Shown in pieces: positions 1 through 64,000 of a stretch of DNA of 64,000 nucleotides. This DNA comes from Fibrobacter sp. UWB13 (GTDB lineage: Bacteria > Fibrobacterota > Fibrobacteria > Fibrobacterales > Fibrobacteraceae). Within the stretch, counting starts at the first letter, position 1. Each line of letters opens with the position of its first letter. The stretch lies in assembly GCF_900177805.1 (NCBI RefSeq), contig NZ_FXAX01000001.1, forward strand, positions 124,001-188,000, given 5' to 3'. Made by a program: the position numbers and the translations under genes. Under the pieces are notes generated by a model, which was not told where the DNA came from, did no database searches, and worked only from the letters and a program-made list of their open reading frames with translations.

Positions 1-840
1 ATTTTCTTTGGGTTCGCGGCTGTAATCTGCAATCTTTATTGCCATGGACAAGTTAAATTCGTTCTTGACGGGGGTTTCTGCACAACCGTTGCGGAGCGCT
101 TCGTCAGTTGTAAGGGCGAGTTCGTTCCCTTGCCATACGGCGATTCCAAAAATCTGCGGTGCTATGGTGTCGAGGCATTTGACGCCGAGTTGACAAGGCG
201 ATGTGACGTCGTCCTTGTTCAAACGGACTTCAAGATGCAAATGCGGATTGCCGATTCCGGTACTCCCGGCGAATGTGAGTGTGTCACCCTTGCGGAATCG
301 AATGTTAGGCTTGATGGAAATGTCGTTACTCTTGGTGGCGTACTGCTTTTGCTTGATCAGATCTTCTACGGCTGGAGTGAAGCTGCTCTGGTGTGCGAAA
401 ACCCAGGTCTTTCCGCTGTTGCCTTCATAGAACATGACTTTGCCGTAGCCGAACGGGGACGTCTTGATTTCTTTGATGAATCCGTTTTCTGGGGCGTAGA
501 TGGGCCAACCTTCTTCCATTTGAGTGGAGTAGTCTATGCCAGCGTGGTAGCGGGTGCCACGGTTTTCGCCGAATGAAGATGTAAGGTAGGCGTCGCGGTT
601 GAACGGATCGTATTTAAAAGGCTCAACGTACGATTCCGAAATCAATTCGGCTGGTGGGGCGTTTCTTTCGGAAAAGTCCGTGTTGTCGAGCTTGGCGCCT
701 CTTTGTGTGGCGATGCAGTCTTCGTATGCAAAGGCATCCATCTTGGATGCGTCGCAGACAATGTTTGGATTTGTGCCGGCAAAGCTTAATGCGCATCCGG
801 CGGAGAGTAAGAGTGACGAAATTTTTGTAAGCCTGACCAT
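1..840 (-). CDS. M23-family peptidase, secreted (3' end cut by window edge)
   Basis: 280 codons are visible, starting at the ATG at 840; the reading frame is still open at base 1, so the C-terminus lies outside. The N-terminus is a signal peptide (basic MVRLTK, then a hydrophobic stretch ending near SFAG). Around residues 90-210 the LytM/M23 fold is recognisable: HAGID supplies the first His and Asp zinc ligands, and HLHLEV after GNP supplies the HxH motif, so all metal ligands look present. M23 enzymes cleave peptidoglycan cross-bridges in the periplasm or outside the cell. The gene is monocistronic as far as can be seen, with tRNA-Ala upstream. Family call is firm; substrate is unknown. Confidence 0.85.
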   Translation of the reverse strand, partial: MVRLTKISSLLLSAGCALSFAGTNPNIVCDASKMDAFAYEDCIATQRGAKLDNTDFSERNAPPAELISESYVEPFKYDPFNRDAYLTSSFGENRGTRYHAGIDYSTQMEEGWPIYAPENGFIKEIKTSPFGYGKVMFYEGNSGKTWVFAHQSSFTPAVEDLIKQKQYATKSNDISIKPNIRFRKGDTLTFAGSTGIGNPHLHLEVRLNKDDVTSPCQLGVKCLDTIAPQIFGIAVWQGNELALTTDEALRNGCAETPVKNEFNLSMAIKIADYSREPKEN

Positions 841-962
841 AGTGTTGAATAAAATACAAAAATATTATTTTATAATAACGACGTTGTTGGAAAAGTAGTG
901 CCTTTTTCCCTATAATTATCGTGGGAGTTGTTTATTTTGTAAACAGGACAATAAATTGTTGC

Positions 963-996
963 AAAAAAGAAAAGACCCGCTTTTTAGCGAGTCTTT
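963..996 (-). terminator. Rho-independent terminator of tRNA-Ala
   Basis: On the minus strand a 10-bp stem (AAAGACTCGC with GCGGGTCTTT, one wobble) is followed by a T-rich tract, directly after the tRNA 3' end. Confidence 0.8.
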
Positions 997-1000
997 CTAG

Positions 1001-1073
1001 TGGAGCTAAGGAGAGTCGAACTCCTGACCTCCTGCATGCCATGCAGGCGCTCTACCAACTGAGCTATAACCCC
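1001..1073 (-). tRNA. tRNA-Ala (anticodon GGC)
   Basis: Read on the minus strand the 73 nt fold as a cloverleaf: acceptor GGGGTTA/TAGCTCC, D-arm AGCTCAGTTGGTAGAGC, anticodon stem CCTGC/GCAGG with loop ATGGCAT (anticodon GGC), and T-arm with GTTCGAC. The discriminator is A and CCA is not encoded. The GGC anticodon plus the D-arm and acceptor are typical of alanine tRNA. Confidence 0.95.
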
Positions 1074-1086
1074 GAGGACGCGCACA

Positions 1087-1115
1087 AATATAGAATGAAT
1101 AGATGTACGTGTCAA
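1087..1115 (-). promoter_or_regulatory. Promoter of tRNA-Ala
   Basis: Minus-strand TTGACA (1110-1115), a 17-bp spacer and TATATT (1087-1092). The discriminator after the -10 is TGTGCGCGTC, a GC-rich sequence shared with the tRNA-Pro promoter. Confidence 0.8.
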
Positions 1116-1122
1116 GGGTGGA

Positions 1123-1151
1123 TGTCGAAAAAAATGAAATTTTTTTCGACA
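1123..1151. terminator. Inverted repeat, possible terminator of the cyclophilin gene
   Basis: TGTCGAAAAAAAT and its complement ATTTTTTTCGACA almost touch, giving a strong A/T-rich hairpin just past the cyclophilin stop codon. No separate T-run follows on the minus strand, so termination is inferred from stem and position. Confidence 0.45.
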
Positions 1152-1169
1152 CTGCCTACTGTTTACTTC

Positions 1170-1718
1170 TTAAGCCTTTTCGATTGTGACGGATTCAATG
1201 ATCACGTCGTCGTACGGGCGGTCCATACGGTCGGTATCGACACCGGCGATCTTGTCGAGCACTTCGAAACCTTCATAGAGCTGACCGAATACGGAGTAGC
1301 CGTCAGCCGGACCCGGACCGCACTGTTCGTGGTCGAGGAAGTGGACGTTGTTGCCGTGAACGATGAAGAACTGGCTGCCGATGCTGTGCGGCATGGAAGT
1401 CTTTGCCCAGCTGAGAGCGCCGCGGACGTGGGTGAGACGGCTGTCGTACTTGTCGCCGATGGTAGAGCCTGGACCCTTGGCGGCGTGGCCACCGGTGCCG
1501 TTTCTACGGGTGAAGTCGCCACCCTGGATCATGAAGTCCTTGATGATGCGGTGGAACGGAGCGCCATCGTACTTGCCTTGCTTTGCAAGTTCAATGAAGT
1601 TTGTGGCACATTCGCCGACGATTTCTTCGAAAAGGCGGAGTTTCATGGTGCCGTGGTTGGTTTTCATGATGGCGATGGTTTCGCCTGCCTGCGGTTTGTC
1701 TAACTGATTAAATGCCAT
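1170..1718 (-). CDS. Peptidyl-prolyl cis-trans isomerase, cyclophilin type
   Basis: 182 aa, no signal peptide, so probably cytoplasmic. Cyclophilin hallmarks are present: FHRIIKDFMIQGGDF (catalytic Arg in FHRI), GTGG, SQFFIVHG and the closing VFGQLYEGFEVLDKI. The family isomerises X-Pro bonds during protein folding. The active-site Phe/Gln positions are kept, whereas the usual Trp region reads FLDHEQ. The start ATG at 1718 has AGGAG 8 nt upstream. It is divergent from pyrR and forms its own unit. Confidence 0.93.
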   Translation of the reverse strand: MAFNQLDKPQAGETIAIMKTNHGTMKLRLFEEIVGECATNFIELAKQGKYDGAPFHRIIKDFMIQGGDFTRRNGTGGHAAKGPGSTIGDKYDSRLTHVRGALSWAKTSMPHSIGSQFFIVHGNNVHFLDHEQCGPGPADGYSVFGQLYEGFEVLDKIAGVDTDRMDRPYDDVIIESVTIEKA

Positions 1719-1853
1719 TTGGGGCTCCTGTAACTAGTGTTTTTTTGCCTATATATATAAAATTAAGGGGGTGTTTTACAACTGGCTGAGGCAAATAGCC
1801 CCTAAAAAAACTACATTCACTTAAAAATATGGTCAGGAAATTATAGACTGAAG

Positions 1854-1874
1854 ATTAACGATTAATAACTAAGA
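1854..1874 (+). repeat. Heptad repeat, three units, in the pyrR leader
   Basis: Three consecutive 7-mers (ATTAACG, ATTAATA, ACTAAGA) lie 7 nt before the pyrR start codon. They match the ACTAATA-type heptads found elsewhere in the window. Confidence 0.5.
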
Positions 1875-1881
1875 CTGTTTT

Positions 1882-2439
1882 ATGAACGATAACTGCAAAA
1901 AAGTAAGCGAGCTTCTGACAGCGCAGACGATGGAATTTGCGTTGGACGAGATGGCGGCGAAGATTGCGAAGATGCATCCGTCCGCAGACAACATGATTGT
2001 GCTCGGCATGGCTAGCCGCGGTATTCCGCTGGCAAAAAAGCTCACCGAGCGTCTTTCTCAGAAATTTGGCAAGCCTATCGAAATGGGTAGCCTCGATGCC
2101 ACGTACTACCGTGACGACTTCCACTACCGCAAGAAGGTGGCGACTGAAATGCGCTTTACCGAAATGCCTGCTTCTGTGGAAGGCAAGACGGTTATCCTCG
2201 TGGATGACGTGCTCTACACGGGTCGTTCGGCTTTGGCTGCCATGCGTTCCATCTTGGACCTTGGTCGTCCGGCGGCTATCCGCCTTTGCGTGCTCGTGGA
2301 CCGCGGACATCGTGAACTTCCGATTGCTCCGGATTGTGTGGGTCTTACGGTCGAAACGGCAAGGAACCAGGAAGTCCGCGTGGCGATTGAACCTATTGAT
2401 AAAGAAAATTCCGTTTATCTCGTAGAAGTGGAGGCGTAA
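1882..2439 (+). CDS. pyrR: PyrR: uracil phosphoribosyltransferase / pyrimidine operon regulator
   Basis: 185 aa type I phosphoribosyltransferase. The PRPP loop reads VILVDDVLYTGRS (residues about 108-120) and the N-terminal region has the PyrR-type VLGMASRGIPLAKKL. In other bacteria PyrR binds pyr mRNA in response to UMP or acts as a weak uracil phosphoribosyltransferase. It is first in a pyrR-pyrB-pyrC' operon, with pyrB starting 1 nt after its stop. No Shine-Dalgarno sequence is visible before the ATG; the preceding 20 nt are heptad repeat. I see no attenuator or PyrR-binding loop in the leader, so the regulatory role here is inferred. Confidence 0.92.
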   Translation: MNDNCKKVSELLTAQTMEFALDEMAAKIAKMHPSADNMIVLGMASRGIPLAKKLTERLSQKFGKPIEMGSLDATYYRDDFHYRKKVATEMRFTEMPASVEGKTVILVDDVLYTGRSALAAMRSILDLGRPAAIRLCVLVDRGHRELPIAPDCVGLTVETARNQEVRVAIEPIDKENSVYLVEVEA

Positions 2440-2440
2440 A

Positions 2441-3382
2441 GTGAGCGCTTTGGAAATTAAACACCTGTTTGGACTTCGTGGAGTGTCCAAGCATGATATC
2501 CGTCTGATTCTGGACCATGCAAAACAGTTCCGCGAAATTCTCGAACGCCCGGTCAAAAAGGTGCCGAGCCTCCGGGGCATGACGGTCGTGAACTTGTTCT
2601 TCGAGAACAGCACCCGTACGCGCACCAGCTTTGAACTTGCCGAAAAGCGCCTCTCTGCCGATACGGTGAACTTCGCAAGCTCGAATTCCAGCGTCAAGAA
2701 GGGCGAAACGCTCGTCGATACGCTTCGCAATATCGAAGCCATGAAGATTGACATCGTGGTCGTCCGTCATAAGGGGACGGGTGTGCCGAAGTTCCTTGCC
2801 GATAACAGCAAGGCAATCATCGTGAACGCTGGCGACGGTGCCCATGAACACCCGACGCAGGCACTCCTCGACATGCTGACAATCGAAGAAAAGCTCGGAA
2901 CGCTCGAAGGCAAGAACGTCACGATTATTGGCGATATCCGCCATAGCCGTGTCGCTCGCAGTAACCTCTGGGGCATGTCCACGATGGGCGCTCACGTGAC
3001 GCTTTGCGGACCTTCGACGCTTGTGCCGCGCAATACGGACCTCATGAACCACGTGACGTGGGAACCTGACGTGAAGAAGGCGGTTGCCAATGCCGACGCT
3101 ATCATCGCTCTCCGTTTGCAGAAAGAACGCATGGACGACGCCCTCCTCCCGAGCATGCGCGAATACCGCAATACGTTCGGCATCACGGAAGAACTCCTTG
3201 AATGCGCTAAGGACAAGGTCATCATCATGCACCCGGGTCCAATCAACCGCGGCGTGGAACTCGATTCCGACATCGCCGATGGCGAACATTCTGTTATTCT
3301 TGATCAGGTGACCAACGGTGTCGCCGTCCGTATGGCCGTTCTCTTCCTTTTGGCTGGAGGTCGCAACAATGAAAATGCGTAA
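2441..3382 (+). CDS. pyrB: Aspartate carbamoyltransferase catalytic subunit
   Basis: 313 aa, GTG start preceded by GGAGG within the pyrR end. Makes N-carbamoyl-aspartate from carbamoyl phosphate and aspartate, the second step of de novo UMP synthesis. Carbamoyl-phosphate loop FENSTRTRTSFE (about residues 52-63), HPTQALLDMLT, and the aspartate-binding HPGPINRGVE near the C-terminus are intact. Its last 14 bases overlap the start of the pyrC homologue. No pyrI regulatory subunit is present. The neighbouring degenerate dihydroorotase suggests a PyrB-PyrC' dodecamer as in Pseudomonas. Confidence 0.96.
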   Translation: MSALEIKHLFGLRGVSKHDIRLILDHAKQFREILERPVKKVPSLRGMTVVNLFFENSTRTRTSFELAEKRLSADTVNFASSNSSVKKGETLVDTLRNIEAMKIDIVVVRHKGTGVPKFLADNSKAIIVNAGDGAHEHPTQALLDMLTIEEKLGTLEGKNVTIIGDIRHSRVARSNLWGMSTMGAHVTLCGPSTLVPRNTDLMNHVTWEPDVKKAVANADAIIALRLQKERMDDALLPSMREYRNTFGITEELLECAKDKVIIMHPGPINRGVELDSDIADGEHSVILDQVTNGVAVRMAVLFLLAGGRNNENA

Positions 3383-4628
3383 ACCTTGTAAAGGTCGTCT
3401 TGTGAATGTCGTTCTGAAAAATGCAAAGTTCTGGAACGGCAAGTCTTTTGAACTTCAGAACGAAGTTCGCCTGAACGCTTGCGAAACGTCCGAAACGGTT
3501 GAATTTGACTGCAATGGCGCGCTTGTGATGCCGGCCCTCTTTGGCCTTGGCATTGACTTTATGGAACCGCTTCGCGATGACGTCTATACGTTTGCCGATG
3601 GCTTTGATGCCTTGCGCAAGGGTGGTTTCTACGGTGGCCTTTACGAAAGTGCCGCAAACCCGATTGACGATGCCGACAAGTTCACGGCGATGGTGAACCG
3701 CTTCAAGTCCGAAGAACGCGGCGAAGATGCTTTCGATATCAAGTTCCTCGGCGCTTACAGCAAGGGCTTTGGCACGGACAGCTTGGCCGAAATGGTCGAA
3801 CTTGCCGAAGCCGGTGTCGCTGGCTTTGGCGATGGTAATGGCGTAATCCCGCACTCTCGATTCCTCCGCTTGGCGATGGAATACGGCAAGATGACGGGCA
3901 AGCGCTTCTTCTTCCAGCCGATGGACAAGACGCTCCGCCACAGCGGTTGCGTTCACGAAGGCGCCTACTCCGACATGCTCGGCATGAAGGGCATTCCTCG
4001 CATTGCCGAAACGATTGCCGCCTATACAGTTCTTGAAACGGCTCGATTCCTCCAGGTGCCGGTGCACTTCAAGCAGGTCACTTGCGGTGAAACTCTTGAA
4101 CTCGTCCGTAACGCCCGCAAGAACGGTATCGATGTCACTTGCGATGTGAACTTGTACCACTTGCTGCTCGACGATTCTTGCCTCGAAACGCTTGACTCCG
4201 CATACCATATCCTCCCGCCGATCCGCTCGGCTGCAGACCGCGAGGCCTTGTGGCAGGGAATTGTCGATGGAACGGTCAATGCCATCAGCGTGAACCACAC
4301 GCCGGTGCTCCGTCAGGATACGGTTGTGAACTTCGAAGATTCTGTGCCGGGCGCACTTTCCCTGGAAGTTGCTCTCCCTGCTATTTGGAACAAACTTGTG
4401 GCCAGTGTCGGCGAAGCTCGTGCTATCGAACTCCTTTCGACTGCTCCTGCTCGTTTGGCGGGTGCTGAATCCGCCGGCGATAGTGTGGTGGTGCTCGCTC
4501 CGGAAAAGACGCACAAGGTTCTCGAAAGCGACTTCGCAGGCCACGTCTGCAATTCTCCGCTCACGGGCAAAGAGCTCCCATCCTCCATCCTCGCTAGCTA
4601 CATCAACGGTGTTTGGACGGAGCTGTAG
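3369..4628 (+). CDS. pyrC: Dihydroorotase-like protein, catalytically degenerate (PyrC')
   Basis: 419 aa amidohydrolase-fold protein. The ATG at 3369 is chosen because GGAGG lies 7 nt upstream; it overlaps pyrB by 14 nt. Active dihydroorotases have DxHVHxREPG; here the equivalent reads GIDFMEPLRDD with no HxH. The late TDHAPH motif is VNHTPV, so the catalytic Asp is Asn. The fold is still recognisable from the N-terminal NVVLKNAKFWNG and the C-terminal NSPLTGKELPSSILASYINGVW. In Pseudomonas such inactive PyrC' proteins are structural partners of PyrB. A true dihydroorotase must be encoded elsewhere. Confidence 0.85.
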   Translation: MKMRKPCKGRLVNVVLKNAKFWNGKSFELQNEVRLNACETSETVEFDCNGALVMPALFGLGIDFMEPLRDDVYTFADGFDALRKGGFYGGLYESAANPIDDADKFTAMVNRFKSEERGEDAFDIKFLGAYSKGFGTDSLAEMVELAEAGVAGFGDGNGVIPHSRFLRLAMEYGKMTGKRFFFQPMDKTLRHSGCVHEGAYSDMLGMKGIPRIAETIAAYTVLETARFLQVPVHFKQVTCGETLELVRNARKNGIDVTCDVNLYHLLLDDSCLETLDSAYHILPPIRSAADREALWQGIVDGTVNAISVNHTPVLRQDTVVNFEDSVPGALSLEVALPAIWNKLVASVGEARAIELLSTAPARLAGAESAGDSVVVLAPEKTHKVLESDFAGHVCNSPLTGKELPSSILASYINGVWTEL

Positions 4629-4637
4629 TGAGGTCTG

Positions 4638-5669
4638 ATGACTAGCGAGCTTCAAGAAGTCTGGAAATTTTTCCAGTCCTACATTCTTCCGGTTCTTCCG
4701 TTTGTAGCGCTTGTGCTGATTGAAATGCAGCTCATGTACAAACGTCGCGAAAATGAAGTGATGTTTGGTACAGAAGCGTTCGACGAGAAGATTAAGGCGT
4801 TTGATTTTACGCCAAAGGAAATAGAGACTCTGGATGAGTTGGTGCGTTCCTCCAAGTTCGAAAACAAGGATGCCGTGCTGAATTCTTCAGGACTCTTTGA
4901 AGCCGCTGTCTCGGAATTTTATCGCATTCGTAATGTATTTTCTGTTCCAGAAGAAACGCTCGATGCGATTGCCGGCCTCAGGCGCAAGATGGAATTTTCT
5001 GGCTCCAATCCTTTGTCCATGGTCTGTTCGACAAGGCAGTTCAATGTCGGCGATAAAGTGGACTTGGAATTGGAAAACGGACAAATTTTCAGACGAGTGC
5101 CTATTCTGGAACGTTCGGAAAAAACATGGAGCGTTCAGATTGAAGGTTCACATTCTTTAGCCAAGATGATACAAGGTTCTCATGCGCTCATCCGCTGGAC
5201 TCGAATGAACGATGCCGTTTATTCTAAAAGAATGATTGTGTTTTCGGCGACTCCCGAAAAAGTTGTTTTTACCCACTGCGACCAGCTCGACAAGGAGCAG
5301 TTGCGTAAGTGGGTCCGTGAAGTTGTCGATTTCCCTGTGAAGGCGATGTTCCCGAACGGCGAGGTGCACATGGGGCGCCTTTACGACCTTTCTGCTGGTG
5401 GTATTCTTCTGGGACTGGAAGAAGACTGCAAACCAAATCAGCAAATTTCTATTTCGTTTAACTTGCCGACGTTTGGAGTTCAGAACGTGGATGTCAAGAT
5501 TTTGAACAATCTTGGTCATCGGAACCCGGCTTATCCACAGTACAATTCCATCTCGGCGGTATTCACAGGTGCCTATGCCTGGACGCAAGAACGAGTCCTT
5601 CAGTACATTTTTGAGGTCACTCGTAAAACAAAGTCGAAGAAAAACGGGGGAAATAGCGAAATAACTTAG
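4638..5669 (+). CDS. PilZ-domain protein, membrane-anchored
   Basis: 343 aa. One hydrophobic segment near residues 13-29 (SYILPVLPFVALVLIEMQL) anchors the N-terminus. The middle is a helical region resembling the N-terminal part of YcgR-like proteins. A PilZ domain covers about residues 225-330, with DLSAGGILL, the typical D/NxSxxG c-di-GMP-binding motif, and a basic stretch before it (R227, V-R). PilZ proteins bind c-di-GMP and adjust motility or pilus function. It lies directly upstream of the pilMNOPQ operon but is separated by a promoter, so it fits as a pilus regulator by context. Confidence 0.8.
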   Translation: MTSELQEVWKFFQSYILPVLPFVALVLIEMQLMYKRRENEVMFGTEAFDEKIKAFDFTPKEIETLDELVRSSKFENKDAVLNSSGLFEAAVSEFYRIRNVFSVPEETLDAIAGLRRKMEFSGSNPLSMVCSTRQFNVGDKVDLELENGQIFRRVPILERSEKTWSVQIEGSHSLAKMIQGSHALIRWTRMNDAVYSKRMIVFSATPEKVVFTHCDQLDKEQLRKWVREVVDFPVKAMFPNGEVHMGRLYDLSAGGILLGLEEDCKPNQQISISFNLPTFGVQNVDVKILNNLGHRNPAYPQYNSISAVFTGAYAWTQERVLQYIFEVTRKTKSKKNGGNSEIT

Positions 5670-5698
5670 ATTTATGTGTTTTTGTGATGATTTTTCGC

Positions 5699-5727
5699 TT
5701 GACATTCGATGTTTATGAAAGTAAAAT
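5699..5727 (+). promoter_or_regulatory. Promoter of the pilM-pilQ operon
   Basis: TTGACA (5699-5704), 17-bp spacer, TAAAAT (5722-5727), about 32 nt before the TTG start of pilM. Confidence 0.75.
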
Positions 5728-5759
5728 TTACATAGTATTGTTTCCTATCGGAGTTTATT

Positions 5760-6908
5760 TTGGCTTTAGGGTTGATTGCTAGAATTCGTGGAGAGCGCGA
5801 AACTGTTGGCATAGATGTTGGCCACTACAGCATCAAGTACGTTAAGGTCTATCATGATGCTAACGGTAAAAGAATTGTGCGCGAAGTGGATTTGGAACCT
5901 GTACCTGCAGGCTCCATCATCAATGGTCTTATCCAAAGACGTGATTCCGACGATTTGACTACAGATAAAGGGGCGAAGAAAGAGAAGGACGGCTTCGACA
6001 AGTTGGGCGAAGCTTTCTCCAAGCTTATGCTTCGTCACCCGATTGATGAGACTGTGGATGTCGTTGCTTCCGTGAACTGCGGAGCCGGTGAAGGTGGTGT
6101 TCTTGTGGACCGCCTCTCGATCAAGGTTCCGAAGAACGGAAACGAAGAAGCCATTATCGTTCAGACCGCCCAGTCCCGTCCGCCGTTTGATGACCAGGAC
6201 AACGTTCTGGACTACGAGGTTGTTTCTCGTGAAGGCGACGATGTCAAGGTCAATGTGGTCGCTGCAAAAAGCTCCATGCTCGATTCCTGGGCTCAGTTCT
6301 TTACCCGCAAGGGTATTCGACTGTCTGCGCTGGATGTCGATATCTTTGGCTTGTTGAATTCATTTGTCATGACAGCTTCTGATGAAGAACGCAAGAAGAC
6401 AACCGCTATCTTCAATATCGGCGATAACAAGATGAGCGTGGGCTTCATTCAGGATGGCGCTTTCCACTCTGTGCGATCCATGAATGGCGGTTCGTTGAAT
6501 GTTATTATAAACAAACTTTCTTCAAGTCTTGACATTACTGCCGAAAAGTGTCATGAGATGTTCGAAAAGAACGACTTGAAGGTTATCGACAATGTGGCTA
6601 TATCCGTTCTTGAAGACGCCATGAAGGTTGCTTTCGAAGAACTGATGTCTCAGATTACATTTGGTATCCGCTATCATTCTTCCGCAGAAGACTCCCGTCC
6701 GCTCGAAAGAATTTTGATCGGTGGCGGTGGGGCCGCAGTTCCTGGGCTTTTGCAGTATATCGCTGAAAAGACTGGGATCGAAACGGCGACGGTCAACCCC
6801 TTCCGCTCTGTGGAATGCGACTCCAGCGTGGTCGACAAGGATGGCATGTCTATCGCCCTCTCTAACATTTACGCCCCGGCTTTGGGACTTGCAATGAGGA
6901 AGTTCTAA
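5760..6908 (+). CDS. pilM: Type IV pilus assembly protein PilM
   Basis: 382 aa actin-like ATPase. The phosphate-binding motif VGIDVGHYSIKYVKV is at residues 19-33 and a second ATP motif, ILIGGGGAAVPGLLQYI, is near residue 320. PilM sits on the cytoplasmic face of the inner membrane and binds the PilN N-terminal tail. The start is TTG with GGAG 7 nt upstream. TAATG overlap with pilN shows tight coupling. The family call rests on the motifs and on gene order M-N-O-P-Q. Confidence 0.92.
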   Translation: MALGLIARIRGERETVGIDVGHYSIKYVKVYHDANGKRIVREVDLEPVPAGSIINGLIQRRDSDDLTTDKGAKKEKDGFDKLGEAFSKLMLRHPIDETVDVVASVNCGAGEGGVLVDRLSIKVPKNGNEEAIIVQTAQSRPPFDDQDNVLDYEVVSREGDDVKVNVVAAKSSMLDSWAQFFTRKGIRLSALDVDIFGLLNSFVMTASDEERKKTTAIFNIGDNKMSVGFIQDGAFHSVRSMNGGSLNVIINKLSSSLDITAEKCHEMFEKNDLKVIDNVAISVLEDAMKVAFEELMSQITFGIRYHSSAEDSRPLERILIGGGGAAVPGLLQYIAEKTGIETATVNPFRSVECDSSVVDKDGMSIALSNIYAPALGLAMRKF

Positions 6909-7519
6909 TGGCTACGAAAAAGAATAAGGGTGCCAACAAGGCGCTTGCAATTAATATCAACCTTTTGCCGGGTGAACACCGCAAAAAGCAAAAGGACTTG
7001 ACATGGCTTACCGACCGCCGTGTTGTTTGGCCGACTGTTATTTTCATTGTTTCCATTTTTGCGGCTCTGTTCGTTTATGCCTACACGCTGGAATCTATTT
7101 CTAGCCTGGAAGCTGAACTCCAGTCTGTGCGTGCTGCCGTTGAACGCGAACGCCCGCTGCTCAAGAAGATAAGCGAACTTGAAAAGAACCAGTCCATTAT
7201 CAATACAAAGATCAATGCGCTCAAGTCTATCCAGATCAGCAAAAAGCGCTGGGTGGTGCTGTTTGAAAACATATCTTCTGTATTGCCGCCTAACATGTGG
7301 CTCTTGAGTCTTTCCCAGGTCAGCGAGTTCAATCTCGAAATGAAGGGAACGACGTTTGACTTTTCCGAGGTTGCCGAATACATGGTCAAGCTCGAAAAGC
7401 AGATGAGTGTAGAGAAAGTCTCGCTTGTCTCTATCTCCACGACAAAGGTTGATGGCGACGAAGCCTACAGCTTTACACTCAAGGTCGAACTCAAGAAAGA
7501 CCTTGGAGAGGAGGGGTGA
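6908..7519 (+). CDS. pilN: Type IV pilus assembly protein PilN
   Basis: 203 aa. The cytoplasmic tail contains INLLPGEHRKKQK (residues 17-29), the conserved PilM-binding INLLP element. One membrane helix (about 37-58, VVWPTVIFIVSIFAALFVYAY) is followed by a coiled coil (60-110) and a ferredoxin-like periplasmic domain. PilN pairs with PilO to form the inner-membrane alignment complex. Start overlaps the pilM stop by one base. Confidence 0.92.
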   Translation: MATKKNKGANKALAININLLPGEHRKKQKDLTWLTDRRVVWPTVIFIVSIFAALFVYAYTLESISSLEAELQSVRAAVERERPLLKKISELEKNQSIINTKINALKSIQISKKRWVVLFENISSVLPPNMWLLSLSQVSEFNLEMKGTTFDFSEVAEYMVKLEKQMSVEKVSLVSISTTKVDGDEAYSFTLKVELKKDLGEEG

Positions 7520-7520
7520 T

Positions 7521-8126
7521 ATGGGCAACCTTAATATAGACTTTAAGGACAAAAAGAATATATACTGCATTGTGATGATTGTAATCATCCTTTTGGCAGG
7601 GTATTCTGTCTATACGTATATTTGGGATCCGTTCGTTCTCGAAGAAGAAAATCTTCAGAGCCAGTTGCAATCGGCTCAGAAAGAATTGGACAAGATTAAT
7701 TCCAAGAAACACCGTGTGGCAGAACTCGAAATGCAGCTCGCGCAGGCAGAAAAGGACTTCCAAAAGCTGAAGGAGATGTTCCCGGAAGAAGAAAAGGTGC
7801 CGCTCCGTTTGCAGGACCTTTACTCCGTGCTTCGCAGCTCTGGTGTGCAAATCCAGAAGTTCAATCCGGAAGGACGTTCCGAAAGGGAACACTACGTCGA
7901 GAACCGTTATTCCATTGCGGTTAACTCCGGTTACCACATGCTCGGTTACCTGTTTGCTGAAATTGCAAACTTCAATTACCCGACAGCTATTACGAACTTG
8001 AGACTTTCTCGCTATTCAGGTATTGCAGCTGAAGTGCAGAAAGCTGAAACTCACGGTTGGACTCCGATTACCATGTCGGTGAACTTCAACTTGACCACTT
8101 ATACATCCAAGAAGGTTGGCAAATAA
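7521..8126 (+). CDS. pilO: Type IV pilus assembly protein PilO
   Basis: 201 aa; the ATG at 7521 has GGAGAGGAGG just upstream, inside the end of pilN. Short cytoplasmic end, membrane helix near residues 11-32, a long coiled coil (40-90) and a ferredoxin-like domain ending in the YTSKK tail. PilO binds PilN and the lipoprotein PilP. Residues around FPEEEKVPLRLQDLYSVLRSSGVQI match the PilO core. It overlaps the next gene by one base. Confidence 0.9.
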   Translation: MGNLNIDFKDKKNIYCIVMIVIILLAGYSVYTYIWDPFVLEEENLQSQLQSAQKELDKINSKKHRVAELEMQLAQAEKDFQKLKEMFPEEEKVPLRLQDLYSVLRSSGVQIQKFNPEGRSEREHYVENRYSIAVNSGYHMLGYLFAEIANFNYPTAITNLRLSRYSGIAAEVQKAETHGWTPITMSVNFNLTTYTSKKVGK

Positions 8127-9871
8127 TGAAATGCAAGTTCCTTCTTATGCTTTTGTCTAGTGCCGTTGCTTTGCAGGCGGCACTGATTAAGGATGTCCGC
8201 TTTGATTGTTCAAAGAATTGCCAGATGGTATTCCAGTTTGCCTCTGACAAGAATTTGCCGACATTCTTCCAGAAATACGATAATACCTCCAAGACTTTGA
8301 CGGTTGGTTTTTCTGAATCGGACTTTGCTCTTGGTTCAGGTGATTACGATGTCGATGGTTCTTCGCCGTTTATTCGTTCCATGAGCGTTTCTAAGGAACT
8401 GTATCGCGGCATGAACTTCTTGATGATCCGTATGCCGGTGGGCGCGTCCGTCAATTCGGACAAGAACGCCATTGCTCTCGACAAGTCTCGTTTCCTTTTG
8501 AAGTTTGCTGGCAAGAACGGCAAATCCTGGACGCTTTCGAAGCTTTATGCAAGCAAGAAGGCTGCTGCCGAAAAGGCTGCCCGCGAAGAGGAAAAGCGCC
8601 TTGCTGCAGAACGTAAGGCTGCTGAAAAACAGGCTCTCTTAGACCGCAAGGCTGCCGAAAAGCAGGCTGCTCTTGACCGTAAGGCCGCCCGTGAAGAAGA
8701 AAAACGTTTGGCTGCAGAACGTAAGGCTGCCGAAAAGGCCGCCCGTGAAAATCTCGCTCAGGCAGCAGCTGCTCCGGCTGTAGGTGCATCCGCCTTGCTT
8801 CCGGGACTTAAGGAAATGACGGTGCTTATCGGCTCTGGCATGGAACAGTTCCGACTGGTTGCCGATTCCCATCTCAAGATTAGCCAGGTTTCTGCACCGA
8901 ATGCTTCCTTTGTGATTAAGGTGGCAATTGATGGTCCTGAACGCTCTCCGGTGTTCAAGGTAAGCGCAGGTTCTCTCGTGAAGTCCGTGTTCTGGGATAT
9001 GGACGGTCTCAATATCCAGCTTTCCGCTGAAGCTCGCCCTGCCGTCTTGGTGCAGGAGGGTGCCTTGATTTTGCAGACTTCCGAAAATGCGGTTCGCCGT
9101 GATGGCTTTGTTTTCTGGAGCGCTCGTCCGAATGGTATTTATGTCCGTGATTGGATGAAGTCTCCGGATGCCGTTCCTGAATTCTCGGACTTTGTCAAGG
9201 CTTACGAAAAGGATAGCAAGAAGGTTGTCTCTAGTACGCAGACGTTCCATTTGCGCCCTGTCCTGCGCGAATTGATTGTCGTTGCTGACGAAACGGAATT
9301 CTATGCGGCTCCGAGCGAAAAGGCTCAAGTCATGCAGCGTGTGGTCTTTGGCGACCGCCTTGTGAATATGGACTTGAACGGACTCTATCGCAAGGTTCAG
9401 GTGGGCAATAAGATTGGTTACGTGAACCGCCGTGCGGTAAGCTTTACGGATGAACTTTCTGCCGTGCAGATGGAACGCTTGAAGAAGGTGGATCAGGAAC
9501 GCGGCGATATGCTGACGCAGGGCATGAAACCTGCTGGAAGCGCTCTTGATGAACTTTACGAAGATCGCGTGACTTACAGCTCTTTCGGTCGTCGTGACCC
9601 GTTTGTTGAAATCAAGGGCTTGGTCGAAGAAGGTATCAACATCGACCAGGTTGAATTGGTGGGTATCATTTGGGAAGCCGAGGAGCCGGTGGCTATCCTC
9701 GTCGAATCCAAAAATCCGAGTGTATCTTACACGCTTAAGGAAGGCGATAAGATCATGAACGGAAAAGTTCTTAAAATTACACAAACTGATGTGCTCTTCT
9801 TGATTCAAGAATTCGGGGTGAGCCGTCGCTACTCTATGGGTCTTCCCGATAAATTTGGGGGTCAAAAGTGA
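8126..9871 (+). CDS. pilP: Enlarged PilP-like protein with AMIN-like, coiled-coil and SH3-like regions
   Basis: 581 aa, against about 180 for a typical PilP. Signal peptide MKCKFLLMLLSSAVALQA, no lipobox Cys. Residues about 20-140 resemble an AMIN beta-domain. Residues 150-215 are a charged Ala/Lys/Glu coiled coil built of near-identical repeats (RKAAEKQ, EEEKRLAAERKAAEK). A second beta-domain follows, then an SH3-like domain (about 390-450, GDRLVNMDLNGLYRKV). The C-terminal 90 residues are the true PilP homology: RRDPFVEIKG, VELVGIIW, YTLKEGDKI. PilP links PilNO to the PilQ secretin. The start at 8126 overlaps the pilO stop. The extra domains may take over the peptidoglycan binding that PilQ AMIN domains do elsewhere. 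Confidence 0.8.
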   Translation: MKCKFLLMLLSSAVALQAALIKDVRFDCSKNCQMVFQFASDKNLPTFFQKYDNTSKTLTVGFSESDFALGSGDYDVDGSSPFIRSMSVSKELYRGMNFLMIRMPVGASVNSDKNAIALDKSRFLLKFAGKNGKSWTLSKLYASKKAAAEKAAREEEKRLAAERKAAEKQALLDRKAAEKQAALDRKAAREEEKRLAAERKAAEKAARENLAQAAAAPAVGASALLPGLKEMTVLIGSGMEQFRLVADSHLKISQVSAPNASFVIKVAIDGPERSPVFKVSAGSLVKSVFWDMDGLNIQLSAEARPAVLVQEGALILQTSENAVRRDGFVFWSARPNGIYVRDWMKSPDAVPEFSDFVKAYEKDSKKVVSSTQTFHLRPVLRELIVVADETEFYAAPSEKAQVMQRVVFGDRLVNMDLNGLYRKVQVGNKIGYVNRRAVSFTDELSAVQMERLKKVDQERGDMLTQGMKPAGSALDELYEDRVTYSSFGRRDPFVEIKGLVEEGINIDQVELVGIIWEAEEPVAILVESKNPSVSYTLKEGDKIMNGKVLKITQTDVLFLIQEFGVSRRYSMGLPDKFGGQK

Positions 9872-11331
9872 AAAAGCTGACTAAAATTCTGACGATTCTT
9901 ATCATGGTGGCAAGCTTTGCTACTGCGTGGGCTGCTCCTGCCGAAGGCTCTGTTGCCCCGAATAAGAAACTATATGACTTTAACTTCGTCAACATGGACT
10001 ACGAAGCTATTTTCCGCTCCGTATCGGTCATTGCTGGCGTGGACATCTTGATTGCTCCGGATGTCAAGGGCAAAATCAGCTTACGCGTGACCAAGAAGAC
10101 CTGGCAAGAAACGTTGGACATTATTTGTAACATGAATGACCTCACGTGGGTGATTCAGGACAAGTATATTTCCATCCAGCGCTTGAGCACTTACCAGGCA
10201 AAGCAGAAAAAGCTTGCTGACGAAGAAAATCAGGCTGAACAGAATGCTCCTCTTGTTCGTAAGAACTTCCAGGTGCATCATGCCAAGGCTGATGAACTTG
10301 TCAAGGTGCTTGAAAGCATGAAGTCCAACCGCGGCAAGATTTCTGTCGTGGAACGCACGAACTCCATCATCGTTTACGATACCGAAAGCAAGATCGAGCA
10401 GATGGGCAATGCGCTTACGGAACTTGACGTCGAAACGCTTCAGATCATGATTACGGCTAAGCTTGTGGTCGTGAACAGCGAACTTGCCCGTGAACTTGGT
10501 GTTGACTGGACCGCAGCAGTTGGTTCTGCAACGCTTACTCCGGGGACCGCTTCTCTCGCCAGTGGGGCTACGGCTGGTTCTAGCCGAATCAGTGGCGCCA
10601 TCCAGTCTTTCCCGAACGGAACTTCTCCGGCTGTGTCCAAGGCTAATACCGCCATTACGGCAAGCCTCCTCGACAACAACCTCCAGATTGCTATTTCGAA
10701 CTTGATGGGTGACGCTTCTACGGAAGTGCTTGCTTCTCCGCAGGTTTCTACGCTCGACAACACCGAAGCTCAGGTGTTCATGGGTGACAAGGTCTCCATC
10801 CGCGTGATTGACGATAGCGGTGAATCTTCGACCAAGATGGTGGAAACGGGTATCAAGCTCACGGTAACGCCGCATGTTTCTGGCGACAACCGCATTTTGC
10901 TCGACCTCCATCCGGAAAACAACTCCTATGGCTATGACGAAAAGGGCGAAGTCGTGATTTCGACTCAGGAAGCAAAGACCAAGGTGGTTGTGGCTGACGG
11001 TGAAACGGTCGTGATTGGTGGTCTTACCCGTAACGAAAACACCGAAAGCGAAAGCGGTATCCCGTTCCTCAAGGACATTCCGCTCTTGGGCAACCTCTTC
11101 AAGTATAGCCGTAAATCTATTACGAAGAAGGACCTCGTGATTTTCGTGACGCCGCGTATTATCCGCAATTACATCGGCAATGTCGAAATCTCTGAACCGT
11201 CCGAAGAAACTTCTGGTTCTGCTCCGGAACTCAAGCCGGTGGACCCGGCGATTGCGAACTCTCCAATCGCCACGGGCGAAACTCCGGAAGCTCCGGTTCC
11301 AGAAAACTCTCACGACGATAGCTGGAATTAG
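9868..11331 (+). CDS. pilQ: Type IV pilus secretin PilQ
   Basis: 487 aa, short for PilQ. GTG start overlaps the preceding stop, with GGGGG upstream. Signal peptide to about residue 22, then an STN/N0 domain (YDFNFVNMDYEAIFRSVSVIAG), an N1 domain (RKNFQVHHAKADELVKVL) and the secretin domain (VETGIKLTVTPHVSG, VVIGGLTRNENTESESGIPFLKDIPLLGNLFK, DLVIFVTPRII). The C-terminal tail is Pro/Glu-rich. Forms the outer-membrane gate for the pilus. There is no N-terminal AMIN domain; one appears instead in the upstream PilP-like protein. Confidence 0.94.
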   Translation: MKKLTKILTILIMVASFATAWAAPAEGSVAPNKKLYDFNFVNMDYEAIFRSVSVIAGVDILIAPDVKGKISLRVTKKTWQETLDIICNMNDLTWVIQDKYISIQRLSTYQAKQKKLADEENQAEQNAPLVRKNFQVHHAKADELVKVLESMKSNRGKISVVERTNSIIVYDTESKIEQMGNALTELDVETLQIMITAKLVVVNSELARELGVDWTAAVGSATLTPGTASLASGATAGSSRISGAIQSFPNGTSPAVSKANTAITASLLDNNLQIAISNLMGDASTEVLASPQVSTLDNTEAQVFMGDKVSIRVIDDSGESSTKMVETGIKLTVTPHVSGDNRILLDLHPENNSYGYDEKGEVVISTQEAKTKVVVADGETVVIGGLTRNENTESESGIPFLKDIPLLGNLFKYSRKSITKKDLVIFVTPRIIRNYIGNVEISEPSEETSGSAPELKPVDPAIANSPIATGETPEAPVPENSHDDSWN

Positions 11332-11343
11332 TAATTAGCATGT

Positions 11344-11366
11344 GCCGGACTTAGGTCCGGCTTTTT
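11344..11366 (+). terminator. Terminator of the pil operon
   Basis: GCCGGAC-TTAG-GTCCGGC followed by TTTTT. Confidence 0.9.
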
Positions 11367-11380
11367 GCTTTATAAAAGCG

Positions 11381-11407
11381 AAAACCCTGGCTCAGCCAGG
11401 GCTTTTT
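11381..11407. terminator. Bidirectional terminator between pilQ and holA
   Basis: CCCTGGC-TCA-GCCAGGG with an A-run to the left and CTTTTT to the right; serves the minus-strand holA and backs up pilQ termination. Confidence 0.8.
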
Positions 11408-11449
11408 AGTCTTTGTTCTAGAGTCGCGTTGCGACGTTCTGTATTCTAA

Positions 11450-12418
11450 TTACCGCACGACGAGTGCGGCGAGGGCGAGTTCCTGGCTCATGCGAGTTGG
11501 GCACTTGCCACTCTTGATTTCGTAATTGAGGTCGGCGAGGCGGCGCAACACACGCACGAGGAGCGGCTTACGCCAACGGCGGCAGCATTCGGCGGCTTGG
11601 CCTTTTTTCACGAACATGTAGTAGTTCTTGCCGATCTTTTTGGCGGCTTCTTCGGGCGAGATTCCCTTTGCGGTAAGCGAGCCGTAGTTCAAAAGCGAGA
11701 GCGCGTAGTTGTACAGCGTGTTCGAAATGCGGATAGCGTCGACGCCGCTGTTCAATAGTTCGTTCAGCTTCTGGACGTAAGCCTGGGCATTCTGCATGCC
11801 GAAGAATCCTTCAATCTCGTAGGTCGGGATGTCGCGCTGCGAGACGACCATCGTTTTCACGAGGTCGAGCGTAATCTTTTTGCAGTCCGGAGCGTAGAGG
11901 AGGATTTTTTCGACTTCTTCGCTCACGAGCTTGGTGTCGTTGCCGAGCGCTTCGGCGAGGTACTGCGATGCCGTAGGCTCAATCGCTTTGTTGAAGTGCG
12001 TCGGGACGATGGCTGAAATCCATTCGGCCATTTCGTATTGCTTCGGGACGTCGAACTTTTCGACCTTGCCAACCTTTGCAAGCGCCTTGTAGAGCTCGCT
12101 GGAGGCGAGGAGCGTTTCAAAATCGAAGAGCAGCTTGCCGCTTGCCGCGTGGGGGAGCCACTTGGCGAGCGCCTTCATGTCGTCGGTCTTGAGGGCTTCC
12201 GCCTTGCGTACGACGATGACCTGTTCAGGCGAGAACATCGACACGGAATCGCACGCTTCGATGATGACATCGGAGATGGAGGCGATGTTTGTGTCGGTGG
12301 CGTATAGCACCTGCTTAGCCATCGGATCTGAAATCCGGTCGCCAAGAGTCTCGGACAGGAATTTTTCAATCCGCTTGTCCTTGCTGAACTGGTCTTTGCC
12401 GATGAGCGTTACGAACAT
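11450..12418 (-). CDS. holA: DNA polymerase III subunit delta
   Basis: 322 aa, the clamp-loader subunit that opens the beta clamp. Recognisable by its RecA-like N-terminal domain (MFVTLIGKDQFSKDKRIEKFL), EQVIVVRKAEAL, KLLFDFETLL, the LVSEEVEKILLYAPD region and the helical collar domain. Delta lacks a functional P-loop, as here. It follows greA with a 3-nt gap, so the two are co-transcribed. Sequence similarity in this family is low, so the call uses overall pattern and length. Confidence 0.82.
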   Translation of the reverse strand: MFVTLIGKDQFSKDKRIEKFLSETLGDRISDPMAKQVLYATDTNIASISDVIIEACDSVSMFSPEQVIVVRKAEALKTDDMKALAKWLPHAASGKLLFDFETLLASSELYKALAKVGKVEKFDVPKQYEMAEWISAIVPTHFNKAIEPTASQYLAEALGNDTKLVSEEVEKILLYAPDCKKITLDLVKTMVVSQRDIPTYEIEGFFGMQNAQAYVQKLNELLNSGVDAIRISNTLYNYALSLLNYGSLTAKGISPEEAAKKIGKNYYMFVKKGQAAECCRRWRKPLLVRVLRRLADLNYEIKSGKCPTRMSQELALAALVVR

Positions 12419-12421
12419 GGA

Positions 12422-12889
12422 TTACTTGAAATCGATGATTTCGAACTGGTTCTTGCCCTTGGGCGTTACGACTTCGACCGTATCGCCGCGCTTTTTGCCC
12501 ATGAGGGCTGCACCAATCGGGCTCTTGAAGCTAATCTTACCGTTGAGGGCGTCGGCTTCTTCGGGGGAGACTAGCTGGTAGACGATTTCGCGCTTGGTCT
12601 TCAAGTTCTTGGCCGTGATGGTGGCGCCGAACTTGATGGTGTCGGAGTTCGCATCAAATGCAATCACCTGGGCGCGGGCGAGCTGGTCCTGGAGCTTCGG
12701 CATTTCGATGTTATCGATAGCGGCCAGGCGCTCCTTGGCGGCATGGTATTCAGCGTTTTCGCTCAAATCGCCTTGTGCACGGGCATCAACTAATTCTTGA
12801 AGTACGCGGGGACGTTCAACATTTTTTAAATTTTCAAGGTCCTTAACGAGCTTGTCGTAAGCCTCTTGTGTAAACATGATCTTTTCCAT
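12422..12889 (-). CDS. greA: Transcription elongation factor GreA
   Basis: 155 aa, usual length. N-terminal coiled coil carries the acidic tip RAQGDLSENAEYHAAKE, which enters the RNA polymerase secondary channel to stimulate transcript cleavage. The C-terminal FKBP-like domain has SPIGAALMGKKRGDTVEV. The ATG at 12889 has GGAG close upstream; an ATG four codons later is also possible. First gene of a greA-holA pair. Confidence 0.95.
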   Translation of the reverse strand: MEKIMFTQEAYDKLVKDLENLKNVERPRVLQELVDARAQGDLSENAEYHAAKERLAAIDNIEMPKLQDQLARAQVIAFDANSDTIKFGATITAKNLKTKREIVYQLVSPEEADALNGKISFKSPIGAALMGKKRGDTVEVVTPKGKNQFEIIDFK

Positions 12890-12963
12890 GCTCCATAAGG
12901 TAAAAATTTTAACGGGCTTTGCGAGCCCAGAATCGCAAAGAAAGCTTCTTTTTAGGAGATACT

Positions 12964-14181
12964 ATGTACACTGTGTTGGAAAAAGGCGGCGTTTGCTCCC
13001 CCAAGGGCTTTACCGCATCTGGAATTTGCGCCGGAATCAAGGCCAGCGGCAATGCCGATATGGCTCTTCTCAAGAGCGAAAAGGCTGCCCGCTGCTTCGC
13101 CGTTTTTACCACCAATAAGGTGAAGGCTGCCCCGGTCCTTTATGACAAGGCCGCTTTGGAACATGCCCACTTTGCATCTGCTGTGATCGTGAACAGCGGT
13201 AACGCTAACGCTTGCACGGGCGAAAAGGGTTATGCCGATGCTGAACGCATGGCTGTGCTTACCGAAGAAGCTCTCAAGCTCACGCCGAAGAGCGTGCTTG
13301 TTTGCAGCACGGGCGTGATTGGCCACCTGATGCCGATGGACAAGATCGAAGCTGGTATCCCGAAGCTTGTGGAAAAGCTCCATGAAGATGCTTCCGAAGA
13401 ATTCGGCCGCGCTATCCTCACGACGGACCTTGCTCTCAAGAGCCACGCTGTGGAAATCAAGACCGAAAAGGGTGTGGTGACTATCGGTGGCGCCTGCAAG
13501 GGTTCTGGTATGATCCACCCGAACATGGCTACGATGCTCGCTTTCATCACGACTGACCTTGCTTTGCCGATTGACTTCTTTGCTGAATTCCGTGCCAACA
13601 TCGCAGACTCCTTCAACGCAATTACGGTTGATGGTGACACCAGCACGAACGACACTTGCATCATGCTTGCTAACGGCATGAGCGGCATCAAGTACGAAGA
13701 CCTCTCTCTCAGCGAACAGGGCGAATTCCGTGCTGCATTGACGCTCGTGATGCAGAGCCTCGCCAAGGACATTGTCCGCGACGGTGAAGGTGCAACGAAG
13801 CTCATCGAACTCCGCATTGAAAAGGCTGAAAGCCACGAAGAAGCTCTCCGAATGGCTCGCTTCATCGGTACGTCTAACCTCGCCAAGTGCGCCATGTTCG
13901 GTGAAGACCCGAACTGGGGCCGCATCCTCAGCAGTGCTGGTTCTAGCGGCTGCAACATGGTTGCCGAACACACGGACCTCTATTTCGGTGAAGTGAAGGT
14001 TCTCGAAGGTGGCCGTCCGGTACAGCTGGACGAAAAGCAGACGGCTGCACTGCATGCCGTGGTTCGTCAGCGTGAATACAAAGTAACACTCGTGTTGAAC
14101 ATTGGCCAGGCTTCTGCAAGCGCATTCACTTGCGACTTGAGCTATGGCTACGTGAAGATCAACGCAGAGTATACAACGTAG
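12964..14181 (+). CDS. argJ: ArgJ, glutamate N-acetyltransferase / amino-acid N-acetyltransferase
   Basis: 405 aa. Transfers acetyl groups from N-acetylornithine to glutamate in the cyclic arginine pathway. The autoprocessing site is in KGSGMIHPNMATMLAFITTD, where the Thr after MA becomes the N-terminal nucleophile of the beta chain. The last residues end AEYTT. The ATG at 12964 is preceded by AGGAG. It stands alone, divergent from greA-holA. Confidence 0.96.
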   Translation: MYTVLEKGGVCSPKGFTASGICAGIKASGNADMALLKSEKAARCFAVFTTNKVKAAPVLYDKAALEHAHFASAVIVNSGNANACTGEKGYADAERMAVLTEEALKLTPKSVLVCSTGVIGHLMPMDKIEAGIPKLVEKLHEDASEEFGRAILTTDLALKSHAVEIKTEKGVVTIGGACKGSGMIHPNMATMLAFITTDLALPIDFFAEFRANIADSFNAITVDGDTSTNDTCIMLANGMSGIKYEDLSLSEQGEFRAALTLVMQSLAKDIVRDGEGATKLIELRIEKAESHEEALRMARFIGTSNLAKCAMFGEDPNWGRILSSAGSSGCNMVAEHTDLYFGEVKVLEGGRPVQLDEKQTAALHAVVRQREYKVTLVLNIGQASASAFTCDLSYGYVKINAEYTT

Positions 14182-14184
14182 TAG

Positions 14185-14212
14185 TTATTAGTCAATAGTC
14201 ATTGGTCATTGG
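14185..14212. repeat. Heptad repeat, four units, after argJ
   Basis: Four 7-mers in register: TTATTAG, TCAATAG, TCATTGG, TCATTGG. The complement reads as the ACTAATA/ACTATTG/ACCAATG heptad family seen at 28.1-28.2 kb. Confidence 0.6.
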
Positions 14213-14216
14213 AGTT

Positions 14217-14252
14217 GTCATCCTGAGCCCCAAAGGGGGGGAAGGATCCAGT
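14217..14252. repeat. Intergenic palindromic repeat (GTCATCCTGAG...GGATCCAGT type)
   Basis: Begins GTCATCCTGAGC and ends GAAGGATCCAGTG with a short palindromic middle. A longer relative in opposite orientation lies at 22418-22510. Confidence 0.55.
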
Positions 14253-14261
14253 GATTGTTTA

Positions 14262-14295
14262 AAACTTCTCGGGTATGCTCCGGGAAGTTTTTTTT
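14262..14295 (+). terminator. Terminator of argJ
   Basis: AAACTTC... GAAGTTT stem of about 11 bp with wobble pairs in the upper part, loop TATGC, then a run of eight T. Confidence 0.85.
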
Positions 14296-14389
14296 CGTCA
14301 TTCAGAGAATTTTTTGATTTTGAAGAATCCAAAGATGTTTTTGATTAAAATATATTTATCTTTTCGTATAAATTTTGATGGAGAATGGA

Positions 14390-15136
14390 ATGTCCAAATT
14401 GGTAAAAATTGCGCTTGTTGCCGTGATGCTCTTGGCTTTAACGTCTTTTGCTCAGAGTGAAGGAATACAGAAGAAAAATATTGTTTTCCATATATTTAGT
14501 ATTGCGCTTCCGATGGATTGGGGCGGAACGTGGGAACAGTCTAGCAATTTAAAATACGAAAATATATTTACTCGTGATCGTGATTTAAAAATGGATATGA
14601 CCATGGGACTTCAATTGAAGTGGATGCGTGATCTGGTTTATCAAAGTGGTTTGTCTTTTGAGGTCGGCGCGGGAATAGGTTTTATTAATTTCCCTGTGAA
14701 TGAATCCAAAAAATATTCTTATTTTGATCCGTATGACCATATGAATCAGATTGATTCTCGTTTTGATTTGAATGCAAAAGTTGGATTGGGCTATGCTCCG
14801 TTTGTAAATGATTTCATATTAGCGGTACATGCTATTTTGGGTGGTGACATGAAATACTTGGGGAAATCTTATCAGATGGAGGATTTCACTGAAGAATATT
14901 CAACGTTGCTGTTTAATTTTGTTGGTGGTGGCGATATTGTTTTGGGGTATCGAATTACAGAAAAGCTAGGAATTAATGCGGGTGTAGATGTGACTGTGAA
15001 TTTGTTCGGTTTTGGAAATAGAACGAAAGAATTTAATTATCGCAACGATAATTTTGAAACAATTGATTATAAACTCAATCATGTCTTTTCTGGGTTTCAG
15101 ATTGTTCCGTGTGTAGGTGTTTCGCTTAAATTTTAG
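14390..15136 (+). CDS. Predicted outer-membrane beta-barrel protein, unknown function
   Basis: 248 aa. The ATG at 14390 is chosen because GGAG lies 6 nt upstream; it gives a clean signal peptide (MSKLVKIALVAVMLLALTSFAQS). The mature part alternates aromatic and polar residues (LKWMRDLVYQSGLSFEVGAGIGFI, NAKVGLGYAPFV, GYRITEKLGINAGVDVTVNLF) and ends FQIVPCVGVSLKF, a typical OmpA-like barrel terminus with final Phe. Base composition is clearly more AT-rich than its neighbours, which may mean recent acquisition or relaxed codon choice. No specific family recognised. Confidence 0.7.
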   Translation: MSKLVKIALVAVMLLALTSFAQSEGIQKKNIVFHIFSIALPMDWGGTWEQSSNLKYENIFTRDRDLKMDMTMGLQLKWMRDLVYQSGLSFEVGAGIGFINFPVNESKKYSYFDPYDHMNQIDSRFDLNAKVGLGYAPFVNDFILAVHAILGGDMKYLGKSYQMEDFTEEYSTLLFNFVGGGDIVLGYRITEKLGINAGVDVTVNLFGFGNRTKEFNYRNDNFETIDYKLNHVFSGFQIVPCVGVSLKF

Positions 15137-15228
15137 TAGATGTTTCCTCTAGAGAACAGAAAATTTGGTAAAATCCTGCCGCTGGGTGGGATTTTCTTGT
15201 ATTTTTAATTGAAACACAAGGATGGAAT

Positions 15229-16404
15229 ATGGACAATTTTAATTTCTACAGCCCCACGGAATTTGTATTTGGTAAGGACCGCGAAAACGAATGCGGTGAA
15301 CTCGTCAAAAAGTATGGCGGCACGAAGGTGCTGATTCATTACGGTGGTGGCTCTGCGGTGCGCTCCGGCTTGATTGACCGCGTTAAGGCGTCGCTCAATG
15401 CTGCGGGCGTTTCATTTGTGGAGCTCGGTGGCGTGAAGCCGAATCCGCGTGATACCTTGATTTACAAGGGCATCGAAATGGTGCGTGCAAACGATGTTGA
15501 TTTCATCCTTGCTGTGGGCGGTGGCTCCGTCATTGATAGCTCGAAGGGCATTGCCGTAGGAGCTCTTTACGATGGCGATTTTTGGGACTTTTATGCGAAA
15601 AAGTTGCCGGTCACGAAGGCACTCCCGATTGGCGTGGTGCAGACGATTGCTGCCGCTGGTTCCGAAGGCAGTGGCGATTCCGTCGTGACAAAGGAAGAGG
15701 GAATGCTTAAGCGCGATATTGGTGCTGATGTGATTCGCCCGAGATTTGCGGTGCAGAATCCGGCTTTGCTTTGCACGTTGCCTCCTTATCAGACGGCTTG
15801 CGGCATTACCGACATCATGGCTCATGTGTTTGAACGCTACTTCACGAATACTTTGGAAGTCGAAACGACCGACCGCCTTTGCGAAGCTTTGCTCATTACG
15901 ATGCTTAAGGAAGGTCCGCGCGCCATGGCCGAACCCGCCAATTACGAGGTTCGTGCGAACATTATGTGGGCGGGTACGGTAGCCCACAATGGCCTTGTGG
16001 GCTGCGGGCGCAGTCAGGACTGGAATAGCCATGCAATTGAACATGAACTCTCAGGACTCTATGACTGCGCCCATGGCGCGGGGCTAGCAGTTATTATGCC
16101 GGCGTGGATGGAGTATGTAGTTGACCATAACGTGATGCGATTTGCGCAGATGGCAACACGCGTTTTTGGTTGCCAAATGAATTTCGAAAATCCGAAAGCT
16201 ACTGCGCTCGAAGGTATCAAGGCTTTCCGAAGATTCTTGCTTTCCATCGGCATGCCGATTAACTTTGCCGAACTTGGCGCGAAAGAAGAAGATATCCCGA
16301 CGCTTGTCGAAAAGCTGAATCCGGGTGATGGTTGGGGATTCGTGCCGCTCAAGGCAAAGGACGTGACTGCGATTTACAAGATCGCAGCACACGCGATGCT
16401 TTAG
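15229..16404 (+). CDS. yqhD: Iron-containing alcohol dehydrogenase, YqhD-like (NADPH-dependent aldehyde reductase)
   Basis: 391 aa, close in layout to E. coli YqhD. N-terminal NFYSPTEFVFGK, nucleotide-binding YGGGSAVRSG and AVGGGSVIDSSKGIA, and metal-ligand region GITDIMAHVFERYF (Asp and His), then DWNSHAIEHELSGLYDCAHGAGLAVIMPAWMEY with the two further His ligands. Reduces aldehydes to alcohols with NADPH; in a fermentative bacterium it could dispose of reactive aldehydes. The ATG at 15229 has AAGGATGG upstream. Monocistronic, followed by three palindromes. Confidence 0.92.
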   Translation: MDNFNFYSPTEFVFGKDRENECGELVKKYGGTKVLIHYGGGSAVRSGLIDRVKASLNAAGVSFVELGGVKPNPRDTLIYKGIEMVRANDVDFILAVGGGSVIDSSKGIAVGALYDGDFWDFYAKKLPVTKALPIGVVQTIAAAGSEGSGDSVVTKEEGMLKRDIGADVIRPRFAVQNPALLCTLPPYQTACGITDIMAHVFERYFTNTLEVETTDRLCEALLITMLKEGPRAMAEPANYEVRANIMWAGTVAHNGLVGCGRSQDWNSHAIEHELSGLYDCAHGAGLAVIMPAWMEYVVDHNVMRFAQMATRVFGCQMNFENPKATALEGIKAFRRFLLSIGMPINFAELGAKEEDIPTLVEKLNPGDGWGFVPLKAKDVTAIYKIAAHAML

Positions 16405-16441
16405 TTTTTTTCAAATTGATAACCCCCAAAAATCAAAAATA

Positions 16442-16477
16442 TGCTACTAAATGTTGAAAAATCTCAATTTAGTAGCA
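16442..16477. repeat. 36-bp palindromic element, copy 1
   Basis: Perfect 11-bp arms TGCTACTAAAT / ATTTAGTAGCA around a 14-nt loop. Total length 36 bp. Confidence 0.8.
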
Positions 16478-16536
16478 TGATTTTTGGATAAATTAGACGA
16501 AAATGGCTTAAAATATGAGTTTGTCTGTTCTTTTCG

Positions 16537-16572
16537 TGCTACTAAAACCGTTAAAATGCTAATTTTGTAGCA
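16537..16572. repeat. 36-bp palindromic element, copy 2
   Basis: TGCTAC-T-AAAA ... TTTT-GTAGCA; the same ends and the same 36-bp length as copy 1, with a different core. Confidence 0.75.
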
Positions 16573-16619
16573 CAAAAAAGAGACTCTTGCACGAAATGAC
16601 TGCGGATAAAGTAAAAATA

Positions 16620-16655
16620 TGCTACAAAAAAAACTAAAAATTGATTTTAGTAGCA
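16620..16655. repeat. 36-bp palindromic element, copy 3
   Basis: TGCTACAAAA ... TTTTAGTAGCA, again 36 bp. Lies 21 bp past the end of the minus-strand FISUMP gene. Confidence 0.75.
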
Positions 16656-16676
16656 TAAAATCGCGAAAAAAGCTCT

Positions 16677-17591
16677 TTAGTCTTTCAAGCAGCGGAGGCT
16701 TGCACCGAATTCTGGATTGAACTTTTCGAACTTGGCGATATCCTTGTCGTGGAAGAATACGAGGACTTCGCCTTCGCTTGTCCAGAAGTATGCTTTTTTA
16801 CCCGCTTCGTCAAACTTGCGGTCCTTTATAGCGACGTCGCTCTTGGCAAAGTGTGCGCCGCCAGCCTTTGCGCCAAATCCGAGTTCATCCTTGCCGTTTC
16901 CGAAGATCGGTGATTCCGGCTTGATCGGATCCCAACCGTAGCCGGCCTTGAGGGCGACACCCGGCTTTTTGCCGGCGACTTTCAGGAGCTTTTGCCATTC
17001 GGCCTTGCTCGGCATGTGGAAACCTTCGAGGCAAGCCTTTTGTGCGTTTTGGAAATCGTAGAGGCGTCCCCAGTGGTTACATTGTGAACAAATTGCACCG
17101 GAAGCGGTAGCGAAGTTCATGTTTTCTGCAGTCCAGAGCTGGTCGCCAATGACAATCCATTCATAGGAGATGCCGTCACGTGGGTCTTTGTAGCTTCCGC
17201 TTGTAGCGGGGCTTCCGTCTTCGTTATATGTTTCGCCGAAGGCAACTTGTTTATTTTGCTTGTATTCTGCCTTTGTCGCAACCTTGCCGTTCTTGTGGTA
17301 ACGGATGACGGTTCCTTCGACGTAGCCGTTCACGTACGGGAGCTCCGTCTGGAGCGTGCCGTCCTTATAATATTCCTTGGTCACACCCTCGCGGCGGTCA
17401 TTCACGTAATTGGATTCTCGCTTGAGCGTACCGTCATCGTAGTATTCCTTTTCGATGCCTTCCTTCTTGTCGTTGACATAGGTGGCTTCGAAGCGGACGT
17501 TCCCGTTTGGGTATTTTTCAACACGAACATCGTCGCAGGCGGTAAAAGCAATAGAGCTAGCCGCAATGAATAAGATGGCAGGTAGTTTCAT
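16677..17591 (-). CDS. FISUMP-domain lipoprotein with MORN-like repeats
   Basis: 304 aa. Lipoprotein signal peptide with lipobox FTAC (Cys19). Residues 25-120 are four MORN-variant repeats of the YwqK type (KYPNGNVRFEATYVNDKKEG, YYDDGTLKRESNYVNDRREG and so on). The C-terminal half is the Fibrobacter succinogenes major paralogous domain: DGISYEWIVIGDQLWTAENMNF, GRLYDFQNAQKACLEGFHMPSKAEWQ and ending SLRCLKD. The domain is expanded in Fibrobacter and is of unknown function; most members are exported. AGGAGG precedes the ATG. It follows the GH8 gene by 10 nt, so the two form an operon. Confidence 0.9.
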   Translation of the reverse strand: MKLPAILFIAASSIAFTACDDVRVEKYPNGNVRFEATYVNDKKEGIEKEYYDDGTLKRESNYVNDRREGVTKEYYKDGTLQTELPYVNGYVEGTVIRYHKNGKVATKAEYKQNKQVAFGETYNEDGSPATSGSYKDPRDGISYEWIVIGDQLWTAENMNFATASGAICSQCNHWGRLYDFQNAQKACLEGFHMPSKAEWQKLLKVAGKKPGVALKAGYGWDPIKPESPIFGNGKDELGFGAKAGGAHFAKSDVAIKDRKFDEAGKKAYFWTSEGEVLVFFHDKDIAKFEKFNPEFGASLRCLKD

Positions 17592-17601
17592 ACGATCCTC
17601 C

Positions 17602-18738
17602 TTAGAGTGTGATTTTTCCCGCGGTGGCGAGTAATCCGATTAAGTACAACATCCCGTCATAGTAGCGCCAAAAACGATAGGGCACGGAGAGCGCTGCAAG
17701 ACGTCTGACAAACGGCGTAATGCGTGGGTCATCGAACGGGAGCACTTGCGTGGCGGCTGCGTTCATGGCGATAAGCCCTGGCGTCGCGTTTCTGCCTTGG
17801 TGTGGATACGGACCTCCGTCGACGGAGTAGTCAGAAAGGTACGGTGTGCAGTTCTGGAAGAAGTGCAAGATGCGTTCGCAGATTTCTTTTTCGCTTTCGT
17901 GTCCGTGGAAGATGGCGTAGTCGAGGCTCAAGTTGAGCGCAACGCGCCATGCGTCTCCGCTAAAGTTGTTGCTTTCGGGGAACCAGGGCATGGCCTTTGG
18001 AGTGCCGTCGTATTCGGCGTAGTCTGCGCAAAGTCCGGTGACCGGGTGGGCCGCCTTCTGCAAAAATTCAATGCTCGCCTGTGCGACTTCAAGCCAGGAT
18101 TCGTCGTTCGTAGCTTCGGCGAACATGCGGTAGAATGCCATTGTGTGGTAGCTTGGGTCGGTAAAGTCGTTGCCGAGAACGGGGGAGAACTTGATGAGTT
18201 TGCGTTCCGGATCGATAATCGGGCCTACAAGCTCGTTTTGCGGTTTGTACTTGATATCATGGATGAGCTCTTTGGCATCGTTGAGGAGGTCTTCGCGGTT
18301 GAATCTCTTTGCGGCAATAAGGAGGGCTGCTGCAAAGTATTCTTCGCTATCAGGAGCTGCGCCTGGGTCCATCATGGAAAAGTCGGTCGTGTTGACTTGC
18401 CATGAAAAATATCCTTTGTGCGGACCATCGTTGTTGCGGACAAAACGCTTGGAAAAGTTCCAGAGCTTGTCGAACGTGACTTCGTGGTCGGTCAGCGCGG
18501 CAATGAACATGCCATAGCTCATGCCTTCAGAACGGATGTCGTCGTGCCCAATGTCGATGATGTATGCCATATCGTCGGACGCTTCAAAGTAGATGCGCTC
18601 GTCGATCGGATCGCCCTCAAAAAGTTTGCTATAGGCATTCTGAATAAGCTGGTCCGCAAAATTGGGACCATATCCAGCTTCAACAAATAAATCTCGCGTC
18701 GGGTAGCGTTGCAACATCGTCCTGGTATCCAAAATCAT
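17602..18738 (-). CDS. GH8 reducing-end xylose-releasing exo-oligoxylanase
   Basis: 378 aa with no signal peptide, hence cytoplasmic. Strong match in layout to Bacillus Rex: DIRSEGMSYGMFIA (catalytic acid Glu), PDSEEYFAAALLIAAKRF, FTDPSYHTMAFYRMFAEA, AAHPVTGLCADYAEYDGTP, FSGDAWRVALNLSLDYAIF (catalytic base Asp region) and RYYDGMLYLIGLLATAGK. Such enzymes remove xylose from the reducing end of imported xylo-oligosaccharides. The ATG at 18738 lacks an SD; an ATG at 18717 (MLQRYPTRDL) has AGGA upstream and is an alternative start. Fibrobacter digests xylan but is reported not to grow on xylose, which makes this activity interesting. Confidence 0.85.
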   Translation of the reverse strand: MILDTRTMLQRYPTRDLFVEAGYGPNFADQLIQNAYSKLFEGDPIDERIYFEASDDMAYIIDIGHDDIRSEGMSYGMFIAALTDHEVTFDKLWNFSKRFVRNNDGPHKGYFSWQVNTTDFSMMDPGAAPDSEEYFAAALLIAAKRFNREDLLNDAKELIHDIKYKPQNELVGPIIDPERKLIKFSPVLGNDFTDPSYHTMAFYRMFAEATNDESWLEVAQASIEFLQKAAHPVTGLCADYAEYDGTPKAMPWFPESNNFSGDAWRVALNLSLDYAIFHGHESEKEICERILHFFQNCTPYLSDYSVDGGPYPHQGRNATPGLIAMNAAATQVLPFDDPRITPFVRRLAALSVPYRFWRYYDGMLYLIGLLATAGKITL

Positions 18739-18792
18739 TAATTATTACGTGTTTTAAAATAAATAAAATCGTATATTAATGTTGAGGTTATT

Positions 18793-19659
18793 ATGGCTGA
18801 TATATTGATTTTGGGGCATGGACCGGCCGGTGTCTCGGCTGCCCTTTATGGTCTTCGTGCTGGACTTGAGGTTCAGCTTGTGGGTAAGGATGTAGGTGCG
18901 CTTGCAAAGGCCCACAAAATTGAAAATTATTTTGGTCTTGAAAAACCGCTCACGGGGGCTGAACTTGCCGAAGTCGGTAAGAAACAGGCGCTTGCTCTTG
19001 GTGCGCAAATCGTGGATGACGAGGTAACGGACCTCATGTTTGACGGTTTTGGTTTTGTGGCGACGGGCTTGAATGGTACGTATCGCGGAAAGGTTTGCGT
19101 GATGGCAACAGGCTCTGCCCGCAAGAAGACCCCGCTCCCAGGAATGGCGGAGATGGAAGGCCACGGCGTGAGTTATTGCGCTGTTTGCGATGCATTCTTT
19201 TATCGTAAAAAGGATGTGGCTGTGCTTGGCTCGGGCGAGTATGCGTTGCACGAAGCGACTGAACTTTTGTCTGTAGTCAACAGCGTAACACTCTTGACGA
19301 ACGGTGCTGAGCTCACAGCGAAATTCCCCGAAAGCGTGAAGATTGAAACCCGCAAGATTACGGGGCTCAAGGGCGCTGGGCAATTTGAAGGCGTGAAGTT
19401 TGACGATGGCCTTGAAGCCAATTTTGACGGCATGTTTGTGGCTATGGGTAGTGCGAATGCAACGGATCTGGCTTTGAAAGCTGGCGCTGCGTTCGACGCT
19501 GGAAAGCTCGTGCTTGATAAGGATTTCCAGACAACTGTTCCAGGACTCTTTGCTGCAGGCGACTGCACGGGTGGCACTCTCCAGGTGGCTGTAGCCGTTG
19601 GCGAAGGCGCTATTGCTGGTCTCGCTGCAATTAAGTATCTGAGAGAACATAGAGAGTAA
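18793..19659 (+). CDS. Thioredoxin-reductase-like FAD oxidoreductase
   Basis: 288 aa, slightly short for TrxB. FAD-binding GHGPAGVSAALYGLRAG at residues 8-24, redox pair CAVC (about 133-136), NAD(P)H loop VLGSGEYALHEATELL, and C-terminal GLFAAGDCTGGTLQVAVAVGEGAIAG. In place of the TrxB GGGDSA it has GSGEYA. The CxxC indicates dithiol/disulphide chemistry on thioredoxin or a similar partner. GAGG lies upstream of the ATG and TATATT at 18772-18777 is a likely -10. A radical SAM gene follows after 12 nt. Confidence 0.85.
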   Translation: MADILILGHGPAGVSAALYGLRAGLEVQLVGKDVGALAKAHKIENYFGLEKPLTGAELAEVGKKQALALGAQIVDDEVTDLMFDGFGFVATGLNGTYRGKVCVMATGSARKKTPLPGMAEMEGHGVSYCAVCDAFFYRKKDVAVLGSGEYALHEATELLSVVNSVTLLTNGAELTAKFPESVKIETRKITGLKGAGQFEGVKFDDGLEANFDGMFVAMGSANATDLALKAGAAFDAGKLVLDKDFQTTVPGLFAAGDCTGGTLQVAVAVGEGAIAGLAAIKYLREHRE

Positions 19660-19671
19660 GGCGCGCTGAAA

Positions 19672-20550
19672 ATGCGTCGCATTACGCTTCTCACAAATCC
19701 TGACGTTTGCAATTTGCATTGTCCGCTGTGTTTTTTGAACCAGCGGGCTTTGCTTAATTGTGACGTGGCTAATTGTAATAAGGAACGCCGCGCGCTTGGC
19801 ATGGGCGAAATGCCTTTTGAAGTTGCACGAGCGGCGATTGAAAAGTATGCTGCGGATTGTGATGCTTCGGGTAAACGCTTGCTGCAAGAAGTAATTCCTT
19901 CGACGATGGGGGAACCTCTACTTTATTCGCATTTTGATGAGCTGCTGGAGTTTTGCCGGGCGCTTGAAATTCCGCTGAACCTCACGACGAATGGAACGTT
20001 CCCAGGAAAGTGGGTGAGTGACGCTGCGATGGAATTGCTGTTGCGTTCGTGTAGCGACATTAAGGTAAGCTATTTGGCATCGGAACAGTTTGATGGCTGG
20101 AAAGCGAACGTTGAAAAGCTAGTTCGGGTGCGCGATAGGCTGCGCGAGGATGCGAGAGTCGCGACGGTCTCGCTGCAAGTGACGCTGCATAAAAAGAATT
20201 TGCACGAAGTGCCGGAGATTGTGTCATGGGCTTCTGCGAATGGGATTGATCGAATCAAGTGGAATAAGGTGGTGTTTCTGAGCACAGCTTCGCAGTCGCT
20301 TCGCGAAATGTATGCGCTGGATGATGCTTCGTTAGAATCGTTGCGCAATGAGTTTCGAACGGGAGAGTTTTCTGCTTCGAATGTGAAGCATGAAGGAAGT
20401 TTGTTTTTTAAGAATTGTGCTGACCAGTGCGCTGTTGGCGGTAAGTGCGAATCTTGTCCTTTTGCAGACGAAGTGTGGGTATGGCCAGACGGTCATGAGG
20501 ACCATTGCCCGAATCCGGAAAGACGGTGGGTAGGCGAGAGGTCGGAATAG
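19672..20550 (+). CDS. Radical SAM protein, function unknown
   Basis: 292 aa. N-terminal TNPDVCNLHCPLCF holds CxxxCxxC at C13, C17 and C20, the ligands of the SAM-binding 4Fe-4S cluster. STMGEPLLY replaces the usual GGEP, and NLTTNGTFP follows. The C-terminus has a Cys cluster (NCADQCAVGGKCESCPF and later HCPNPE), suggesting an extra cluster as in SPASM/twitch proteins. No substrate peptide is adjacent. It lies in an operon with the thioredoxin-reductase-like gene. Its stop codon falls inside a 16-bp copy of the tRNA-Pro 3' end. Confidence 0.8.
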   Translation: MRRITLLTNPDVCNLHCPLCFLNQRALLNCDVANCNKERRALGMGEMPFEVARAAIEKYAADCDASGKRLLQEVIPSTMGEPLLYSHFDELLEFCRALEIPLNLTTNGTFPGKWVSDAAMELLLRSCSDIKVSYLASEQFDGWKANVEKLVRVRDRLREDARVATVSLQVTLHKKNLHEVPEIVSWASANGIDRIKWNKVVFLSTASQSLREMYALDDASLESLRNEFRTGEFSASNVKHEGSLFFKNCADQCAVGGKCESCPFADEVWVWPDGHEDHCPNPERRWVGERSE

Positions 20551-20557
20551 CGAGATT
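20542..20557. repeat. 16-bp direct repeat identical to the tRNA-Pro 3' end
   Basis: TCGGAATAGCGAGATT here and at 20744-20759 (inside tRNA-Pro, covering its discriminator, acceptor and part of the T-arm). The 202-bp offset encloses a hairpin-rich segment. Confidence 0.75.
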
Positions 20558-20560
20558 AGA

Positions 20561-20681
20561 CAAAAGTTTCACTTACGTTTCAACTTTTGCCCTTCGGGTT
20601 TTGGCTTGCGCCAAAATCTCAAATTTGTTCATTGTTCACTTCGTTCACGGAACAAATTTGTCGAACTCACTTCGTGAGTTC
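20561..20681. repeat. Cluster of five consecutive palindromes
   Basis: Hairpins at 20561-20589 (CAAAAGT/ACTTTTG), 20590-20598 (CCC-TTC-GGG), 20599-20616 (TTTTGGC/GCCAAAA), 20620-20660 (CAAATTTGTTC/GAACAAATTTG) and 20663-20681 (GAACTCAC-TTC-GTGAGTTC). No coding potential is evident. Confidence 0.75.
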
Positions 20682-20705
20682 TTTATCTCGCAGAATTTCA
20701 GATAT

Positions 20706-20734
20706 AAAAAGAAAAACCACCCTTGTGGGTGGTT
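20706..20734 (-). terminator. Terminator of tRNA-Pro
   Basis: AACCACCC-ACAA-GGGTGGTT on the minus strand followed by TTTCTTTTT. Confidence 0.85.
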
Positions 20735-20743
20735 CTCTTTTTA

Positions 20744-20817
20744 TCGGAATAGCGAGATTCGAACTCACGACCTCTTGCTCCCGAAGCAAGCGCTCTACCA
20801 GGCTGAGCTATATTCCG
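20744..20817 (-). tRNA. tRNA-Pro (anticodon CGG)
   Basis: 74 nt on the minus strand: acceptor CGGAATA/TATTCCG, D-arm AGCTCAGCCTGGTAGAGC, anticodon stem CTTGC/GCAAG with loop TTCGGGA (anticodon CGG), T-arm GTGAGTTCGAATCTCGC. Discriminator A, CCA not encoded. Confidence 0.95.
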
Positions 20818-20856
20818 TTTTGTTTTTGTCTTGACGCTTCGTCGTTGACGCGCACA

Positions 20857-20862
20857 ATTATA
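20857..20862 (-). promoter_or_regulatory. -10 box of tRNA-Pro
   Basis: Perfect TATAAT on the minus strand followed by TGTGCGCGTC; only a weak -35 (TTTAAA) is found at 17 bp. Confidence 0.65.
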
Positions 20863-20880
20863 GTTAATTTCGATTGACTT

Positions 20881-21375
20881 TTAAAGGGGTAAGGGCAAAA
20901 AAAGTGAAAATTTTTTCATTATTTTTTTCTTTTTTGCGATTTGAGGGCGCGGCTTGCCGATTTTCATGATGCTGGAACCGGCGTTGTCGGGTTCAACCTT
21001 ATAAAAAACGACTCGATTTTTCCATTCGGAACGCACTTTGCGGTCGATGATGCGTTTGACGTTGCCGTATTCCGGGTTGCCGCCACCGTGAATCACGCGC
21101 AGAACGCTCAGACCTGCGATGAGGAGGTCGTCGATGCGGCGCTCGACGGCTTCGGCGGCTTCTTCGGAGGTAAGGCCGTGAAGGTCTATTTCATCTTCGG
21201 GGTTCGGCATTTCCCAGGCGGCGGGATTGCGGCGCATTTTCTTGCCGCGTGTGGCGCGTTGCGGTCTTGCTTCGGCTTCAGCCTCGGCCTGGATTTCGGC
21301 AAGTTCGTCCTTGTCTTCCATTTGGTGGTTTTTGATCCACTCTAACTGAAATTCTTCTTCTGCATTTAAAGGCAT
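20881..21375 (-). CDS. Smr-domain protein
   Basis: 164 aa. Residues about 1-55 are charged and probably disordered (EIQAEAEAEA). The Smr domain starts at EIDLHGLTSEEAAEAV and holds the LHGL and HGGGN motifs (VIHGGGNPEYGNVKRII). The tail is very basic (IAKKKKIMKKF). Stand-alone Smr proteins act on branched DNA or as RNA endonucleases in ribosome rescue; which applies here is unknown. Confidence 0.85.
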   Translation of the reverse strand: MPLNAEEEFQLEWIKNHQMEDKDELAEIQAEAEAEARPQRATRGKKMRRNPAAWEMPNPEDEIDLHGLTSEEAAEAVERRIDDLLIAGLSVLRVIHGGGNPEYGNVKRIIDRKVRSEWKNRVVFYKVEPDNAGSSIMKIGKPRPQIAKKKKIMKKFSLFLPLPL

Positions 21376-21437
21376 TGTAAATCTCTTTTTGAAGCTAAAT
21401 ATAAAAAAAGCTTTGCTTTCCTGTGTGTAAAGAGGTG

Positions 21438-21458
21438 ACCCCGGAATAAATCCGGGGT
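21438..21458. repeat. Intergenic palindrome ACCCCGGA...TCCGGGGT
   Basis: 8-bp perfect arms around AATAA, flanked by GTG and GAC. Related in style to the in-frame palindrome at 25912-25933. Confidence 0.6.
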
Positions 21459-21480
21459 GACATTGCGTTTGGCATTGTTT

Positions 21481-22395
21481 TTAGAGTGTTGCAATAAAAT
21501 TCCCGTGGTAATTCCAGCTCCACTGTTCGGGGTGCTCGGCAATCCATGTTTCGACTTCGCGCGCAATACCTGTGACGAGCGCACTTTCTGATGGCGCGGC
21601 ATTTATGGCGTTCCCGATGCTTTCATCGTATTTTGGCGGGTAATATTTTTCGAAGCGGATGACGATGTGATTTTTTTCGCTCCACGTACGGAACGTGACG
21701 ATTCCTGCGCCCATTTCGTTTATTTTTTGTGGGAGGCGCAAGTAAAGCGTGCTTGGGCGGCCGAATAGCGAGATTGTGTTCCCTTTGGTATGCTTGCCTT
21801 GGTCAATGACCATTGCGAGAATGCCTTTGGTGCGGAATAGTTCACGGATAAGGCGGCCTGTTTCGTCGGGATGGTATTCGGTCAGGTGCGGATCACTGCG
21901 GAGGTCTTTGAGGACTTCGCGGAAAGCGATGTCGCCGACGGAATCAGTAATGAGGTGGACGTGTTCGCTGTAGCGGCAGAGTGCGCGGTGCATGAGTTCG
22001 AATGCACCCTGGTGTATGCTGATGCCAGCGATGGGGGCGTTTTGTTTGGCACAATCTGCGATGGCGTTGCGGATAATATGCTCGTTTTCGTAGACGATTC
22101 GTTTTTCAACGCTTTTGAAACGGGCGAGTCCGCGGTAGGATTCTAGCGCATTCCAAAAAATGCCTTTGAATGTGTCGCGAGCATTTATTGTCGCAAGCGC
22201 ATCTGGGCTCGTGCTTTTAGCCAAGTATTCCTTTGCTACTGCCAAGTGCTTTTCGACGCGCCCGTAGGCGCGCTTCTTGTGCAAAGCCTTGTAAATTGGG
22301 AAAACGACTGCAAAAAGAACTGCGTAAAACGCATCCGGCAAACGCAGCAGAATGTTAATTAGGAATTTGTATGTGAAAACCTTAAATCGGCGCAT
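21481..22395 (-). CDS. Lipid A acyltransferase family protein (LpxL/HtrB-like)
   Basis: 304 aa. N-terminal membrane segment (FLINILLRLPDAFYAVLFAVVFPIY), then the HX4E catalytic signature in SIHQGAFELMHRAL, an IDQGKH element and the closing EHPEQWSWNYHGN typical of the family. These inner-membrane enzymes add secondary acyl chains to lipid A precursors or related lipids. It is the only lipid A gene here, and upstream of it lies a repeat element instead of an operon partner. Acyl-chain specificity cannot be read from the sequence. Confidence 0.85.
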   Translation of the reverse strand: MRRFKVFTYKFLINILLRLPDAFYAVLFAVVFPIYKALHKKRAYGRVEKHLAVAKEYLAKSTSPDALATINARDTFKGIFWNALESYRGLARFKSVEKRIVYENEHIIRNAIADCAKQNAPIAGISIHQGAFELMHRALCRYSEHVHLITDSVGDIAFREVLKDLRSDPHLTEYHPDETGRLIRELFRTKGILAMVIDQGKHTKGNTISLFGRPSTLYLRLPQKINEMGAGIVTFRTWSEKNHIVIRFEKYYPPKYDESIGNAINAAPSESALVTGIAREVETWIAEHPEQWSWNYHGNFIATL

Positions 22396-22417
22396 TTCCC
22401 TCGGTGCTTTTGAAAAG

Positions 22418-22510
22418 TGACTGGATCCTGCTCCTTCGAACCTAACTCAACTAAGTCAATAAGTTGACTAGTTTCGTATATCGACTCCGTTACACTTCGC
22501 TTAGGATGAC
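22418..22510. repeat. Long intergenic repeat element related to 14217-14252
   Basis: On the minus strand it starts GTCATCCTAAGCG, ends GGATCCAGTCAC, and contains a palindromic middle (CAACT ... AAGTTG). Fills most of the gap between the LpxL-like and pyrophosphorylase genes. Confidence 0.55.
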
Positions 22511-22546
22511 AATTTCAATATCCTACGGTTCACTGCGCCGAAGATG

Positions 22547-23884
22547 TTAATCCTCTTCGAATTCCAGGATGTTTCTTCCGAGTTCGCGGTCGAAGATGCT
22601 TTGCTTAAGACCTTCGCCGGCGTAGCTGATCGTCGGCGAGATTTCGTACAACTTCTTCTCGTCAATCTTGACGTGCGCCTTGCGGAGCCATTCGCGGTGG
22701 AGCTTGCCGATCATGGTGCGTGCAGTCTTCGGAGAATCGTTGCCTTCGGCATTCTTGACCGGGCTGAATTCTTCTTCGCGTACAACGCCGAACGGGAGCA
22801 TGGAACCGAGCTGCGGGAATGCGTCAAAGAGGAACTGTTCGAACTTGAAGCACTTTTCGATGCCACAAACAGTTTTGCGTGCGGTATGCCACGGGAGCTT
22901 GCTTGTCTGTAACTTGCGGAGTCCGCTGATTTTAAACAAGTGAATCGCGATGTTGCCGCCATCGAACGTGAGACTGCCATCTGCATTCGTCATGTCGCGG
23001 AAGTTTTCCGGAAGGTCGCTGTATTCGACAACGCCCGGCTTCTTGTTCTGGAAGGCGAAAATGCCGACTTTTTCGTTCGGACCAGCCTTGTGGACGACCT
23101 TCGAGGCGCTGAGAATCGTGCCTTTTTCGGCAAGTGCGCCAATGAATGCCGGGTCGCAAATGCGGCAGAGGGCGTTATCGACGCTGTAGAGGAACACGTA
23201 TTGCACGCCACGTTCCACAAGCCAAGCGAGCGTCCCGCTCTGGGCGAGGGCGCGGAAGCAACCGCCGTTTCCATCAGGCACGAGTGCCAAATGGTCTTCG
23301 CCATCGCGGACTGCCTTGCCGTCTGCGGTGAGGGCGCAAATCGTTCCCTGCTGGAAGAAGCGGATATCTTCGCGGTTTAAACCAAAGAAGTTATTTTCGC
23401 TGAAAAAGTTGACCGTTGCTTCGTGGTTCAAGGGGCTCGTCATGATGCACCACGGAATGGCGTGACCAACGCGTGCGCCCAAGTTGCGCAAACGTTCTGC
23501 CTGCAACTGGAACAGACTCTTGTGGCTCGGGAGACCGATATCGAACATGCCCTTCGGACCATCGAAACCGAGACGTGAACCTTGACCGCCTGCCACGAGG
23601 AAAGCGGCAACCTTGCCTTGACCAAGGAGAATTTCACCCGTTTCTTTCCAAAAATCATAACGGAGATCGTCGGTTGCGAGTTTCCATGGCATCGGAGTGA
23701 GGTCTGCAGAAACGTTATCGCTCAAGCTAGCAGCGGACTTTTCGGCGTGGAGAGCCTTGAGTTCTTGCCAGTCCTGGCTCAAAATATCGCGTTCCAAATT
23801 TGCGCGGGCATCGCCCGTCAAAGATTCCAAATGTTGGGCCAGTTCTTGCTGACCTGCGGCGTTCAATGTTTCGATAATATTCAT
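22547..23884 (-). CDS. UDP-sugar pyrophosphorylase, UAP1-like
   Basis: 445 aa. The nucleotide loop VAAFLVAGGQGSRLGFDGPKGMFDIGL is near residues 80-105 and matches eukaryotic-type UDP-GlcNAc/GalNAc pyrophosphorylases (LxGGxGTRLGxxxPKG), unlike bacterial GlmU. Further matches are NGGCFRALAQSG, YSVDNALCRICDPAFIG and KVGIFAFQNKKPGVVEYSDLPEN. It converts UTP plus a sugar-1-phosphate into the UDP-sugar; GlcNAc-1-P, GalNAc-1-P or Glc-1-P are all possible. A TATATT box ends 7 nt before the ATG and no SD is visible, so the mRNA may be leaderless. Confidence 0.85.
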   Translation of the reverse strand: MNIIETLNAAGQQELAQHLESLTGDARANLERDILSQDWQELKALHAEKSAASLSDNVSADLTPMPWKLATDDLRYDFWKETGEILLGQGKVAAFLVAGGQGSRLGFDGPKGMFDIGLPSHKSLFQLQAERLRNLGARVGHAIPWCIMTSPLNHEATVNFFSENNFFGLNREDIRFFQQGTICALTADGKAVRDGEDHLALVPDGNGGCFRALAQSGTLAWLVERGVQYVFLYSVDNALCRICDPAFIGALAEKGTILSASKVVHKAGPNEKVGIFAFQNKKPGVVEYSDLPENFRDMTNADGSLTFDGGNIAIHLFKISGLRKLQTSKLPWHTARKTVCGIEKCFKFEQFLFDAFPQLGSMLPFGVVREEEFSPVKNAEGNDSPKTARTMIGKLHREWLRKAHVKIDEKKLYEISPTISYAGEGLKQSIFDRELGRNILEFEED

Positions 23885-23891
23885 GCGATGT

Positions 23892-23921
23892 AATATAATA
23901 AAAAGAAAAATGCCCGCTCAA
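23892..23921 (-). promoter_or_regulatory. Promoter of the UDP-sugar pyrophosphorylase gene (leaderless)
   Basis: Minus-strand TTGAGC (23916-23921), 18-bp spacer, TATATT (23892-23897), then 7 nt to the ATG. The -35 lies inside the mraY terminator. Confidence 0.5.
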
Positions 23922-23930
23922 TGGCGGGCA
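23901..23930 (-). terminator. Terminator of mraY
   Basis: TGCCCGC-CATTG-GCGGGCA type stem on the minus strand followed by TTTTTCTTTT. Confidence 0.85.
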
Positions 23931-23955
23931 CGATAAGTCTTGTTGTTATGGTAAA

Positions 23956-25104
23956 CTATCTAATACCGAAGAACACGACCATGCTGAAGATGAGGGCGAA
24001 AATGCTCACGAGGTGCATGCGCCACACAATCTTGGAGTTCATGAGCGGCTTGCTCGGGAAGCGTCCGTCCCACTTCTTTTGGTAGTGGTGGTGGAGCGGG
24101 GCGCAAAGGAAGATGCGCTTGCCGGTCCCGGTCGTTCTCTTGGTAATCTTGAACCATGTAATTTGCATCAAAACAGAGCAAGCTTCGGCGATGATGATAA
24201 TGCAAACGATGGGGAGGAAAAGCCCTGCCTGCACGAGAATGAACATGATGCCGATGGCTGCACCGAAGCCGACGGAACCTGCGTCACCCATGTAGATTTC
24301 TGCCGGAGGACTGTTGAACCACAGATAAGCGAGCAATGCGCCTGCGATGGCTGTTGCGAGCGGGAAAAGTTCGTCGCAACCGGGGAGGTACGGAACGCTC
24401 AAGTACTGGCTAAAGATGAAGTTGCCACTCACGTAAGCGACGAGCCCAACGAACACCATGCTGGTTAGAATCGGTACAGAAACGAGGCTGTCGAGACCGT
24501 CTGTGAAGTTCGTTCCGTTAGCAGAAGCTGCGATGACAAACGTCATGAACGCAACGAAAATCCAGTTGGGAAGATGGATTTGGAAAACGTCAATCGGGCA
24601 GAACGGAATGGTCAAATCGCCCTTGAGTTCGGGAATGAACTTGTAGCAGAAAACGGCAACGACAAAGCTAAACAAGAAGTAGAGGAAAAGTCTAAGAGAG
24701 CTGGAAATGCCGTCCGCCTTGTCCATGTATTCGGCGGCTTTGAGCTTACCCTGATTTACAAGGCGCTTCGCGCGGACCTTGGCCATATCGTCGGTGGCGC
24801 CCACGGCGCTGAACAGTGCCAAAATCACGAGAGTCGAGATGGTGTAGCCGTTCATCTGGCAAACGAGCAGTGAAACAATTTCAACGACAATCACGAGGAG
24901 AAGGCCGCCCATAATCGGAGGCGATTTTGTCTTGCCATCCTTGTCGAAATCGCTCGTGGCGTCCAACCTCTGCAAAAAGCGAATGTACTTCGGCATGAAG
25001 AAGAGCACCAGGATGATGGAAAGCATGGCGGCAACGCCCGCACGGAAGAGACGACCGTCAAAAAGGTCAATGTGAGTTGTTTGATATAGCCAATGGCAAA
25101 GCAT
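23956..25104 (-). CDS. mraY: Phospho-N-acetylmuramoyl-pentapeptide transferase
   Basis: 382 aa polytopic inner-membrane enzyme that makes lipid I from UDP-MurNAc-pentapeptide and undecaprenyl phosphate. Signature motifs are intact: KTKSPPIMGGLL, GTNFTDGLDSLVS, EIYMGDAGSVGFG and PLHHHYQKKW. About ten hydrophobic segments are visible. No other mur or fts gene is adjacent, so it is outside a dcw cluster. A run of 7-bp repeats sits directly before the ATG and no SD is visible. Confidence 0.96.
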   Translation of the reverse strand: MLCHWLYQTTHIDLFDGRLFRAGVAAMLSIILVLFFMPKYIRFLQRLDATSDFDKDGKTKSPPIMGGLLLVIVVEIVSLLVCQMNGYTISTLVILALFSAVGATDDMAKVRAKRLVNQGKLKAAEYMDKADGISSSLRLFLYFLFSFVVAVFCYKFIPELKGDLTIPFCPIDVFQIHLPNWIFVAFMTFVIAASANGTNFTDGLDSLVSVPILTSMVFVGLVAYVSGNFIFSQYLSVPYLPGCDELFPLATAIAGALLAYLWFNSPPAEIYMGDAGSVGFGAAIGIMFILVQAGLFLPIVCIIIIAEACSVLMQITWFKITKRTTGTGKRIFLCAPLHHHYQKKWDGRFPSKPLMNSKIVWRMHLVSIFALIFSMVVFFGIR

Positions 25105-25108
25105 AGTT

Positions 25109-25141
25109 TAGGTTTTAGGTAATAGGTTTTAGGTAATAGGG
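25109..25141. repeat. Heptad repeat upstream of mraY
   Basis: TAGG occurs at 25109, 25116, 25123, 25130 and 25137, exact 7-bp spacing, with units TAGGTTT and TAGGTAA alternating. Lies 4 bp before the mraY start codon; TATATT on the minus strand is at 25145-25150. Confidence 0.7.
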
Positions 25142-25239
25142 AAAAATATAGTGAGAGCACAAAACGAGATGGACGCCGTAAAGATAAAATATTGTAGTTA
25201 TGTTGGCTAGGAATTGTAAAAAATTCTAGATTTTAGAAT

Positions 25240-25620
25240 ATGAGTGAAATGGATATCGAATGCCCGCATTGCGGAACAAAATTTAAGGTCCAGATAGACG
25301 GAGACTTCTCGAATATGATGGTGTTTCCGTGTGCTAGGTGCCAGACCCCCTTGATGTGCTATCATGGGGAAGTATCTGAGTTAGACCGCGAAGAGTTCTC
25401 GAAATTGCGTGAAAAACTTTCGAAGGTTTTGAACGTCGTGATGCGTCAGGAAGGCACTGTGGGCGAGGTTGCCAATGCGCTCAAAAAGCTTGTCGATGTC
25501 TCGAATGCACGTGCTGACGAACGTGATCAAAATCACACCGCTATTACGGACGATGAACTTGACGCATTGCAAAAAGACCTTGCGGATCTCGACGTGGACG
25601 CTTTCTTGAGTAAACTGTAA
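25240..25620 (+). CDS. Small zinc-ribbon protein, unknown function
   Basis: 126 aa. N-terminal zinc ribbon with two CxxC pairs (CPHC at residues 7-10 and CARC at 31-34), similar to MJ0042-type ribbons. The rest is helical and charged, with an Asp/Leu-rich C-terminus (DELDALQKDLADLDVDAFLSKL). ATG at 25240; the ATG three codons later (MDIECPHC) is an alternative because TAGAAT at 25234-25239 is a possible -10. The stop overlaps the next start (TAATG), so it is co-transcribed with the LysE-type exporter. Confidence 0.7.
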   Translation: MSEMDIECPHCGTKFKVQIDGDFSNMMVFPCARCQTPLMCYHGEVSELDREEFSKLREKLSKVLNVVMRQEGTVGEVANALKKLVDVSNARADERDQNHTAITDDELDALQKDLADLDVDAFLSKL

Positions 25621-26240
25621 TGCTTGAATTTTTTATCGCTGCGCTTGTTATTGGGATTGCTCCTGGACCAGATAACCTTTTTGTGCTTGCCCAGAGCGCA
25701 ACTTATGGGGCGCGCCTTGGTTTTTGCATCATTCTTGGACTTTGCACAGGAATTGCCATACATACTTGCCTGCTTGTGGCGGGCGTTTCGGCGTTGATTG
25801 CGGCTAGTCCGACGGCGTTTTTTGTCATCCAGTGCCTTGGCGCGGCTTATCTGCTTTATCTCGCGTACAAGAGTTTCGGGGTGAAAGCCGGCGTTGTTAA
25901 TATGAATGGAGATTCCCGGTCGGAGCCGGGAATGACAAGTGCGCGTAGCCTTTACATGCGGGGCATTATCATGAATCTCACGAACCCGAAGGTGATTCTT
26001 TTTGTGCTTTCGCTGATTCCGCCGGCCGTGCGCTTGGATCGTCCGATTCACCCGAGCTTGCAAATGGCTATTTTCGGCGGTGAATTTATCTTGGCGACAA
26101 TGATTGTTTTTGGATGCATTGCGCTTTTAGCAGGGACCGTGAAGAAGTTCCTTTTGACATCGCCGAAGGCGAACCGCAATCTGAACTGGTTCAGCGGTGC
26201 GGTGTTCGTTTTCTTGGCTGTTGCCTTGTTTATGGTATAA
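25620..26240 (+). CDS. LysE/RhtB-family amino-acid exporter with an in-frame repeat
   Basis: 206 aa, six hydrophobic segments. Family motifs: PGPDNLFVLAQSATYGARLGF in the first loop and NLTNPKVILFVLSLIPP. Exports amino acids or related metabolites across the inner membrane. The loop after the third helix contains GDSRSEPGMT, encoded by a perfect palindrome of the intergenic type (25912-25933). The frame is unbroken, so the protein is probably functional. Confidence 0.85.
   Translation: MLEFFIAALVIGIAPGPDNLFVLAQSATYGARLGFCIILGLCTGIAIHTCLLVAGVSALIAASPTAFFVIQCLGAAYLLYLAYKSFGVKAGVVNMNGDSRSEPGMTSARSLYMRGIIMNLTNPKVILFVLSLIPPAVRLDRPIHPSLQMAIFGGEFILATMIVFGCIALLAGTVKKFLLTSPKANRNLNWFSGAVFVFLAVALFMV
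25912..25933. repeat. Palindromic repeat inserted in frame in a LysE-type gene
   Basis: ATTCCCGG-TCGGAG-CCGGGAAT, followed by GACA, inside coding sequence. Same style as the intergenic palindrome at 21438-21458. Confidence 0.7.
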
Positions 26241-26243
26241 AAA

Positions 26244-26271
26244 ACGCGCGTTTTATCGCGCGTCCCTTTTT
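26244..26271. terminator. Terminator between convergent LysE-type and nrnA genes
   Basis: ACGCGCG-TTTTAT-CGCGCGT, then CCCTTTTT; an A-run on the other side allows bidirectional use. Confidence 0.8.
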
Positions 26272-27220
26272 AAAGCTGTTCTTGGATGACTTTCAATAGC
26301 TTTGCAATTGTCTCTTCAGGCGAGTCCTTGGAACTTGCGCCTGCGGCACGAACGTGGCCGCCTCCGCCAAATGCTCCTGCAACTTTGTTGACATCGACAA
26401 CGTAATTGCTGCGTAGGCTAATTTTGTATTCGCCGTTGACCGGGTAGAGGAATATGGCGACTTCAGTGCCGGTGACTTCGCGCAATGTATCGATGACGCT
26501 GCTGAGTTCAACCGGTGTCACGGAATAGCGTTCCATGTCCTCGGGCGTGATGTAGCTGTAGACAACTTTTCCGTCGAGAGCGAGTTTGCTGCTCATCATC
26601 ACGTAGCCCGTTACGAGTGTCTGGGTGTACGTTCTCGTGTAGTACGTCTCGTTGATAATGCGTGTGAAGTCGATGCCTTTTTCAAGCAGGTCGCCGATGA
26701 CAGTCATCGTCTTATGCCCGGTGCTGCTGAACTTGAAGGCGCCTGTGTCATGCACGATGCCGAGGTACAAACATTCTGCTGTTGCCTTGCTGACTTTGCT
26801 CGGGTCGAGTAAAAAGTAGAGGACTTCGCATGCGGAACTTGCCTTTGCATCTACGTAATTGACGTCGCAGAGGTTCAGCGGATTGCTGATGTGGTGGTCA
26901 ATATTGCATGTCTTTTTGGCTGCCTTGATGCAGCTTTCGCCGTTTGCGCCGACGCGATCGAATGTGGATGAATCCAAAAGGAATGCCAAATCGAACGAGC
27001 CGAATTCATCGTTGTAAAATTCATTAATGGCGTTGGAATTGGAGAGAATCTTGTAGTTTTCCGGGAAGCGTTCCAAGAAAATGCGGACTTTCGTAGTCGG
27101 GTAGTTGTCGCAGATGTAGTTGTAAAGACCGAGCGTAGAACCCACGCAGTCTCCATCGGGGCGCACGTGTCCAAAAATGGCGACGCTTTTAGCTTCTTTC
27201 AGTAAATCATCAATTTGCAT
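26270..27220 (-). CDS. nrnA: DHH-family phosphoesterase, NrnA-like (nanoRNase / pAp phosphatase)
   Basis: 316 aa; ATG at 27220 chosen for GGAAAG 6 nt upstream. The DHH motifs are intact: FGHVRPDGDCVGSTLGL (residues about 17-33), LLDSS, and CNIDHHISNP (DHH). The C-terminal DHHA1 domain ends with AFGGGGHVRAAGAS. NrnA enzymes degrade 2-5 nt RNAs and dephosphorylate pAp. Transcribed alone. Confidence 0.92.
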   Translation of the reverse strand: MQIDDLLKEAKSVAIFGHVRPDGDCVGSTLGLYNYICDNYPTTKVRIFLERFPENYKILSNSNAINEFYNDEFGSFDLAFLLDSSTFDRVGANGESCIKAAKKTCNIDHHISNPLNLCDVNYVDAKASSACEVLYFLLDPSKVSKATAECLYLGIVHDTGAFKFSSTGHKTMTVIGDLLEKGIDFTRIINETYYTRTYTQTLVTGYVMMSSKLALDGKVVYSYITPEDMERYSVTPVELSSVIDTLREVTGTEVAIFLYPVNGEYKISLRSNYVVDVNKVAGAFGGGGHVRAAGASSKDSPEETIAKLLKVIQEQL

Positions 27221-27260
27221 AAGGCTTTCCTTCTTTTTTGAAAAATGTAAATAAATATTT

Positions 27261-27289
27261 TTGGATTGAATTGATGGACTTTCTATATT
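27261..27289 (+). promoter_or_regulatory. Promoter of the HAD phosphatase gene (leaderless)
   Basis: TTGGAT (27261-27266), 17-bp spacer, TATATT (27284-27289), then 7 nt to the ATG at 27297; no SD. Confidence 0.65.
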
Positions 27290-27296
27290 TGCCGTG

Positions 27297-28142
27297 ATGA
27301 AACTTTTATTTACTGATTTAGACGGCACGCTCCTCGACGACGAGAAGAATATTAGCCAGGCAGACATGGCTTCAATCCAGGCGATGATCGGGGCTGGTCA
27401 CAAGTTCGTGATGACGACAGGGCGCCCGCTCACAAGCGTAAAGCACATTGCCGAAAAGTACGGCTTCTTGAAGCCGGGATATTTTCTGGTCAGCTTTAAT
27501 GGCGGGCTCATCTACGACTGCGGAACCGAACAGCCGATTTTGACGCGTCGCATCGCAGTGGATCAGGTAAAGTTCATCATGGACGAGGCTCACAAGCGCG
27601 GGATGCATGCGCATACGTATGCGGGCGATTTGGTGGTCTCGGAATACGAGACGGAACAGCTCAAGACGTATTGTCGCTTGATGAAAATGGATTATGTTGT
27701 TGTAGATGATATCCGCAATTATTATGGTGGGGTTAATTGCAATGACGGTCCAATCAATGTTGTGGTCAAGCCACCGATCAAGGTAAACGTGATTACACCG
27801 TTTGAGCATTCGAGTCTCGTGGATTTCCGCGCCGAGATGCGGACGGTTACGGCGGGCAAGCTGTTCGACGTGTTTAGCAAGCCCGAAATGCTCGAGTTCT
27901 CGCACATGCTTTCGAACAAAGGCGCTGCTGTGCGCTACATGGCGGACTTCTATCACGAGCCGATTGAAAATACGATTGCCGTGGGCGATGAAGAAAACGA
28001 TTGCCCGATGATTGAGGCGGCTGGCGTTGGGGTCGCGATGGCGAATGCGTCACCGGCGGCAAAGGCTGTCGCTAATTACGTGACCGAGCACGACAACAAC
28101 CACTCCGGAATTACTGAAGTTATTGAGAAATTTGTGTTGTAG
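27297..28142 (+). CDS. HAD-superfamily hydrolase, Cof type
   Basis: 281 aa. Motif I LFTDLDGTLLDD with nucleophile Asp and acid Asp near residues 7-9, motif II TTGRP, motif IV AVGDEENDCPMIEAAGVGVAMANA. The large C2-type cap and length fit Cof/YidA sugar-phosphate or flavin-precursor phosphatases; substrate unknown. ATG at 27297 chosen (a GTG one codon earlier is possible). The -10 box lies 7 nt before it. Confidence 0.9.
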   Translation: MKLLFTDLDGTLLDDEKNISQADMASIQAMIGAGHKFVMTTGRPLTSVKHIAEKYGFLKPGYFLVSFNGGLIYDCGTEQPILTRRIAVDQVKFIMDEAHKRGMHAHTYAGDLVVSEYETEQLKTYCRLMKMDYVVVDDIRNYYGGVNCNDGPINVVVKPPIKVNVITPFEHSSLVDFRAEMRTVTAGKLFDVFSKPEMLEFSHMLSNKGAAVRYMADFYHEPIENTIAVGDEENDCPMIEAAGVGVAMANASPAAKAVANYVTEHDNNHSGITEVIEKFVL

Positions 28143-28143
28143 C

Positions 28144-28172
28144 CGTTAGTCAATGGTCGTTGGTCGCTAGTT
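28144..28172. repeat. Heptad repeat, about four units, minus orientation
   Basis: On the minus strand it reads ACTAGCG, ACCAACG, ACCATTG, ACTAAC. It opposes the plus-oriented array at 28204-28245. Confidence 0.6.
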
Positions 28173-28203
28173 GAAAAGGTCGCGACGAAGTCACCAGATT
28201 TAA

Positions 28204-28245
28204 ACTAATAACTATTGACTAATAACTAATAACTAGTAACTAGCT
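28204..28245. repeat. Heptad repeat, six units, plus orientation
   Basis: Six consecutive 7-mers beginning ACTA: two-base variants of ACTAATA (including ACTATTG, ACTAGTA, ACTAGCT). Lies between convergent genes. Confidence 0.75.
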
Positions 28246-28254
28246 ATTTCGCTT

Positions 28255-29340
28255 TTACATTTCTTTCTTAAGTCTCGCAATAATTTCTTCCACGTCCGTG
28301 AAGGCGCACATGGGGAGGCTTACGACTTTTTGGCAGGCTTCAATGGCGTTGGCGTTTCCGCGCCCTTGATTGAGTTCCTTAAAACATGGCTGCGTGTGTA
28401 GCGGCTGCGGGTAGTGGATGCAATAGGGAATTTCGGCGCGTTCCAGTTGAGCGATAAAATCGTCGCGTTCGTCTGCCAGCACTGTGTATTGTGCGTAGGT
28501 GCTGGTGTTGCCGTCTGCGATTTTTTGCGGCGCGATTCCCGGAACAGCATTGAAAAATTCGTTGTATTTGCTTGCGTTCTCGCTGCGCTTCTTGAGCTCG
28601 TCCTTAAAATGCCGGAGTTTCACGCGGAGGACTGCCGCCTGGATGGCGTCTAGCCTGCTGTTCATGCCGCAAATCTCGTGAACGTAGCGCGTCTGGCTGC
28701 CGTGGTTTGCGATGAGGCGAATCTTTTGTGCGAGTTCGTCGTTGGCGGTGAAGAGCGCTCCGCCGTCGCCGTAGCAGCCGAGTGGCTTGGCGGGATAAAA
28801 GCTCGTGATGGAAATGTCGCCGAACGTGCAAGCGGGGACTCCGTTTTGCGTGGCCCCGAACGCCTGAGCGGAATCTTCGATCAGCCAAAGGTTGTTTGCG
28901 CGGGCGCATTTCCGGATTTCCGCATACGGGGCGCACTGCCCGAACAAGTTGACCGCGATAATCCCGCGCGTCTTTTCGCCAATCAACGATTCAATGCTTT
29001 CTGCGCTGACCTGGAGCGTTTCTGCGTCGATATCTGCAAATTTCGGGATGCCTCCGAGGCGCATCACGCATTCGGCGGGGGCGATAAAGGTAAAGTCTGG
29101 GACGATGACTTCGTCTCCCGGTTTGAGCCCGAGGGCGAGGAAGGCAATTGTCAATGCGTCCGTTCCGCTACCGCAGGTGATGGCGTGCTTTGCTCCTGTG
29201 AATTCCGCAAGTTCAGATTCCAGCGCTTGTACGACAGGTCCTCCGATAAAGCAACCGCTGTCGAGGACTTCTTGTTCGGCATGCTTAAATTCGGATAAAT
29301 AGGCTTCGCGCTGCGCACGTACGTTGATAAACGGAATCAT
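28255..29340 (-). CDS. DegT/DnrJ/EryC1/StrS-family sugar aminotransferase
   Basis: 361 aa PLP enzyme. NVRAQREAY at the N-terminus, GSGTDALTIAFLALGLKPGDEVIVPDFTF, EDSAQAFGA (PLP-ring Asp), SFYPAKPLGCYGDGGA with the Schiff-base Lys, and GMNSRLDAIQAAVLRVKL. Layout matches WbpE/WlbC-like enzymes that aminate UDP-3-keto sugars for O-antigen or lipopolysaccharide. No other sugar-nucleotide gene is linked. ATG at 29340 preferred over an upstream TTG at 29349; a TAAATT box ends 7 nt before it. Confidence 0.9.
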   Translation of the reverse strand: MIPFINVRAQREAYLSEFKHAEQEVLDSGCFIGGPVVQALESELAEFTGAKHAITCGSGTDALTIAFLALGLKPGDEVIVPDFTFIAPAECVMRLGGIPKFADIDAETLQVSAESIESLIGEKTRGIIAVNLFGQCAPYAEIRKCARANNLWLIEDSAQAFGATQNGVPACTFGDISITSFYPAKPLGCYGDGGALFTANDELAQKIRLIANHGSQTRYVHEICGMNSRLDAIQAAVLRVKLRHFKDELKKRSENASKYNEFFNAVPGIAPQKIADGNTSTYAQYTVLADERDDFIAQLERAEIPYCIHYPQPLHTQPCFKELNQGRGNANAIEACQKVVSLPMCAFTDVEEIIARLKKEM

Positions 29341-29347
29341 GGTGTGC

Positions 29348-29375
29348 AATTTAGCATTTTCCCGCCCCTTGACAA
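29348..29375 (-). promoter_or_regulatory. Promoter of the DegT-family gene (leaderless)
   Basis: Minus-strand TTGTCA (29370-29375), 16-bp spacer, TAAATT (29348-29353), 7 nt to the ATG. Its -35 overlaps the rpsT -35 on the other strand. Confidence 0.6.
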
Positions 29376-29396
29376 CTTTTAAACTTTTACTATCTT
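29369..29396 (+). promoter_or_regulatory. Promoter of rpsT
   Basis: TTGACA (29369-29374), 16-bp spacer, TATCTT (29391-29396), followed by TGTGC. Gives a leader of about 38 nt. Confidence 0.75.
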
Positions 29397-29440
29397 TGTG
29401 CTAACATTTTTTAAGTAGGTTTTCACCCGGAGAATTTAAG

Positions 29441-29701
29441 GTGCCTCAACACAAGTCTTGCAAAAAGCGTTTGCTCCAGGCCGAAAAGGCCAACGCAATG
29501 AACCGTTCCACCCGTAGCGCTATCCGTGCTAGCCTCAAGGTTATCCGCACTGCTGCTACGAAAGCTGCTGCCCTCGAAGAAATGCCGAAGCTCTTCAGCA
29601 TGCTCGATAAGGCTGCCGTTTCTCACCGCGCTGGTTTCTGCGCCAACCGTGCTGCCAACTACAAGGCCAAGGTTGCTAAGGTCATCAACGGCCTCGCTTA
29701 A
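29441..29701 (+). CDS. rpsT: 30S ribosomal protein S20
   Basis: 86 aa, GTG start with GGAG 8 nt upstream. Typical S20: basic helical HKSCKKRLLQAEKANAMNRSTRSAIR, then KAAVSHRAGFCANRAANYKAKVAKVING. Binds 16S rRNA in the 30S body. Own promoter and terminator. Confidence 0.95.
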   Translation: MPQHKSCKKRLLQAEKANAMNRSTRSAIRASLKVIRTAATKAAALEEMPKLFSMLDKAAVSHRAGFCANRAANYKAKVAKVINGLA

Positions 29702-29731
29702 TTAGAATCCTAAAAGATTTTAAGCAAAATG

Positions 29732-29760
29732 AACCGATACGCGGATGTGTATCGGTTAGT
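29732..29760 (+). terminator. Terminator of rpsT
   Basis: AACCGATAC / GTATCGGTT stem, then AGTTTTG. Confidence 0.75.
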
Positions 29761-29934
29761 TTTGTTATTTAAAACTTACGATAAAATTACGACAGAGTGG
29801 TTCTTGGGGGAGATTTCTTCTGTTTGTAGACGAAAAAGTTGTGATTTTGATTAAAAAAAGGCAAAAATCAAAAATTTCTTTTTGGTTTATTGAACTTTTT
29901 TACTAGATTAAGTACTGGGTTTCAAGGAATTATA

Positions 29935-30867
29935 ATGTCGTCTATTAATTTTGCTACAAGAGAAATTAGTTGTAAGGTCGTTTATTATGGTCCTGGTTTA
30001 AGTGGTAAAACCACAAATCTCCAGGTAATCCATCAGAAAATGCCCCAAGACAAGCGCACGGACATGGTGTCGCTTGCAACTGAAGGTGATCGTACCTTGT
30101 TCTTTGACTTTTTGCCTTTGAACTTGGGCGACATTAAGGGCTTTAAGACTCGTTTCCAGCTTTATACTGTTCCTGGTCAGGTTTATTACAACAGCACTCG
30201 TAAGCTCGTGCTTCGTGGTGTCGATGGGATTGTTTTTGTAGCGGACTCCCAACGTTCACGTCAGGCTGAAAACTTGGAGAGCCTCCAGAATTTGCGTCAG
30301 AACTTGCAGGACTACGGCATGAACTTGGATGATATTCCGTTCGTGTTGCAGTACAACAAGCGCGATATGGAAAATGTCTTTACTCTGGATGAGATGAATG
30401 ATATGCTCAATCCAGAAAAGAAGATCCAGTTCTTCCCGGCGACTGCCCATAATGGTAAGGGCGTTGTGACGACGCTTAAGACGATCGCCATGCTGGTGAT
30501 TGAAAAGTTTAACGTGAAGCAGGGGTTCTTGCGTAAGGCTGCTGTTGCGGCCGCTCCTGCTGCGAGCGAAACTCCGGCTGAAAATGCCGAAGCGGGCAAA
30601 CCGCAGAATGAGGCAGCCGCTCCGCAACAGCCGACTTCTCCGTTCCGCATGCCGTCGTTTGCCGCAAAGCCGCAGGCAAATGCAGGGAACTCTGGCGGTG
30701 CCGGTTCTGGTTTGTTCCAGAAGGGCGCGATGTCATCTCCGTTTGCTCGCCCGCGTGTGGCGACTGCAGTACCTAGAATGCCGACGTTTGGTCGTGCCGT
30801 GGAAAAACCGACACAGGCGGATGACGATGAAATTGTCTTGCGTCCGTACAAGCCAAAAGACCAGTAG
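29935..30867 (+). CDS. MglA-like small GTPase with C-terminal extension
   Basis: 310 aa. The first 195 residues are an MglA-type Ras-like GTPase: P-loop GPGLSGKTT (residues 19-27), LATEGDRTLFFDFLPL switch I, YTVPGQVYYN switch II and NKRD for guanine specificity. The last 115 residues are Ala/Pro/Gln-rich and end DDDEIVLRPYKPKDQ, absent from Myxococcus MglA. MglA sets polarity for gliding and type IV pili. AAGGA precedes the ATG. It begins an operon with a roadblock protein, a DUF2914 protein and two outer-membrane proteins. Confidence 0.9.
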   Translation: MSSINFATREISCKVVYYGPGLSGKTTNLQVIHQKMPQDKRTDMVSLATEGDRTLFFDFLPLNLGDIKGFKTRFQLYTVPGQVYYNSTRKLVLRGVDGIVFVADSQRSRQAENLESLQNLRQNLQDYGMNLDDIPFVLQYNKRDMENVFTLDEMNDMLNPEKKIQFFPATAHNGKGVVTTLKTIAMLVIEKFNVKQGFLRKAAVAAAPAASETPAENAEAGKPQNEAAAPQQPTSPFRMPSFAAKPQANAGNSGGAGSGLFQKGAMSSPFARPRVATAVPRMPTFGRAVEKPTQADDDEIVLRPYKPKDQ

Positions 30868-30891
30868 TTTTATAAATGTTTGTGGTGTAAT

Positions 30892-31317
30892 ATGAGCGAT
30901 TATACAATTTATTCTGATGATGCTAACAAAGTGCGTCGCTTGATGACTGCCTACCAGGCAAGCGTCAAGTGCGAATATGTTGTTCTTTGCCATCGTGATG
31001 GAAACATCATTGCCGAAGTCGGTTCTCTCGGTTCTGACTTGGATGCAACTCCCCTTGCGGTTTTGAGCATTGCTGCATTTGACTCTTCTCGTCAGATCGG
31101 GGTGATGCTTGGTGGCGAAAAATTCCAGTCCGTTTCATTTACGGGCGAAAACCGTTCCGTTTATATTTCCCCTGTAGACCAGTCGCTATTGCTTGTTCAG
31201 GTCTTTAAATCTGGTAGACTTCCGAACCGCATTGATGACTTTAATCGCTTGCTGGTCGAAAAGCTGGAGGACGCCGTTCCTGCATTTACGCAGAATACGA
31301 GCAGTCTTGTTCGCTAG
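30892..31317 (+). CDS. Roadblock/LC7-domain protein, MglB-like
   Basis: 141 aa. Sequence features of the roadblock fold: CEYVVLCHRDGNIIAEVGSLG, LAVLSIAAFDSSRQIGVMLGG and the strand pair SVYISPVDQSLLLVQVF. MglB is the GTPase-activating partner of MglA, and adjacency to the GTPase fits that role. The start at 30892 lies 24 nt after the GTPase stop; an upstream in-frame TTG-like start is less likely. Confidence 0.8.
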   Translation: MSDYTIYSDDANKVRRLMTAYQASVKCEYVVLCHRDGNIIAEVGSLGSDLDATPLAVLSIAAFDSSRQIGVMLGGEKFQSVSFTGENRSVYISPVDQSLLLVQVFKSGRLPNRIDDFNRLLVEKLEDAVPAFTQNTSSLVR

Positions 31318-31326
31318 GAGGTGCTT

Positions 31327-31794
31327 GTGGCAGGCAAGTTTCCGCCACTGAGAAATTTGCGTAAGACGACTGTTTTTGCGATAGTCGTCTTTCTTGCTTT
31401 TTTCGTTCACCGCTTTGTCATGTTCTTCATCGATGACGAAGTCAACTTTACGGACAATTCCGATATTGAACTTTCTCCCGCCAATAGTGTGGTTTGCCGT
31501 CATATTGTGAACGGGGAACCATTTGGTGCCGATAGCGTGTTCGAAGAGAATACGCGACTTTACGTTTTTTCGTCTATTACAAATTCTGCACGTTACCAAG
31601 AGGATACGCTTTTCCATATCTGGTTCTTGGGAATCGATACGATTTTTGTTGAAACTTGCAATCTTGCGGGTGATGTTTGCAGTTCGATGCTTGCTTCGGA
31701 CTTGGTCGAACTTGGCGAATGGAGCGTCGATCTGGTGGCGGGGCGTAAGTTGCTTGCGAGCAGACAGTTCCGCGTGGTGACGCCTTCTCGGTAA
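31327..31794 (+). CDS. DUF2914-domain membrane protein
   Basis: 155 aa. GTG at 31327 chosen because AGGAGG lies 6-7 nt upstream. One membrane helix (about residues 15-34, VFAIVVFLAFFVHRFVMFF), then a periplasmic beta-domain with HIWFLGIDTIFVETCNLAGD and LVELGEWSVDLVAGRKLL, matching DUF2914. Function unknown. The tight spacing inside the MglA-like operon suggests it links the GTPase system to the envelope. Confidence 0.7.
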   Translation: MAGKFPPLRNLRKTTVFAIVVFLAFFVHRFVMFFIDDEVNFTDNSDIELSPANSVVCRHIVNGEPFGADSVFEENTRLYVFSSITNSARYQEDTLFHIWFLGIDTIFVETCNLAGDVCSSMLASDLVELGEWSVDLVAGRKLLASRQFRVVTPSR

Positions 31795-31800
31795 TTTTAT

Positions 31801-34698
31801 ATGCGGTCTATTCCTTGTCTGGGCCTGCTGCTTGCCAGTTTAGCCTTTGCTTTGGATGTGGATTCGCTCCCGGTTTGGGATCCTTCAATTCTTGCAAAAA
31901 ATGGTTTGGAAAATGCGTCGGGCGCGACGAGTCTTGTCGTGACAAAGGATGCGCCGGAAGCATCGGATTCTTCGCATGCTGAAATCGAGACGCACGGCTA
32001 CAAGACGATGCAAGTGACTGTGGGTGATGGAGGTACGCAGGTCGATCAGGAATTGCGACTTTCGATTCAAGGGCGCCTCACGGATAGCGTTTATATTGAC
32101 GCTCTGTTGTCGGATGTGGACCGCAAGGCGGGCGACCAGACAACGGCAACTCTCCAGGATGTAGACCAAATTTATTTCCGCGTGGAATCTCCATATGCGA
32201 TGTTGCATTTAGGCGATTTGACATGGACGGATAATTCCATGGGGCTCACGTCGTTTAGCCGTTCAACGCTTGGTGCAATGGCGACGTTGCGTTATCATGG
32301 TTCCGAAGTCAGTGGTGCGTGGGGAACGGACGAGGTAACGCGTTATTCGCGGTCGTTTAGCGGTGTGCAGGGGCAGCGCGAAGGTTACCATTTAGATGAG
32401 GCGGGCGGATTTATTTCGGTGGTGCCGAATTCTGAAAAAGTCTGGTTGAATGGTGTAGAGCTTGTGCGTAATCGCGATTACGAAGTGAATTATGCGGGCG
32501 GTCTTTTGGACTTCAAAAACGGGATTATTCCAGGGACAGATGATGATGTCCGCGTGGAATATGATGCGTACTTGAACGATGATATTTATACGATGTACGC
32601 GGCTCGTGGTAGCTTGCGCCTTGAAAATGTTTTCTTTGATGTGGCTGGATTCCATTTGGAAAATGATGTGGACCGCATGCGGAAAAGTTCATTGGACAGT
32701 ACGGCGTATGAGCAGTTGAAAAATGATCGTGGCGGAGAATTGAAGGATTCGCTGGATCAGGATTTGCACCGCCCGAAAATGTCGGAACGCTTGGGAGCAC
32801 GCCTCCGCCTACAGGCGGAACATCGGTTTTACGCCGATGTCGAACTCGGGCTCAATCGCATGGACTCGAATACAGTTTCTAAAAATGTTGGTGGCCCGAG
32901 TGGGCGTGCGTTCAGATGGTTTGTGACGACTGATTCGACGCAGAACATGAATGCGTTTCCGGTAGCGCTCTTGGTCCATGGAAATTACGTTCAAGAGGGC
33001 TTTGCCATATCTGAATTTAGCGGTACTGAACGGGACTGGGATGCGTATGCGCTCCGCAATGAATGGGATTTGGATAGTGCGCTTTTGAAAGGCGACTTGC
33101 GCTATGATGAACTTGCGCTCCGGATTCGTTTAGGCAAGGACTGGTTTGGAACGGCTAAATGGGGTTACCGTCGTGGCGATGATGAACGCTGGAATTCTTC
33201 ACGGTCTCAATTCTCGCTTGTGCATCGCAACTTGAATGCAGCAAGTGAATTTACGGCAGCGTATGTATCGAGCTCGCAGGAAGTGGATCAGAAACGCTAT
33301 CAGGGGTCATTCTCTTCGGAATTTTTGCGCGGATTCTTTAGGCCGTTTGGCAGTGGCGATGTGCGCTATTCCGTGCGTGATTCTCTTGGCTACAAGACGG
33401 AGCGCGGTTATGCGAAGACTGCTGTTGGTGCAACTTTGAACGAAGACTTGTGGAATGTAAAGGAATCGGTCGGGACGCTTACCGTGCGCAAGCATGATAT
33501 CTCGGGGCGTTCCCGCGACGAAGACTGGCGCGATTCTGTGAGTTCTGTAACGTGGACGCAGTCGGCTGAAGCAAACTTTCGCAATTTCAACTTGTCACAT
33601 TTGTTGCAGTATTCACATGCGGTGACGGATTCGCTTGGCGCCTCGGATTCTTGGGTGGGCGACTTGACGACGAATTTTGGCGATGACGATATGGGTGTGC
33701 AAGGTTCTGTCACGTATAGTTTCGGGATGACTTCGGAGCAGACTTACACTGCCATTTATAAAGCAGTGGCGAAGGGAACGGGCGATGTGCGCTATGATAG
33801 CCTTACGGGAACGTTTATCGAAGGTGTCGATAACGGTGACTTTGTCTATGAAGGCATGGGGCGTAACGATTCCGTGGGTGCTGTCCTTTCGTCAAATGCG
33901 ACTTTTGAAGCTTCGCTGGAATGGAATCCGGGTGTTTCGCTGGGGATAACGCAAGGCTTGTTGCGTGATATTACGTTGAGTGCGTCTTTCCATTCAGAAG
34001 CGGAAGATACGACGGGCAAAAGGATTTATTTTCCGCCGATTTTGTCATCGAGCTTGCGGAGCGTAACGGCGGGAACTGTCTCGTGGGAAACGAGCCTTGC
34101 TTGGGATCATCCGTCGGGAGCTTCTGCCATGTACAGCCCGAGTGCAAGTTATGAAAAGAAGATGTCTTCTATTGGATATTATCAGGACATGTTCGATCAC
34201 AAACTGACGGCTGGATTTAAAATAAATGAAGACCATTACGTTGGTGTTGAAAATGTTTTAGAAACGGTCCGTTTGACGGCTCTGCAAAAATTGGACTGGA
34301 ACATTTGGGAAATTACCGGAAAATATATTTGGAAGTTGCCGGCTGGCTTTAGTTTGGAACCGCGTGTCCGTTATAGGGAAGGTTCGGGCGAAGATGATTT
34401 AAAATCAACGTTTGGAGCGCATCTCTGGGAAGAAGAACTTCGCGTTGGTTACGAGAGGGATGGTGTTGTCGACGGTCATATCTCATTTGCGTCCATACAA
34501 ATGGATCGTCACGACGGTACGATTCCGTATCAGATGATGTCTGGCTTTGGCGATGGCGTGACCTACAGGCTTGAAACGATGGTTTCGGTGGAAGTCAATG
34601 ATTTCCTGTCTCTTTCGCTCCGGTATATTTTGCGTTTTGGCGATGCCGAAGAAAATGTGTTCCAGAAACTTGCAAGCGAGGCGAAGGCGTTTTTCTAA
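31801..34698 (+). CDS. Large outer-membrane beta-barrel protein, unknown function
   Basis: 965 aa. Signal peptide (MRSIPCLGLLLASLAFA). After a region with LHLGDLTWTDNSMGL, the segment SGVQGQREGYHLDEAGGFISVVPNSEKVWLNGVELVRNRDYEVNYAGGLLDF resembles a pattern found in large SprA-like or surface barrel proteins (SExVxLNGxxLxRxxDYxxxYxxGxLxF). The rest is long amphipathic beta-strands ending LSLSLRYILRFG. Its stop overlaps the next start (TAATG). I cannot name the family with confidence; it could be a secretion or adhesion barrel coupled to the MglA-like GTPase. Confidence 0.7.
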   Translation: MRSIPCLGLLLASLAFALDVDSLPVWDPSILAKNGLENASGATSLVVTKDAPEASDSSHAEIETHGYKTMQVTVGDGGTQVDQELRLSIQGRLTDSVYIDALLSDVDRKAGDQTTATLQDVDQIYFRVESPYAMLHLGDLTWTDNSMGLTSFSRSTLGAMATLRYHGSEVSGAWGTDEVTRYSRSFSGVQGQREGYHLDEAGGFISVVPNSEKVWLNGVELVRNRDYEVNYAGGLLDFKNGIIPGTDDDVRVEYDAYLNDDIYTMYAARGSLRLENVFFDVAGFHLENDVDRMRKSSLDSTAYEQLKNDRGGELKDSLDQDLHRPKMSERLGARLRLQAEHRFYADVELGLNRMDSNTVSKNVGGPSGRAFRWFVTTDSTQNMNAFPVALLVHGNYVQEGFAISEFSGTERDWDAYALRNEWDLDSALLKGDLRYDELALRIRLGKDWFGTAKWGYRRGDDERWNSSRSQFSLVHRNLNAASEFTAAYVSSSQEVDQKRYQGSFSSEFLRGFFRPFGSGDVRYSVRDSLGYKTERGYAKTAVGATLNEDLWNVKESVGTLTVRKHDISGRSRDEDWRDSVSSVTWTQSAEANFRNFNLSHLLQYSHAVTDSLGASDSWVGDLTTNFGDDDMGVQGSVTYSFGMTSEQTYTAIYKAVAKGTGDVRYDSLTGTFIEGVDNGDFVYEGMGRNDSVGAVLSSNATFEASLEWNPGVSLGITQGLLRDITLSASFHSEAEDTTGKRIYFPPILSSSLRSVTAGTVSWETSLAWDHPSGASAMYSPSASYEKKMSSIGYYQDMFDHKLTAGFKINEDHYVGVENVLETVRLTALQKLDWNIWEITGKYIWKLPAGFSLEPRVRYREGSGEDDLKSTFGAHLWEEELRVGYERDGVVDGHISFASIQMDRHDGTIPYQMMSGFGDGVTYRLETMVSVEVNDFLSLSLRYILRFGDAEENVFQKLASEAKAFF

Positions 34699-34728
34699 TG
34701 AAAAATGAAGAATTAAAAGTGAAGAATG
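34698..34728. repeat. Heptad repeat overlapping the start codon of the Omp85-like gene
   Basis: ATGAAAA, ATGAAGA, ATTAAAA, GTGAAGA, then ATG: exact 7-bp periodicity from the start codon. Confidence 0.65.
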
Positions 34729-36098
34729 GACGGTACGTCGCTTTTGTTGTGCTTCTGCTGGGAGCGGCTTTGAACCTGTGCTTTGCTTCGACGTGTCGTA
34801 TAGAACGCGTGGAATGGAATGGCGACCATAGCGAATTTGAAGAGCTTTCGATGAGTGTTATTGTGGGCGCTCCGTGCGATTCTTGGCGGGGGGCGAAACA
34901 TAAATTGTTGCGCTATTACGAAGACCGTGGTTTTGTTGGGGCTTCGTTACAGGTTCATGTAGATAGTGCGGGGGTGGCGCATTGCAAGTTTGAACGCGGT
35001 AGTGCGTGGGTGTGGGCGGAACCAGAAAATCTTGATTCTGGTGCGACGGAAATCGATGTCTTTAGGCGATTGACGGGACTTGAAATTGGCGAAAAAGTTT
35101 CACTTTCTGATTTGGAACGCTCGGAGCGTAGGCTCTTGCGATTGGGCTATTACGAGCAGACGGCGGGAGTGCGCTTGTTCCGCGATCCGGTGCGCAACCG
35201 CATTATCCCGGCGTATTCCATGAGGGCGACTCCGATTTCTGCGGCAGAAGGATTCCTCACGTATTCGAGCGATGAAAATGTCTGGGAAGGCAACATCAAT
35301 CTTGCTTTGTACAATATCTTGGGCACGGGGCGCGATTTGCAATTGGAGGGCAATTCGCAGAATGATTCTCGGCGGTTGGAAGGCTCGTATCGCGAACGCT
35401 TTATCTTTGGGACCGCTTGGGATGTTGTTGTTCGCGGGTTCTTTGAGGATGATTCGCTGTCGCGCGATTCGCGTTTGGAACTTGGCGTGTCGCGAAATGT
35501 GGGCTTTAACTTTGATGTGGCGGTATTCGTGGGTATTGGCAATGACGAGAAAAGCTCGACGCTGGAGCTTTCGTACATTTCGTTTGACCGAAGCGTTTTG
35601 CCTCGAAGCGGAACGTCGTTTGATCTGTCGCTTGCGTGGATGATGGATCGCCCGGATTCACTCGATAGCTATTTGCGTCTGCAGTCGTCGCTTGTGTACT
35701 ATTTGCCGTTGTGGAAGAACTTTATTGTGCGCTACTCGGCAGCGGCTGGCGCTATGCTCCCGTCGGGTGGTGCGTTTGCGCGTGAGGACTTGTTTAGCTT
35801 GGGCGGCATCAATTCGTTCAAGGGGATGATGTATGGCTTTATGCGGACGCGTGCGTACGGATTTTCGCAGGCGGCGCTTTTATGGCAAGATGGCTACGAT
35901 TTGTCGATTGAGCTTTTCTACCAGCCGGGGCTTTATAGGCGGATGAAGCCGTTCCATGGGTGGGCGCGCGAGCACGATTATGGCATCGGGTTTACGCAGT
36001 ACCGCAAGTCTTGGAGCTTTAGCATTTACTATGCGCTCCGCAATGGGTGCGATTATCTGGATGGTGTGCTGGGCTTTGGCGTGAAGACGCTGTTTTAG
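34698..36098 (+). CDS. Omp85/BamA-TamA-like outer-membrane protein
   Basis: 466 aa. Residues 30-175 look like POTRA domains (CRIERVEWNGDHSEFEEL, LRYYEDRGFVGASLQVHVDSAGV, LERSERRLLRLGYYEQTAGVRLF). The C-terminal barrel has the Omp85 lid-like motif LFSLGGINSFKGM in place of the usual RGF and ends GFGVKTLF with terminal Phe. Such proteins insert or export outer-membrane proteins. The first 11 residues (MKNEELKVKNG) are encoded by 7-bp repeats, and the hydrophobic signal sequence starts only afterwards. The 3' end is duplicated 243 bp downstream. Confidence 0.75.
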   Translation: MKNEELKVKNGRYVAFVVLLLGAALNLCFASTCRIERVEWNGDHSEFEELSMSVIVGAPCDSWRGAKHKLLRYYEDRGFVGASLQVHVDSAGVAHCKFERGSAWVWAEPENLDSGATEIDVFRRLTGLEIGEKVSLSDLERSERRLLRLGYYEQTAGVRLFRDPVRNRIIPAYSMRATPISAAEGFLTYSSDENVWEGNINLALYNILGTGRDLQLEGNSQNDSRRLEGSYRERFIFGTAWDVVVRGFFEDDSLSRDSRLELGVSRNVGFNFDVAVFVGIGNDEKSSTLELSYISFDRSVLPRSGTSFDLSLAWMMDRPDSLDSYLRLQSSLVYYLPLWKNFIVRYSAAAGAMLPSGGAFAREDLFSLGGINSFKGMMYGFMRTRAYGFSQAALLWQDGYDLSIELFYQPGLYRRMKPFHGWAREHDYGIGFTQYRKSWSFSIYYALRNGCDYLDGVLGFGVKTLF

Positions 36099-36123
36099 AA
36101 AAAAGCTTTTGAGAAAAGCAAAA
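36041..36123. repeat. Direct repeat, copy 1 (end of the Omp85-like gene)
   Basis: Contains the last 19 codons, stop and terminator-like hairpin of the Omp85-like gene. Matches 36284-36365 at an offset of 243 bp with very few differences. Confidence 0.85.
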
Positions 36124-36283
36124 AAAGTACGTCATGCGGGCGGGGCCCCAGCTCGGAGTTGCGAAGGCCGCACGGGCCCCTCCCTGCACCCTCCCCATCC
36201 TTGGCCGACGCTATGTTCTCACTCTGTTAATCATTCGGTTCTTTTTTATAGAACATCTCACTAACAGCAATAATAATTGCATC
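36124..36283. other. GC-rich spacer between the two direct repeats
   Basis: A strikingly GC-rich block (GGGGCCC and GGGCCCC arms around a TGCG...CGCA hairpin), then a C-rich tract and an AT-rich part with GTTC...GAAC. No convincing gene. Could be a separate dispersed repeat. Confidence 0.5.
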
Positions 36284-36365
36284 CAATATGTGCGATTATC
36301 TGGATGGTGTGCTGGGCTTTGGCGTGAAGACGCTGTTCTAGAAAAAGCGTCTTGAAAACGCAAAA
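36284..36365 (+). pseudogene. Direct repeat, copy 2: orphan 3' end of the Omp85-like gene
   Basis: Encodes the residues CDYLDGVLGFGVKTLF and a stop with no upstream gene body. A hairpin GCGT...ACGC follows the stop. Ends where the minus-strand lipoprotein gene ends. Confidence 0.8.
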
Positions 36366-36950
36366 CTAGAGTCGCGGAACGCGGACTTTGTCGCCGGCGT
36401 TGAGGTGCTCGAGCATGACGCCCGGATTCACGGACTGGAGAGCCGAGAGCACGTAGAAGCGGGGGAGGTTTTGTGCGCCTGCACCATACGTTCTGCGGAG
36501 CAACTTGAACAGGTCTTCGCCATCGTTAGCGGAAACGACCTTGTAAAGGCTCTTGTTCGAAGGGTCGGACTGCAAGGCGGAGAGCGCATTCGAGAACTTG
36601 GCGACGAAATTTTCTGCGTTGTTGCTCGGCTTGGAGGCTTCTGCAGCTTGCTTGACCTGTTTCGGCGGTTTGCTCAGCCCGGATTTGCGGCTTGTGCTCT
36701 TTCCGGTGACGGACGGCGGGAGCTTGAATGTAGGTGCCTTGAACGCGTTCATCTTGAGGCTCACGTCGGCGGTATCTTTGCCCTTTTTGACCGGTTCGAG
36801 CTTCAAAATGGAGTCCAACGAGGCGATGTAGTTGCTGTCGGGCCATTCTTCGAGCACCATGCGTTTGTTCACCTCGACGATTTTGGCAGTCGGGTGGTCG
36901 TTTCCGCAGGCAATCAAAAGCAAAGAACTGAGCAACAATAAAGATTTCAT
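36366..36950 (-). CDS. Lipoprotein with a LysM-like C-terminus
   Basis: 194 aa. ATG at 36950 chosen; it gives a lipoprotein signal (MKSLLLLSSLLLIAC, Cys15). The middle is Lys/Pro/Ser-rich and probably disordered. The C-terminal 55 residues (LFKLLRRTYGAGAQNLPRFYVLSALQSVNPGVMLEHLNAGDKVRVPRL) resemble the end of a LysM-type peptidoglycan-binding module (NPG...L..GDKVRVP). Function unknown; its position beside the duplicated 3' end may be accidental. Confidence 0.65.
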   Translation of the reverse strand: MKSLLLLSSLLLIACGNDHPTAKIVEVNKRMVLEEWPDSNYIASLDSILKLEPVKKGKDTADVSLKMNAFKAPTFKLPPSVTGKSTSRKSGLSKPPKQVKQAAEASKPSNNAENFVAKFSNALSALQSDPSNKSLYKVVSANDGEDLFKLLRRTYGAGAQNLPRFYVLSALQSVNPGVMLEHLNAGDKVRVPRL

Positions 36951-36982
36951 GCTATAAAAAATACTAAAAATGAGGTTGCAAC

Positions 36983-37011
36983 TTGCCAAAATCCTAAAAA
37001 ACAACTAAATT
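36983..37011 (+). promoter_or_regulatory. Promoter of rpmE2
   Basis: TTGCCA (36983-36988), 17-bp spacer, TAAATT (37006-37011). Confidence 0.6.
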
Positions 37012-37048
37012 TTAGGCTCTCAACAATTACTTCACAGGAAGTTTTATA

Positions 37049-37357
37049 ATGAAAGAAGGTATCCACCCTAATTATCAACCGGTCGTGTTCGTCGATGCGA
37101 ATACGGGTAAAGAATACATCACCCGCTCCACGAAGTCTTCCGCCGAAAAGAAGACTATCGATGGTGTTGAATATAGCGTAATTTCTTTGGAAATTACGGC
37201 TGATACCCATCCGTTCTGGACGGGCAAGCAGCATCGCGTGGATACGGCTGGCCGTATCGACAGCTTCAACAAGCGCTATGGCGGCGGTGCTAACATCACC
37301 TCTGCAAAGCGTAAGACTCGCAAGGCTGCTCCGGTCAAGGCTGAAGAAGAAGCTTAA
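37049..37357 (+). CDS. rpmE2: 50S ribosomal protein L31, type B
   Basis: 102 aa. MKEGIHPNYQPVVFVDANTGKEYITRST and HPFWTGKQHRVDTAGRIDSFNKRYG identify L31. The zinc-binding Cys residues of type A are absent, hence type B, with a Lys/Ala/Glu-rich tail. AGGAAG precedes the ATG. Own promoter and terminator. In other bacteria type B replaces type A under zinc limitation; no Zur-like site is evident here. Confidence 0.93.
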   Translation: MKEGIHPNYQPVVFVDANTGKEYITRSTKSSAEKKTIDGVEYSVISLEITADTHPFWTGKQHRVDTAGRIDSFNKRYGGGANITSAKRKTRKAAPVKAEEEA

Positions 37358-37374
37358 TCTTCTTAAATTTTGGG

Positions 37375-37398
37375 GCCTCCCTAACTAGGGAGGCTTTT
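37375..37398 (+). terminator. Terminator of rpmE2
   Basis: GCCTCCC-TAACTA-GGGAGGC then TTTTCT. Confidence 0.85.
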
Positions 37399-37424
37399 CT
37401 CTTATTAACCCTAGAGGACGCAAA

Positions 37425-38330
37425 ATGAAAAAGAAACTTAGCATTTGTGCCGCTGCCATCATCGCTCTCGCTATGACTGGTTGCGAAAACGGTAAGACTG
37501 GTACTATCGAAGGTGAAGTCCGTGATGCATTCACCAACAAGCCGTTGGAAATGCCGACTGTCGGTATGGACTCCACGATTTACACCACTCTTTCCAAGAA
37601 GTACGAATTTAATCAGGAACTCCGTAAGGGTAAGTTTAAGTTTGTCAAGGTTCCGGTTGGCGCCTATAGAGTTTATGCGGGTCGCTCCAAGTACGTGAAG
37701 ACCCGTATGAAGATTGAAACGACGGAACAGAATCCGAACGCTTCTCTCGTTCTTTACATCTACAGCGCCCAGGTTGATCCGGGTCTGTACCAGGGTACTC
37801 CGGAAGGTCCGCTCAAGATTGATAACAAGTGGGTTGTCTACTCCACGAACTGCAACGAATCCATCGCTGGTTACCGCTTGACCATGCCGCAGCAGCAGGC
37901 TGGTGATGCAAAGGCAAGCCTTGCTGAAAAGATTGGCGCCAAGAAGAAAGGCAAGAAGGGCAAGAAGGCTAAGAAGGCCGCCGCTCCGGCAGCTGTTACT
38001 TCTGCCGTAACGAACCTCCCGGATCCGCGCGTCGTCGATGGCAAGCTCGAAGTGTTCTACCACAACTCTTCTTCCGTGTCTACCGCAATCACTGCTAAGA
38101 CCTATCCGGCAGTTGTTGCTCCGATCGCATCTCACAAGGACTGCAAGGGCTTTGGCGAAGGCGAAACGAAGGGCGTGTTCCCGGTCAAGGACAAGGCAAC
38201 CGATCTCAAGGTCGAATACGTTGCTGAAAACCTCTTCAAGATTACCGGCAACCTCCCGAAGGGCAAGCAGATTATTCAGCTCTCCCAGGACGGAAAGACT
38301 CTCCAGACCTACTATTTCGAAGCTAAGTAA
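37425..38330 (+). CDS. Predicted abundant lipoprotein
   Basis: 301 aa. Lipoprotein signal with lipobox AMTGC (Cys20). Residues 27-110 (GTIEGEVRDAFTNKPLEMPTVGMD, FVKVPVGAYRVYAGRSKYV) resemble a carboxypeptidase-regulatory-like beta-sandwich. A Lys/Gly-rich segment (KKKGKKGKKAKKAA) follows, then a second beta-domain. The codon usage is as biased as in ribosomal genes (few rare codons), suggesting high expression. Its own terminator follows. Function unknown. Confidence 0.7.
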   Translation: MKKKLSICAAAIIALAMTGCENGKTGTIEGEVRDAFTNKPLEMPTVGMDSTIYTTLSKKYEFNQELRKGKFKFVKVPVGAYRVYAGRSKYVKTRMKIETTEQNPNASLVLYIYSAQVDPGLYQGTPEGPLKIDNKWVVYSTNCNESIAGYRLTMPQQQAGDAKASLAEKIGAKKKGKKGKKAKKAAAPAAVTSAVTNLPDPRVVDGKLEVFYHNSSSVSTAITAKTYPAVVAPIASHKDCKGFGEGETKGVFPVKDKATDLKVEYVAENLFKITGNLPKGKQIIQLSQDGKTLQTYYFEAK

Positions 38331-38355
38331 TTCGGAATACGTTTGAAATTAAAAG

Positions 38356-38386
38356 ACGCTCGGTTCTTGGAACCGGGCGTTTTTTG
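38356..38386 (+). terminator. Terminator of the 37425-38330 lipoprotein gene
   Basis: ACGCTCGGTT-CTTGG-AACCGGGCGT then TTTTTTG. Confidence 0.85.
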
Positions 38387-38423
38387 TTTTTATTGGTTAT
38401 GGGGACGGGGAGACATTGTAATA

Positions 38424-39500
38424 TTATGCTCCAGCAGCCTCTAATCGCTGCACATGGCAGTAGGCGAGCTCTTTTGTTTTCTCGTCTCTGAGGTGCAGGC
38501 TGGAGCCTTCGCAGTATCGCCAGTACTTGCAGGTCTTGCAGTCGCCTATTTTAGCCCAACTGCGGTCGCGCATCACCTGATAGCGGTTTTGCCACACGTC
38601 CCAGAGGTCGTCTTTGTAGATGTTGCCTTGGATGTAGTCGCCGCGCAAGCTCGGGCATGCCGAGATGCTTCCGTCGCAAAGCACGGAAGAGACGTTTACG
38701 CCGGCGCGGCAGAAGAACGGGTAATTGCGAGCGTCTTTCTCGTAACTGCCGAGGAATCCTTCGCAGCCATAATTCACGTTGATCACGTTCATCGATTTTA
38801 CTTCGCGGATGAAGTCGAACACTTGGCGGAATTCCTGGTTCGTAAGTTGGAACAGCGGATTGTCCTTGGCGCGACCCTTCGGGAACACGGTTGCAATGCG
38901 CCAGCGCTTCACGCCGATTTTCAAAAGCAAGTCGAGAATTTTCGGGAGTTCCTTCAGGTTTTCGCGGTTCACGCAGGTCATCACGTCGAAGGTGAGCCCT
39001 TGCGTGTGGGCGGCCATGTCGATGGCGCGCAGCGCGCGTTCAAAGCTATGCGGGTCGCCGCGGAAATGGTTGTGGTTTGCTTCGAGACCGTCAAGACTGA
39101 TGGTAAGTGAGCGCAGCCCTGCGTTCAGGAGGCGCGAGTAGCGTTCGGGAGTCATCGCAAGACCGTTCGTGACCATGCCCCAGGGGTAGCCGCGTTTCTT
39201 GATTTCTTGGCCACATTCTTCGAGGTCCGGGCGCATCAACGGTTCGCCGCCGGTTATGACCACGATAAAGTGCTTCGGGTCGATGTGCGGGGCGAGCTTG
39301 TCGAGCACGTTCATAAAATCTTCGCGGGGCATGTCGGGGATGGCGTCCTTGACGCAGTCGCTACCGCAGTGCAAGCAATGCAAGTTGCAGCGGAGTGTGC
39401 ATTCCCAGAAAAAGTACGTGAGCGGGTGCGCCTTGATTTCGTTGTGGCGGTAAAGACGATAAGCTTCGAGAGCGAGTTTCTTTTTAAGCGAAAGTTGCAT
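38424..39500 (-). CDS. Radical SAM/SPASM enzyme of a lipoprotein-modification operon
   Basis: 358 aa; ATG at 39500 with AGGA upstream. ECTLRCNLHCLHC gives CxxxCxxC at C38, C42 and C45. GGEPLMRPDL, TNGLAM and ISLDG follow the radical SAM fold. The C-terminal SPASM region has C-rich elements (FFCRAGVN, SISACPSL, GDCKTCKYWRYCEGSS, AYCHVQ) for auxiliary clusters. It resembles the rSAM/lipoprotein-system family I know as TIGR04133, recalled from memory. It is last in an operon of three YGV-motif lipoproteins, 5 nt after the third, so they are its likely substrates. Confidence 0.85.
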   Translation of the reverse strand: MQLSLKKKLALEAYRLYRHNEIKAHPLTYFFWECTLRCNLHCLHCGSDCVKDAIPDMPREDFMNVLDKLAPHIDPKHFIVVITGGEPLMRPDLEECGQEIKKRGYPWGMVTNGLAMTPERYSRLLNAGLRSLTISLDGLEANHNHFRGDPHSFERALRAIDMAAHTQGLTFDVMTCVNRENLKELPKILDLLLKIGVKRWRIATVFPKGRAKDNPLFQLTNQEFRQVFDFIREVKSMNVINVNYGCEGFLGSYEKDARNYPFFCRAGVNVSSVLCDGSISACPSLRGDYIQGNIYKDDLWDVWQNRYQVMRDRSWAKIGDCKTCKYWRYCEGSSLHLRDEKTKELAYCHVQRLEAAGA

Positions 39501-39505
39501 AAATC

Positions 39506-40447
39506 CTAATAATTTTCTTTGGTGTAATATTTCTTGTTGAATTCGTTTCTGGTGTAGGTTGTTTTTTCGCCTTGCTTGTCGGTGCAAACCATATTGGTGT
39601 CGCCTTCGGTTCTGCGGCAAGTGACTCCGTCATTGCAGGTGTATTTATAAGTGCATTTTGAATCTACACCGTATTCGGGGCACATGGCGTCAAGATCGCA
39701 AACCGTCAGATCCGTGTTTGGGTTTGATGTTGCAAGGCATTCTTTGACGGTCTGCTCGATTTCTTTTAACTTGTCTTCGTAAATCTTTTGGCATTCCTCG
39801 TCAAGCGCGGGCTTGTTCTTTTCCCATTCATCTTTCATTTTCAGGTAATCGAGGTATTCCTGTGTGGGACGGGTAGTGCCGTCGCTGCAAACTTCGTCTT
39901 TGTGGAGTCTGACCGGAGCACCGTATAGCGCAACAAACATGTCGAGTTCCTGGCGCAAATTGGCAAGGCACTGCGGGACTGTTTGCAATGTATTTGAAAT
40001 GCTGTCGATTTTGCTAACGCTTGCGTGCTTTGCTTTTTCTTCAGCGTTCATCTTGGCAATATCGGCTGAATAACTCGGCGGGTAATACGATACAGTCGAA
40101 TCGCCGGGCGCGCAAGTTACTTCGCCGGCACTGGAGCTTGAATTTGCCAATTCGGAACTAGACGAAGATATGGCTTCGCTGGAACTTGACGAAACGCTTT
40201 CGCTGGAACTAGATTCGACGACGCTGCTGGAGCTTGGCACGTTAATCTCTGATGAACTGCTTGTTTCTGCTTCAGATGAGCTGTTTGCGAGTGCGTCAGA
40301 AGAACTGCTCTGTTCGAATTCGCCACAACCTTCTGGCGGGCAGTATACTCCATACAGGGGTTGTGCGTCGTCTACGTAGTGACACCCCGCCCAAAAGAAG
40401 GCGGTAGTCGTGAGTAAAAGATTTTTCCAATGCTTGCGAATGTTCAT
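39506..40447 (-). CDS. YGV-motif lipoprotein 3 (radical SAM partner)
   Basis: 313 aa. Leader MNIRKHWKNLLLTTTAFFWAGC with lipid Cys22, nearly the same as in the two upstream genes. The mature N-terminus has LYGVY, then about 70 residues of Ser-rich linker. A helical Glu/Lys domain with LYGAP follows, and the C-terminus has PEYGVD, eight Cys and TTYTRNEFNKKYY. Expected on the outer membrane or cell surface. The start overlaps the previous stop (ATGA). Confidence 0.8.
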   Translation of the reverse strand: MNIRKHWKNLLLTTTAFFWAGCHYVDDAQPLYGVYCPPEGCGEFEQSSSSDALANSSSEAETSSSSEINVPSSSSVVESSSSESVSSSSSEAISSSSSELANSSSSAGEVTCAPGDSTVSYYPPSYSADIAKMNAEEKAKHASVSKIDSISNTLQTVPQCLANLRQELDMFVALYGAPVRLHKDEVCSDGTTRPTQEYLDYLKMKDEWEKNKPALDEECQKIYEDKLKEIEQTVKECLATSNPNTDLTVCDLDAMCPEYGVDSKCTYKYTCNDGVTCRRTEGDTNMVCTDKQGEKTTYTRNEFNKKYYTKENY

Positions 40448-40809
40448 TCTGGTTCCTTTACATCATATTTTGTTTTAAATTCTGCTTCAGTGTAAGTCGT
40501 TTCGTGCTCTTGTTTGTCGTAGCAAGTAAAATCGGTTTGGTCTTCGTCCTTGTAACAAGATACGTCGTCATCGCACTTGTAATAAAATGTACACGGGTCG
40601 CGTCTGTAAAAGGTACACTTGGTCGAGTCTGGAGATTGGAAATCTTCAGGGTTTTCGCAAACATACATATCAACGCCATATTCTGGACATGCTCCACCCG
40701 AAAAGGTGCAGGTCCCTCTCACGTCGCTCGAAGAAACGTTGTCGCTACAGCCGTTCCAGAAGAATGCTGCGATGGCGAGAAAAATTTTTTTCCAGTGCTT
40801 GTAGAACAT
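40444..40809 (-). CDS. YGV-motif lipoprotein 2 (radical SAM partner)
   Basis: 121 aa. Leader MFYKHWKKIFLAIAAFFWNGC (Cys21). The mature part has PEYGVD, ten Cys in the short domain (CTFYRRDPCTFYYKCDDDVSCYK) and the shared ending TTYTEAEFKTKYD. The smallest of the three and the one closest to a minimal substrate. It starts 4 nt after the first lipoprotein gene. Confidence 0.8.
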   Translation of the reverse strand: MFYKHWKKIFLAIAAFFWNGCSDNVSSSDVRGTCTFSGGACPEYGVDMYVCENPEDFQSPDSTKCTFYRRDPCTFYYKCDDDVSCYKDEDQTDFTCYDKQEHETTYTEAEFKTKYDVKEPE

Positions 40810-40813
40810 GATT

Positions 40814-41284
40814 TTACTTGGTTTGGTTGGATGTTGTATTCTTATAGATTTTTTTGAATTCTGTATCGTCGTAGGTGAAACCGTCGTTGCATTCGTATTT
40901 TTTTATAAAGACATCTGCGTCTACACCGTAATCGGGGCATATTGTTGTGCCGTTAAATGTTTCACATGCAGGGGCGGAAACATGGATTGTATCAGTTTTG
41001 GCTATGCAGGTGTATCCGTTTTCGCAAGTGACTGTAGAACCGTTTTCGGAGGTGACTTCGCAATACATTTGCGGTACACCGTAGGCGGGCATAGGTAAGG
41101 GTTCGGAACTGCTAGATATATTATCTTCGCTACTGGAGCTTGAACTCAGTGTTTCTGAACTACTGGAATACTGTGGAGGGACTCCGTATAGGGGAGGTTC
41201 CACTGTGGTGGAACTGTTGTCACAACTAGCCCAGAAAAAACCGGTAATTGCAAGTGAAATCTTTTTCCAGTGTTTGTAAAACAT
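40814..41284 (-). CDS. YGV-motif lipoprotein 1 (first gene of the radical SAM operon)
   Basis: 156 aa; ATG at 41284 chosen for GAGGAG upstream and for the conserved leader MFYKHWKKISLAITGFFWASC (Cys21). Three YGV motifs: PLYGVPPQ, PAYGVPQM and PDYGVDAD. A short Ser-rich linker separates the first two; a Cys-containing domain and the tail FTYDDTEFKKIY follow. Confidence 0.8.
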   Translation of the reverse strand: MFYKHWKKISLAITGFFWASCDNSSTTVEPPLYGVPPQYSSSSETLSSSSSSEDNISSSSEPLPMPAYGVPQMYCEVTSENGSTVTCENGYTCIAKTDTIHVSAPACETFNGTTICPDYGVDADVFIKKYECNDGFTYDDTEFKKIYKNTTSNQTK

Positions 41285-41489
41285 TTTTAACTCCTCGTGC
41301 CCACTAGGGTCCTCACTTCTACAAATATATACAAAATAAGGCTCGAAATGCTCCAAAAAGGCGATAAAACCCGTGTACCGAAAAGATTTTGTTGCATCTG
41401 TTGCATATAGGCAAGCTTGGAGTTGTTTTGGTCAAAAATTCGCCCTGCCTCGCTCGGATTTTGCGTATAAAAGTTATATTTAGGTCACT

Positions 41490-44030
41490 ATGAAAAAAGA
41501 AACGTTAGGAAGGGACGGTGTAAAGTCTAAGTCTTTGCGTCAGTCCTTTATGGAATGGAAGAATTCTCTTCATTGGGAAAAACCTCAGAATATCATGTTG
41601 GCAGTTACGGCATTCGTGCTCGTAGCGGCTTTCCTTATCTTTAACAATTTATCCGTGTCGTATGCGCGTCATTGGGATATCCAATGGGGGTATTACTCGA
41701 TTCTCGTCACGTTCCTGTTGCTCGTGGCGGGCGTTGTCGTCAATGCTCCGTTCGTGGCAAAACATGTGCGTGGGTTCTTGCCGAGCGGCAAGAGTTTTTG
41801 CGGGCTTGCGCTTTTGCTCATTGTGTTCTCGGTGTTCATTTTCGGGAACATCGGCAATACGCACCGTGTCTTGAGTGACGAGACGAGCTGGGAATCGATG
41901 GGCCTCCAGATGTATTTCCAGCACACGGGCGGTGTCTGTAACGAAGGCATCTGGACGGATGGCGTTCTCGATTGCAAGACCGAAGTGAACAACTTCAAGG
42001 GCAAGGCGCTTGGCTTTGTCTATTCGCTTGTGTTCAACTTCATGGAGCCGAATCGCGATACCGCGTTGATGGTAAACTACCCGTTCTACATCTTGAGCTT
42101 GATTGCGTTCTTCCTTGCGCTTAGCAAGTGGTTCAAGAGCGATAAGCTTGCGCTTGCGGCGACGGCGTTCTTGGGCGGCATGCCGATTTACCTGTTGCAG
42201 TCGCGCTCGGCATCGACGGAAGTCCTCTACATCCTCTTGCTTGCGGTACTTATGGCATGGTACGCGTTTGTGCCGACGAACAAGGTCACGTGGAAGCATT
42301 TCCTCTTGACGGTTCCGCTGCTTGGATTCTTTGCGCAGACACGCCAGGAAACCGTGTTTGCGTTTATTCCGTTTGCGCTTTACTATTATCGTTATTTCCT
42401 TGAAAAACCGTATCGCTTGCCTGCCTTCGTGGCATCGGTGATTGCGGTGAGCTGGCCTTCGATCAACACGATGGCAGCTTATCGCGGGTACGACTTCCAG
42501 GGCGGTACGCATGCGGCGCACTCGTTTGAAAACTTGTGGTACAACCTCAAGACGAATATCGAAGTCATGATGAATCTCAAGACGGATCCGTCTTTTGGCG
42601 GCATCATGGAAAATCCGTTCTACACGACGTTTACTGTGATTTTGCTTTTGGCGACGGTCTGGCTATTGTTCCGCATGATTTACTCTCGCCGTTACGTACG
42701 CGGATTCATCTTGGGCATCACGTTCTGCGTGCAGATTTTCGTGATCCTCCTGAACGTGTCTGGAACGTTTACGATTGACATCAACCAGCGTTATGTGCTT
42801 GTAGCGCTTCCGATGTTTGCTCTCTTGATGGCTCTTGGTCTTTATGATGCGCTTGTGTTTACGACGAAGATGAAGAGCGATGCTGCCGCTAAGATTGTGG
42901 CGGGGGTCGCTTGCCTTTTGTCTATCGGGCTTATGGTTTACCATGCTCCGAGTTACAAGGCTAACATGCTCTATTACAAGAACAAGCTCTTGGCTGAAGA
43001 AGACTTCTTGAATACGGAACTGGCAAAGTATCCGAAGAACTCCGTGTTTATTTACGCTAGACCATGGCAGATGCTTGCGTCTGGACACACTTCGTTTAGC
43101 GAAAGCTCCTTTAAGAGCTGGAGTACCGAACAGTTTGCTGAATGGATGCAAAAGTCGGGTGGCAATATTTATCTCGTGCGTGGTCAGGATGGCTATGGCA
43201 AGGTAAATCGCAATAGCCGTGTGGTGGGCTTCAAGACGACCGACCAGATTGACGATATTTTGGGTGCATACAAGAACGAACGTGTACTGATGGAAGCTCG
43301 TCTGTTTGGTTATGGACTTGCCATTTACAAGATTATCTCGAAGAAGGGCGTGTCGCATTACGCGCAGAATTTCATGGTAACCGAAGAATCGAATGGCATG
43401 ATTGTCGTGAACAAGCGTTTCCCGGAATCAATTGCTTGCGATTACAAGGTGAATGACAAGGATCAAGGCGAAATGCTTGTGTCGAATAGCGCAGATACGC
43501 TGTTGCTTGACTCTGCCAAGATTCGTGCAGGTATGAATCGCGTGGTGCTGAGCTGCTCGATGCCGGATGAAGATACGCTTGTGACGTACCGCGACTTCTT
43601 TGTCGATGGCGAAAATGTGGCGCTCCTCTCGAAGCTCAAGATGGGCAAGTTCTTCCAGGAATGGGGTGAGCCGCAAATGAACGAGACGGTCGATCACCAC
43701 AAGATTACGATTGATGGCGAACCGTTCCGCTATGGTATTGGTAGCCATGCAAACTCGGCGATTGAATTCCCGCTTGCACGCAGCTATGATTGGTTGAACG
43801 TGGTCATTGGTCTTGATGACGAAAGTGCTTGTGGCGATGGCGCCTACTTTGCTGTCGAAGCGGATGGTCGTGAAATTTATCGTTCCAAGAAACTTTATAC
43901 GACGGACAAGGAACGTTTGAAGCTGGATATCAAGGGCGCCAAGTCGATTAACTTGCGCGTGTTGATGGGCAACGACAAGGACTGCGACCACGGCGACTGG
44001 GCTCATGCCTGGCTTGAGGCTGAAAAATGA
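41490..44030 (+). CDS. GT-C-type membrane glycosyltransferase with C-terminal NPCBM domain
   Basis: 846 aa. About eleven membrane helices in the first 500 residues. The first large loop has SDETSWESMGLQMYF, the acidic motif where GT-C enzymes (ArnT/PMT group) bind the lipid-linked donor. The soluble C-terminus ends in an NPCBM/CBM-like beta-sandwich: FRYGIGSHANSAIEFPL, VVIGLDDESACGDGAYFAVEADGREIYRS. It probably transfers a sugar to a periplasmic or surface acceptor. TATATT ends 9 nt before the ATG. Overlaps the next glycosyltransferase gene by 4 nt. Confidence 0.8.
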   Translation: MKKETLGRDGVKSKSLRQSFMEWKNSLHWEKPQNIMLAVTAFVLVAAFLIFNNLSVSYARHWDIQWGYYSILVTFLLLVAGVVVNAPFVAKHVRGFLPSGKSFCGLALLLIVFSVFIFGNIGNTHRVLSDETSWESMGLQMYFQHTGGVCNEGIWTDGVLDCKTEVNNFKGKALGFVYSLVFNFMEPNRDTALMVNYPFYILSLIAFFLALSKWFKSDKLALAATAFLGGMPIYLLQSRSASTEVLYILLLAVLMAWYAFVPTNKVTWKHFLLTVPLLGFFAQTRQETVFAFIPFALYYYRYFLEKPYRLPAFVASVIAVSWPSINTMAAYRGYDFQGGTHAAHSFENLWYNLKTNIEVMMNLKTDPSFGGIMENPFYTTFTVILLLATVWLLFRMIYSRRYVRGFILGITFCVQIFVILLNVSGTFTIDINQRYVLVALPMFALLMALGLYDALVFTTKMKSDAAAKIVAGVACLLSIGLMVYHAPSYKANMLYYKNKLLAEEDFLNTELAKYPKNSVFIYARPWQMLASGHTSFSESSFKSWSTEQFAEWMQKSGGNIYLVRGQDGYGKVNRNSRVVGFKTTDQIDDILGAYKNERVLMEARLFGYGLAIYKIISKKGVSHYAQNFMVTEESNGMIVVNKRFPESIACDYKVNDKDQGEMLVSNSADTLLLDSAKIRAGMNRVVLSCSMPDEDTLVTYRDFFVDGENVALLSKLKMGKFFQEWGEPQMNETVDHHKITIDGEPFRYGIGSHANSAIEFPLARSYDWLNVVIGLDDESACGDGAYFAVEADGREIYRSKKLYTTDKERLKLDIKGAKSINLRVLMGNDKDCDHGDWAHAWLEAEK

Positions 44031-45268
44031 AAGTCCTTGTAGCGCCGCTTGATTGGGGACTTGGGCATGCGACTCGTTGCGTGCCTGTTGTCCGCGAATT
44101 CTTGCGGGCGGGTGCCGAGGTGGAACTGGCGGTAGTCAAGGCGAACGCAAATTTTTTCCGTGAAGTATTCCCGGATTTGCGACAGCGCTTGGCTCCGAGC
44201 TACAACATTGTCTACCCGAAGCACGGCTACAACATGGCGCTTTGGCTGCTCAAAAACAGTGTGCACTTGAATGCCGTGATGCGTTACGAACACCACTTTG
44301 CCGAAGAGATGGTAAAACGCCACGGCTATGATGTGCTGTTTTCGGACAACAGATTTGCGTTTTATTCTAAGAACGCGCTTAGCATTTATATGACGCACCA
44401 GCGCAGGATTGCGTTCCCGCGGGCGTTTGCTGCGTTTGAGCGCATTGGCGTGATGTGGCATGCGAACATCATGCGCAAGTTCGATGAAGTCTGGGTGCCG
44501 GATTTGGAAATTTATCCGGGTTATGCGGGCTCGCTTTCGCATTCGGGCGCAACGCCAGGTGATAAGCCGATGCGTTTCGTCGGGACGCTTTCGAGATTCT
44601 CGGAGATGGGGAATGTTGGGAACGCGCTTGGGAATGCGCCGGCGCCGGTTGACCTCGAACGAGATGTGGACTTGATGAGCGTGTCGGAGTTTATGGCGCA
44701 CTCGGCGAACGTGGAGTGGGACGCTGCTCCTGAAAAGCGTGTTGCTGGAATGAATTGTGCGGAAATGCGCGCGGCCTACAAGGTCGTGGCGGTTGTGTCG
44801 GGTGTGGAACCTGCAAGAACGCAGTTCGAACAGCAGTTGCGTGAAGCGTTGCAACAGATCCCTGGCCAACACATGATGATTCTCGGGAAGCCCTCGGCGG
44901 AGCAAAAAGCGTGGACTGAAGGAAATATCGAGTTCCACACGCACTTGGCGACGAACGATTTTGCAGAAGCTGTGAAACGAGCCGATTTTGTGGTAAGTCG
45001 AGGCGGTTACAGTACGGTGATGGACATGGCGGAACTTGGTGCAAAATGTATCTTTGTACCGACGCCAGGACAGTTTGAACAGATTGTCCTCGCTCACGAT
45101 TTGTCGAAGGCGGGTTATGCCGTTGAAATTCCGGCAGATGAACTTTCTGCTGAAACGCTTACAAGCGCTTTCGAAATGTCCGTGAAAATGCCGAAAGTCG
45201 CAAAGCAAAATTTGCTTCACGATGCGGTTGAAGATGTTGTTCGAAAATTTAAAGAGAGGTCGATATGA
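44027..45268 (+). CDS. GT-B glycosyltransferase, MurG-like
   Basis: 413 aa. N-terminal VLVAPLDWGLGHATRCVPVVREFL resembles MurG/MGDG-synthase glycine-rich loops. The C-terminal donor domain has FVVSRGGYSTVMDMAELGAKCIFVPTPGQFEQ with conserved GGxxT and E/Q positions. A 60-residue insertion around 190-250 (NAPAPVDLERDVDLMSVSEFM) is unusual. It likely uses a UDP-sugar in the cytoplasm. Overlap with both neighbours indicates a three-gene operon with the GT-C gene and the next gene. Confidence 0.82.
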   Translation: MKVLVAPLDWGLGHATRCVPVVREFLRAGAEVELAVVKANANFFREVFPDLRQRLAPSYNIVYPKHGYNMALWLLKNSVHLNAVMRYEHHFAEEMVKRHGYDVLFSDNRFAFYSKNALSIYMTHQRRIAFPRAFAAFERIGVMWHANIMRKFDEVWVPDLEIYPGYAGSLSHSGATPGDKPMRFVGTLSRFSEMGNVGNALGNAPAPVDLERDVDLMSVSEFMAHSANVEWDAAPEKRVAGMNCAEMRAAYKVVAVVSGVEPARTQFEQQLREALQQIPGQHMMILGKPSAEQKAWTEGNIEFHTHLATNDFAEAVKRADFVVSRGGYSTVMDMAELGAKCIFVPTPGQFEQIVLAHDLSKAGYAVEIPADELSAETLTSAFEMSVKMPKVAKQNLLHDAVEDVVRKFKERSI

Positions 45269-45951
45269 ACCAGTTCGTTTTAGCTTTCCCGATTCCCGTT
45301 GCGGTCAATGAACCGTTTGCCATTACCGAAACTGTTCAGGTGAAGGCCGATACCAAGACCTTGATGATTCCTGGTTGCAGCGTGCAGTTTAATGTGGTTC
45401 GCCAGGGCGCATCAGCCGACCTCTTGGAAATTTTCAAGGAACGTGATGAACTTTCCGCCGAAGAAGAAAAGGCGATTGTCGATCACAAGTCACTCTTGTT
45501 CTTGCTCGGGAACGTAAAGACGATGGACGATGTTGAAATGGTGAATTCCGCCATTTTGAAGGTCCTCAACGCAAAGGCCGCGGGCGTTTATATGCAACAG
45601 TCTGGCACGGCATGGACCGCGAAGGCTTTTGAAGAACAGTTTGGCGATTGCGATTATCCGATGGATCCGTGGATCAACATTCTCGATTCTGGCGATTCGC
45701 TTTACACGCTTGGTCTGGCTGTGTTTACGTTGCCGGACTTGTGCATCTCGAACACGATTGAAGACCCGGAAGAGGCTCTCTTGATGGCGGCTGATAGCTT
45801 GTTTGGCGATGGTATCCCGGCAAAGTCTGGAAGCGTCATTGACTGGGGCGAGGGCGAAAAATACGTGCTCCGTCAAGAAACGAAGACGCTCTTCTCCAAA
45901 GATGCCCCTGAGTACAACAAGCAGGGTGTTCTGAGAATCGTAAAGAAATAA
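45265..45951 (+). CDS. DUF4261-like protein, function unknown
   Basis: 228 aa, cytoplasmic. Segment AAGVYMQQSGTAWTAKAFEEQF ... YPMDPWINILDSGDSLYTLGLAVFTLPDLCI resembles DUF4261 proteins (acidic, with a WINI and T.GL pattern). Start overlaps the glycosyltransferase stop by 4 nt. No catalytic motif recognised. Confidence 0.6.
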   Translation: MNQFVLAFPIPVAVNEPFAITETVQVKADTKTLMIPGCSVQFNVVRQGASADLLEIFKERDELSAEEEKAIVDHKSLLFLLGNVKTMDDVEMVNSAILKVLNAKAAGVYMQQSGTAWTAKAFEEQFGDCDYPMDPWINILDSGDSLYTLGLAVFTLPDLCISNTIEDPEEALLMAADSLFGDGIPAKSGSVIDWGEGEKYVLRQETKTLFSKDAPEYNKQGVLRIVKK

Positions 45952-45977
45952 TTTTAGAGCGGTAAGAAGGGGAGCTT

Positions 45978-46787
45978 ATGGCTAATGTTTTAAAGTTTGA
46001 ATCGATTGATAACGCGCGACAGCTCGGCGGGATTCCGGCGGGCGGTTCCCATGTCAAGCACAATTTGCTCTTTCGCAGTAGCAATTTGTCCAAAGCGACG
46101 GAACATGATTTGCACCGTCTGCGTGATGATTTTGGCGTTCATCTGGTGATTGATTTGCGATCTGACTTTGAATACATGCAAAAGCCGGACAAGCTCCTCG
46201 ATGGAATGAAATCCGCTTTGATTCCTGTTTTGGATGATTCCATGCATGGCGATGCATTCAACAAGGACCAGGTGGTGCCTGCGACGGGCGTGGACTTTAT
46301 GGAATTCCTTTTTGGCATTGCGCGCCATCCGATTGCAAATACGTTAAAGGACAAACTCTATAATTACTTTGTGGATAGCGATTATGCGAGCTCGCAGTAT
46401 GCGAAAGTCTTTGAAACTGTTGTTGCGCAAAAAGGGGCGCCTATTTTGTGGCATTGCACTTCGGGCAAGGACCGCTGTGGCTTTTGCTCTGCGCTGATGC
46501 TTGCTGCACTCGGTGCTGACGACAACTCTATTTTAGATGATTACGCCGAGTCCGAAAACTCGTACCGCAAGCCGCTTGCGGCGATGACTGCCAAAGGTCG
46601 TGAATCGGGAATGACGGAAGAACAGCTTGACATTCTACATTTCTTGGTGAGTGTCAAGCGCGAGTATCTTGAAATTCCGCTCAATCGCATCAATGCGGAA
46701 TACGGTTCGCTACTGAACTTCATCACGCAGCGGATGCACGTGCCCACCTCGACCATTGACGCACTCCGGGAATACTACCTGGAGTAG
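45978..46787 (+). CDS. Protein-tyrosine phosphatase (Y_phosphatase3 type)
   Basis: 269 aa. NARQLGGIPAGG and RSSNLSKATEHDLHRLRDDFGVHLVIDLRSDFEY, then the P-loop WHCTSGKDRCGF (HCxxGKDR, catalytic Cys about residue 163) and a helical C-terminus ending in TIDALREYYLE. The GKDR variant is shared with lipid/tyrosine phosphatases of the LipA/MptpB group. GGGGAG lies before the ATG. Substrate unknown; it may be co-transcribed with the glycosyltransferase operon. Confidence 0.88.
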   Translation: MANVLKFESIDNARQLGGIPAGGSHVKHNLLFRSSNLSKATEHDLHRLRDDFGVHLVIDLRSDFEYMQKPDKLLDGMKSALIPVLDDSMHGDAFNKDQVVPATGVDFMEFLFGIARHPIANTLKDKLYNYFVDSDYASSQYAKVFETVVAQKGAPILWHCTSGKDRCGFCSALMLAALGADDNSILDDYAESENSYRKPLAAMTAKGRESGMTEEQLDILHFLVSVKREYLEIPLNRINAEYGSLLNFITQRMHVPTSTIDALREYYLE

Positions 46788-46803
46788 TATTCCAAAAGAA
46801 AAA

Positions 46804-46828
46804 CGCAGGCCCGAAGGTCTGCGCGTTT
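46804..46828. terminator. Terminator between the phosphatase gene and purC
   Basis: CGCAGGCC-CGAA-GGTCTGCG then CGTTTTG; A-run on the left allows use in both directions. Confidence 0.8.
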
Positions 46829-46846
46829 TGCAAATAGTTAAGACTA

Positions 46847-47731
46847 TTACAATTCCGGCTGCTTGCCGGTGAGGCGCACGAAGATTTCTTCGTACTTGGC
46901 GAGCGTGTTCTTCACGACTTCAGGCGGAATTTCCGGACCCGGGTAGGTCTTGCCCCAGTCGAGCGTTTCGAGCCAGTCACGGACGTACTGCTTGTCGAAA
47001 CTTTCCTGGTTCTTGCCAACCTGGTACTTGTCTGCCGGCCAGTAGCGGCTGGAGTCCGGAGTGAGCACTTCGTCGATGAGGATGGTTTCGCCATCGATTT
47101 CACCGAATTCGAACTTGGTGTCGGCGAGGATGATGCCCTTGGAGGCAGCGTAGTCGCGAGCCTTCGTGTAGATGTCGAGGGACATGTCACGGAGAGTCGT
47201 TGCAACCTTTTCGCCAACGATATCGAAGGTCTGTTCGAAGCTGATGTTTTCGTCGTGGCCTACGTCCGGCTTGGTGCTCGGCGTGTAGAGCGGCTTTTCG
47301 AGTTTCTGGCAGAGCTGGAGACCTTCCGGGAGAACGTGACCGCAAATCTTACCGGTCTTCTGATAGTCCTTCCAGCCAGAACCGACGATGTATCCGCGCA
47401 CGATGCATTCCACGGAATGGCGGTTAGCCTTCTTCACGATCATGGAACGGCCGCGGAGGTAATCAGCGTGCTTCTTGAGCACTGCTGGATATTCATTCAC
47501 GTCGGCGGTGATGAGGTGGTTCTTCATGCCAAGGTGCTTGAACCAGAAAAGGGAAAGCTGGTTCAGGATCTTGCCCTTGCCCGGAATCGGGGTCGGGAGA
47601 ACCACGTCGAATGCGGAAAGACGGTCGCTAGCGACCATCAGGAAGCTGTCGCCGAGGTCGTACATGTCGCGTACTTTACCCTGGTGGAACAGCGGAACTT
47701 CGGTAATGGGGGTTTCGAATTTTAAGCTCAT
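46847..47731 (-). CDS. purC: SAICAR synthetase
   Basis: 294 aa. Makes SAICAR from CAIR, aspartate and ATP in purine synthesis. HQGKVRDMYDLGDSFLMVASDRLSAFDVVLPTPIPGKG at the N-terminus, then RHSVECIVRGYIVGSGWKDY and ILADTKFEFGEIDGETILIDEVLTPDSSRYWP. Long form as in yeast and many Gram-negatives. TAAATT ends 9 nt before the ATG with only a weak SD. No other pur gene is linked and no purine riboswitch is visible upstream. Confidence 0.96.
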   Translation of the reverse strand: MSLKFETPITEVPLFHQGKVRDMYDLGDSFLMVASDRLSAFDVVLPTPIPGKGKILNQLSLFWFKHLGMKNHLITADVNEYPAVLKKHADYLRGRSMIVKKANRHSVECIVRGYIVGSGWKDYQKTGKICGHVLPEGLQLCQKLEKPLYTPSTKPDVGHDENISFEQTFDIVGEKVATTLRDMSLDIYTKARDYAASKGIILADTKFEFGEIDGETILIDEVLTPDSSRYWPADKYQVGKNQESFDKQYVRDWLETLDWGKTYPGPEIPPEVVKNTLAKYEEIFVRLTGKQPEL

Positions 47732-47957
47732 AGTATCCCAAATTTAGCAATTTAGTGGCGGGTGGCTAGGGGGTGGAGCCGTGTTTCGCTATATCAAACG
47801 CTTTGTTGCATATAGAAAATTATTTTGTGGAATTTTTTATAAAACGCTTAAAATATTAAAAATTTAAATATTTTGTTGCGTGAAATATTGACTTTGCAAA
47901 ACAGAATGGCTATATTGTGAATGAGAAAACATGGTGGTTTCCTAAAAGGAGAAGATT

Positions 47958-49001
47958 ATGAGAATGCTTTCGATTGTTGCTTGCTCTGCGTTTGCCGCAC
48001 TGATGTTTGTTGCTTGTAGTGATGATTCGGTGACGGCTGCTGTTCCGCTTGCTGGTGGCGCTGGTCAAGGGGGTGGAGTCGCGTTGGATTCCACACGCAA
48101 TATATCTGTCGCGTTTAAGGGTTGTTTTGACTATTCATATAATGACGCCCTGAAAAAAACGGCTGCGGAAAATCCCAAAGCCTATTTGGTTACCGACGAT
48201 GCGGGATATCATGTGGTTATTCTGGACATGGCTGGAACTTGCGGTTATGAAAACATTGTATTCAATAACCAACGTGTACTTGATACGTTAAAAATCAATT
48301 TTGAAGGTAATCCTGCAGAATGTAGGTGTATTAATGATGTATGGTTCAATATTGATCCATTGGATGCCGATATCAAGTATTTGGTATATCAGAATGCTGT
48401 TTATGAAGTCGTGGCGGGACCGCTTCCTGTACAGTCTTCTTCGAGTGATTTTTTGACGCCGTCCTCATCTTCAATTGAGGTGGCTTCCTCTTCGGATGTG
48501 GCGCAGTCTTCGTCGTCTGAGGTTTCGTCTTCTTCTGCAGCGGAGGATCCGTCCCGTGTGATTGTTACGGATGCAGTGGCGCAGTGCGAAGACCGTCGTA
48601 CGTTTGATGACCCGATGCTCGATGGTTCTGCGTCTGCAGAGTCGTTTACGCGTGAAAAAAGTGATGCCGCGCTCCCGCCGGTCGCTTACCGCTATGTGTC
48701 TACAGAAAATGTTGGTTTTACGATAAAGAATGTTACGATGACTTGCAATGTTTCCATTGACAGCCTTGAAATCACAACGGCTGATAATACAATTTATGTC
48801 AATGCGAAATACGACTTCACAAATGCGCAGAGGTGCTTGTGCCGTTCGGAAATTACATTCAGCGTGAAAATTGACCCTCCTTATAATACGGCTGAATATC
48901 TTGTTCTAAATGATGGCAGTAGCACCAATTTCGACAATAAAATGGAAGTTGTCGATTTAGATGTTATTCGCGTTGACGATATTTCTAATAGTGATTTTTA
49001 A
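47958..49001 (+). CDS. Two-domain lipoprotein with Ser-rich linker
   Basis: 347 aa; AGGAG before the ATG. Lipobox FVAC (Cys20). Two related beta-domains, about residues 45-155 and 210-330, share the order C-..-L-..-RCxC-..-F.I.P-..-YLV (ECRCINDVWFNIDPLDADIKYLV and RCLCRSEITFSVKIDPPYNTAEYLV). They are separated by about 45 residues of poly-Ser linker. Probably surface-exposed; function unknown. The 226-bp gap upstream is AT-rich and holds nothing else I can name. Confidence 0.75.
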   Translation: MRMLSIVACSAFAALMFVACSDDSVTAAVPLAGGAGQGGGVALDSTRNISVAFKGCFDYSYNDALKKTAAENPKAYLVTDDAGYHVVILDMAGTCGYENIVFNNQRVLDTLKINFEGNPAECRCINDVWFNIDPLDADIKYLVYQNAVYEVVAGPLPVQSSSSDFLTPSSSSIEVASSSDVAQSSSSEVSSSSAAEDPSRVIVTDAVAQCEDRRTFDDPMLDGSASAESFTREKSDAALPPVAYRYVSTENVGFTIKNVTMTCNVSIDSLEITTADNTIYVNAKYDFTNAQRCLCRSEITFSVKIDPPYNTAEYLVLNDGSSTNFDNKMEVVDLDVIRVDDISNSDF

Positions 49002-49020
49002 ACAAAGATAGCAGTGCTAA

Positions 49021-49044
49021 AAAGCCTCCCTTCGGGGAGGCTTT
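49021..49044. terminator. Bidirectional terminator
   Basis: AAAGCCTCCC-TTCG-GGGAGGCTTT between convergent genes. Confidence 0.9.
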
Positions 49045-49051
49045 CATGCTT

Positions 49052-50443
49052 TTAAACTTTGGATGAATTTTTGATTTCCATTTTCTTGTGGTACATGATT
49101 TCGTCGGCTCGCTTGAATACGTTGTCGACTGTATCGCCGGGCTTGTATTCTGCCATACCAAAAGCGACAGAATAGCGCTCCCACGGCTTTCGTGAATTGT
49201 TATTTTGTGCCTTTTTAAATTCCGACTCGATGACTTTGATTAACTTGTCTCTATTCTTGTAATCACTGTTTTGCAGCAGGACTACAAATTCATCGCCACC
49301 GACTCTGTAAATGGGGGATTGCTTATAAATGTTGCAGAATATATGGCAGCAACCTAAGATGTATTTGTCTCCGCAGTCGTGGCCATAGTGGTCGTTGACT
49401 TCCTTGAGATCGTTGAGGTCAATCATGACAAATCCAAATATGGCGCCACCCTTTTCGATTTGTTCTTGCAAAGATTCCTTCATCTTGTCGTAAGCGACCT
49501 TGCTGTTGACGTGGGTCAAGGCATCCTTGAAGGCTAGTTGAGTCATGTCTTCGGCTTGTTCCTGGGCAGAGCGCGCCTGTTCTTCAGCTTCTAGAAGACC
49601 TTGGACGTAAGTGCGCATGTCCTGCGACATCTGCGATATAGCGTTCGAGAGCGATTCGACTTCGTTGTTTGTGTGGATGTTTGGGGCGTCGAATATAAGT
49701 TCGTCGGGCGACTTTTTGCCGCGGCTCTTTTCGGCAAAATTGCGGGCGCTCTTTTCGAGTTCAAGAATCGGTCCTGTTACGTTGCGGCGCAACCAGGCTA
49801 ATAGAATCAGTGCGAAGAGTAATCCGAGACCCAGTGTCAGTGTAACGTTGTATAAAACGTAATTGTTGACGGTCTTGTGAAGCTCAGAAATGGATATGTC
49901 TGCGCAGATGACGCCGAAATGGACACCCAACGAATTGACGTACGGTTTACAGGCGGTGTAGGCGGGTCCCCATTCGGAATCTTCTTCGAAGTATGAAATT
50001 TCATCCTTGGTCATTGCCTTGGCGAATTTTCGAATTTCAGAAAGTTCATACGCGTCTGTGGGTTCCAGTAACTTCATGTCTTCTTCGCCACGTTCGCGTT
50101 CTGCCTTGCTTGTGGCGGAGCAGATATTGTACATGGAATCGTTACGCACGAAAAGGGAGTAGAGGTAGAACAGCTCGAAATCGTCGACCATGCCGTTGAG
50201 CAACTGTTGCACGTCGTTGTACTTTTCAGTCTTTTGGCCCGTTATGGTGTTCTGGTAAAGGTCGTCCATGTCTATGCGGTTGGTGGCATAGTTTAGGATG
50301 TTGCTGAGCTTGTCGTCGTAGCGTTTATAAAGCGACTGGGAGTAGGTGAGGTACGCCTGGATCGAAAGTAGAAAGCACATGAATGCGATAAAGACGGCGC
50401 TACCCAGAATAAGACTTCTATGAATCGTTTTCTTATGAGTCAT
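49052..50443 (-). CDS. Diguanylate cyclase (GGDEF) with periplasmic sensor and HAMP
   Basis: 463 aa. ATG at 50443 chosen: AAGGAG is 6 nt upstream, so the longer TTG reading is unlikely. Two membrane helices (about 12-32 and 200-222) bracket a periplasmic sensor domain; a HAMP linker and coiled coil follow. The GGDEF domain has GFVMIDLNDLKEVNDHYGHDCGD and RVGGDEF, so it should make c-di-GMP. The inhibitory RxxD site is missing (KQSP at that position). A possible c-di-GMP source for the PilZ protein at 4.6 kb. Confidence 0.92.
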   Translation of the reverse strand: MTHKKTIHRSLILGSAVFIAFMCFLLSIQAYLTYSQSLYKRYDDKLSNILNYATNRIDMDDLYQNTITGQKTEKYNDVQQLLNGMVDDFELFYLYSLFVRNDSMYNICSATSKAERERGEEDMKLLEPTDAYELSEIRKFAKAMTKDEISYFEEDSEWGPAYTACKPYVNSLGVHFGVICADISISELHKTVNNYVLYNVTLTLGLGLLFALILLAWLRRNVTGPILELEKSARNFAEKSRGKKSPDELIFDAPNIHTNNEVESLSNAISQMSQDMRTYVQGLLEAEEQARSAQEQAEDMTQLAFKDALTHVNSKVAYDKMKESLQEQIEKGGAIFGFVMIDLNDLKEVNDHYGHDCGDKYILGCCHIFCNIYKQSPIYRVGGDEFVVLLQNSDYKNRDKLIKVIESEFKKAQNNNSRKPWERYSVAFGMAEYKPGDTVDNVFKRADEIMYHKKMEIKNSSKV

Positions 50444-50601
50444 TTCGTTCTCCTTCAAGGTAAAAATAAATCTTTAGGGACGAAATGTAAATCTTATTGT
50501 ACAAAAACGGCGCTTTTTACAGGAAATGTAAACTATAGTGTGATTTTTGTCGTTCTCGACCGGTGTAACCCTATTTTTGTGAATTTTCGACAGGCGTGTT
50601 T

Positions 50602-50636
50602 ATACGACTTTATTTGTCGCGTGCGCTTTCTATATA
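50602..50636 (+). promoter_or_regulatory. Operator-promoter site A (tandem AAA+ gene)
   Basis: ATACGACT-N5-TGTCGCGT at 50602-50622, then 8 bp, then TATATA at 50631-50636. One of four sites sharing ATRCGWCA-N5-TGWCGYAT-N8-TAYATW. Confidence 0.75.
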
Positions 50637-50736
50637 TGAGTCATCGAAAGATTGATTTAATCTCTTTACATATTTAGTGTAGAAAACGATATATAATTGC
50701 GGCTTAAAATGAGATTGCCGTTTGAAAGGAGGTTTT

Positions 50737-53070
50737 ATGAGAGATAATTACTTCGGTCGTGTCTTAAATTCCCTGAATACCGAATGCACCCGCAAAAACT
50801 TTGAACTCGATTTCGTGACGCTCAAGAGCTATGAATACTGGATTCGCATGATGCGAATTTGCAAAAGCTACCCGGATGCCGACGACTGCATTGCAATCAT
50901 CTCCAAAGAACGCGCCTCCCGCGTGCTGAAAGACCTCTCGGAACATTTCGAAAAGCTTAACGCCGAAGAAGACCGCCTCCCGCTTCATGCAAAAAAGCGC
51001 TTTATCAAGGAATCGAACGGGAATTATGCCGGCAAGAGGCTCCGCTGCAACGAAGAGAGCGAAGAAATGAGCGTTGCCTACCAGCGCCGCCAAATGGCTG
51101 TCGTGCGTTTCAACGACGTCATTGACCGTTCCTGCTCTGTCCGCGAAATTACGGATTTCGTGCGCAATTACCTGTGCGGCGAAGGCATTTTCGACCAGCA
51201 GTCGCAAAAGGTTTTCTACGATAGCATTGTCCGTGAACTGCTCGGTTTTCTGGAAGAGAACAGAGACGTGCATGACGCTTATTACAAGCGCCTTGAAATC
51301 GTGCAGAAGTCGTTCAATTTGACCGATGACGAAATGGAAATCATGATGTTCTCGTGGATTTTCTTCAACAAGGAACAGTGCAGTTCGCTTTTGGAGATGA
51401 TCGGCTCCCGCAGGTTCAGAGGTGCAGTGCTTCCGGACATTTTCCCGCAGCTTTATCCAGACGTGGACTTCGAAAACGCTGTTTCGAACAAGGGTACGCT
51501 CAAGCAGATGGGCATTCTTGACGAAGACCTCGATATTTCCAAGCGCATCGGCATGTTCCTGGACGGTCATTCCGGTAACGATTTGGACAGCCTCTATTTT
51601 AGAGTCTATGAAGGCGATGCTGTTCCGTTCAAGAAACTCTGCAACGGCAATCCGAAAGTGGAACTGGCATTTAACATGCTCAAACATGCCAATGTTGGTG
51701 AAGGCTTGAACCTTTTCTTCTATGGTGTCGAAGGTACGGGCAAAACTGAACTTGCCAAAGCTATCGCGAAAAAACTCAATCGCCCGCTCGTGCTTACGAA
51801 CATTAGCATTGTCGGTGAACATCGCGAAAGCAAGGAAAACTCTGTCGTCCGCAGTCGCATGGGGAGTATTCTTTATGCTGCCACAAAGTTCCAGAAAAAG
51901 AAGGCGATTCTCCTCGTGGATGAATCTGACGTCATTCTCAACTGTTGCGAAAAAGGTAGTCTCAACTTTTTCCTCGAACAGATCAAGGTTCCCGTCATCT
52001 GGATTTCGAATACCACGCGCTGGATTGAAAACAGCACGCTCCGCAGGTTTAATTACTCCATCCATTTCGACCGCCCCGATGCCGAAAAGCGTTTACAGGT
52101 TTGGGAATCTGTGGTAAGCGAACATGGTGCATCGTCCATCATTCCGCAAGATGTTGTGAAGCGATTCTCCGAAGAATTACAAATTACCGCAGGCGGCATC
52201 ACGCAAGCCATTGTCGGTGCTAAAAAACTCGTAGAATCTGGTTGCAAGATTGATCCCATCAAGGCAATCCGTACCATTGCCGAAGCGCAATCGGAGCTGT
52301 TGGACTTGGACATGGTTTATGCCAACCGCGACAAGGAAAGCCGTTCGCCCACGTACCTGCTCGATGCGCTGAACATCGATGCAGACATGAAGAACGTGCT
52401 GAAAGTCATGAGCGCGTTTGACGAAAAGTGGAAACAGATGCAAGATGGTGACCGCCCGGATAGTCTTAACATGCTCCTCTACGGCGCTCCTGGCACCGGC
52501 AAGACGGAATTCGCCAAGCACATCGCTCGTACGCTCGGTCGCAAGCTCATCATCAAGCGCACAAGCGACTTGCTGAACAGCTACGTCGGTGAAACCGAAA
52601 AAGCCATCCGCAAGATGTTCAAGGAAGCCGAAGAAGCTAAGGCAATCCTCTTCCTCGATGAAGCCGATAGCTTGATTCGTGACCGCAGCGGTGCATCGCG
52701 CAATTGGGAAGTGACCCAGGTGAACGAAATGCTCACGCAAATGGAAAATTTCAAGGGAATCTTCATTGCCGCCACCAACTTCGAAGGCGAACTCGACACT
52801 GCATCGCGCAGACGCTTTGCGCTCAAAGTCAAGTTCGGCTACCTCAAGCCGGAAGGCATTGAATCGTTGTGGAGCGGATTCTTCCCGAGCGTACAAATGC
52901 CTGAAGCAGCCCGCAACTTGCGCATGCTCACTCCGGGTGATTTCAACGCTGTCTACAGCACGCTCCGTTTCTACGACGAAAGCGAACTCACTGCAGACCG
53001 CATCATGGACGCTCTAAAGGCGGAAATCGCCTACAAGGACAGTCGCGAAGGTCGAACGATGGGACTGTAG
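50737..53070 (+). CDS. Tandem AAA+ ATPase of the WYL-linked module
   Basis: 777 aa; ATG at 50737 after AAGGAGG. Residues 1-300 are helical with no recognised domain. The first AAA+ domain has Walker A GVEGTGKT (from residue 330) and Walker B ILLVDESDVIL. The second has GAPGTGKT (from residue 583), VGETEKAIRKMFKEAEEAKAILFLDEADSLI, IAATNFEGELDTASRRRF with an Arg finger, and resembles CDC48/spastin-type domains. The first domain lacks a clear Arg finger. It has its own copy of the operator-promoter motif and is divergent from the diguanylate cyclase gene. Confidence 0.88.
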   Translation: MRDNYFGRVLNSLNTECTRKNFELDFVTLKSYEYWIRMMRICKSYPDADDCIAIISKERASRVLKDLSEHFEKLNAEEDRLPLHAKKRFIKESNGNYAGKRLRCNEESEEMSVAYQRRQMAVVRFNDVIDRSCSVREITDFVRNYLCGEGIFDQQSQKVFYDSIVRELLGFLEENRDVHDAYYKRLEIVQKSFNLTDDEMEIMMFSWIFFNKEQCSSLLEMIGSRRFRGAVLPDIFPQLYPDVDFENAVSNKGTLKQMGILDEDLDISKRIGMFLDGHSGNDLDSLYFRVYEGDAVPFKKLCNGNPKVELAFNMLKHANVGEGLNLFFYGVEGTGKTELAKAIAKKLNRPLVLTNISIVGEHRESKENSVVRSRMGSILYAATKFQKKKAILLVDESDVILNCCEKGSLNFFLEQIKVPVIWISNTTRWIENSTLRRFNYSIHFDRPDAEKRLQVWESVVSEHGASSIIPQDVVKRFSEELQITAGGITQAIVGAKKLVESGCKIDPIKAIRTIAEAQSELLDLDMVYANRDKESRSPTYLLDALNIDADMKNVLKVMSAFDEKWKQMQDGDRPDSLNMLLYGAPGTGKTEFAKHIARTLGRKLIIKRTSDLLNSYVGETEKAIRKMFKEAEEAKAILFLDEADSLIRDRSGASRNWEVTQVNEMLTQMENFKGIFIAATNFEGELDTASRRRFALKVKFGYLKPEGIESLWSGFFPSVQMPEAARNLRMLTPGDFNAVYSTLRFYDESELTADRIMDALKAEIAYKDSREGRTMGL

Positions 53071-53078
53071 AAAAAATG

Positions 53079-53106
53079 GGGGACATTCATTACCGTGAAT
53101 GTCCCC
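53079..53106. terminator. Bidirectional terminator after the tandem AAA+ gene
   Basis: GGGGACATTCA-TTACCG-TGAATGTCCCC; A-run to the left, no clear T-run to the right. Confidence 0.7.
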
Positions 53107-53128
53107 ACAAATTTATAGTTGCCGTTCG

Positions 53129-54292
53129 TTATGATTCAAGTCCAAGCTCTTCCATAAGTTTCTTGGTTATCTGCGAAATCATGTATTTGCCCATATTATT
53201 CCGCCCTTCCCAAGAATCAAGGCAAAGCTGCATTGTTCTCTTTAATTCGTCATTGTCCTTAAAATGCAATGGCGTGCTCGACTGGCTAAATGTTTGCTGC
53301 AAAATTTCAGTCAGCGGAATGTTTTCCACAAAACGACCGACTGATTCTCGTTGCTTGTTGTCAATATCGACATGTTCCCTGAACGCATTTTGCGAAGCAG
53401 CTTCCTTGACGATAATAGATTTTTGATTAAACGCCTTGGCGAGTTTCTGTACATTCTTGAAGAAGTCAGGCTTACTGTTTGTATTGATAAATACATAGCA
53501 GTCATTGCATGTTGCTATGACATAACGCAACTTGAGTGCCACCGCATAGAGCTTGCGATCCCAATAGCGCCGGTACATCAGCGGGACAAAACCGATATTT
53601 TTGTATTCTTCGCTCTCTGCGTACTCTCGAATTTTGCTAAAAATACCGTCGTTTACGCTTTCAATGTTTTGGGGGAATCTGCTGATAATAGCGCATTCGA
53701 ATGGTTCGAAATATTTTGAGATATTATCGACAGCGGCGCCATCGATGGCAATTGGGATTTGCTTCTGCGGCTGGTCTTGAATGCTTACTAAATAATGCTT
53801 GTGCTGATTCAAGTCGTTGACCAAAAGTTCCTTATCACGGGTTTGACCTCGTTGATTGTCAAGAATACATTTTGCCAGGGTGAGGAGTTCTTTCGACGAA
53901 AGTTCGTTTATTTCTAAAGTTGCGGAATGGTTGTCGTACATTTCGCCCGATTCTTGGTTTATAAAATGCCCCTTGAAAATACCATCGTTGCTGAAATCGT
54001 TGTAGTCTATAACGACTTCATCACGTTTCTTGCCGAAGAGTCGCGCCCAGAAACTGCGATGAAAAATCTGTGCTCGGTTGTATCTCAAGAAACTTGATAC
54101 AACGGACAAATCTGGCTTGAATTGCAAATCCGCCGGGTAGGTAATCACTCCGCCAAGATTGTCGATTTGTTGACGTTCAGTCTCTGGATGAATGGTTTTA
54201 TCGAATTCGTAGGCGTTAGCTGCGCCTATTCCCTTGATTTCTTTGATGACGAACTTTTTCGGTTTTAAATCTATTTTTAGCGTGTATCTCAT
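53129..54292 (-). CDS. Unknown protein, last gene of the DnaB-like operon
   Basis: 387 aa, cytoplasmic, mixed alpha/beta by appearance. N-terminus MRYTLKIDLKPKKFVIKEIKGIG; a central segment AAVDNISKYFEPFECAIISRFPQNIESVNDGI; a hydrophobic-charged stretch YVIATCNDCYVFINTNSKPDFFKNVQKLAKAF. No motif or family I recognise. The start is 9 nt after the previous stop, so it is co-transcribed with the coiled-coil protein and DnaB-like gene. Confidence 0.65.
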   Translation of the reverse strand: MRYTLKIDLKPKKFVIKEIKGIGAANAYEFDKTIHPETERQQIDNLGGVITYPADLQFKPDLSVVSSFLRYNRAQIFHRSFWARLFGKKRDEVVIDYNDFSNDGIFKGHFINQESGEMYDNHSATLEINELSSKELLTLAKCILDNQRGQTRDKELLVNDLNQHKHYLVSIQDQPQKQIPIAIDGAAVDNISKYFEPFECAIISRFPQNIESVNDGIFSKIREYAESEEYKNIGFVPLMYRRYWDRKLYAVALKLRYVIATCNDCYVFINTNSKPDFFKNVQKLAKAFNQKSIIVKEAASQNAFREHVDIDNKQRESVGRFVENIPLTEILQQTFSQSSTPLHFKDNDELKRTMQLCLDSWEGRNNMGKYMISQITKKLMEELGLES

Positions 54293-54301
54293 ATTAGCTC
54301 C

Positions 54302-55492
54302 TTACTTTTTCGCTGATCTTATAAACTTTTTGAGCTGTTTATCACTTATTTTGAGAAAATCTGGCACAGGGATCGGAGCTAACCTTAGTTCTATCACAGG
54401 CTCCTGAAGTAAATTTTCCCCCATTTCGATTAGCCATTTTTCTTCAGATTCCCTTTCGAGAATCGGAACGGCTTTTTCAAGTACGGCCTTCCACTGCGGC
54501 AGCAGCTCGTTTGAAAATCCGTAATAGATATTCTCGTCTATTTCCGCGATACAGCTCCGAAACCAATCAGCTTTACCGCTCTGTTCATCGGTTACATCCC
54601 ACTTTTTTACAACATTCTCAAATTCTTCTCTGGAATCGAATCCAAAGATTCGCATCGAAGATGGCTCTTCAAGATATTCGTAAATCCGCTTGTAGTGGAA
54701 GACGTCTACGTCAAGCGACTCATTTTTCTGCGAAATAAAATCCATCGCACAAATATTTGGAATCGGGAATGCTCCACTTTTTACGAAAAACTTTTCGGAA
54801 CCGCTCACCTCGACCCAATAGGGTTTGCCACATTTTTCAATTAATTCGTGAGGGCTTAGATTTTTCAGTTCTATTTTCAGTTGTTCACGTTCATTTTTCA
54901 AAGGCTCAAGATGCTCGTCAATTTGCCTTTTCAACAACGTAGCCTGATCTTTGAACAGCTTTGTTAAAGCGCGCCTGAGTTCCTGCACATCGTGACTAGC
55001 TGTTGCTCTATCTGCTTCCATCAATAAATTTGTCAGTTTGGTTCTGCCATCGGCGGCAAAGCCTAACCATAGAGTACACTCGACACCGACTGCGGGAAAG
55101 ATATCCCGAATCTTCTGGAAACCCTTGAGGGCTTGATGTCTTTTTTCCTCAGAATCGTTTTCGTTTTTCGTGAAGGATTCGAGTTCTTCTTGCTTGTTGG
55201 CAAAAGTCTTTTCATAATCATCCGAAGCCATGTGTTGCAGGCGTTCCATGATTCCGATTGTCCGATTAATCATATCAATAGCGATTATCGCTGCCTTGAC
55301 TTTGTTATCAATACTATCAAGATTCGGGCTGGTCGTTGGCTCAGAATCGTGATCAAATTCCATCCCATCGAACCAACAAAAAGAAACCAGCTCAAGGTGC
55401 GCCTTGTGTAACATCGCGCGCTTGTCTTCAAAAAACGCCAGTTCTTTCTGAACGGCTATGATGTCATTTTTTATTTGCTGTAGCGTTCTCAT
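54302..55492 (-). CDS. Unknown coiled-coil protein, middle gene of the DnaB-like operon
   Basis: 396 aa; ATG at 55492 chosen for GAGG upstream. Long coiled coils at about residues 3-35 and 95-215 (ATLLKRQIDEHLEPLKNEREQLKIEL), and a C-terminal domain with YYGFSNELLPQWKAVLEKAVPILERES. The middle has PYWVEVSGSEKFFVKSGAFPIPNICAMDFIS. No catalytic motif recognised. Lies 25 nt after the DnaB-like gene. Confidence 0.65.
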   Translation of the reverse strand: MRTLQQIKNDIIAVQKELAFFEDKRAMLHKAHLELVSFCWFDGMEFDHDSEPTTSPNLDSIDNKVKAAIIAIDMINRTIGIMERLQHMASDDYEKTFANKQEELESFTKNENDSEEKRHQALKGFQKIRDIFPAVGVECTLWLGFAADGRTKLTNLLMEADRATASHDVQELRRALTKLFKDQATLLKRQIDEHLEPLKNEREQLKIELKNLSPHELIEKCGKPYWVEVSGSEKFFVKSGAFPIPNICAMDFISQKNESLDVDVFHYKRIYEYLEEPSSMRIFGFDSREEFENVVKKWDVTDEQSGKADWFRSCIAEIDENIYYGFSNELLPQWKAVLEKAVPILERESEEKWLIEMGENLLQEPVIELRLAPIPVPDFLKISDKQLKKFIRSAKK

Positions 55493-55517
55493 TGAAAACC
55501 TCATTCCTTAATGGAAT

Positions 55518-56831
55518 CTATTGAGCTTTTACCGTAAATCCGCTTTTGTGCGTGAAGTGCAGAGGAATCTTTTTTGTGGAATTGTCTGCAATTTTGATGA
55601 TTGTTAGGAAGGCTCGGTCGAGCAACCAAACGTTATTTGATTCTTGTGCAATTCCTGTGACTTCATTAAGGTCGGACTGTTGAACGGGGGACTGTTCGGC
55701 AGATTTTATGCGGCTTAGCGGGCAAAGAAGTAAAATGGAAATGTTCAATTCCATAGCGAGATTTTTCAGCGCCCAAGTCGCCATCTTTAATGATTCCGCC
55801 TTGTTTGAACCAGAACGAATTTTCAGCAAATGCAGGTAATCTATGATTAACACATCTAATGATTTTAGTTGTTTATAGAGTCTTGCTTTCTGGGCAAGTT
55901 CTGTAAGGCTCATATCGGTAGCGTCTTCAATTCGTAGATGCGAATGCATAATTTTACCCACCGCCGTCACGAGCATTTGAGTCTCGGTTTTATCAAGGGC
56001 TTCTTCGCAAATTTTACAATAGTCTACATTGGCGTACTGGCAAAGGAGCTGATCGCCACGCCGCATTCCACAGTTATCCAAGTTGAAATAGACAACGCCT
56101 TTGCCGTCATCCAGTGCCGCGCTCGCTGCAACGTTCAATGCGAATGTCCTGATTCCGACACCTGGGCGCGATGCCAGAATCGTCAATTCACCCTTGCGAA
56201 GACGATTTGCCCAATCTGCCTTACCCGTGTAAGAGCGTTCCATTTCGGCTTGCAACTTTTTCAGATTATCGATTTTTTGCGGCAGAATTTTTTCGAGGCA
56301 TTTCTTTTGCTTCACAAAAATTTTATGAATTGCATCTTCGAGCGAAAGCGGCTCCAACAGCAATGCGGCGCATTGTGCGTTACCCGAATATTCGTTTAGT
56401 TGTTTTTGTGCAGGCTCGTCAAATTCACGCCAAATGCTAGGATTCGGGAACCACTGTGCAATACTTGTAAGCGCGAACTTGTGCGTGTCCTGTAGCATTC
56501 CTCGATTTTTTGCAGCATTTTCTATGCAATCTTTGTCGAATGCACCAACGATTGTCTGCATTGTTTCGTAGGCGCGAATAGCTCGCGTCATCTTGTCTAG
56601 CGATTTAGCTTTGTCAGTGGAGCTTTCGTCAATTCCGTCGGCGGACGGAAATTCCTTTTCGGCTGGGGCGTATGCCGGGTCGAATTCATTGCAATCGTCT
56701 TCAAAGACCAAGTCCAGCGAATCGCATAGATAACCGTAAAATTCTCGCACGTAATTGTAGTAGCGGAAAGCTTTGTTGATTTCATTTTCTGCTAACGATT
56801 CAAAACTATCTGTCATCTTGTCTTCGAACAT
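55518..56831 (-). CDS. DnaB-like RecA-fold protein with disrupted Walker A
   Basis: 437 aa; ATG at 56831 after AAAGGAG. The C-terminal half aligns motif by motif with replicative DnaB: LTILASRPGVGIRTFALNVA (DnaB has RPxxGKT), LRIEDATDMSLTELAQKARLYKQ, VLIIDYLHLLKI (Walker B) and ISILLLCPLSRIK. In the P-loop the catalytic Lys is Ile227 and the next Thr/Ser is Arg228, so ATP hydrolysis is doubtful. The N-terminal 190 residues are helical and unlike the DnaB N-domain. It heads a three-gene operon driven by operator site B. Confidence 0.8.
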   Translation of the reverse strand: MFEDKMTDSFESLAENEINKAFRYYNYVREFYGYLCDSLDLVFEDDCNEFDPAYAPAEKEFPSADGIDESSTDKAKSLDKMTRAIRAYETMQTIVGAFDKDCIENAAKNRGMLQDTHKFALTSIAQWFPNPSIWREFDEPAQKQLNEYSGNAQCAALLLEPLSLEDAIHKIFVKQKKCLEKILPQKIDNLKKLQAEMERSYTGKADWANRLRKGELTILASRPGVGIRTFALNVAASAALDDGKGVVYFNLDNCGMRRGDQLLCQYANVDYCKICEEALDKTETQMLVTAVGKIMHSHLRIEDATDMSLTELAQKARLYKQLKSLDVLIIDYLHLLKIRSGSNKAESLKMATWALKNLAMELNISILLLCPLSRIKSAEQSPVQQSDLNEVTGIAQESNNVWLLDRAFLTIIKIADNSTKKIPLHFTHKSGFTVKAQ

Positions 56832-56854
56832 AAAAACTCCTTTGCTTGCTTGTA

Positions 56855-56889
56855 AATATATTATGCCTATACGACAATTGCTGACGTAT
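56855..56889 (-). promoter_or_regulatory. Operator-promoter site B (DnaB-like operon)
   Basis: Minus strand: ATACGTCA-N5-TGTCGTAT (56869-56889), 8 bp, TATATT (56855-56860). Start codon of the DnaB-like gene is 24 nt after the -10. Confidence 0.8.
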
Positions 56890-56904
56890 GAAACGGGCGG
56901 ACAA

Positions 56905-58182
56905 TTACCCACTCGTAGGAATATATGTGACGCGATTCCGTTTTAACTTCTTAATCCACTTGGAGTTTTCTTCGTAACTTCTTTTTCCGCTGAGCACCCA
57001 GAGTACATCGATTGGGCGCTTGGTGTTGAATTTGGGCGGCGCGGCGTAACCATCGCTAAAGTAGATGACTCCGTCATATTCGGGGTGTGCGCAGTAATAA
57101 TCAGCTGCAGGCTGAAAACTTGTTCCTCCTCGGCCCCTGATTTTTATGGACTTGCGCGCCTTTTTTAATGGTTCGGGTTCGCCTTGAATTTTCGCATCGA
57201 ATTGCAAAACGTCGAGCTTTTCGATGCCGTATTTGAAGAGCCTATTTATTACCGAGAAAAAGTTTTGCAAGCTCTTATCGGTGACGGATCCGCTTACGTC
57301 AACTGCAATCAGCAGGTTTGTCGAAAGCTCGTATCGGCTGCCCATGGCGTTAAAGCTGAAACGTCGATTGGGGCGCATGCGGGTAAGGCGTCGCTTGCTA
57401 GAAATTACCGAAGTCTTAAACAGGCTCAGCATTTTGCGGTAGTCCATATCGACTTTCATGCTTGCCTTGATAATGCCTTGCATCTTTCCGGAAATTGAAC
57501 CCCAGTTGTTGCTGGCTTCGGCGACTTCAATAAATCCGTTTATGTCGCAACAGGCTTCCTCATTTTCTTCCCAAAGTTCCGAAATTTGCGCATCTAGTTT
57601 TTCTTGCGTGCCGCAAGAATCGCCGCCATTTTCACTTGGCTCTCCAGATATGCTGTTGCCCTGCGCGGAACTGATTGCATTACACTCTTCGCCCTGCTTA
57701 CCTGAATCTCCGCCATCGTACTGTTTTCCATCGCCGTTGTTTGGCTCCCCGCAAATTCCCGAAAATGGCACTGCAGTTTCCTTAAGCAAGTTGTAATACT
57801 CTTCGAAACATAGTCCGCGAGGCAAATTCAATTCCGTTCCACTCATTTGTTTTTTGAGTATCGGCGGGATTTCATAGACATCGGCGATAGTGATATCGCT
57901 TGCTCGAGTGAGTAGGGGCTTCGATGCAAACGGAGGCTGTCGCTGGTAGGGGTGCTTCAGCAAAATGCGGAACATTTCAATTTTCAAAAATTCCGCTAGC
58001 GTGGCATTCTGCACACTTTTTAAAAGCTTCGGAGCGAATTCGACCTTTCTATTGCCGGTTCGCATGGCCACATCTAACGAATCATTCTCGTAGAATTCGT
58101 GACTGCAGTACACCGCAAACAAGAGCGGCTCAGTCAAGAACCACCGTTCGCCAATTTTCTTTATTCTATCCAGTACTGTCAT
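56905..58182 (-). CDS. DUF2201/VWA-like protein paired with MoxR
   Basis: 425 aa. N-terminal putative-metallopeptidase-like domain (WFLTEPLLFAVYCSHEF, TLAEFLKIEMFRILLKHPYQRQP) without a full HExxH. An acidic Gly/Ser/Asn-rich linker lies at about 140-200. The C-terminal VWA-like domain has the MIDAS start DVSGS (295-299) and RGRGGTSFQPAADY with GVIYFSDGYA. Such proteins work with MoxR ATPases in metal-dependent assembly or chaperone systems. It follows the MoxR gene by 32 nt. The missing Glu/His suggests the N-domain is not an active peptidase. Confidence 0.85.
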   Translation of the reverse strand: MTVLDRIKKIGERWFLTEPLLFAVYCSHEFYENDSLDVAMRTGNRKVEFAPKLLKSVQNATLAEFLKIEMFRILLKHPYQRQPPFASKPLLTRASDITIADVYEIPPILKKQMSGTELNLPRGLCFEEYYNLLKETAVPFSGICGEPNNGDGKQYDGGDSGKQGEECNAISSAQGNSISGEPSENGGDSCGTQEKLDAQISELWEENEEACCDINGFIEVAEASNNWGSISGKMQGIIKASMKVDMDYRKMLSLFKTSVISSKRRLTRMRPNRRFSFNAMGSRYELSTNLLIAVDVSGSVTDKSLQNFFSVINRLFKYGIEKLDVLQFDAKIQGEPEPLKKARKSIKIRGRGGTSFQPAADYYCAHPEYDGVIYFSDGYAAPPKFNTKRPIDVLWVLSGKRSYEENSKWIKKLKRNRVTYIPTSG

Positions 58183-58214
58183 ATTATATTAACATTTTGG
58201 CGCGCACTCTGCCT

Positions 58215-59294
58215 TTAAATCGACTTGACGAATGCCGTTATCTTCTTATACAATTCAGGGCATTGCACTATGATGAACATCATTGTTGACGGGTACAGCG
58301 AAGACGAATACAAGTTTGCGAAATGAGCCTGCGCTTCACGGAATTTTTCGCCTGAAAGAAACTCAAAATATGCGGCAAAGTTCGTCGCCACTTTATTCAC
58401 CTTTGCGGTATCTTTCTCATCGTAGTTTTTCGTTTCTATAAAGCGGAAAACGGATTCGTTCACGGCGGCAAGTTCCGGTGTAGAGCATTTTTTGAGTGTG
58501 GTCTTTTGCTTTGCAAAATCATCAAGCAAAATTTCCTTCGCGCTTGGCAAGCGTTTTTGGTTGATTGTCGCAAAGAACTTGGTTGCGGCAGGCATGCCGA
58601 TGATGCCTGCAATGATGGTTCTCAAAAGCGGAGAGACCTCGTTCGTCTGCAATATCTTCGAAACACGTTCCCATCCGCGACGGTCTGGCGACTTTTCGAG
58701 TCCTTGATCCTCGCGAGTAAACGCAGCACCGTCAAGCATTTCTGGATTTTCAGAGATGAAATCAATCACGCGGCTGTCGAGCCCTACCTTCGAAGCCCAC
58801 AATAGCCATTCCTGTGCGGTTGGCTTAAATTCGTAGATGTTGAATCTGCTCACAAGCGCCGGATCCAAATCCGTCAACTGGTATTCTTCGCCGTCGTTCA
58901 CCGCGCTAATCACACGCGAACCCTCTGGCAACTTGCGACCCGCAAGCGTTCGATTCAGAGTCAAGTCCATAATGGTCTGCAGCACTTCAGGGCGGGCGCG
59001 GTTCAGTTCATCTAAAAACAGCACTACAGGTTTGCCATCGGTCGGGAACCAATACGGCGGCATAAAAATCGTTTTGCCCGTAGCTTCGTCAAGTCGCGGG
59101 AGTCCGATTAAATCGCCAGGATCGCTCATTTGCCCCAAAAACAGAATTACCACACGTTCGCCACGTGCCGTAAAGAATTTCTCTAGAATCTGCGATTTTC
59201 CGATACCATGCTTGCCTGTGAGCATGATATTCTGCGATGTGGGCGTCGCCGCCAATAAATTTTCCAATTCTTGTGCATTTATACGTACTGACAT
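58215..59294 (-). CDS. MoxR-type AAA+ ATPase
   Basis: 359 aa. Walker A GKHGIGKS (residues 27-34), a MoxR-like DPGDLIGLP, Walker B VVLFLDELNRA and the NDGEEYQLTDLDPALVSRF sensor/Arg region. MoxR ATPases usually act with a vWA partner, here the next gene. The C-terminal 130 residues are helical. It starts 8 nt after the upstream unknown gene. Confidence 0.92.
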   Translation of the reverse strand: MSVRINAQELENLLAATPTSQNIMLTGKHGIGKSQILEKFFTARGERVVILFLGQMSDPGDLIGLPRLDEATGKTIFMPPYWFPTDGKPVVLFLDELNRARPEVLQTIMDLTLNRTLAGRKLPEGSRVISAVNDGEEYQLTDLDPALVSRFNIYEFKPTAQEWLLWASKVGLDSRVIDFISENPEMLDGAAFTREDQGLEKSPDRRGWERVSKILQTNEVSPLLRTIIAGIIGMPAATKFFATINQKRLPSAKEILLDDFAKQKTTLKKCSTPELAAVNESVFRFIETKNYDEKDTAKVNKVATNFAAYFEFLSGEKFREAQAHFANLYSSSLYPSTMMFIIVQCPELYKKITAFVKSI

Positions 59295-59302
59295 GCTTAC
59301 CT

Positions 59303-60052
59303 CTATTTTTTTAAGAATTCCTTTGTCATCGAAATGTCTATTGGGAACGGTAGCGTATTAAGCAAATTTTCGATATTCTTGAGTATCTCGGGTATAACAG
59401 GAATTCTTTTAGTGAAATTTTTTTCGTTTAGCGATATTTCAATTATTCTCTTTTCGCTAATTTTAATTTGGAGTGAAAAATATTTTCCTTTGTCTGTTAA
59501 ATTCCATTCATAGCCCAATGGCGATAGCATCTGCGAAACGCACGCTTTTAAGCTTGATTTTGCCATTTCCTTAAGCTTGATTTTTTTTGCAAATTCAACT
59601 TTTTTAGTTTCGAGAGCGGCAAAATATGCGGAAAAATTGTTGATAAAATTCTCAATGTTCTTCATGGTCAGCGACAAATCACAAGTGTCGATCCTGTGAG
59701 TATATGGGTCAATTCCTTCGGTGCTAAAATGCATATAGTACAGCGAATCCGACAAAATGAATTCAACGGACGCTGATGCGTCAAGCGTAAAGATAACCCT
59801 GATGCCACATATTTTATCGCCTTGCTGGAACATATCCCGTTGGAGCGCATTACCTTGACTTCTGCCCGACCTTACTATATTGCATTTGCATTCTGGAAAG
59901 CGGTTTTTCATCTCATTGTACGCGCAAAGGATCTCGCCTTCAGAAGGCGCACACCCACGCTCTCCAGAAACAAGAAGCCCGCAAACCAGTTTTTCCCAAT
60001 ACTTGCGGGCAAACTGTTCAAAACTTTCTTTTTTGATAATCTTGCTACTCAT
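59303..60052 (-). CDS. Unknown protein, first gene of the MoxR/vWA operon
   Basis: 249 aa. ATG at 60052 preferred; a TTG 12 nt upstream is also possible. The N-terminal helix is basic (MSSKIIKKESFEQFARKYWEKL). The middle is a beta-rich region (ICGIRVIFTLDASASVEFILSDSLYYMHFSTEG) and the C-terminus repeats a similar strand order (FSLQIKISEKRIIEISLNEKNF). No family recognised. Its position suggests a substrate or adaptor of the MoxR/vWA pair. Confidence 0.65.
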   Translation of the reverse strand: MSSKIIKKESFEQFARKYWEKLVCGLLVSGERGCAPSEGEILCAYNEMKNRFPECKCNIVRSGRSQGNALQRDMFQQGDKICGIRVIFTLDASASVEFILSDSLYYMHFSTEGIDPYTHRIDTCDLSLTMKNIENFINNFSAYFAALETKKVEFAKKIKLKEMAKSSLKACVSQMLSPLGYEWNLTDKGKYFSLQIKISEKRIIEISLNEKNFTKRIPVIPEILKNIENLLNTLPFPIDISMTKEFLKK

Positions 60053-60069
60053 ACGTTTATCCAACGTAT

Positions 60070-60104
60070 AATATAGAACTCGTATGCGTCAAATATTGAC
60101 GTAT
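60070..60104 (-). promoter_or_regulatory. Operator-promoter site C (MoxR/vWA operon)
   Basis: Minus strand: ATACGTCA-N5-TGACGCAT (60084-60104), 8 bp, TATATT (60070-60075). A second inverted repeat ATACGTT-N5-AACGTAT (60051-60069) lies between the -10 and the start codon. Confidence 0.8.
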
Positions 60105-60113
60105 TTGAAAGTG

Positions 60114-60857
60114 TTAAGAATGTTCACCGGCATTGCTGCCGACTTCTTTTAACTTTAATTCTTGTATCAGCGTTTCTATGCGGCAGGGGGCATCATCGTC
60201 ACGAAGCATATTCACCGGTTGAGTACGAGGGTTACGGTTTTCGTTTTTAAGGTTTTCCTGATACTTTTCGTTCGCGACCTTCCACTTGTCTAAAAAATTT
60301 TCAACGAATCTTTTGGCATCTGCGGTAAAGGCGTCGGTAACGATGTGGTAATACCTCCAGGGGGGACGATTCTTGATGTTGTGGATTTCTTGCTTGCAAT
60401 GGGGGCAGAATGCCGATGCGTAGCTCATTCCCGAGCCGTGCGAACCTCCGAATCTGTAGATGTACGCTGTTGCGCCACAGCCGCACTCGACTTGGAACTG
60501 TTCTTCCTCCCAAATTTTCAGGAGTGAGGCTAGCCTCAAGTTTATTGTCACTCGGGCACTACCGAAATTCAGATCCTTCCAGGTCAACGCCTTGGCAAAA
60601 CCCACGAAACCACTCAACGCGTAATGGACATCGATATCCGCATATCGGGGCGTCGCGAGAATTTTATTCTTGTGGCGAAGAATTAGGTCAAGTTCCTGGT
60701 ACAGCAACTTGCGCTTACGATTTTGCCGCCTTTCGAGCCACTCGGAGTAAAACTTCTGCTCCGATTCCTCTTGGTTAACGGCATCCGTCACAAGTGAGAC
60801 GCCTTTTTGCTGGCGTCTGCTGAACTGTGTGAACCCTTCTTTGATGGTTTGGGACAT
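60114..60857 (-). CDS. Zinc-ribbon protein, unknown function
   Basis: 247 aa. N-terminal basic helical part (ERRQNRKRKLLYQELDLILRHKNKI), then a zinc ribbon CGCG ... CPHC at about residues 130-165 with YRFGGSHGSGMSYASAF between the pairs. The domain beginning ITSNARVTINLRL resembles SprT-like zinc ribbons, though no HExxH is present. AAGGAG precedes the ATG. The promoter region has a different palindrome (ATGCAT arms, 60907-60930) and no copy of the four-site motif. Confidence 0.65.
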   Translation of the reverse strand: MSQTIKEGFTQFSRRQQKGVSLVTDAVNQEESEQKFYSEWLERRQNRKRKLLYQELDLILRHKNKILATPRYADIDVHYALSGFVGFAKALTWKDLNFGSARVTINLRLASLLKIWEEEQFQVECGCGATAYIYRFGGSHGSGMSYASAFCPHCKQEIHNIKNRPPWRYYHIVTDAFTADAKRFVENFLDKWKVANEKYQENLKNENRNPRTQPVNMLRDDDAPCRIETLIQELKLKEVGSNAGEHS

Positions 60858-60906
60858 AAAAATCTCCTTTTTGCCGTCTTTAGCATTTTGTGCGTGTTTT
60901 GATGTT

Positions 60907-60930
60907 ATGCATGTATTTGAATGTATGCAT
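60907..60930. promoter_or_regulatory. 24-bp imperfect palindrome upstream of the zinc-ribbon gene
   Basis: ATGCAT at both ends with near-complementary inner bases; located about 50 nt upstream of the start codon. Possible operator of a different kind. Confidence 0.4.
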
Positions 60931-61084
60931 GATTGTTATCGTGAAACAAGGAGATTTTGTAAAAAGATTGTCTTAGATTTTTTTGACAATCCTAATCATT
61001 TTTGTGAAAGAGCAGTCTATTCTTTAATAAAAGAATTAGATTACTTGTTAAATAATTAACAGAACTTAGAATGGATTTCTGCTT

Positions 61085-62140
61085 ATGAACATCTTTAAGA
61101 TTTTATCATCCAATGATGGAACATTAAAAGAGCCGAACGTTTCGTCTTTTTTGGCCTATCTATTGGATCCCAATGAAGACCATGGTTTAGGAGATTCCCT
61201 TTTAAAAAGTATTCTTTCCGACTTCGAATCTTTAAAGGATAAAGATTTTTCAGATTACGATGTGGAAGTAAATCCAGAATACAAAGTGGACATTGATGAT
61301 GCTGTCCTCAAAACAGATAAAGAATCGAATAAAAAACATCGAGATATAGATATAGTCATTCTTTTTTGGAAAAAAGAAAAAAAATCAAAAACTGAACAAA
61401 AAAACAAGCTCAATGCTCCCGAATTAATTTTATGTCTCGAAAACAAAATCAAGGATGCGTCTATTGAAAAAAATCAACTAAATGATGAATCAAAAGGAAT
61501 AACAAAACAGTTTCAAAAGGGGACTGATATATACTTTTGTTATCTAACACTCCAAAAAACAGAAGCTTCAGATAACGTTTTTGAAAATTTTGTTTATGAC
61601 CAACAAAGAAAAATTCATCTGTATTGGAAAAATGACAATACCAATGAAAAAAATTCAATATTAGAAAAAATCCTTGCTATTTTGGAGCTGGAACGCAATG
61701 GCGAAATAGATCCCATATCTGAAGAATCCATATTCCTTTTAAAATCATTCATTGGTTTTATTCGAGCCAATTTTAGCAGTTTTATCGAAAAGAAAAATGC
61801 CAATCATGAACGCAGAATATACGGTAAACCCGTTATTGATTTTTTCCGAGATTTCTATAATAAAATGGAGATAAATAAAGATTATAGTGATAAAGAAATC
61901 AAACAATCCATAAAGGAAGCAATATTCAAAGAATCTGGAGTAGAGCCAAACTCAGGAACGATTCAATGCCATTTATATCAGACAACTGTGAATGACGACA
62001 ATCGATTGCATTATTCTGTAAGTGAAAAGAACCATAAGGACAGGGATTTTTTCTATATGATAAATCCAAAATCCAAAAATAAAGTCCTGCGAAAGTACAT
62101 TTCAGGTATGCCCGAAATTGAAGTAAAATTCAATAAATAA
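61085..62140 (+). CDS. PD-(D/E)XK nuclease-family protein, AT-rich
   Basis: 351 aa. N-terminal FKILSSNDGTLKEPNVSSFLAYLLDPNEDHGLGDSLLKSIL is typical of PDDEXK-type proteins of defence islands. The catalytic core is plausible in HRDIDIVILFW ... APELILCLENKIKD, giving D-(x)n-ExK, with NQL after it. The coding sequence is much more AT-rich than neighbours, with long Lys/Asn/Asp runs, which points to horizontal transfer. It may be an endonuclease effector or an unrelated cargo gene. Confidence 0.72.
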   Translation: MNIFKILSSNDGTLKEPNVSSFLAYLLDPNEDHGLGDSLLKSILSDFESLKDKDFSDYDVEVNPEYKVDIDDAVLKTDKESNKKHRDIDIVILFWKKEKKSKTEQKNKLNAPELILCLENKIKDASIEKNQLNDESKGITKQFQKGTDIYFCYLTLQKTEASDNVFENFVYDQQRKIHLYWKNDNTNEKNSILEKILAILELERNGEIDPISEESIFLLKSFIGFIRANFSSFIEKKNANHERRIYGKPVIDFFRDFYNKMEINKDYSDKEIKQSIKEAIFKESGVEPNSGTIQCHLYQTTVNDDNRLHYSVSEKNHKDRDFFYMINPKSKNKVLRKYISGMPEIEVKFNK

Positions 62141-62262
62141 CTGTCACGAGTATTGCTTCAACGATTCGCTTGGAGCTGTCGCTGAACAAATGATTTTGTT
62201 TAAACTTTTTTTATACGTAAGAAATACTGCAGGATTCTAGTGTATTCGGTCTTTTACAAAAA

Positions 62263-63300
62263 TTACTCGCCGTAATTTTCAAGCAGGTATTTAGCGTAGT
62301 CCCTGAGACTATTCCGCAGTGACGCTGGCTTTATGACGCGGGCGGCTGTCGTGTAAGATGTAATCCAGTTTACTAAGAGCTGGTTGACATCCGCTTTCAT
62401 TGTCACCAAGATTTTGGCATTGCGCAATACTCGCATGTGCATGGATTGGTTGAACTTGTTTTCCATAAGGTAGTTGCGTACCCGCCATTCAAATTCGATT
62501 TCGATATCTTCGAGATGCGGTTCCTGTTCGCTCATGAACGCAGCTCCCGATGCGACTTGTCTACGCAATTTGTCTATGACTTTTGGATTTTCGACAAACG
62601 TTTCCTTTGAAAGCTTGACTTGGAGAATTCGGCGGAATTTTAGCGTGTAGGTGGCGCCCTTGACTTTTTCCGATTCGCAGGCCACATAAATTTCGTTTTG
62701 ATAGACGATAATCATCAAGGGAATGCGCGTAGATTTTCTTTCGGACGTAGAAGGACCCATAAACGTCGTCGCGCCCATATAAAAAACATCTATTTTGCGG
62801 TGCTCGTGAATTGCTTGTAGAATGATTCGCAGTTTTTCGCTGGAGTCTTCCTCGAAATCTGGCGGCGTACCCATGAACAAAATCTTCGAGTTGAGTTCGT
62901 CACCGAGATGTCTGAGAGTTTTTTGTTCGCTGTTCGGCAGGCTTTTTTCGATACGCTCTAGGAGCTGTGTAATGGTTTCGCTTGTCGCTGGGTAAATATT
63001 CGCGATGCGCTTGAGGAACACGAAGTGGAGCATCGTGTTTTCGAAATTCGGGAACAGGAGCCTTTCTGCATTGCGGAGCGCCGAGGTGTAATACGACGTG
63101 CGTCCAACAGTATCGACGGCGATGTAGCGACCACCATCCATCTCCGAAAGGAATCGCATGTCGCGCTGCACATTGCGGCGTTCTTCTGCGGGTATGTTGA
63201 ACGATTCCATCAAATCGTTGATAGTGAATTTCTTTTCCGGGTTAGAAATCACTTTTGCAAAAAGTTGCACAGTCCGTTCGCCACGCGTCATGTCCGCCAT
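62263..63300 (-). CDS. WYL-domain transcriptional regulator
   Basis: 345 aa; ATG at 63300 after AGGAG. N-terminal winged helix-turn-helix (VQLFAKVISNPEKKFTINDLMESFNIPAEERRNVQRDMRFLSEM). The WYL domain spans about residues 160-255 (AIHEHRKIDVFYMGATTF, RIPLMIIVYQNEIYVACESEK, TLKFRRILQVKLSKETF), and a C-terminal extension follows. WYL proteins sense nucleic-acid ligands and act as activators or repressors of defence and DNA-damage genes. Its own promoter carries site D, so it is probably autoregulated. Confidence 0.9.
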   Translation of the reverse strand: MADMTRGERTVQLFAKVISNPEKKFTINDLMESFNIPAEERRNVQRDMRFLSEMDGGRYIAVDTVGRTSYYTSALRNAERLLFPNFENTMLHFVFLKRIANIYPATSETITQLLERIEKSLPNSEQKTLRHLGDELNSKILFMGTPPDFEEDSSEKLRIILQAIHEHRKIDVFYMGATTFMGPSTSERKSTRIPLMIIVYQNEIYVACESEKVKGATYTLKFRRILQVKLSKETFVENPKVIDKLRRQVASGAAFMSEQEPHLEDIEIEFEWRVRNYLMENKFNQSMHMRVLRNAKILVTMKADVNQLLVNWITSYTTAARVIKPASLRNSLRDYAKYLLENYGE

Positions 63301-63355
63301 AAAAACTCCTGAGGTTGTTCAATTCAAAATATAATCAAAATGGAAAGCTCAGGAG

Positions 63356-63390
63356 AATGTACATCCTGTGTGCGACAAATGCGGTCGCAT
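63356..63390 (-). promoter_or_regulatory. Operator-promoter site D (wyl gene)
   Basis: Minus strand: ATGCGACC-N5-TGTCGCAC (63370-63390), 8 bp, TACATT (63356-63361). A second possible -10 (TATATT) lies closer to the start at about 63327-63332. Confidence 0.7.
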
Positions 63391-63400
63391 GGGGGAGGGC

Positions 63401-63434
63401 AAAAAAACAGGTGCTCCGCTTGGAACACCTGTTT
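63401..63434 (-). terminator. Terminator of the gene at the window end
   Basis: AAACAGGTG and CACCTGTTT arms with an inner stem, followed on the minus strand by a T-run of seven. Confidence 0.85.
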
Positions 63435-63485
63435 AAAGTTTATGGATGCAAAAACGTAGCTTACAAGTAATTGCATTAATCCGTA

Positions 63486-63556
63486 AGAGAATAAGTCGCT
63501 AAGCGAACAATTCGCAGCCGAAGGCGAGGACCTGTGAGCGTGCGAGCTTATTCTCT
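63486..63556 (-). other. Structured 3' untranslated element
   Basis: AGAGAATAAG-TCGC at one end pairs with GCGA-G-CTTATTCTCT at the other, enclosing about 40 nt. It lies between the last stop codon (63569) and the terminator (63405), so it is transcribed. Could be an RNA-processing site or small RNA. Confidence 0.5.
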
Positions 63557-63568
63557 GCAGCTTGCTTT

Positions 63569-64000
63569 TTACTTGTAGAGCAATGCGAACACCATACCCG
63601 GACGGAAGTACTTACCAGCGGTGTACTTCAATGCCGTGCTGTGGAGGAGCGTGAAGAGCTCGTTCACATCGACCTTATTGCTCTTGGCAATGGCGCCGAA
63701 AGCCTTCGTGAAGGCGGCGAGATTGCGCGGGAGCTTCGGGCTGATGCGGGAGTCGGCGAGGAGTGCGCCCTTCTTCAGGAGTTCCTTGAGCATCTTGTCG
63801 GCGGCAGTTGCGCTGAGGCCGAATTTTGCGACGAGTGCTTCCGGGTGGAGGCGGCAAGAACCGTTGAATCCTTCCGGTGCAGCGAACGGAACGCGTGCTT
63901 CGTCATAGAGGTTTCCGATCATGGAATCAGCGAGCACGGAGGCTTCCTTTTCCAAACCGTGGAACATCATGGCGGTCATGATGCTGTACTGAATACCAAT
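63569..64000 (-). CDS. Hypothetical protein, 5' end outside the window
   Basis: The frame is open to base 64000, so only the C-terminal 143 codons are seen; an internal ATG at 63979 is probably not the start. The visible part is helical (LHPEALVAKFGLSATAADKMLKELLKKGALLAD) and ends KYFRPGMVFALLYK. No family recognised. Base composition matches the core genome. Confidence 0.6.
   Translation of the reverse strand: MGIQYSIMTAMMFHGLEKEASVLADSMIGNLYDEARVPFAAPEGFNGSCRLHPEALVAKFGLSATAADKMLKELLKKGALLADSRISPKLPRNLAAFTKAFGAIAKSNKVDVNELFTLLHSTALKYTAGKYFRPGMVFALLYK

Follow-up and report, generated by a model that had tools for sequence, protein, structure and literature searches.

A TIGR04133 Radical SAM/SPASM Enzyme Encoded with Three Xaa-Tyr-Gly Lipoproteins in Fibrobacter: A Candidate Splicease-like Maturase of Exported Proteins

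The Operon and Its Genes

The window analyzed here is a 64,000-nucleotide stretch of the Fibrobacter sp. UWB13 genome (contig NZ_FXAX01000001.1, positions 124,001 to 188,000). It includes an operon on the minus strand, composed only of three predicted lipoprotein genes, designated lipA, lipB, and lipC, and a gene for a radical SAM/SPASM enzyme of the TIGR04133 family. The intergenic gaps are, in this order, 4, -4 (an overlap), and 5 nt. This gene order, these gaps, and a length range of 121–313 aa for the lipoproteins had been given in the preliminary description, and the coordinates agree with them. The operon is real.

The lipA gene (40814..41284, minus strand, as are all features below) encodes a 156-aa predicted lipoprotein with a Ser-rich linker and three Xaa-Tyr-Gly (XYG) sites: PP-LYG-VPP (41183..41191), MP-AYG-VPQ (41078..41086), and CP-DYG-VDA (40925..40933). 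The 121-aa lipB product (40444..40809) has a Cys-rich domain and one site, CP-EYG-VDM (40675..40683). The 313-aa lipC product (39506..40447) consists of a Ser-rich linker, a middle part, and a Cys-rich C-terminal part, with three sites: QP-LYG-VYC (40349..40357), whose Tyr is the tenth residue past the predicted lipid Cys, VA-LYG-APV (39920..39928), and CP-EYG-VDS (39668..39676). The enzyme gene (38424..39500) encodes 358 aa and its product, which scores 625 bits against TIGR04133, is proposed below to act as a splicease on XYG sites. A second TIGR04133 locus in the same genome (G000:C1:845431) has a single 245-aa lipoprotein upstream, with the sites LYGVF, KYGVV, and LYGPP.

Leaders and Domains of the Predicted Lipoproteins

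The leaders of LipA, LipB, and LipC are MFYKHWKKISLAITGFFWASC, MFYKHWKKIFLAIAAFFWNGC, and MNIRKHWKNLLLTTTAFFWAGC, respectively. They fit the common pattern F/YKHWKK...AFFW.xC described previously, with the small correction that LipA has GFFW instead of AFFW. The signal-like leader ends in a non-classical lipobox, FW[AN][SG]C, and on the basis of this signal peptide the three proteins are putative lipoproteins. The motif TTYTxxEFxxKY, previously assigned to their Cys-rich C-terminal domains in general, is present in LipB and LipC; LipA has FTYDDTEFKKIY instead. A search of the same genome for the FFWxxC pattern returned the four known genes and no clear others.

None of the three proteins matched a Pfam or NCBIfam family above threshold. 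The preliminary description had recognized the system as the TIGR04133/TIGR04134 pair. The TIGR04134 half of this assignment fails: the profile (cut-off 39.8 bits) did not match LipA, LipB, or LipC at E ≤ 1, and they are rejected as members. It also found nothing over its cut-off in the whole genome. TIGR04134 does match the partners of other TIGR04133 enzymes, from Parabacteroides, Phocaeicola, Treponema, and two other Fibrobacterota genomes, with scores of 207, 139, 95, 86, and 44 bits.

On another contig of the same genome (C7), a protein with a KFW leader and a neighboring ORF (L152, 470-1543 and 1653-2369, minus strand) carry VYG sites. The contig yielded no TIGR04133 gene, and these proteins are possible substrates in trans.

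Enrichment and Conservation of Xaa-Tyr-Gly

The seven Tyr-Gly sites of the operon are LYGVP, AYGVP, and DYGVD in LipA, EYGVD in LipB, and LYGVY, LYGAP, and EYGVD in LipC. The repeated YGV(P/D) motif reported earlier for all three proteins fits five of the seven; the invariant part is XYG, and LipB contains just a single site.

In 133 non-redundant mature Fibrobacter proteins carrying the KHW leader, no other dipeptide is as enriched as YG, which occurs 354 times against a shuffled mean of 73 and maximum of 93. This enrichment is not due to chance. At least one YG is present in 125 of the 133 proteins and absent from the other eight. In 401 control ORFs taken from these loci, YG showed no excess (363 observed, 340 expected). 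The excess was weaker in two small controls, with 26 against 18 expected for 13 other lipoproteins, and 22 against 10 for 10 Ser-linked lipoproteins, where one 826-aa protein holds 12 of the 22; thus, other lipoproteins may also have a mild YG excess.

At the 354 Fibrobacter sites, the residue before Tyr is Leu in 163 (46%), Lys in 69 (19%), and Asp or Glu in 18% (32 and 31, respectively), with ten other residues making up the rest. The residue after Gly is Val in 183, Ile in 41, Cys in 33, Ala in 32, and Pro in 30. The Gly is as conserved as the Tyr. Some of the XYG occurrences may be left unmodified. Cys-directed thioether formation was considered and is unlikely, because the site is not consistently flanked by a Cys (YGC at just 33 of 354).

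Family and Phylogeny of the Enzyme

The enzyme matches TIGR04133 with 625.5 bits against a cut-off of 425 (residues 16-365 of P0001), so that its earlier assignment to this family, paired with exported XYG proteins, stands. It has a Radical_SAM domain (PF04055, 82.5 bits) and a SPASM domain (PF13186, 33.2 bits), and the CxxxCxxC and SPASM-region Cys residues are invariant in the enzyme alignment (A1). TIGR04133 is a hypothetical equivalog that carries no named reaction; it occurs in Bacteroidota, Treponema, and most of the sampled Fibrobacter genomes. The next-best NCBIfam models were TIGR04103, which we take to be equivalent to IPR026482 (145 bits, far below its cut-off of 725, and ahead only just), TIGR04053 (140 bits), and AhbD (137 bits). 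The enzyme is thus not a TIGR04103 member.

In the plasmid collection, the first match listed outside TIGR04133 was a Nostoc "nif11-class peptide radical SAM maturase 3". The enzyme is about 30% identical to this Nostoc TIGR04103 enzyme, whose Nif11 precursor ends with ALYGLPPELF. The end of the precursor, GGRGSIALYGLPPELF, is close to PPLYGVPPQ in LipA.

In a tree with MftC, NirJ, NirJ2, TIGR04053, and TIGR04347 as outgroups, sampled from matches of these searches, TIGR04133, TIGR04103, TIGR03913, and two TIGR04103-like enzymes form one clade (support 100/99, falling to 72/90 if three exceptionally long outgroup rows are retained). The sister group of TIGR04133 within this sample of SPASM enzymes is TIGR04103, the PlpX splicease family, together with TIGR03913. 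The radical SAM motif CxxxCxHCGS is present in 20 of 20 clade members and none of the 14 outgroups; Trp211 and a G[FY]xG..YE element, too, are largely common to clade members.

Further Tyr-Gly proteins were seen next to TIGR04103-like enzymes. On an Agathobacter plasmid, a short ORF upstream of such an enzyme (L133, 3710-3916) ends with PVMYGTGVRM. In two other Fibrobacter genomes, proteins with 14 and 21 YG, mostly as KYGYPC repeats (L149, 5228-6166 and L150, 5255-6457, both minus strand), adjoin a TIGR04103-like enzyme that bears a C-terminal extension. Their N-terminal domain weakly resembles chagasin (I42, E 0.0025-0.005, under the cut-off).

Proposed Reaction

The splicease PlpXY and its spliceotides were described by Morinaka et al. 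2018, as reported in PMC11002830, PMC10533398, and PMC10373908. According to PMC11002830 and PMC10533398, PlpX (IPR026482) cuts tyramine out at Xaa-Tyr-Gly and works on MYG/LYG without a RiPP leader. Tyramine excision of the PlpX type corresponds to a mass change of -135.08 Da at each site. A splicease survey (Scott et al. 2022, Chem 8:2659), as cited in PMC10373908, reports their wide distribution and protease inhibition. The preliminary description had called the modification uncharacterized; a literature search on TIGR04133 and TIGR04134 found no description of the system, and the survey by Scott et al. may cover TIGR04133. That description had missed the kinship with PlpX, which suggests a specific chemistry.

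It is fairly likely that the TIGR04133 enzyme matures exported proteins as a splicease-like radical SAM/SPASM enzyme. Judging from the family tree and the XYG sites of its partners, the enzyme probably cuts tyramine from the protein backbone.

A rather unlikely alternative is that the enzyme modifies Tyr-Gly by another chemistry: a Tyr-centered cyclophane, a mycofactocin-like oxidation or decarboxylation of Tyr, or epimerization. SPASM maturases of similar architecture perform many reactions, and conservation of XYG alone leaves the chemistry unfixed. The AlphaFold model of the enzyme, with an N-terminal helix and a mean pLDDT of 86.6, is closest among solved structures to SkfB and SuiB, then PqqE and BlsE, a resemblance to general SPASM folds only. 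Against this alternative, MftC falls outside the TIGR04133/TIGR04103 clade, and the Gly is conserved equally with the Tyr, as in the splicease motif. The three-residue cyclophane is disfavored in particular, because all seven sites of a deltaproteobacterial partner (L084, 5359-5946) are KYGG, and a cyclophane on Y-G-X3 requires a C-beta at the third residue.

Partners in Other Groups and Co-Occurrence

The partners of TIGR04133 enzymes from Bacteroidota, Treponema, the deltaproteobacterium, and across Fibrobacterota have XYG in common and little else. In all 11 Bacteroidales partners listed, XYG is located 7-10 residues past the lipid Cys. The distance is 12 residues in the Phocaeicola partner and in one other Fibrobacterota genome.

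These partners also bear on the reading that the enzyme targets another part of the lipoproteins, the Cys-rich domain or the lipobox, with XYG as a structural or binding motif. The Fibrobacter partners do keep both the Cys-rich domain and the KHW..FFW signal peptide. Neither, however, was seen in the Bacteroidota, Treponema, deltaproteobacterial, and T9SS-tailed partners, all of which have XYG. The Cys-rich domains emphasized earlier are thus not common to partners in other phyla, and action elsewhere is highly improbable.

After the hypothesis was formed, 17 further TIGR04133-type loci across the phylum were fetched as a check set, and 16 were scored, one contig being incomplete. In 16 of 16, across genera, an exported-looking protein with at least one XYG is encoded directly upstream; adjacent ORFs were read by eye and not blind, with at most two candidates per locus. 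Their combined 3,677 residues contain 35 YG, where the control rate predicts 7.9 (Poisson p ~1e-12, a value that ignores relatedness, many of these proteins being homologous). Several of them are not lipoproteins, and an automatic filter requiring a lipobox misses many. Therefore, the common feature of TIGR04133 partners is export plus XYG, not lipidation. Of two partners tested for a T9SS sorting domain, one was over the cut-off (25.2 vs. 23 bits) and the other just under (22.5).

The preliminary description had named such lipoproteins in genomes without the enzyme as evidence against it, and this check did not refute it. In the family, homologs of LipC were found in 59 of 68 enzyme-positive genomes and 1 of 33 enzyme-negative ones, counts that are uncorrected for phylogeny and include some incomplete genomes. 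Within the genus, the counts are 57/63 and 1/7. The sole enzyme-negative genome with a homolog is 71% complete, and a QYG site is present in the matching protein as well. Related SPASM enzymes also take part in heme and cofactor synthesis, yet this co-occurrence and the adjacent XYG proteins at the new loci make it less probable still that the association is of operon only, the enzyme maturing something other than the lipoproteins.

Two variants were also observed. In a divergent Fibrobacterota locus (L189, 2507-2911) and in Treponema (L128, 3622-4011), the residue before Tyr-Gly is the predicted lipid Cys itself. A second TIGR04133-like enzyme group (L114-L119, ~275 bits, under the cut-off) adjoins a Zn-ribbon-like protein that has a single (L/I)YGPPI site.

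Possible Role

As a splicease-like maturase, the enzyme would act in the cytoplasm on XYG sites prior to export, without PlpY or a Nif11 leader. Excision of tyramine would leave a reactive ketoamide, a group of the protease-inhibiting kind. The modified proteins would then be exported and mostly lipidated, and the lipoproteins may be displayed at the surface on their Ser-rich stalks. A role in protease inhibition is plausible. More speculatively, the ketoamides could serve as electrophilic protease traps, with specificity set by Xaa. The full proposal, that TIGR04133 enzymes make multi-site cell-surface alpha-ketoamide traps from lipoproteins and T9SS-tailed proteins, with specificity given by the residue before Tyr-Gly, is tentative and somewhat doubtful.

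If the proposed reaction is correct, TIGR04133 would gain a chemical function, which the literature searched does not describe. Gut and rumen bacteria, to which Fibrobacter belongs, would bear backbone-edited surface proteins containing beta-amino acids and reactive ketones. The family would also provide spliceases that need no separate partner protein, which would be useful in protein labeling.

Comparison with Known Systems

PlpXY is the closest characterized relative of TIGR04133 in the tree. Both are radical SAM/SPASM enzymes with the HCGS signature, and the XYG motif, with variable Xaa and possibly multiple sites per protein, is shared. PlpXY substrates are Nif11/NHLP-leader peptides, whereas TIGR04133 partners are exported proteins; no Pfam family of Nif11 or NHLP leaders was found in LipA, LipB, or LipC. 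The Fibrobacter operon, where the search for a PlpY/RRE partner gene was made, has no PlpY-like gene, and the enzyme is far below the TIGR04103 cut-off.

The NCBIfam pair TIGR04133/TIGR04134, both hypothetical equivalogs, shares with this operon an enzyme over the cut-off and a lipoprotein gene directly upstream. The operon differs in having three different lipoproteins, Ser-linked and Cys-rich, which do not match TIGR04134.

The GDL-motif/DUF1843 system (TIGR03913) belongs to the same clade, and one of its precursors carries PYGPAM. It differs in its short peptides without a signal peptide, and some have YA in place of YG. Next to a GDL-type enzyme, two DUF1843 peptides carry LYA and MYA, not XYG; thus, the clade relatives are not uniform.

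The three-residue cyclophane maturases and MftC are also SPASM enzymes modifying aromatic residues in ribosomal peptides. They are separated from the TIGR04133 system by the position of MftC outside the clade and by the KYGG sites, which lack the C-beta required for a cyclophane.
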